Below, piece by piece: positions 1 to 22,035 of a stretch of 22,035 nt of DNA. The position numbers and the translations under genes are program-made. Source of the stretch: a virus; IMG/VR virus record IMGVR_UViG_3300009370_000189, positions 1 to 22,035 of that record; one strand, 5' to 3'. Under the pieces are notes generated by a model, which saw nothing but the letters and a program-made list of their open reading frames with translations, was not told the origin of the DNA and made no database searches. How positions within the stretch are numbered: position 1 is the stretch's first letter; every line of letters begins with the position of its first letter.

Positions 1-421
1 CAATATACAACCATTTGTGTGTTTCTGGATCTCTTACAAAGAAACAGTCACCATATTTTAATGCATTTCTAAAAATTCTAAAAATTCTTTTATTAAATTT
101 ATTTGATTTTGTCCATTGTTGAAGTGCTTTTCTTAATAGTTTGATTTCGTGTTCAGTTGTTTCGTCTTTAAACACTATATCAAACGGAGTTTCGTTTTCT
201 TTATTTTGTTGTGTTGAAAATTCTGCTAGGATATCTAGTGCCGCATTAATTTCACTATCTGAATCCATTTGGTCATATTGAAAATATCTCTGTATTCTAT
301 TTGGATGTCCTGTATAAACATCAGGTAGATATGATGAGTAGTTTCTTTTTGCAAAGTTAGGCATTCTTTCTCCAGAAATAGGAGACAAGTTTGCATCATT
401 AAAATATTTTTTCCAAGCCAT
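1..421 (-). CDS. 20: Portal vertex protein gp20, N-terminal part (runs off the window)
   Basis: I translated this from the complement: an ATG at 421 opens a frame with no stop to base 1, giving 140 residues. It begins MAWKKYFNDANLSPISGERM and contains YFQYDQMDSDSEINAALDIL at about residues 46-65, followed by a basic helix and YGDCFFVRDPETHKW. The Y-F-Q-Y-D-x-M-D-x-D-x-E-I-x-A-A-L-D pattern is characteristic of the N-terminal region of T4-like gp20. That protein forms the dodecameric portal through which DNA is packaged and to which the neck and tail attach. The C-terminal two thirds or more lies outside the window. It follows the tape measure gene by 39 bases on the same strand, so the two are probably co-transcribed. 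No strong ribosome binding site is visible. I am confident of the family. Confidence 0.9.
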   Translation of the reverse strand, partial: MAWKKYFNDANLSPISGERMPNFAKRNYSSYLPDVYTGHPNRIQRYFQYDQMDSDSEINAALDILAEFSTQQNKENETPFDIVFKDETTEHEIKLLRKALQQWTKSNKFNKRIFRIFRNALKYGDCFFVRDPETHKWLYI

Positions 422-460
422 AGTTTATATTACACTTTTCTGTAGCAAATATCAAGATCT

Positions 461-2596
461 TTATGCATATAAAACATTGCCAGTTGCGTTCTTAGTAGCT
501 CTAACATTATCTTCTGTAGCTTTTCTAGTCTTGTTATTCACACTTACAAGTGTATTTACACCATCTACCATGCTTGTAAGGGTTTTATTTGCTGTGTTTA
601 ATTCTGTTACCATATTTGTCATTTTATTTTCTAATGCTTCAGTACTGAATACTTTTGCAAGGTCTGTTGTTGCAGTAACCGTACCAGTAGTTTTTGATGT
701 AATTACTTCAGGTCCTTTTTCACCTACAAGATAAGATTTACCAACATCTATTGGGCCACCAAATGCTTTTTTGCCAATCGCACCACCAATTGCTTGTCCA
801 CCCATTGCTCCTAAACCTGCTCCAATTAATCCGCCTACAATTGTTCCTAATCCTGGAATAATTGAACCTAGTGCGGCACCCGTTGCCGCTCCAGCCGCCG
901 CTCCAGCCAAACCACCTTTACCTGCGGCATCATTACTTTTATCTTTGTCCATAAGCATTCCTGCACTAGAACCAACTCCCACAATAGCTCCTACTGCCGG
1001 TAATGCTCTTGTTAATCCAAATTTGCCAACTTTTCCAGCCGCCCCGCCCATGCGACCTAGTAATCCAGATAATTTGCCTGTACCAATTGCGGTACCTGCC
1101 GCTATAATTCCAATTTGTGTAGCTTTATCAAACAAATATCTTCCTACTATAATACCTGCCAATGCTGTACCTGTAAGTGCTGGTACTTTTGCTAATAATG
1201 CCGCTATTCCACCAAAGCCTCCCATTAGTCCTTGTAATCCTGTTACAAGTCCTCCAAGGGCTGGCCCAAATGCCGATAATAAACTTGTTTCTATTTTTTG
1301 AAATTGTCCTGATAATCTTTTTGTAGCATCTTGAAATGTTGTAAGTCCTTGTGTTAGGCTAGTTGCAGTTGCTCCTTGTTCGGCCATTATTGCATTTAAA
1401 TCATAATTTCTTGATCCTAAATCAACAACACCTTTTTGTAATCTTAAGAATTCAACTGTACCTGTTACCGTTGCTTTTCTAAATCTATCTTGTGATCTTA
1501 CAGCCGCATTTCTTATAGACATTAAAGCTTCTTCTGATGTTGTTAGTCCAGAAATTAAATTTTGTACTGCCACTCTTGCTTCTGGCATATTTTGTACTAA
1601 TTGTAAAGCGGCTTCAGTTACTGGAATTCCAGCATTTGCAATTAAGTCTTGAAATCCTTCATTTAAGTCTGGTGCAATGGCTCCTATTGTTCCTGAAAAA
1701 GCCTGCATTCTTGTGGCAACTTCATCAGTTTGTCCACCTAAAAATGCTAGGAATCTTTCGTTTGACATTCCTGCTTCTATTTGTGCTTGTAATTCTTCTC
1801 TTTGTGTTCCAGTAAGTTTTGCTAATCTATCTAATTGTTTTGCCAAATTCATAGCACTAGCAACATTTTGTTGTCTAGCATTTGCATCAAAATTAAAAGT
1901 TCTTCTTTGTCGTTCTAAATTTAATAATAATGTTTCATTAATTTCATCAACTGTAAATCCTAATGGTGCAAGTGAGTCAACACCGGTTGTTCTGAAACGT
2001 TCTGATAATTCAGCAATTCTTTGTGCACCTACTGTTGTTGATCCAAATAGTGCGGCTAAATTATTTGCATTTTGTCCTACTAATTGAGCAAAATCATCTA
2101 AAGGTAATAGAGCCTGTCCTGCCGCTCTTCGCATTTCAACAATACTTTGTCCAAAATTTGCACCTGTTTGTGCTAATTGTCTAAATGTTTCGATGTTTGT
2201 ATCTAATCTTTGTCCAATATTCGCAAATGAATCACCAATAATATTAAAGCCTTTTAAATTATCTGTAAAGGCACTAATAGATCCTTCACCTGCCGCCGCG
2301 GCTCTACCAAAGCCAAGTACAGCAGAACCAACGTGTCTTAATGATTTTTCATATTTTCTGTGTTCACCAATCGAATCTTCCACAGCTTCTGAAAATAGAT
2401 TAACAATTTTTGTTGCTTCTGTATTACCTTTGGCAAGTTCTTTTCTTTTTCGAACTTCTTCTCTTATTTGAGCAATATTTTTTTTTGATTCAACTAGTAC
2501 TTTTGCTTTTTCTCGTAATTGTTCTCTAGAAGGTACCGCTTCTCTATTACCTTCTTTAATTGCTTGTACTAATTCTTTTATATCTAAAGGATCCAT
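461..2596 (-). CDS. Tail tape measure protein (gp29-type), 711 aa
   Basis: Tape measure proteins set tail length and are loaded inside the tail tube during assembly. The sequence shows the usual architecture: a charged helical N-terminus (about 1-90, with repeated Lys/Glu/Arg heptads), a long helical body, hydrophobic segments between about 436 and 545, and a Gly/Ala-rich membrane-like stretch at about 560-606. Near the C-terminus is the motif GGPIDVGKSYLVGEKGPEVI (613-632), which recurs at the end of many phage tape measures. At about 1.5 angstrom per residue, 711 residues would suit a tail of roughly 105 nm, close to that of T4 (gp29, 590 aa). The ATG at 2596 lacks a strong Shine-Dalgarno. 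A minus-strand late promoter lies about 63 bases upstream. Its likely chaperone (gp26/51) is encoded divergently next door rather than upstream in the same operon. Homology to T4 gp29 itself is inferred; the tape-measure call is firm. Confidence 0.85.
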   Translation of the reverse strand: MDPLDIKELVQAIKEGNREAVPSREQLREKAKVLVESKKNIAQIREEVRKRKELAKGNTEATKIVNLFSEAVEDSIGEHRKYEKSLRHVGSAVLGFGRAAAAGEGSISAFTDNLKGFNIIGDSFANIGQRLDTNIETFRQLAQTGANFGQSIVEMRRAAGQALLPLDDFAQLVGQNANNLAALFGSTTVGAQRIAELSERFRTTGVDSLAPLGFTVDEINETLLLNLERQRRTFNFDANARQQNVASAMNLAKQLDRLAKLTGTQREELQAQIEAGMSNERFLAFLGGQTDEVATRMQAFSGTIGAIAPDLNEGFQDLIANAGIPVTEAALQLVQNMPEARVAVQNLISGLTTSEEALMSIRNAAVRSQDRFRKATVTGTVEFLRLQKGVVDLGSRNYDLNAIMAEQGATATSLTQGLTTFQDATKRLSGQFQKIETSLLSAFGPALGGLVTGLQGLMGGFGGIAALLAKVPALTGTALAGIIVGRYLFDKATQIGIIAAGTAIGTGKLSGLLGRMGGAAGKVGKFGLTRALPAVGAIVGVGSSAGMLMDKDKSNDAAGKGGLAGAAAGAATGAALGSIIPGLGTIVGGLIGAGLGAMGGQAIGGAIGKKAFGGPIDVGKSYLVGEKGPEVITSKTTGTVTATTDLAKVFSTEALENKMTNMVTELNTANKTLTSMVDGVNTLVSVNNKTRKATEDNVRATKNATGNVLYA

Positions 2597-2625
2597 ATGG
2601 TTTTAATTCCGCCATTATATACGCA

Positions 2626-2633
2626 TATAAATA
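2626..2633 (+). promoter_or_regulatory. T4-type late promoter driving gp26 operon
   Basis: An exact TATAAATA octamer, the T4 late-promoter consensus recognised by gp55, lies 43 bases before the gp26 start. The expected start of transcription is about 2639, leaving a leader of about 38 bases. It overlaps the element ATATACGCATATAA (2617-2630), which recurs at 18049-18062 before gp6. A gp55 gene is present in this window, so the regulator is encoded by the same phage. Confidence 0.6.
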
Positions 2634-2658
2634 TAGACATATATACGCAATTAATGTA

Positions 2659-2666
2659 TATTTATA
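2659..2666 (-). promoter_or_regulatory. T4-type late promoter driving tape measure and portal
   Basis: The plus strand reads TATTTATA, so the minus strand carries an exact TATAAATA. Transcription would start near 2653 and run left into the tape measure gene at 2596, with a leader of about 57 bases. It lies downstream of the rightward late promoter at 2626, so the two promoters face each other and their transcripts should share a short complementary 5' segment. Confidence 0.55.
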
Positions 2667-2676
2667 GATATAAAAA

Positions 2677-3528
2677 ATGCCAGAAAACGTAAACCCTTTA
2701 AACAAGTACTTTAGACAACCCGCTATATATGTGACCTTACCGAATGGAAATTATCCTCCAACTGTATTGACACCATCTCAAACAGGCGAATTAGGTGTAC
2801 AACCAATGACAGCTAAAGACGAAATTAAGTTTAAAACTCCAGATGCATTAATGAATGGACAAGGAGTAGTAGATGTAATTCAAAGTTGCATTCCAAGTAT
2901 TAAAGATGCATGGCAAATTAACAGTTATGATTTAGATACAATATTAATTGGTATTAGAATTGCTACATACGGTGAAACAATGGATATTAATTTTAATGTT
3001 CCAGGAGCAAATGAACAAGCATCGCATTCAATAAATCTTCCTGCTGTATTAGATGGCATAAGAAATAAAAAAATTGTAAATGAAATTATACTTAAAGATG
3101 GATTAAAAATTGAAATTAGACCATTAACATATAGAGATATGACTAAAGCTTCGTTACAAACATTTCAACAACAAAAAATGTATTCAGCAGTATCAGATTC
3201 TAAAATGGCAGATGAAGAAAAAGTAAAAAGATTTGATGAAAGTTTTAAATCATTAACTGAATTAAGTACTACAATACTTTTAAAAAATATTTCTAAAATT
3301 ACAACACCTAGTGAAGATGTAGTTACCGATCCTGCACAAATTAAAGAATTTGTTGATAATGCTAAAGCAACTCTTATTACAGAATTACAAGAAGAATTAG
3401 TTAAAATAAGAATTCAAGGTTCAGTACCTCCATTAAAACTTAAAGCAACAGAAGAACAGATCAAAAAAGGCGCTCCTGCCACTTATGAAGTGCCAGTTAC
3501 ATTTGATACTGCAAATTTTTTCGTATAA
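2677..3528 (+). CDS. 26: gp26-like baseplate hub / tape-measure assembly protein, 283 aa
   Basis: The protein resembles the T4 gp26 family (T4 baseplate protein family). The N-terminus, PLNKYFRQPAIYVTLPNG (about 7-24), carries the PLNKxFRxPxIYxxLP pattern of T4 gp26, and PLTYRDM near 150 belongs to the conserved core. gp26 is needed for assembly of the baseplate hub and tape measure complex. This copy is longer than T4 gp26 (208 aa). Just before its stop, residues 281-282 (Phe-Phe) are encoded by TTT TTC preceded by T, a classic -1 slippery heptamer that would send some ribosomes into the next ORF. The ATG at 2677 follows an A-rich leader with no clear Shine-Dalgarno. It is the first gene of a plus-strand late operon. 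Family assignment is good; the exact role is by analogy. Confidence 0.75.
   Translation: MPENVNPLNKYFRQPAIYVTLPNGNYPPTVLTPSQTGELGVQPMTAKDEIKFKTPDALMNGQGVVDVIQSCIPSIKDAWQINSYDLDTILIGIRIATYGETMDINFNVPGANEQASHSINLPAVLDGIRNKKIVNEIILKDGLKIEIRPLTYRDMTKASLQTFQQQKMYSAVSDSKMADEEKVKRFDESFKSLTELSTTILLKNISKITTPSEDVVTDPAQIKEFVDNAKATLITELQEELVKIRIQGSVPPLKLKATEEQIKKGAPATYEVPVTFDTANFFV
3516..3522 (+). promoter_or_regulatory. Putative -1 ribosomal frameshift site (T TTT TTC) joining gp26 to gp51-like ORF
   Basis: In the gp26 frame the codons are GCA AAT TTT TTC GTA TAA, so bases 3516-3522 form T TTT TTC, which fits the X XXY YYZ rule. Slipping back one base continues as CGT ATA ACC TTG CTA, directly into the 3531 frame. 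That frame is open only from 3507 (TGA at 3504-3506), so the slippery site sits inside the 22-base window where a shift is possible. The product would be 282 + 76 = 358 residues. I see no convincing stimulatory stem just downstream and no upstream Shine-Dalgarno-like stimulator. Confidence 0.6.
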
Positions 3529-3530
3529 CC

Positions 3531-3752
3531 TTGCTATCACAGTCGGACTCTGACATCATAAAAACTTTAAAAGATATGGAAACAGAGACTAAAGAACTTC
3601 GATTAGATCTTTTAAAAATATGTTGGTATATGAGAGGTGGCGTAACTTATTCTGAAGCATCAGCTATGTCCCCACAGGAACGAGAAATTGTGAGTAATTT
3701 GGTAAAACAAAACTTGGAAACGACTAAAAAAACTGGTCAACCTTTTTTCTAA
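3531..3752 (+). CDS. gp51-like hub assembly / tail chaperone extension, 73 aa (probably made by -1 frameshift)
   Basis: This small ORF has only a TTG as a possible start at its head, 2 bases after the gp26 stop and with no Shine-Dalgarno; the first ATG is at 3577. The protein has an acidic/basic helical first half and then the motif WYMRGGVTYSEASAMSPQER (about 33-52), ending in KKTGQPFF. This type of short protein after gp26 in T4-like marine phages is, as I recall, labelled gp51 or hub assembly catalyst; I treat that name as tentative. Frame, position and lack of a start signal make it more likely the C-terminal extension of gp26, joined by frameshifting from 3522, as in the G/GT chaperones of other tailed phages. 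If so, it would bind the tape measure protein or tail tube subunits. Independent initiation at TTG 3531 cannot be excluded. Confidence 0.6.
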   Translation: MLSQSDSDIIKTLKDMETETKELRLDLLKICWYMRGGVTYSEASAMSPQEREIVSNLVKQNLETTKKTGQPFF

Positions 3753-3805
3753 AATATTATATTATATTATAATGGCTATAAAATATCAGGATAATTATAC
3801 GATAT

Positions 3806-4141
3806 ATGTCTGAACGAGATCTTATTCAAGAACTCAAGTCTACAATTAAGGACCTCTCTGATGAGAAAGAGGACCTTCTTAAGACTATCAAGCAAAAAGA
3901 GTCGCGGATTAAAACCGTTATGATTAAATTAGAACACGCAACATCAGATGTTAGCAGTATAGGAAAAAAAATAGAAGAACAAAGTAAAGAAATTACAAAA
4001 TTAAAAGAAAAACTTAAAGATAAAAATAAAGTTGTTAAAAAAGAAATCGATGAAGAAATAGAAAAGTACATTACAACTCACGGTACAGTAGAAGATGACT
4101 CAGACAAAAAAGAAGAAGACGACGAAGAAGAATCCAACTGA
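3806..4141 (+). CDS. Small charged coiled-coil protein, unknown function, 111 aa
   Basis: I do not recognise the family. Residues about 5-100 are almost entirely Lys/Glu/Asp with Leu and Ile at heptad spacing, indicating a long coiled coil. The tail (about 92-111) is very acidic, rich in Asp and Glu. There are no cysteines, no signal peptide and no membrane segment. The start is an ATG at 3806 with only a distant AGGA. The preceding 53 bases are AT repeats containing a 13-codon ORF of doubtful meaning. The 3' end overlaps the next gene by 47 bases in another frame, which suggests translational coupling. Its place after gp26/gp51 would allow a tail-assembly role, but that is inference only. 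Confidence 0.6.
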   Translation: MSERDLIQELKSTIKDLSDEKEDLLKTIKQKESRIKTVMIKLEHATSDVSSIGKKIEEQSKEITKLKEKLKDKNKVVKKEIDEEIEKYITTHGTVEDDSDKKEEDDEEESN

Positions 4142-4637
4142 AGAAGTATTAAAATGGGTAAAGGAATTTGTAGAAGTTCCCCACCCAGTCTTTGCGGATA
4201 TGCCTCCTTGTCCATATGCTCGTCAGGCAAGACTAGAAGGTAAAGTAGAATTTAAAGAAGTTACCGACATGGAGCCTGATTCGAATCTTTGGATTTATAT
4301 AGATCGTTTTGATTTTGAGAAAAAAGATGTATTAGTTTTAATAATGCACCCAAGAAGATGGAAACCTCATTATACAAAAAAACTTGCTGAACAATTAAAT
4401 CAAACATTTAGGAATAAAAATATTTTGGTAATGGAAGATCATCCACAACTAGTTGAAAAAGTTAAAGATGTTGTATTAAATCAAGGAAAATATATTTTAA
4501 TGTTTTGTCAAAATAGAACAAAATTAAAAACGTTTGAAGATCGACTACGTAAAACTGATTATTATAAAAATTGGAGTTCTAAGTACGAAGAAGAAGTGAC
4601 GGGATCTTGGCGACATCCGATAAAGATTGAACTCTAG
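4095..4637 (+). CDS. Uncharacterised protein with CPYAR motif, 180 aa
   Basis: This is a soluble protein with a lysine-rich N-terminus (KKKKTTKKN), then FVEVPHPVFADMPPCPYARQ (about 27-46) with a single conserved-looking CPYAR. An alternating beta/alpha pattern follows (DVLVLIMHPRRW near 80, NILVMEDH near 108, KYILMFCQN near 133), which suggests a small alpha/beta fold. I cannot name a family. The ATG at 4095 lies inside the end of the preceding coiled-coil gene (47-base overlap), and the stop at 4637 lies 59 bases inside the 3' end of the convergent ATE-like gene. It closes the gp26 operon. It could be a partner of the neighbouring minus-strand modification genes, but nothing in the sequence shows that. 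Confidence 0.6.
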   Translation: MTQTKKKKTTKKNPTEEVLKWVKEFVEVPHPVFADMPPCPYARQARLEGKVEFKEVTDMEPDSNLWIYIDRFDFEKKDVLVLIMHPRRWKPHYTKKLAEQLNQTFRNKNILVMEDHPQLVEKVKDVVLNQGKYILMFCQNRTKLKTFEDRLRKTDYYKNWSSKYEEEVTGSWRHPIKIEL

Positions 4638-5379
4638 AATCGCTTCTGCATAATTTTTGATATAATTTTTTAGATTTAGACCATTTAGTTCCAGTCCACC
4701 ACTGAAATCCTTGCCATTTACTTTTATACATAGAAGATGTTTCATAACCAGAACCCATATAATAATATGCGGATCTATGTTCTTTAGCCCATATCATTTC
4801 CATATCTAAAGTAAGTTGTGAGATTGGCTCTTTATTACAATGTATTACTGATTCAAATCCTGCCCACCACATAGATTCATCATTATTAGGATCACCAATT
4901 TGTCTTGTATATTGGCCAAATTGATTTATAGCGTCTTCTTGATAATGATATTTTTTAAGTTTTGTAAACGCAATAACTTTATCTACTGTGTCAGTGTAAA
5001 ATATAAGAAAAGAATCTCGTCCATGAAAATGATCAAATGGATTATAATCCATTGTAAATTCTTTACGTTTCATATACTCACGATAAATTTTAGGAAGACC
5101 GACTAGTTTAACCATTTCGTTTGCTTCAATTTCTTTTATTAAAAGTTGTTTTCCGTTAAGTTTATGAGATTTAAATCGAGGTTCAAATTTTTCAAGATCA
5201 ACACGAGTAGAACGAGATTGATAATATACTTCTTGACCTTTTATTGGGTAATCTAATGCTAACCAACCTGTTTCAACTGCTTCGTTTTCTTCCTCCTCCA
5301 TTACTTCTGCTAAAGGTTTACATATTACCAAGTCTTGATGTTCTTGTTTGCCGAGGGTGTGGTCAAAGATTAATTTCAT
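4579..5379 (-). CDS. Arginyl-tRNA-protein transferase (ATE)-like GNAT-fold protein, 266 aa
   Basis: The C-terminal half follows the ATE/leucyl-arginyl transferase pattern. ISQLTLDMEMIWAKEHRSAY (186-205) is followed by YYMGSGYETSSMYKSKW and then QWWTGTKW (about 226-233), matching the E-x-x-W-A-K-E, Y-x-Y-L-G-Y and M-x-Y-K blocks that precede the final P-x-E-x-L...W of ATE enzymes. The N-terminal half has YYQSRSTRVDLEKFEPRFKS (52-71), which aligns with the ATE segment (C-x-x-C-x-P-x-R-V-x-V-x-x-F-x-P), but the cysteines are absent. ATE enzymes move an amino acid from tRNA to protein N-termini; acceptor and donor here are unknown. The ATG at 5379 has AGGA 9 bases upstream and overlaps the oxygenase stop as ATGA. 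It is last in a three-gene operon. A generic acetyltransferase is the alternative. Confidence 0.6.
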   Translation of the reverse strand: MKLIFDHTLGKQEHQDLVICKPLAEVMEEEENEAVETGWLALDYPIKGQEVYYQSRSTRVDLEKFEPRFKSHKLNGKQLLIKEIEANEMVKLVGLPKIYREYMKRKEFTMDYNPFDHFHGRDSFLIFYTDTVDKVIAFTKLKKYHYQEDAINQFGQYTRQIGDPNNDESMWWAGFESVIHCNKEPISQLTLDMEMIWAKEHRSAYYYMGSGYETSSMYKSKWQGFQWWTGTKWSKSKKLYQKLCRSDSRVQSLSDVAKIPSLLLRT

Positions 5380-5996
5380 ATAATTTCTTCCTGTAATATT
5401 CCAGTTACATTAAAAGTCCATTTGTCTTCAGTACCTACGTTAGCAGATAAATGCCAACGATCAGGATACCATAATAAAATGTCACCTGCTTTCCAATGTG
5501 ATATAAATGAATTACCCGCCTGTAATAGATGTCCATTTTGCCAATCTGTTTGAAATATTATATATCTTACAACAAATTCATCTTGTCCTGGATTATTTCT
5601 TTTAAAATAGAAAAATTTATCTTGGTGCCACGGCATTATATTACCTGGTGGTTGTAATGTTGGTCTGCTAGTAGGATTAATTAATGGTAGTTGATCCATA
5701 ATTTCTTTTTCCCAAGACATTTCTAATTTAGGTTGAATAGTTGTTGTTTCCCAGTGTCGAGTATTGTGAGAACTATATCCTGACTCTCTATGTTTTTCTA
5801 ATTCTTTATAAAGATCATCTCCTAAAGAATCCCAAGATTTACGTTCGCCTACAAGTGTTTGCCAACATTCAGGATGATTTTGTACTGTTTGTTTGCATTC
5901 TTGTTGTATTGTTTGCCAGTCTGCTTTAATGTTACCGCACCAAACATAGTCTTTACTTTTTATATCATTCAGATAAGTGGTTCGAGATACAGACAC
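5376..5996 (-). CDS. 2-oxoglutarate/Fe(II)-dependent oxygenase, 206 aa
   Basis: The metal-binding facial triad is visible: PWHQDKFFYFKR provides His124 and Asp126, and WYPDRWHLSANVG provides His182. Lys192, in the following KWTFNVTG, is a candidate for the 2-oxoglutarate carboxylate. The GDILLWYPDRWHLSAN strand pattern is like aspartyl/asparaginyl hydroxylases and other cupin-fold phage oxygenases. Such enzymes hydroxylate amino acid side chains or small molecules. I chose the GTG at 5996 because AAGAGGAG lies 9 bases before it. A longer frame begins at TTG 6041 or ATG 6035 but has no usable ribosome binding site. It overlaps the aminotransferase by 32 bases and the ATE-like gene by 4, so the three are almost certainly translated as one unit. 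The substrate is unknown; a hydroxylated amino acid or protein residue is a guess. Confidence 0.75.
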   Translation of the reverse strand: MSVSRTTYLNDIKSKDYVWCGNIKADWQTIQQECKQTVQNHPECWQTLVGERKSWDSLGDDLYKELEKHRESGYSSHNTRHWETTTIQPKLEMSWEKEIMDQLPLINPTSRPTLQPPGNIMPWHQDKFFYFKRNNPGQDEFVVRYIIFQTDWQNGHLLQAGNSFISHWKAGDILLWYPDRWHLSANVGTEDKWTFNVTGILQEEII

Positions 5997-6816
5997 GTAT
6001 ATAATCTCCTCTTTTGTACTCTTGCATAGACTCATCTCCAATAGCCAAAGTTAATGTGTTTGTACGTTGTAGTCCTAATTTTTCACACATAGTTTTGTTT
6101 TTGTCCATGTATTTTTCTATTAGCCAATCCTGTGGAAACTTTTTAAGCAGTTCTGAACTGATATACCCATTAACTTTGTCAAATATGTTGGCGCCAATTA
6201 ATGCAATAGTAATACTATCATCGACTAGTTCTTTTGTAAAACGTACGCCAAGTCTTAAAGGGTTGCCTACAAGGTTTTTGCTTAAACTAGTTGTTAAATC
6301 TTTTATACAAGGTCTTGTTAGGTCGTATGTAATGCCATGTGATATACCAAAGTATGCGGCATCGATAAAAACAGGAATGTTTAATTCATCACACGTATCC
6401 ATAATTTTATTAAAATCTGGATGCATTGAACCATTACCTGAAAATGGTACACTTATTATTAATGAATCGTTTGGTTTAAGTTCGTCATCTTCTAGGTAGC
6501 ATAGATTTCTACCGTATGCTTTAGATAATACTCTTGTTATAATAAAGTCACTTCTGCTTACTCTAATTCTATTGTTGTGATATCTGGAAACAAATTCGCC
6601 GAATGCGTCAGTAGTACCTGGACAAAAAGCACAATGCTTCATGCTTTCCAATCCAATTATTTTATTGTAAGAAGAATTAGATAACCACGATCGCCAATCA
6701 GATTCAAATTGCGTTACACTAAAATTATCCAAGTCGGCGTAGTTAAGTTTTACCAAAATATTATCGACATATTCGATAACTTCTTTAGTTTTTAAAGGGT
6801 CATGTAGCAGTTGCAT
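5965..6816 (-). CDS. Compact PLP-dependent aminotransferase (class I/II fold), 283 aa
   Basis: Numbering is from the ATG at 6816. The fold-type I signature is clear: VFIDAAYFGISHG supplies the pyridine-binding Asp152 and Tyr155, TTSLSKNLVG supplies the Schiff-base Lys180, and NPLRLGVRF follows with the usual Arg. FCPGTTDAFGEF (about 64-75) fits the phosphate-binding turn, and the C-terminal YIRVCIS fits the substrate-carboxylate Arg strand. Class I/II aminotransferases usually have 350-420 residues, so this copy is shortened in the N-terminal arm and C-terminal domain but keeps the catalytic residues. A TTG at 6822 would add two residues; neither start has a good ribosome binding site. It is the first gene of the minus-strand accessory operon and follows the structured non-coding region. 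Amino donor, acceptor and product are unknown; a lyase or decarboxylase of the same fold is possible. Confidence 0.7.
   Translation of the reverse strand: MQLLHDPLKTKEVIEYVDNILVKLNYADLDNFSVTQFESDWRSWLSNSSYNKIIGLESMKHCAFCPGTTDAFGEFVSRYHNNRIRVSRSDFIITRVLSKAYGRNLCYLEDDELKPNDSLIISVPFSGNGSMHPDFNKIMDTCDELNIPVFIDAAYFGISHGITYDLTRPCIKDLTTSLSKNLVGNPLRLGVRFTKELVDDSITIALIGANIFDKVNGYISSELLKKFPQDWLIEKYMDKNKTMCEKLGLQRTNTLTLAIGDESMQEYKRGDYIRVCISNHLSE
6006..6010 (-). promoter_or_regulatory. Ribosome binding site fixing the oxygenase start
   Basis: The minus strand reads AAGAGGAGATTATATAC before GTG 5996. AGGAG at 9-base spacing is one of the strongest Shine-Dalgarno matches in the window. It lies inside the aminotransferase coding region and favours GTG 5996 over TTG 6041. 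Confidence 0.6.
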
Positions 6817-6840
6817 ATGCAATACTTAACGTCAACATAA

Positions 6841-6859
6841 AGATGGCTTACAGCCATCT
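6841..6859. repeat. Perfect 8-bp hairpin near the aminotransferase start
   Basis: AGATGGCT (6841-6848), loop TAC, AGCCATCT (6852-6859). Read on the minus strand it is followed by TTTATG, so it could be a weak terminator or a leader hairpin 25 bases before the aminotransferase ATG. On the plus strand no T-run follows. Confidence 0.5.
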
Positions 6860-6866
6860 GAAACTT

Positions 6867-6903
6867 CGCTACGCTCATTTCTTTTTTAATTTACGCTACG
6901 CTC
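6867..6903. repeat. Direct repeat of CGCTACGCTC (two copies)
   Basis: CGCTACGCTC occurs at 6867-6876 and again at 6894-6903, with starts 27 bases apart. The extended forms are TTCGCTACGCTCA and TACGCTACGCTCT. The second copy lies between a T-run (6882-6887) and an A-run (6905-6911) that could pair. Such GC-rich decamers stand out in this AT-rich genome. Confidence 0.5.
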
Positions 6904-6949
6904 TAAAAAAATAAACGCAATATGCGTCTTATGTGCTAGATGTTAGTCA

Positions 6950-6975
6950 TAGTTCTGCTATTTCTAGCAGAACTA
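6950..6975. repeat. Perfect 11-bp hairpin with TTTC loop
   Basis: TAGTTCTGCTA (6950-6960), loop TTTC, TAGCAGAACTA (6965-6975). It is the most stable-looking hairpin of the region. No T-run follows on either strand, so it does not look like an intrinsic terminator. A structural element of an RNA or a protein-binding palindrome fits better. Confidence 0.55.
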
Positions 6976-7066
6976 CTTACTCATGTGCTGAGTTTATAGT
7001 CACCGTATATCGCTGTCGTAACTGGGCGGTTGTGCTGTACCCATTAGCTCGTTCTTTTCAACGCGA

Positions 7067-7102
7067 ATTTGTGTAATCTTTATACGATAATCTTACACAA
7101 AT
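7067..7102. repeat. Long imperfect hairpin, 10-bp perfect outer stem
   Basis: ATTTGTGTAA (7067-7076) pairs with TTACACAAAT (7093-7102). The 16-base interior contains a second short stem, TTAT (7080-7083) with ATAA (7087-7090). It is preceded by a 4-bp stem at 7050-7063 and followed by TGGGG (7104-7108) with CCCCA (7126-7130), giving a row of consecutive hairpins typical of structured RNA. Confidence 0.5.
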
Positions 7103-7261
7103 CTGGGGGTGCTTTTTCTTCAGAGCCCCATCATTGCCTTTTTCTACAAGCAAGATCTGATCGCAAAATGCGACCTCAATGCTGTTTTATGTAAAGTAGA
7201 TATGTTTTGCCTAATTGTATGTGATGTGTGCCTATCGCTTATATATAGCAATATAATATCA

Positions 7262-7771
7262 ATGTCAAGAAAAAGTAAAATAAAAGGTAAAAGTTGGGAG
7301 AGAGACGTTGCTAACTTTTTAACTAAATTATATAATGAACCGTTTTTACGTGTTCCTAATTCAGGTGCGTTTGTTGGAGGTTATAACATTTATCGAACGC
7401 AAACAATGACAGAACAACAAGTTAAAAGTTTTAAAGGTGATATTATACCAGGTCCTTCATTTAAACATCTAGTAATAGAGTGTAAAAATTATAAGGATTT
7501 TCCATTTCATAAATTATTATTTGCACAAGAAATTAAGCAATTAGACGATTGGATAAAACAAGCACAAGGCTCTTGTGAGAAAAACGATGTATGGATATTG
7601 TGCATTAAAGTAACGCACAAATGTTCATTTGTTGTTTGGGATCATAGTCAAATAATGGTTCCGTCAGACGGAGAATATAAAGATTATCAATATTGTGAAT
7701 TCGATAATTTTTGGGAAGAATCTTCAGAAGATATTAAAAAGGCCTGTTCAAATAAAATAAAACAAGCCTAG
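7262..7771 (+). CDS. PD-(D/E)XK nuclease, Holliday-junction-resolvase (Hjc)-like, 169 aa
   Basis: The N-terminus, KGKSWERDVANFLTKLYN (8-25), is like the helix of archaeal Hjc-type resolvases that carries the first catalytic Glu (Glu13). RVPNSGAF follows, then KGD with Asp60, and VIECKNYKD with Glu73 and Lys75. Together these give the E...D...E-x-K set of the PD-(D/E)XK superfamily. Members cut branched DNA or act as restriction or repair nucleases; resolving recombination intermediates would suit a phage that also encodes gp46/gp47. The ATG at 7262 is preferred to upstream GTG 7109 because the nuclease domain starts right after it and the upstream residues look untranslated, although there is no Shine-Dalgarno. 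It converges on the Hc1-like gene with a gap of 12 bases. The fold is likely; the resolvase role is inferred. Confidence 0.7.
   Translation: MSRKSKIKGKSWERDVANFLTKLYNEPFLRVPNSGAFVGGYNIYRTQTMTEQQVKSFKGDIIPGPSFKHLVIECKNYKDFPFHKLLFAQEIKQLDDWIKQAQGSCEKNDVWILCIKVTHKCSFVVWDHSQIMVPSDGEYKDYQYCEFDNFWEESSEDIKKACSNKIKQA
7740..7769 (-). terminator. Probable intrinsic terminator for the minus-strand Hc1-like transcript
   Basis: On the minus strand AGGC-T-TGTT and AACA-G-GGCCT arms (7769-7761 and 7748-7740 in plus coordinates; 8 pairs with one mismatch) are followed by a run of T (plus-strand A run ending at 7740). It lies inside the 3' end of the nuclease gene, 15 bases past the Hc1-like stop, where the leftward operon should end. 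Confidence 0.4.
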
Positions 7772-7783
7772 TTAATAAAAAGA

Positions 7784-7984
7784 TTACGCCGCTGTCGCTT
7801 CTTTTTTAGTTGCGTTTTTGGCTTCTTGAATTTCTTTTCTTCTTGCTTTGATCAACTTCGACAGACTTGCTAATGCTTTTCTGGCTCTAGTAGCAGAAGC
7901 TTTAATGCCTTTCTCTGTGAACTTTCCGTTCTCTTCAGAGTAGTTCTGAATTTCTGTCATGATCTGTTCATGTGTTTGTGACAT
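7784..7984 (-). CDS. Histone H1 / Hc1-like small basic protein, 66 aa
   Basis: The sequence is Lys/Arg/Ala-rich, with KGIKASATRARKALASLSKL (about 25-44) and RRKEIQEAKNATKKEATAA at the end. The K-x-A-A-x-R-A-R-K-x-L...K-x-x-R-K-E-I-x-x-A-K pattern recalls Hc1 (histone H1-like) proteins of bacteria and phages, which bind DNA without strong sequence preference. The ATG at 7984 has AAGGA 9 bases upstream, a good start. It lies 77 bases downstream of gp46 on the same strand and could be the last gene of the gp55-47-46 transcript. A role in compacting DNA or modulating transcription is an inference; at this length similarity could be compositional. Confidence 0.6.
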   Translation of the reverse strand: MSQTHEQIMTEIQNYSEENGKFTEKGIKASATRARKALASLSKLIKARRKEIQEAKNATKKEATAA

Positions 7985-8061
7985 AATTTATAGTCCTTTT
8001 GTATAGTTAATTAACATATCAGTAATTAAAGCACGTATGATGTGAGTTTGTCAAGTAAAAT

Positions 8062-9837
8062 CTAGGCAATTATTTCAACATCATTAGCATAACTGGTAAA
8101 ACCATTTTCTTTTACCACTTTTAATACTGAATCTACTCTAGAAACCAACTCATCTTTGTGAGAAATTAGGAAAATGTTCTTTTGTTGAGTCCTGCTCATG
8201 TCTTTTAGTACTGCCATTGCAGATTCAACACCTGACACATCCATACCAGCATCAACCAACTCGTCAATAAACAATAAGTTGATCTGTTGATAAAGACTCT
8301 CCCAAACATCTCTAAATGCCCAACTTAAAGATAATATTAATCTGTTTCTTTCACCTCTACTTAAATTATCAAAGTCTAAATCTCGACCCAGCTCTTCAAT
8401 TTGTACAGTTAAGTCACTTTGGAAAATAACTGTATGTGGTAATTTTACCTGACCTAAATAATATGCTAGACGTTGATTCAAATAAGTTAAGTTTTGTTCA
8501 ATTATTCTTGTTCTAATAAAAGAATCTTTTGCAGTTAATAGTTTATATAAGAATTCTTGGTGCCTATGTAAATCTTCAAGCTCATTAATTTTAACATAGT
8601 TAATTTTTTGTATTGCACTTTTGTTTAGTTCAACAATTTGTTCTTGATATGGATCATCTTTTGCTTCTGTTTGTTTTAATTGTCTTTTTAAATCTGCTAA
8701 AGAACCTCTATGATTGTATGCTTCATCAATATTATCATAATAAGTGTCAGGTATAATACCTAAATCTCCAATGCCTGTAATATTTTGTTGCACATTTACA
8801 AGATCACTTTTTAGTTTTTCTGCATAACTTTTAGATTCAGTTAAATTTGAATTTAGTTCTGTTACTAAATGTTCGTGTTTGTCATCGTGTAGTTCTTGTC
8901 CACACGTTGGACATTTAGCATCGTTGGCAAATTCTAAATCTTTTACAGTTTTTTCAACTTGCGTTTGTGCTTTAGTTAAAGAATGTTCATGATATGCTTT
9001 TTCTTTTTCTAAACTTTTTAATGTTTTCATATCGTCGTTATGTTTTGCAAGTTTTTTGTGTGCTTCAAGCTCTTTGTTAATGTCAACTTTTTCAAGATCA
9101 GTAATTGCTTGTTGGAATTTTACAATATCTTTAGTTTTTTGTTGTTGCCATGCACTACTTCTTAGTTTTAATGATTCAATTGATTCTTGTATTTTTTCAT
9201 TTGATGCAATTTTAGAATCTATTTTTATTTTTTCTTCAGCTATTTCTGTTTTATTTGCTTTTTGTTGTTCTTTAAGTAAATCTGCTTTTTGACTTAATAA
9301 TGTTATACCAAGTAACTGTTCAATTATTTCTCTTTGTTCTGCTTGTTTAGTTGCTAAAAACGGTTGTGTATATGTATTCAATGCAATAATATTTTTAAAC
9401 ATCGCATGGGTCATACTAATTAATCTGTTTATTTCTTTTTGTGTTTCTTTATTTTCTCCTTGTGCTTCATTACTTTCAGTATTTTGCTCTATATTATTTG
9501 CATAAAATTTTAAAGTTTGTGGTTTTCGTCCCCTCTCAATTGTGTAGGTTACATTATTTTTTATAAAGTTTATAGAGACCATCATGTCTTTATTATTAGT
9601 TTTATTAACAAGATTATCTCTTCTAATATTTGTAAGTGCTTCACCAAAAAATACATAAGATAATGCATTAATAATTGTAGTTTTACCAGTACCATTTCTT
9701 GCACCAGCATCATCACCACCCAAATCCATATTCTCACCAAGAACTAAAATTAAGTGTTTGTTATCAAATCGTATTGCCTGGGCCGAGTTGCCCACGCTCA
9801 TAAAGTTTTTTACTGTAAGATCTTTAATTATTAACAT
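8062..9837 (-). CDS. 46: Recombination endonuclease subunit gp46 (SbcC/Rad50-like ATPase), 591 aa
   Basis: All SbcC/Rad50 landmarks are present: Walker A GARNGTGKTT (45-54), a long coiled coil interrupted by the zinc hook CPTCGQ (309-314), the ABC signature NLSRGER (491-497), Walker B LLFIDE (521-526) and the H-loop LISHKDE (557-563). With gp47 it forms the exonuclease complex that resects DNA ends for T4 recombination-dependent replication and host DNA degradation. Length is close to T4 gp46 (560 aa). The ATG at 9837 lies 14 bases inside the end of gene 47 without a clear ribosome binding site, so translation is probably coupled. Confidence 0.95.
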   Translation of the reverse strand: MLIIKDLTVKNFMSVGNSAQAIRFDNKHLILVLGENMDLGGDDAGARNGTGKTTIINALSYVFFGEALTNIRRDNLVNKTNNKDMMVSINFIKNNVTYTIERGRKPQTLKFYANNIEQNTESNEAQGENKETQKEINRLISMTHAMFKNIIALNTYTQPFLATKQAEQREIIEQLLGITLLSQKADLLKEQQKANKTEIAEEKIKIDSKIASNEKIQESIESLKLRSSAWQQQKTKDIVKFQQAITDLEKVDINKELEAHKKLAKHNDDMKTLKSLEKEKAYHEHSLTKAQTQVEKTVKDLEFANDAKCPTCGQELHDDKHEHLVTELNSNLTESKSYAEKLKSDLVNVQQNITGIGDLGIIPDTYYDNIDEAYNHRGSLADLKRQLKQTEAKDDPYQEQIVELNKSAIQKINYVKINELEDLHRHQEFLYKLLTAKDSFIRTRIIEQNLTYLNQRLAYYLGQVKLPHTVIFQSDLTVQIEELGRDLDFDNLSRGERNRLILSLSWAFRDVWESLYQQINLLFIDELVDAGMDVSGVESAMAVLKDMSRTQQKNIFLISHKDELVSRVDSVLKVVKENGFTSYANDVEIIA

Positions 9838-10846
9838 CTAAATTATTATAAATTGCCATTAATATTTTTTTGTCGTATGTTTCAGAACCAACACCTTCTA
9901 ATTGTTGTAATACAATTTGATCAACGGAATCAAATTTTTGTATTTGCACTAATGGTTGTTGTGCTTGATCAATTTGTTCAGGTATTAGTTGTAATTCTCT
10001 TAATTGATATTTGTCTATAAACGTTTCTCGTATAAAGTTTGCTTCTTCGTATGATATTTTAATATCTAATGTTACTCTTACGTACATTTTAGGTTTTAAT
10101 ACTGTATCAGGGTCAGCTAATAGTTCAGATATTTTAATTGTTCTATATCTTGGCATATCTGGCCAATTAATATATTTTGGTTCTCCACCCCATTCTAATA
10201 TCATCATACCTCGATCGTCGTCCCAAGCATCTGCGTAGTTGTGTGGAAATGCATTACCAATATAAGTTACATTTTTACTTGTTTGTCTTTTATGGAAGTG
10301 TCCAGAAAATACTTTTTCACACCCAGCAAAGTGTTCTGTTTTAATTGTGCCAATATCAGGCATATCTACCATTGCATTCATTTTAAAATAAGGAAGTTCA
10401 AAGTGTCCAAATACATATTTTTGTGTCATTTTTTCAATTTTTTTCCATTCATCTTGTACTATCCACGGAATAATTGCAATATCGTCCTTTACAATCCATT
10501 CATTTACAATATGGACATTAGGAATATTTCTAATATATTCTACGGAATTAATTTCTCGTTTATCTCTATAAAATAAATCGTGATTACCATTTATAAAATA
10601 AAAGTTTTTAAAAGATTTTGCTAGTCGTTCAACGTTGGATACTGTATAATTCATTGTTGAAACGTTAGTTGCCGATCTATGGTGATGCCAATCACCTAAA
10701 AATATACACGTTTCACAATTATGTGCTTTAGCTTGTAGAATAAACCAATGGATAAATTCTTCACAATCATCATTATGTATACGTGAATTACCTTTTAATC
10801 CAAAGTGTATATCTGTAAAACAAGCTACTCTATTAAAAAATGTCAT
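9824..10846 (-). CDS. 47: Recombination endonuclease subunit gp47 (SbcD/Mre11-like nuclease), 340 aa
   Basis: Calcineurin-type phosphoesterase motifs occur in order: FTDIHFG with Asp12 and His14, LGDWHHH with Asp52, INGNHDLF (86-93), VFGHFELP (about 145-152) and FSGHFHKRQT (about 180-189). This is the nuclease partner of gp46. I use the ATG at 10846, which overlaps the gp55 stop as ATGA. A GTG two codons upstream (10852) would also keep the frame. The order 55-47-46 on one strand, with short overlaps, indicates one transcript in which replication/recombination and late-transcription genes are co-expressed. Confidence 0.93.
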   Translation of the reverse strand: MTFFNRVACFTDIHFGLKGNSRIHNDDCEEFIHWFILQAKAHNCETCIFLGDWHHHRSATNVSTMNYTVSNVERLAKSFKNFYFINGNHDLFYRDKREINSVEYIRNIPNVHIVNEWIVKDDIAIIPWIVQDEWKKIEKMTQKYVFGHFELPYFKMNAMVDMPDIGTIKTEHFAGCEKVFSGHFHKRQTSKNVTYIGNAFPHNYADAWDDDRGMMILEWGGEPKYINWPDMPRYRTIKISELLADPDTVLKPKMYVRVTLDIKISYEEANFIRETFIDKYQLRELQLIPEQIDQAQQPLVQIQKFDSVDQIVLQQLEGVGSETYDKKILMAIYNNLDVNN

Positions 10847-11826
10847 TTCCACTTCTTCTTAACTGGAGGTTTATGTCTACTAATATCTAGATCTTTGTAA
10901 CCTACTGAATCAAAGTCGTCTTTGTTTAGCTCCCCTTTTTTACGTAATGCTCGATTTAGTTTTACTAAACCTGTTTTGTTTACTATTTTAACAGGTCCAT
11001 GAATATTTTTCATTCTTTTTTTGTATGCTGGAGATGAATGTTGCATTTCAGCTTGTCTAGTGCTAGATGGCATCATGTGTTCTTGTTCTAATAAATCATC
11101 TCTAATATTTTGATTTTTCTTTTCAATGTTTAAAATTCTTGTGAAACTATTTGTAATTGCCGCAGTATAATATGCAAAAGGATTTTCTGATTTACTTTCA
11201 TCAAATTGTAAACCAATTTGTGATAATTGCATTAATGCTTGTGATTGCATTTCATCGTTATATGTGTAACCTCTCCAGTTTGCTCTAGTTCCGTATCTTT
11301 CACAAAGTTTCATAAACATTTTTGCAAGTGTATTTGTAATATTTCCATGCGTACAATCAAAATGTCCGTTTTCTAAACCACCAATCCAGTGTGATTTTCC
11401 AACACATATTGCTTTACCTTTATTGTTTAGACGATAATGTTGAAATGGTGGAAAATTCACTTTAACGTGTCTGTCTGCTTCTGATTTTGGATTTTTCTTT
11501 CTATTAGCATCTGTTGGTACGTGATCAAATGACATTACTCTAAATATCAGATCAGTTTTATCAATTTTACGAGTACTGACTGTGTAATTACTTAATTTAA
11601 TTTTTTTCAGGCCACTTTTTTTTGCTGTATTCCAAGCTTCTTGTGTTAATTTTTTAGATTTATTTTTTCTTGCTTTTGCAATAATATTTGCATTAATTTT
11701 TTTTAATGAGGGTATAATCACATCATAATCGTGATCTGTGAGATCGATGTAAGAACAATATGTATTTTTGCTGGCGTGTATTTGGGCCAACAGATCACGA
11801 TTATTTAAATATTTCACTCTTTTCAT
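10843..11826 (-). CDS. 55: Late transcription sigma factor gp55, extended form, 327 aa
   Basis: Residues about 182-260 carry the gp55 core: NWRGYTYNDEMQSQALMQLS (183-202), then QFDESKSENPFAYYTAAITN (207-226), FTRILNIEKKNQNIRDDLLE and MPSSTRQAE. These correspond to the region-2-like part of T4 gp55 that reads the late promoter TATAAATA. T4 gp55 has 185 residues; this protein has about 180 residues ahead of the core, with HVKVNFPPFQHY (about 120-131) and VGKSHWIGGLENGHF (about 142-156), and a basic C-terminus (PPVKKKWK). The long N-terminus matches what I recall of marine T4-like gp55 proteins. The C-terminus shows no obvious sliding-clamp-binding tail as described for T4. The targets are in this window: TATAAATA at four places. 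The ATG at 11826 has only weak Shine-Dalgarno-like AAAGA upstream. Confidence 0.88.
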   Translation of the reverse strand: MKRVKYLNNRDLLAQIHASKNTYCSYIDLTDHDYDVIIPSLKKINANIIAKARKNKSKKLTQEAWNTAKKSGLKKIKLSNYTVSTRKIDKTDLIFRVMSFDHVPTDANRKKNPKSEADRHVKVNFPPFQHYRLNNKGKAICVGKSHWIGGLENGHFDCTHGNITNTLAKMFMKLCERYGTRANWRGYTYNDEMQSQALMQLSQIGLQFDESKSENPFAYYTAAITNSFTRILNIEKKNQNIRDDLLEQEHMMPSSTRQAEMQHSSPAYKKRMKNIHGPVKIVNKTGLVKLNRALRKKGELNKDDFDSVGYKDLDISRHKPPVKKKWK

Positions 11827-11911
11827 AATAATTTATCTTTGTTGATTGTGACCACAAACAGGTCTGTTGAAGTGTGCCGTATGGGGGATTAAGTGCGCCT
11901 TTAATGATGCC

Positions 11912-11919
11912 TATAAATA
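11912..11919 (+). promoter_or_regulatory. T4-type late promoter of the baseplate operon
   Basis: There is an exact TATAAATA 44 bases before the gp48 ATG, with an expected transcript start near 11925. The rest of the 137-base gap to the divergent gp55 gene contains near-repeats AAGTGTGCC and AAGTGCGCC (about 11870-11900) and a weak 4-bp hairpin. I cannot identify the gp55 operon promoter in it. Confidence 0.65.
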
Positions 11920-11963
11920 TTGTTTTAGTATACGAAATTTAAAGGGGAAACACAACCAGAAAG

Positions 11964-12788
11964 ATGGCATCAGTTAAAGGATTTTTGAAAAACGAAGCAG
12001 GTTGGCTTTTTAATCGTACAATTGGACGATTATGGGGCGCCGGTATATCAACGGATTCACGTATTGTGCGTTCTACCGCCAAATGGTCTGGTAGAAATGA
12101 TAAGCATGATTGGCGTGTAAAACTTACCATCCCGTCAGGATCTCCATTAGAAGAATATTTCTTTGCAAGAGGGTCCAATCAGTTATTAAAACCGTTGTAT
12201 GGTACGAAGGGTATATTTTGGCCATTGACACCAACAATGATTATACAGCATTCAGCAAATTATAATCCATTGGCACAAACACATAGTAACTATCCGTTCC
12301 AAGCATATCAAAATTCACAAGTAGATCAAATGAATATAATTGGAGAGTTTCCAGTACAGAATCAACAAGATGCCGCACATTGGGTGGCAACAGTTAATTT
12401 TTTAAGAACAGTAACTAAAATGTTTTTTGGAAAGGATGACGACATGAAAGGAAATCCTCCACCAATATTACATTTATCAGCTTATGGAGATCATATGTTT
12501 GATAAAGTGCCAGTAATAATAAACACATTTAACGTTGAATTAAGAGCTGGTATAGATTACATATCTACTAGACAAGATCCTGTATATTCAAAAAAAGCAA
12601 ACGCATTTCATAATGTTCATAGAGATCAATTTGATCCAAATGCTATGGAGCAAACGTGGGCACCAACATTGTCAAATATTTCTGTTTTGGTGACTCCTAT
12701 ATACAGTAGAGATAAAATTAAAAACTTTAATTTAAAAGATTTTTCACAAGGTAAACTCAGAGGTAAAGACAGAATAGGATTTATTTAA
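11964..12788 (+). CDS. 48: Baseplate tail-tube cap protein, gp48/gp54 family, 274 aa
   Basis: In T4 gp48 and gp54 are related proteins that cap the baseplate dome and start the tail tube. This protein contains the family core: WPLTPTMIIQHSANYNPLAQ (about 89-108), NYPFQAYQNSQVDQMNIIGE (about 111-130), then HWVATVNFLRTVTKMFFG and PPILHLSAYGDHMF. T4 has both gp48 (364 aa) and gp54 (320 aa). Only one such gene is in this window, so it may serve both roles or be gp54. The start is ATG 11964 with AGAAAG close by. It begins a plus-strand operon under an exact late promoter and overlaps gp53 by one base (TAATG). Confidence 0.75.
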   Translation: MASVKGFLKNEAGWLFNRTIGRLWGAGISTDSRIVRSTAKWSGRNDKHDWRVKLTIPSGSPLEEYFFARGSNQLLKPLYGTKGIFWPLTPTMIIQHSANYNPLAQTHSNYPFQAYQNSQVDQMNIIGEFPVQNQQDAAHWVATVNFLRTVTKMFFGKDDDMKGNPPPILHLSAYGDHMFDKVPVIINTFNVELRAGIDYISTRQDPVYSKKANAFHNVHRDQFDPNAMEQTWAPTLSNISVLVTPIYSRDKIKNFNLKDFSQGKLRGKDRIGFI

Positions 12789-13087
12789 TGGCCAAGTATT
12801 CATCTACATCTCCGTATTTTGGAACTGCACAAACAGAAACTTTTTTAGATGTGTATGTACCAAGAACTATTACAGCAGAGCAAGACGATCAATCTTATAC
12901 AATTGAAAGAACTTATGCATATAGACCTGATTTATTGGCATATGATTTATATGGGACGCCAAGATTATGGTGGGTATTTGCTCAAAGAAATGCAAACGAA
13001 CTAGAAGATCCTATATATGATTTTAAGCCAGGAGTTACGATACAGTTGCCTAAAAAAGCAAATTTACAATCTGATTTAGGAATATAA
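12788..13087 (+). CDS. 53: Baseplate wedge protein gp53, 99 aa
   Basis: ERTYAYRPDLLAYDLYGTPR (43-62), then LWWVFAQRNANELEDPIYDF and KPGVTIQLP are the conserved part of T4 gp53, a wedge subunit with a LysM-like fold that stabilises the assembled baseplate. It is about half the length of T4 gp53 (196 aa), as is usual in marine relatives, and seems reduced to the conserved core. It is coupled to the preceding gp48 gene through TAATG and is followed by the hub gene after 3 bases. Confidence 0.88.
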   Translation: MAKYSSTSPYFGTAQTETFLDVYVPRTITAEQDDQSYTIERTYAYRPDLLAYDLYGTPRLWWVFAQRNANELEDPIYDFKPGVTIQLPKKANLQSDLGI

Positions 13088-13090
13088 ACT

Positions 13091-15334
13091 ATGGCTAAAA
13101 GTTATGAACGTCAAAATAAAGAAAAACTTTATAATAAAAAAACTACAAAAATTAAAGAAAAAGTTTTAGCAAACGGAACATCTCCATCAGATCATAGACT
13201 TACTCATCATTTTAATAGTGTAGCAAGACATATAGAAAATCCTTTACATAAGTTTGCTTCATATAATACTTTATTCACTCTTTCAGGATTAACAGAGGAA
13301 GAAGTAAGAAACCCTAAACAGTATTTACAAACAAAAACTATACATGATGTTGTTGCTAGAAGTGCCGGTATCGGTCCTGAAGGAACGTCAAAATTTACCA
13401 CGCAAAAGAAAATTACACAATTAAAAGATACTAAAGTAGGATCTGTTCATGAAGACAAACTTCTTCATGAAGAAATTGAAAAACATAGAGAAAATTTGAA
13501 GGAATTTGGTCCGAGTGCAGAAATTTTATTTAGGCAACATGACATATTTTTTGAAAATGTTAATATTCTTTCCACTGCATCACCATCAGATGAAAGAAAT
13601 ACTATGAATTTTACAAAAATAAATTTTGAATTACATGAACCTTATGGTGTTACATTTGTAGAAAAAATACGAGGTGCCGCGTTTCAATGTGGATATAAAG
13701 ATTATCAAGATGCTCCGTTTCTTCTTACAATTGAATGGAGAGGGTTTGATGAAAAAGGAAGAAATATTTCTGTACCAGATACTCTTATAAGAAGAATTCC
13801 TATATTGATTAGTCGTGTGGAGTTTGATGTTAATGAAGGAGGTGCTGTATATCAAATTATTGCTGTACCTTATACAGATTTAGCTACAATGGATAGGTTT
13901 CACCAGGTAAGAACTGCAGGTGAAATAAAAGAAGATACTTTAGACAAGTTTGGAATAGAATTAGAAAAACTAATGGATGAACAAATGAAGTCAGAGATTG
14001 AGAAAAAAACAAGACAACATCCTGACAAATATAAGTTTATTTTTGATCCAGCATTAGGTAAACTGAGCACCAAACCATCAAGTGAACGAGTATCAGGAAG
14101 AAAACATCTTCGTTTTGGTACAAGAGGACAACCAGTAGATATGGGCGAAGTTCCAGAGGCAATGATTAAGCCTGGAATGGGTATTGTTAAAATTTTAGAA
14201 GATGCTGTTAAAGGAACTCGTTTTTTTAAAAATTTAATAGCAAATTTTTGGGATACATATTTTGGTAAGGTTGTTGAAGAAGACACTCGGGCAAATACTA
14301 ATGAATATTTCAATACAGAAGAAGGACAAAAAGAATTAACAAAAATACTTAATAACAATCAACAAGTTCCGTGGTTTAAAGTTATAAGCACAGTTCATAC
14401 AAATTTAGATTTAGGTATAGATTCTATTACTAAAATGTATTCAAAAACTGTTATATTTAAAGTTATACCATATAATTTTCATGTATTGAAATTATTAATG
14501 CCAGGTATGAGTATAGGAAAAACCGACTGGGACAAATATGTGCGAAAAAGTTACAATTATCTTTATACAGGGGAAAATATAGATATACAAAAATTACATA
14601 TAAATTACAAGACAGGATTTTATCAACGTAATTTAATAGAAGTTAAAACAAAAGATGGATTTGCTCAAAATATAATTTCAGCAGTTACTGATTTTGGAAA
14701 AAGATGGGTAGGAAGTCAAAAAGAACATCCAGAACCAAAATTTCCTTTAAGATCATATCCATCATTAATTAAATCTGATCAACAGACAAAAACTGGAGAT
14801 AGCCAAGAACTAATGGTATCAGAATTTTTTGATTATCTTGTAAATCCAACAGCAGATATGATACAAGTTGAAATGGATATATTAGGAGACCCAGGACTTT
14901 TAGCACAAGATATGTATATAACAATAGATGGACAATATGCAAGTAAAAATACATATGTAGGTAACGATGCTTGGTCTGAAGAATTGGGTTGTTTTAATTT
15001 AGAATATCAAATGCCGATTATAAATTTAAATTATAGGTTACCAGCAGATATTGATGTAGAAAAAGGTTTTATGTTTTCGCCAAATAAGCCAACGGTAGAT
15101 GATAATATATCATTTAGTGGAGCATACCAAATAACCAAAGTAGAAAGTAGAATAGACAGTGGACAATTTATACAAACGTTGACAATGACTAGATTGAACA
15201 ACCAACAAGGTATTGGACGTGCACCGTTTAGTTTATCAACAGGCGATAGTAAAGTAATTTATGATAAAAAGAAAGAGAATATAGATAAGAAAAAAACAGA
15301 AGAAGAATCTATTATTTGGGGAGATTACTTCTAA
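13091..15334 (+). CDS. Baseplate hub protein, gp27-like, 747 aa
   Basis: The N-terminus is highly charged and helical (1-60). A beta-rich block follows (about 160-270, with INFELHEPYGVTFVEKIRGA and FLLTIEWRGFDEKG), then a charged linker. The C-terminal part (about 590-715) has PTADMIQVEMDILGDPGLL, and then YQITKVESRIDSGQFIQTLT followed by MTRLN. That last segment, ending just before a charged tail, has the form of the last domain of gp27/gpD-type hub proteins. In this slot between gp53 and the gp5-like spike a trimeric hub protein is expected. It is almost twice as long as T4 gp27 (391 aa), with inserted charged linkers at about 300-400. The role rests on position, fold hints and size, so the name is moderately supported. 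Confidence 0.6.
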   Translation: MAKSYERQNKEKLYNKKTTKIKEKVLANGTSPSDHRLTHHFNSVARHIENPLHKFASYNTLFTLSGLTEEEVRNPKQYLQTKTIHDVVARSAGIGPEGTSKFTTQKKITQLKDTKVGSVHEDKLLHEEIEKHRENLKEFGPSAEILFRQHDIFFENVNILSTASPSDERNTMNFTKINFELHEPYGVTFVEKIRGAAFQCGYKDYQDAPFLLTIEWRGFDEKGRNISVPDTLIRRIPILISRVEFDVNEGGAVYQIIAVPYTDLATMDRFHQVRTAGEIKEDTLDKFGIELEKLMDEQMKSEIEKKTRQHPDKYKFIFDPALGKLSTKPSSERVSGRKHLRFGTRGQPVDMGEVPEAMIKPGMGIVKILEDAVKGTRFFKNLIANFWDTYFGKVVEEDTRANTNEYFNTEEGQKELTKILNNNQQVPWFKVISTVHTNLDLGIDSITKMYSKTVIFKVIPYNFHVLKLLMPGMSIGKTDWDKYVRKSYNYLYTGENIDIQKLHINYKTGFYQRNLIEVKTKDGFAQNIISAVTDFGKRWVGSQKEHPEPKFPLRSYPSLIKSDQQTKTGDSQELMVSEFFDYLVNPTADMIQVEMDILGDPGLLAQDMYITIDGQYASKNTYVGNDAWSEELGCFNLEYQMPIINLNYRLPADIDVEKGFMFSPNKPTVDDNISFSGAYQITKVESRIDSGQFIQTLTMTRLNNQQGIGRAPFSLSTGDSKVIYDKKKENIDKKKTEEESIIWGDYF

Positions 15335-15356
15335 ATGCAAGGGCGGAGCTTAATAA

Positions 15357-17636
15357 ATGGTTAAAGATATTAGAGGAGATGTAGCATCAAAAAATTCATA
15401 CTTTGATATATCAAGTTATGTCAATAAAAATCCAGGTCCATATCTTGGAATGGTTAAGTCAAATAGTGATCCGTTAAAAATGGGAAGATTAGGTGTGAAT
15501 ATTATGTCACTTACTAATACTGATGATCCAACATTTGAACAATTGACATGGTGTTCATATCTGTCACCGTTTTATGGTGCCAAAAGTCCAAATGCAGTTA
15601 GTAGTACAGATCCTTTTGATCATAAAGTAAATTCACATTCATATGGTATGTGGATGGTACCACCTGATATAGATACAACAGTAATGGTTATGTTTGTTGA
15701 AGGTAAACAACATGAATCGTCAGCATTTTGGTTAGGTTGTGTACAACAACCACAAACTAATCAACAAGTTCCAGGATTAGCATCATCTCAACAAACATCA
15801 GTAAAAGCAGAAGTAACCGAATTTGCAGAAACTTCTAAAAAAGCAGAGTACGGAACCGATGTTGTACCTGCAGGAGAGGTTAATAGAAAAATATTTGAAA
15901 AAGCAACTATTGGAAAATATAACACTTATAAATTGCCAATTGATGAAATATCAGCCGACGTATTACGTAAGCAAGGATTAATATCAGATAGGGTTAGAGG
16001 AACCACTACATCTTCAGCTCAAAGAGAAGCACCAAGTCAAGTATTTGGTTTTAACACACCTGGAAGAATTAGGCCTGATAGTACAGAGTCACCTATTGGA
16101 ATAAAAGGTGAAAAAATTAGAACAGATAGAGGTCCCGGACATTCGTTTGTAATGGATGACGGAGATGTACTTGGAAGTAATCAATTAGTAAGACTTAGAA
16201 CAACATCAGGGCATCAATTTTTAATGCACGATACTGAAGGTATCATCTATATTGCAAATGGATCAGGTAATGCTTGGATTGAAATGAATAAAGATGGTAG
16301 AATTGATCTTTATTCACATAAAGGAATAAATTTTAGAACTGAAGGGGATTTTAATTTACATAGTGATGGAAATATTAATTTTCATGCGGCAAATAGTATT
16401 AGAATGAGTGCTACAAATGAAATAATTAAATCTTCTAATTATTTGTTAAATTTAGGAGAACAAGGAGTTTTAACATCTTCACAAAATGGAGGAGTAAGAA
16501 CATATGGACAAGCAGGAATATCATCGTATACAGATGGATCACAATTACATGGAGCTGGACAAAATGTGCATTTGGCAGGATCGCAAGTACACTTTAATTC
16601 TGTAGGTGCAAGTCAGGCGTGGGGTCCAAAATGGATGACTAAAAATGAAGTTGGAATGACACCAAGAGCAGAAGGTGATGTCGAACTTACAAGAAAAGAC
16701 GGAAATCTAGTATTACAAGCGTCTACAAGAGAAGGAGGCACCGAAACCACAGTGCATAGATTTGTAACGCATGAACCAATGATGAGAATAAGCACATTTA
16801 GTTCAGAAGGTGTTCTACCAATAGATTATGATGATAAAAAAATGTGGTCAAAATTAGTAGACACACCAGGAACTGTTGAATGGGCAGAGCATCAAAATAG
16901 ATTATCTTCAAACGAAACAATTCGTTTAGGACAATTTCAATCAGATTTAGAAAAATATCTTAAAAGTAAAATGGGATCGTCTACAGATTCAAAAAAAGCA
17001 AGATTATATGCAAACGAATTTATTGAAGGATATGACGAAACTTATCGTATAGTCACAGATTCAGCAGGATCATTTGATATTTCAAAAAGTATTTCAAATA
17101 GAATTAAAAATTCTGTAACAAGTCAAACAATAAAAAATGCAAAAGATAGTGTTCAATCTACGTTAACTACTCAAGTAATTGAATCATTGTCTGATAAAGG
17201 AACAAAATTATTTAAAGATAATATATTTGTTAATAATGATGGAAAATTATTTACAATAGGAAATTCAGTAATAGCAGGAAATACAAATTTAAGTACTATC
17301 GTTCAAAATACAAAAAATGCCGCAGTATCTAGTGTTATAGGTGAGTCAGTTTCGGGAGTTATTAAGTCAACGTCATTAGGATCAGTAATGGCAGATGCTA
17401 GTCAAATTACAAATGTTTATAATAATGTTATGAGTGGAAAAATTGTTAACTCAACACAAATAACTAGCATTTCTCAAAAGTTTACTAATTTCTTTTCAAG
17501 GTCAAGAGGAGTATCATTACATGGCACAGGAGGCCAAGCTAGTAGTATTATGGCTAATTTAGGAATTGCAAAAAAGGCCGTGGGTAGTTGGGCTCGTGGT
17601 AGTGTAAGAGCAATAGGAAGATTTTTTAAATTTTAA
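15357..17636 (+). CDS. 5: gp5-like central spike protein without lysozyme domain, 759 aa
   Basis: Residues about 25-132 form an OB-like domain (PGPYLGMVKSNSDPLKMGRL, then WCSYLSPFYG and MWMVPPDIDTTVMVMFVEG), as in T4 gp5 and VgrG. From about 250 to 355 the short repeats of the spike beta-helix follow (GHSFVMDDGD, RTTSGHQFLMHD, WIEMNKDGRIDLYSHKGI, GDFNLHSDGNINFHAAN). The T4 lysozyme domain, which lies between these two parts, is missing: the linker (about 140-245) has no catalytic Glu/Asp/Thr set. After the helix comes a region with no T4 gp5 counterpart (about 480-759), Ser/Thr/Asn-rich and helical, ending in basic GRFFKF. The ATG at 15357 has GGAG 8 bases upstream. gp25 follows after 17 bases. 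Confidence 0.75.
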   Translation: MVKDIRGDVASKNSYFDISSYVNKNPGPYLGMVKSNSDPLKMGRLGVNIMSLTNTDDPTFEQLTWCSYLSPFYGAKSPNAVSSTDPFDHKVNSHSYGMWMVPPDIDTTVMVMFVEGKQHESSAFWLGCVQQPQTNQQVPGLASSQQTSVKAEVTEFAETSKKAEYGTDVVPAGEVNRKIFEKATIGKYNTYKLPIDEISADVLRKQGLISDRVRGTTTSSAQREAPSQVFGFNTPGRIRPDSTESPIGIKGEKIRTDRGPGHSFVMDDGDVLGSNQLVRLRTTSGHQFLMHDTEGIIYIANGSGNAWIEMNKDGRIDLYSHKGINFRTEGDFNLHSDGNINFHAANSIRMSATNEIIKSSNYLLNLGEQGVLTSSQNGGVRTYGQAGISSYTDGSQLHGAGQNVHLAGSQVHFNSVGASQAWGPKWMTKNEVGMTPRAEGDVELTRKDGNLVLQASTREGGTETTVHRFVTHEPMMRISTFSSEGVLPIDYDDKKMWSKLVDTPGTVEWAEHQNRLSSNETIRLGQFQSDLEKYLKSKMGSSTDSKKARLYANEFIEGYDETYRIVTDSAGSFDISKSISNRIKNSVTSQTIKNAKDSVQSTLTTQVIESLSDKGTKLFKDNIFVNNDGKLFTIGNSVIAGNTNLSTIVQNTKNAAVSSVIGESVSGVIKSTSLGSVMADASQITNVYNNVMSGKIVNSTQITSISQKFTNFFSRSRGVSLHGTGGQASSIMANLGIAKKAVGSWARGSVRAIGRFFKF

Positions 17637-17653
17637 TAATTGGAGGAAAACAT

Positions 17654-18049
17654 ATGGCAGATAAAAATAATCTTAATTCGGTAACATTTAAAGGATTTAG
17701 TTCAAGAGCTGAAAATCAAAATTTTAAGTTGTATGATTTTGAATGTGCAAAACAAGATTTAATTAATCGTTTATCTGTAAGAAAAGGTGAACGTGTAGAA
17801 AATCCAGAGTTTGGTACAATAATTTACGATTGCATATTTGAACCATTTACAGATGCACTTAAAGATGCCATTCTTGAGGATATTACACAGAATTTAAATG
17901 CTGATCCACGTATCAGCACAGAAGAAATTCGGGTGTCAGAAGAGGAACACGGTATTGCGGTACAAGCCACAATTACCTATGTACCGTTGAATATTACCGA
18001 AAAATTAAAGTTTAGTTTTGATGAAAATGCGTTACTTCGTTTATCATAA
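17654..18049 (+). CDS. 25: Baseplate wedge protein gp25 (gpW/gp25 family), 131 aa
   Basis: This is a full-length gp25-like protein (T4: 132 aa). Key blocks are LYDFECAKQDLINRLSVRKG (27-46), then ENPEFGTIIYDCIFEPFT and ILEDITQNLNADPRI, followed by two beta strands and KLKFSFDE. DPRI stands where other members have the conserved E-P-R-I. gp25 anchors the sheath initiator at the wedge core. The start is fixed by GGAGG 7 bases before ATG. The stop is followed by the element ATATACGCATATAA and a TATAAATA before gp6. Confidence 0.92.
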   Translation: MADKNNLNSVTFKGFSSRAENQNFKLYDFECAKQDLINRLSVRKGERVENPEFGTIIYDCIFEPFTDALKDAILEDITQNLNADPRISTEEIRVSEEEHGIAVQATITYVPLNITEKLKFSFDENALLRLS

Positions 18050-18062
18050 TATACGCATATAA
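18049..18062 (+). repeat. ATATACGCATATAA element, second copy of the 2617-2630 sequence
   Basis: The 14-mer ATATACGCATATAA occurs identically at 2617-2630 and here, both just upstream of late genes. A partial form, ATATACGCA, is also at 2641-2649. In the gp26 promoter region it overlaps TATAAATA; here it lies 8 bases before one. It may be a binding site or an alternative promoter. Confidence 0.45.
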
Positions 18063-18069
18063 TTAAAAC

Positions 18070-18077
18070 TATAAATA
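18070..18077 (+). promoter_or_regulatory. Putative late promoter upstream of gp6
   Basis: There is an exact TATAAATA 16 bases before the gp6 ATG. With the usual T4 spacing transcription would begin at about 18083, so the GGAG at 18080-18083 would hardly be transcribed. The octamer may be a chance match, or translation may use a near-leaderless message. Read-through from the gp48 promoter is also expected. Confidence 0.4.
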
Positions 18078-18093
18078 TTGGAGTAAATGCATT

Positions 18094-21000
18094 ATGGCCA
18101 CAACTGAACGACAAAATAGACTATTAGTTGCTGAAGATTGGACAAAAATCTATCAAGCATTCCAACAAGCAGACTTTAAATCTTATGATTTTGAGACACT
18201 GCGTAGAACAATGGTGGCCTATTTACAAGAAAATTATCCAGACGATTTTAATGACTTTGTAGAAAGTTCGGAATATGTGGCGTTAGTTGATTTAATTGCC
18301 TATATTGCTCAAGCATTATCATTTAGAGTAGATTTAAATGCAAGAGAAAACTTTTTAGAAACTGCAGAAAGACGAAATTCAGTTTTAAGATTAGCAAGAT
18401 TAATTAATTATAATGCTAGAAGAAATAAACCAGCAACAGGATTGTTAAAATTAGATTCAATTTCAACAACAGAACTTGTTAGAGATTCAACCGGCACCGA
18501 TCTTGCCAATTCAACAATTATTTGGAATGATTCTGCTAATTCAAATTATAGAGAACAATTTATTAATATTTTAAATGCGGTAAATCAAACAGGACAACTT
18601 TTTGGAAAACCTAGAGATTCAGGAACTATAGGCGGAATTAAAACAGAAGTTTATACTGCAAATTCTAATCAATCAGGGTTACCAATTTTTGAATTTAATA
18701 AAAATGTTGGAGGAATTACTCGTAGATTTGAAATTGTTCCAACATCAATTAATGGTTCAGATTCAATATATGAAGATGATCCTATAGAAGGAACAGGATT
18801 CTCATATTGTTATAGAACAGATGGTTCAGGAGATTCTTCAAATAATACTGGATTTTTTGTTATGTTCAAGCAAGGTACTATACAACAAACAGATTTTACA
18901 ATTAATAAGAGTACAACAAATTTTGTACAGTCAATTAGTGCATCAAATGTAAATGATACAGATGTATGGCTTTATAAATTAGATCAATTTGGTTTAATAT
19001 CAGATAAATGGTCTCGGGTACCTGCATTGTCTGGAAATAATGCAATATATAATTCATTATCAAAAACAGAAAGAAATATTTACAATGTTATAACAAAAAA
19101 TAATGATGCAATTGATTTAGTATTTGGTGATGGAAATTTTACTAATCTTCCATTAGGATCATTTAGAACATATTATAGAATTAGTGATAATACAAAATAT
19201 GCAATTCAACCTTCAGATTTGCAAAATATTGAAGCAAATATTCCGTATATTGATTCCAACGGAGCACAACAAACTCTTACAATAAACATGAGTTTAAAAT
19301 CTAGTGTATATAATGCCGCGGCGACAGAATCTAATGCATCAATTAGAGAAAAAGCACCACAAGTTTATTATTCACAAAATAGAATGATAACAGCAGAAGA
19401 CTATCAGGTTACACCATTGTCAGCATCACAAGAAATTATTAAAGTAAGATCTGTTAATAGAACAGCATCAGGTATTTCTCGTGCAAAAGAAATTTTAGAT
19501 CCAACAGGAGCATATTCAAATATATCTGTATTTGCAGATGACGGAATACTTTATAGAGAAGAAAAAACAAATACTTTTACTTTTACTTTTACAAATAGAA
19601 ATACAATATTGAGTACAATAAATTCATCTGTAGAATCAAAATTAAAAAATGCATATTCAAGACATTTTTATTATTTAAAATATAGTACAAAAGATTTAAG
19701 TTCTTTAACAGCAACATGGAATTCTACAACTACTAGTACAAATACAAATACAGGATATTTTAAGGGAACAGGTCCACTTATGACAGGTACTTTTGCAACA
19801 TCTAATTTAAAATATGCTAAAGTAGGTGCACTTGTAAAATTTACATCTCCAGATACACGAGAATTTTTAAACAGCACACTAGTAACAACAGGAACGGATA
19901 ATGCAGAAGATAGAATGTGGGCAAAAATTGGTGTAGTTGAAGGTGATGGTGCAAATAGCGGAGTAGGTAATTTAGAATCAGGAGTAGGTCCAATTACTTT
20001 GAATAATGTAATACCGAATGGATCAGTTTTATCTTCTTTATTTCCAGCATTTACTACAACATTTAGTACTACTCTTAAAAATGATTTAATTGATAGAATT
20101 AATGCGTATGAAGAATTTGGTTTAAGATACGATATAGATACCGAGACGTGGAAAGTTATAACGTCAACTAACTTGTCTAGTAGCAGTGTATTTGCGTTAT
20201 CAAGAGCAGGAGACGTATCAAGTACAAATTTAGATGCAAGTTGGTGGTTTAAATTCACTAATGATGGAAATACGTATACAGTAACATATAGATCTTTAGA
20301 TTATATTTTTGAATCAGAGTCACAAAATAAATTTCATTATGATACACAGGAAAAAATTTATGATTATAAAACAGGAAAATCTGTTAAAGATGTAGTTCAA
20401 ATATTAAAAACAAACGCAATTGTTTCAACAGGAAATTCAATAGGATATTCAATTAATTGGCAAGTAGTAGATACAATTACAGAATCAGATGGCTATCAAG
20501 ATAATAGAAAAGTAAAAATTGGATTTTATGATAGCGATGATGATGGTATTGTAGATAATCCGGACATATATGATATTGTTGTTGAACCAAATACAAGTGT
20601 AACAACTAAATTTGTATTTTTTGAACAATATATTTCGTATGATAATATTAAAAGATATAGACCATATGCCGCATCAAATTTTGTTATATCACAAAACGAA
20701 ACAGATATAACATTATCAAGTGCAACGTATACAGACGGACAGTTATTTTATTTTTATGATGAAGTAGAAAACGTAGTTAAAAAATATAGTTCTTCAACAA
20801 ATACATTATCTACGTCAACAGATTATTATGCTAGAAGAGGAAGAACAACATTATCGTTTCAATATAAACATCATGCAGGACAGGAAACTCGTATCGATCC
20901 TTCAGTATCAAATATTGTTGATATCTATTTGTTGGAAAGAACATATGATAATTTATTTAGAATATGGTTGCAAGATGGAGGAGCAAAACCAACACCAAGC

Positions 21001-21573
21001 ACTTCAGATCAATTAAGAATTTCTTATGCAGGGATTTTAAATCCTCTTAAATCTTTATCAGACCAAATTATATATCATCCAGTAAAATATAAAATACTTT
21101 TTGGATCAAATGCTGATGAAGAATTACAAGCTACATTTAAAGTAGTAAAAAATCCAAAAACCAATGTTACAAATGCTATAATACAAACTCGTGTTATACA
21201 AGCGATTAATGAATTTTTTGAATTAGATAATTGGGATTTTGGAGATTCATTTTATTTTACAGAATTAGCCGCATATGTTCACAATCAATTGGCACCTGAT
21301 CTATTAACAGTAGTAATTGTGCCAAATCAATCAGGACAAGTTTTTGGGTCTTTGTTCCAGATTGCCTGTGCGGCGGACGAAATTTTTATCAGTGGGGCCA
21401 CCGTTGATGATGTTACGATTATAAGTGCATTAGGAGCCAATCAATTATTGGCATCAGGTACAGTAGTGACATCAACTTCTACAACATCTACAACAACAAC
21501 GGGTTCAGCAGTATCAGGCACCACTACAATAGGATCAGGATCATCTACTGGTAGTAGTGGAGCAGGATATTAA
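18094..21573 (+). CDS. 6: Baseplate wedge protein gp6 (baseplate J-like), 1159 aa
   Basis: The N-terminus, with EDWTKIYQAFQQADFKSYDF (about 14-33), then QENYPDDFNDFVESSEYVAL and SFRVDLNARENFLETAERRN, is diagnostic of T4-like gp6, the scaffold of the baseplate inner ring. REKAPQVYYSQNRMITAEDY (about 418-437) is the core of the baseplate J-like domain. The C-terminal conserved part (about 1000-1120) includes WDFGDSFYFTELAAYVHNQL. T4 gp6 has 660 residues; here about 500 extra residues lie mainly between about 480 and 1000, in Ser/Thr-rich beta-type sequence. The protein ends in a low-complexity Ser/Thr/Gly tail. GGAG lies 10 bases before the ATG. The stop overlaps the next gene as TAATG. Confidence 0.9.
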   Translation: MATTERQNRLLVAEDWTKIYQAFQQADFKSYDFETLRRTMVAYLQENYPDDFNDFVESSEYVALVDLIAYIAQALSFRVDLNARENFLETAERRNSVLRLARLINYNARRNKPATGLLKLDSISTTELVRDSTGTDLANSTIIWNDSANSNYREQFINILNAVNQTGQLFGKPRDSGTIGGIKTEVYTANSNQSGLPIFEFNKNVGGITRRFEIVPTSINGSDSIYEDDPIEGTGFSYCYRTDGSGDSSNNTGFFVMFKQGTIQQTDFTINKSTTNFVQSISASNVNDTDVWLYKLDQFGLISDKWSRVPALSGNNAIYNSLSKTERNIYNVITKNNDAIDLVFGDGNFTNLPLGSFRTYYRISDNTKYAIQPSDLQNIEANIPYIDSNGAQQTLTINMSLKSSVYNAAATESNASIREKAPQVYYSQNRMITAEDYQVTPLSASQEIIKVRSVNRTASGISRAKEILDPTGAYSNISVFADDGILYREEKTNTFTFTFTNRNTILSTINSSVESKLKNAYSRHFYYLKYSTKDLSSLTATWNSTTTSTNTNTGYFKGTGPLMTGTFATSNLKYAKVGALVKFTSPDTREFLNSTLVTTGTDNAEDRMWAKIGVVEGDGANSGVGNLESGVGPITLNNVIPNGSVLSSLFPAFTTTFSTTLKNDLIDRINAYEEFGLRYDIDTETWKVITSTNLSSSSVFALSRAGDVSSTNLDASWWFKFTNDGNTYTVTYRSLDYIFESESQNKFHYDTQEKIYDYKTGKSVKDVVQILKTNAIVSTGNSIGYSINWQVVDTITESDGYQDNRKVKIGFYDSDDDGIVDNPDIYDIVVEPNTSVTTKFVFFEQYISYDNIKRYRPYAASNFVISQNETDITLSSATYTDGQLFYFYDEVENVVKKYSSSTNTLSTSTDYYARRGRTTLSFQYKHHAGQETRIDPSVSNIVDIYLLERTYDNLFRIWLQDGGAKPTPSTSDQLRISYAGILNPLKSLSDQIIYHPVKYKILFGSNADEELQATFKVVKNPKTNVTNAIIQTRVIQAINEFFELDNWDFGDSFYFTELAAYVHNQLAPDLLTVVIVPNQSGQVFGSLFQIACAADEIFISGATVDDVTIISALGANQLLASGTVVTSTSTTSTTTTGSAVSGTTTIGSGSSTGSSGAGY

Positions 21574-22035
21574 TGGCAGATAAAGAAATTAATTCACAAG
21601 CAAATCAAGAGGTTGTAACTCAAAGTGGACGTGAGTATAAAAGATCTATTGCCCATCTTCCTGCTTTTTATAGAACAGATACAAATTCTAGATTTTTATC
21701 TAGTACAATAGATCCTTTAATACAAAAAGGATCACTCGAAAGATTAGATGGATTTGTTGGTCGACAAGACGCATATACAAGAAAAATTACAGATACATAT
21801 GTACCAGCAACAAGTCAGGATAGATTCGCATATCAATTAGAACCTGCAGTAACATATACAGATAGAGATACTACATCTGTTAATCCAGAAGATCAAGTAA
21901 AATTTTCTGGTACATATGATGATTATATTAATCAATTAAAATATTTTGGTGCAAATATTGATAACCATGATAGATTAAACAAAGAAGTTGTTTACTCGTG
22001 GAATCCTGCAATTGATTTAGATAAACTTATTAATT
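21573..22035 (+). CDS. Virion structural / baseplate-associated protein, N-terminal part (runs off the window)
   Basis: Translation from ATG 21573 (one-base overlap with the gp6 stop) is open to the end of the window for 154 codons. It begins MADKEINSQANQEVVTQSGR and includes SIAHLPAFYRTDTNSRFLSS, then DTYVPATSQDRFAYQLEPAV (about 75-94). The L-P-x-F-Y-R-T-D and T-Y-x-P-x-T-x-x-R-x-x-Y-Q-L-E-P patterns are typical of the large structural protein that follows gp6 in marine T4-like phages, where T4 has gp7. I cannot confirm homology to gp7 from the fragment, so no gene symbol is given. Confidence 0.7.
   Translation, partial: MADKEINSQANQEVVTQSGREYKRSIAHLPAFYRTDTNSRFLSSTIDPLIQKGSLERLDGFVGRQDAYTRKITDTYVPATSQDRFAYQLEPAVTYTDRDTTSVNPEDQVKFSGTYDDYINQLKYFGANIDNHDRLNKEVVYSWNPAIDLDKLIN

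Follow-up and report, generated by a model that had tools for sequence, protein, structure and literature searches.

A conserved slippery heptamer at the end of a gp26-like gene points to a -1 frameshifted tail assembly chaperone in a marine T4-like virus

Organization of the locus

The analyzed window is a stretch of 22035 nucleotides (IMG/VR record IMGVR_UViG_3300009370_000189, positions 1 to 22035). In this window, a gp26-like ORF (TAC-N) ends with GCA AAT TTT TTC GTA TAA and overlaps a second ORF that lies in the -1 frame (Table 1). The heptamer T_TTT_TTC stands in the X_XXY_YYZ register relative to the gp26-like frame, and the 0-frame stop (TAA, 3526-3528) is located three bases past it. 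The -1 frame is preceded by a TGA (3504-3506), is open from 3507 to 3752 and is closed by a TAA (3750-3752). A -1 slip at the heptamer is predicted to give a product of 282 + 76 = 358 amino acids. When the sequence was rechecked, the coordinates given in an earlier sequence-only reading for the ORFs, the heptamer, the 22-base overlap and the 358-aa fusion were all found to be correct.

Table 1 Features of the chaperone locus in the window (TAC-N, short form; TAC-C, C-terminal extension)
Feature	Position	Strand	Basis
TAC-N, short form, gp26-like, 283 aa	2677..3528	+	ORF; phrog_150 and PF12322; AF2 model against BFVD
Slippery heptamer T_TTT_TTC, predicted -1 frameshift site	3516..3522	+	Sequence; conservation
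Overlap of 22 bases, 0-frame and -1 frame both open	3507..3528	+	
TAC-C, C-terminal extension in the -1 frame, 76 aa past the slip	3516..3752	+	Protein-like; open in all complete relatives
Probable tape measure gene, divergent neighbour, expected client	461..2596	-	phrog_167
Late promoter box of the T4 type (TATAAATA), oriented towards TAC-N	2626..2633	+	
Late promoter box of the T4 type (TATAAATA), oriented towards the tape measure gene	2659..2666	-	

The divergent neighbour is probably the tape measure gene, as judged from the match of its product to phrog_167 (tail length tape measure; E-value 2e-13). The chaperone gene appears to lie beside the tape measure gene in divergent orientation, and a divergently oriented ORF longer than 400 codons adjoins TAC-N in all 55 relatives in which this could be tested. 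T4-type late promoter boxes are placed back to back between the two genes (2626-2666, both strands). The box for TAC-N, about 50 bases upstream of its ATG, was observed in 46 of 52 relatives, the box facing the tape measure gene in 51 and both boxes together in 45.

Elsewhere in the window, two adjacent overlapping genes (5376-6822, minus strand) resemble a PhyH-type dioxygenase and a class I/II aminotransferase with scores below threshold, a pair that is unusual beside tail genes. A PDDEXK endonuclease-like gene (PF24608; E-value 2e-22) was located at 7109-7771.

Identity of the two protein parts

TAC-N matched phrog_150, annotated as baseplate hub, with an E-value of 4e-16 and the Pfam family PF12322 (T4_baseplate) with 45.9 bits, above the curated cut-off of 24.5. 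On these profile matches, the first ORF belongs to the T4 gp26 family (PF12322/phrog_150). Structure predictions were made for TAC-N and TAC-C apart, as two separate parts. The AF2 model of TAC-N (pLDDT 84) matched BFVD models of T4-like baseplate hub assembly proteins (best E-value 1.4e-22) and gave a weak match to one protein annotated as a tail assembly chaperone (E-value 0.03). Foldseek returned no match between TAC-N and the solved tail chaperones in PDB at E-values of 0.001 or lower, the VIA-align rows of the PDB comparison corresponded to generic helices, and the sequence search was likewise uninformative. In most jumbo-phage relatives, the TAC-N alignment also contains two nearly invariant Cys pairs (C110/C113 and C258/C263 of Atu_ph07 TAC-N), which are absent from the window protein.

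The model of TAC-C is mostly helical (pLDDT 76; pTM 0.39). When profiles were compared using hhalign, TAC-C of the marine clade matched the -1 ORFs of jumbo phages (99.6 %; E-value 1.5e-24), and its direct match to the C-domains of cyanophages and T4 was weak (probability 22 %; E-value 1e-3). The jumbo-phage C-domain set links to both, with 99.6 % for the marine TAC-C and 73 % for the cyanophage/T4 C-domains. Against the gp51 profile phrog_634, TAC-C gave a weak match (E-value 0.04). The second ORF may be called gp51-like only tentatively, mainly from its position and weak similarity.

Conservation of the heptamer in the marine clade

A single heptamer in the window is no evidence by itself, since TTTTTTC occurs 18 times against 17.2 expected by chance. 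An IMG/VR scan produced 78 loci, of which 77 span the junction (protein identities of 46-77 %), and AAATTTTTTCG and a -1 ORF were present in all 77. After removal of sequences with at least 95 % identity, 57 sequences were left, including the window. AAT TTT TTC was identical in all of them, where the codons used in the rest of these genes give a chance expectation of about 10 % per gene, and in each of the 57 the -1 ORF was open and the stop was found at +3 from the heptamer.

Two kinds of control site vary within the same clade. The adjacent codons for Phe (-8) and Asp (-7) vary synonymously, and the Phe-Phe that ends the -1 ORF is encoded as TTT TTC in only 2 of 56 sequences. Counts such as 57/57 do not represent independent events because the clade sequences are related. 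However, as the control sites vary in the same sequences, the constraint on the heptamer is real despite this kinship. Judged by this comparison, the conservation is far above chance and is decisive for the heptamer as a slippery site. Another heptamer occurs where TAC-C ends (3743-3749); it was considered as a further slip site and rejected, being conserved in 2/56 only.

The heptamer in cyanophages, jumbo phages and other isolates

Jumbo phages were found by tblastn against phage records, and a total of 19 non-T4 isolate phages were examined. All 19 carry T_TTT_TTC or T_TTT_TTT with an open -1 frame. Among the jumbo phages, the first ORF contains T_TTT_TTC and is followed by a -1 ORF in Atu_ph07, Phosso, PA5oct, Munch, BF, CBB, XbC2, PBECO4, Vibrio 2.275, K64-1 and SCTP-2; RAS14 has T_TTT_TTT in its place, also with a -1 ORF, and the distance from heptamer to stop ranges from 3 to 33 bases among these 12 phages. 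A like arrangement was observed in the cyanophages P-SSM2, S-PM2 and Syn9, in KVP40 and phiW-14 and, with T_TTT_TTT as the heptamer, in pelagiphage HTVC008M and phiM12. In all 80 cyanophage-type loci of a further scan, T_TTT_TTC lay three bases ahead of the stop codon and the -1 frame was open, so that the distance of 3 is constant in both the marine and the cyanophage-type clades.

The sole exception among the relatives examined is T4, in which a gene of its own encodes the long form. In all others the heptamer and its register, which the sequence-only reading had singled out for comparison, were kept, as was the open -1 frame; none of them lacked the heptamer or had the second ORF in another register. 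The conserved heptamer, register and open frame thus support the frameshift interpretation of the junction between the gp26-like gene and the second ORF.

Coding signal in the -1 frame

The first -1 codon past the slip is CGN (Arg) in 57/57 marine clade sequences and in 72/76 cyanophage-type sequences, whereas the 0-frame residue drawn from the bases of this codon varies (V/G/A/E/S/N). The second -1 codon, which lies upstream of any start codon, encodes Ile or Val in 56 of the 57 marine sequences and uses A in 53 at a position that is free in the 0-frame. In addition, substitutions are concentrated at third positions of the -1 frame. As the Arg codon is kept while the 0-frame residue varies, the -1 frame is, by this comparison, translated ahead of any possible start codon. 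The substitution pattern places the -1 frame under protein-coding selection throughout the overlap.

Start codons and alternative explanations

No Shine-Dalgarno sequence was found for the second ORF, as the sequence-only reading had stated. However, it is a weak argument for frameshifting because the start of TAC-N itself has a Shine-Dalgarno sequence in only 2 of 52 relatives and lacks one in the other 50. That reading had also held that a proper Shine-Dalgarno sequence together with an ATG would speak against a frameshift; in many cyanophages an ATG is indeed found a few bases past the stop, and a Shine-Dalgarno sequence in none. The ATG lies five -1 codons from the heptamer in 65 of 76 cyanophage-type loci, so separate initiation could also occur there.

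The frameshift might then give the long form while reinitiation gives some free C-domain, which would make three products, at least in cyanophages. The presence of this ATG besides an invariant heptamer is consistent with such an arrangement. However, the residue may be just a conserved Met/Leu, as the marine clade has TTG, CTA, TTA or CTG at the same position (nearly all Leu), and we regard a third product as rather unlikely.

Reinitiation just past the first stop could also be the only route to the second ORF, which would then be a separate gene (gp51 from an ATG). Separate CDSs are annotated in the P-SSM2, HTVC008M and jumbo-phage records, an ATG occurs shortly past the stop in many phages, and the missing Shine-Dalgarno sequence is uninformative for the reason given above. 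However, reinitiation leaves both the fixed heptamer and the conserved -1 codons upstream of the start unexplained, and 14/57 clade members have no nearby start codon (no ATG, GTG or TTG among the first 15 -1 codons). Moreover, the start annotated in Atu_ph07 removes half of the conserved domain and the PA5oct record has no CDS at all at the C-domain position. With conserved -1 codons ahead of the likely starts and a start missing in these 14 members, reinitiation alone is insufficient and has little probability.

Slippage of the polymerase rather than the ribosome on the T6 run, which would join the second frame in the mRNA, is less probable still. The site is a homopolymer run, but the run consists of just six T (seven in phiM12, RAS14 and HTVC008M), whereas transcriptional slippage generally requires longer runs, and the exact X_XXY_YYZ register is retained across relatives. 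A sequencing or assembly error that splits one ORF is refuted for practical purposes by the identical break in 77 contigs and 19 isolate genomes, and also in the 80 cyanophage-type loci.

Proposed mechanism

We conclude that genes 26 and "51" at this locus are very probably a single gene for a tail assembly chaperone, from which -1 frameshifting yields two products. Comparison among relatives shows T_TTT_TTC as a fixed slippery site with a continuous coding -1 frame. We infer the slippage itself, its rate, the minor share of the long form and the chaperoning of the tape measure by the pair. Most ribosomes would terminate at the TAA (3526-3528) and release TAC-N. On T_TTT_TTC, where the two Phe-tRNAs re-pair, a minority would move back by one base, pass the 0-frame stop and produce the long form (TAC-NC, 358 aa). 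If the pair works as G/GT does in lambda, TAC-NC would attach to the tape measure via its C-domain and recruit TAC-N, and the two forms would keep the tape measure soluble and guide tube assembly.

A conserved RNA structure downstream of the heptamer was not found (mean z of about 0 over 42 sequences), and no structural signal upstream or downstream emerged from positional scans, shuffles or single folds. Energy dips at -60 and +100 were rejected as structure because they had no shared pairing. We suggest, as a speculative extension, that one heptamer without a conserved RNA stimulator could be an essentially obligatory frameshift signal in almost every T4-like phage that falls outside the T4 group, with the cyanophage ATG giving a free C-domain as the third product.

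Comparison with known systems

In lambda, gpG and gpGT are a short form and a -1 frameshifted long form encoded near the tape measure gene, and the slip site is GGGAAAG. The parallel with lambda G/GT drawn in the sequence-only reading fits, as two forms of different length, encoded next to the tape measure gene, are also proposed here. The tape measure gene is downstream in lambda and divergent at this locus, the slip site here is T_TTT_TTC, and no sequence similarity between the two systems is claimed.

T4 genes 26 and 51 belong to the same PF12322/phrog_150 family as TAC-N. T4 gp51 matches phrog_150 over its full length and T4 gp26 over the first part only, which indicates that the N and NC forms are two genes in T4. 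Genes 26 (short, N) and 51 (long, N+C) are separate and divergent on opposite strands in T4, whereas a single gene is proposed here. T4 gene 26 retains a Phe-Phe close to its end, but the codons are TTC TTT and there is no slippery heptamer. Vladimirov, Gautam and Davidson (Virology 2022, 566:9-15) reportedly identified the T4-like tail assembly chaperones as the 26/51 family, and frameshifting is said to be conserved in several T4-like groups, with T4 using genes 26 and 51.

In the tail assembly chaperone of Pakpunavirus Adele and the Vandenendeviridae, TAC-N carries a poly-T -1 site at its 3' end, and the C-domain ORF is commonly annotated as a separate gene (PMC12846349). Both features resemble the present locus; the motif there is GTTTTT and the phage families are different. 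The same paper, in a passage citing Vladimirov, Gautam and Davidson 2022, describes poly-T -1 signals as known in T4-like TAC-N genes (PMC12846349), and the PRFect paper, citing the same work, describes some T4-like phages as having, in place of this, two separate genes, one short and the other longer and fused (PMC10885494). The sequence-only reading had left it open whether such frameshifting was reported for T4-like phages; according to the passages of these two papers on T4-like phages it was, in general. Thus, the finding is real but the kind of arrangement is already known. The lineage is new, as are the extent of the conservation and the C-domains missed or truncated in records.

Public phage records often overlook or shorten the C-domain. 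The chaperone C-domain ORF is truncated in the Atu_ph07 record (L079, 3013-3237), has no CDS in the PA5oct record (L080, 3004-3231) and is given an internal start in cyanophages. As a result of such misannotation, annotations do not include the long chaperone.

The comparison clarifies how genes 26 and 51 are related outside T4, where one gene with a programmed slip would correspond to two genes in T4. The invariant heptamer makes the role of gp26/gp51 in T4 hub and tape measure assembly, an old question, easily testable.
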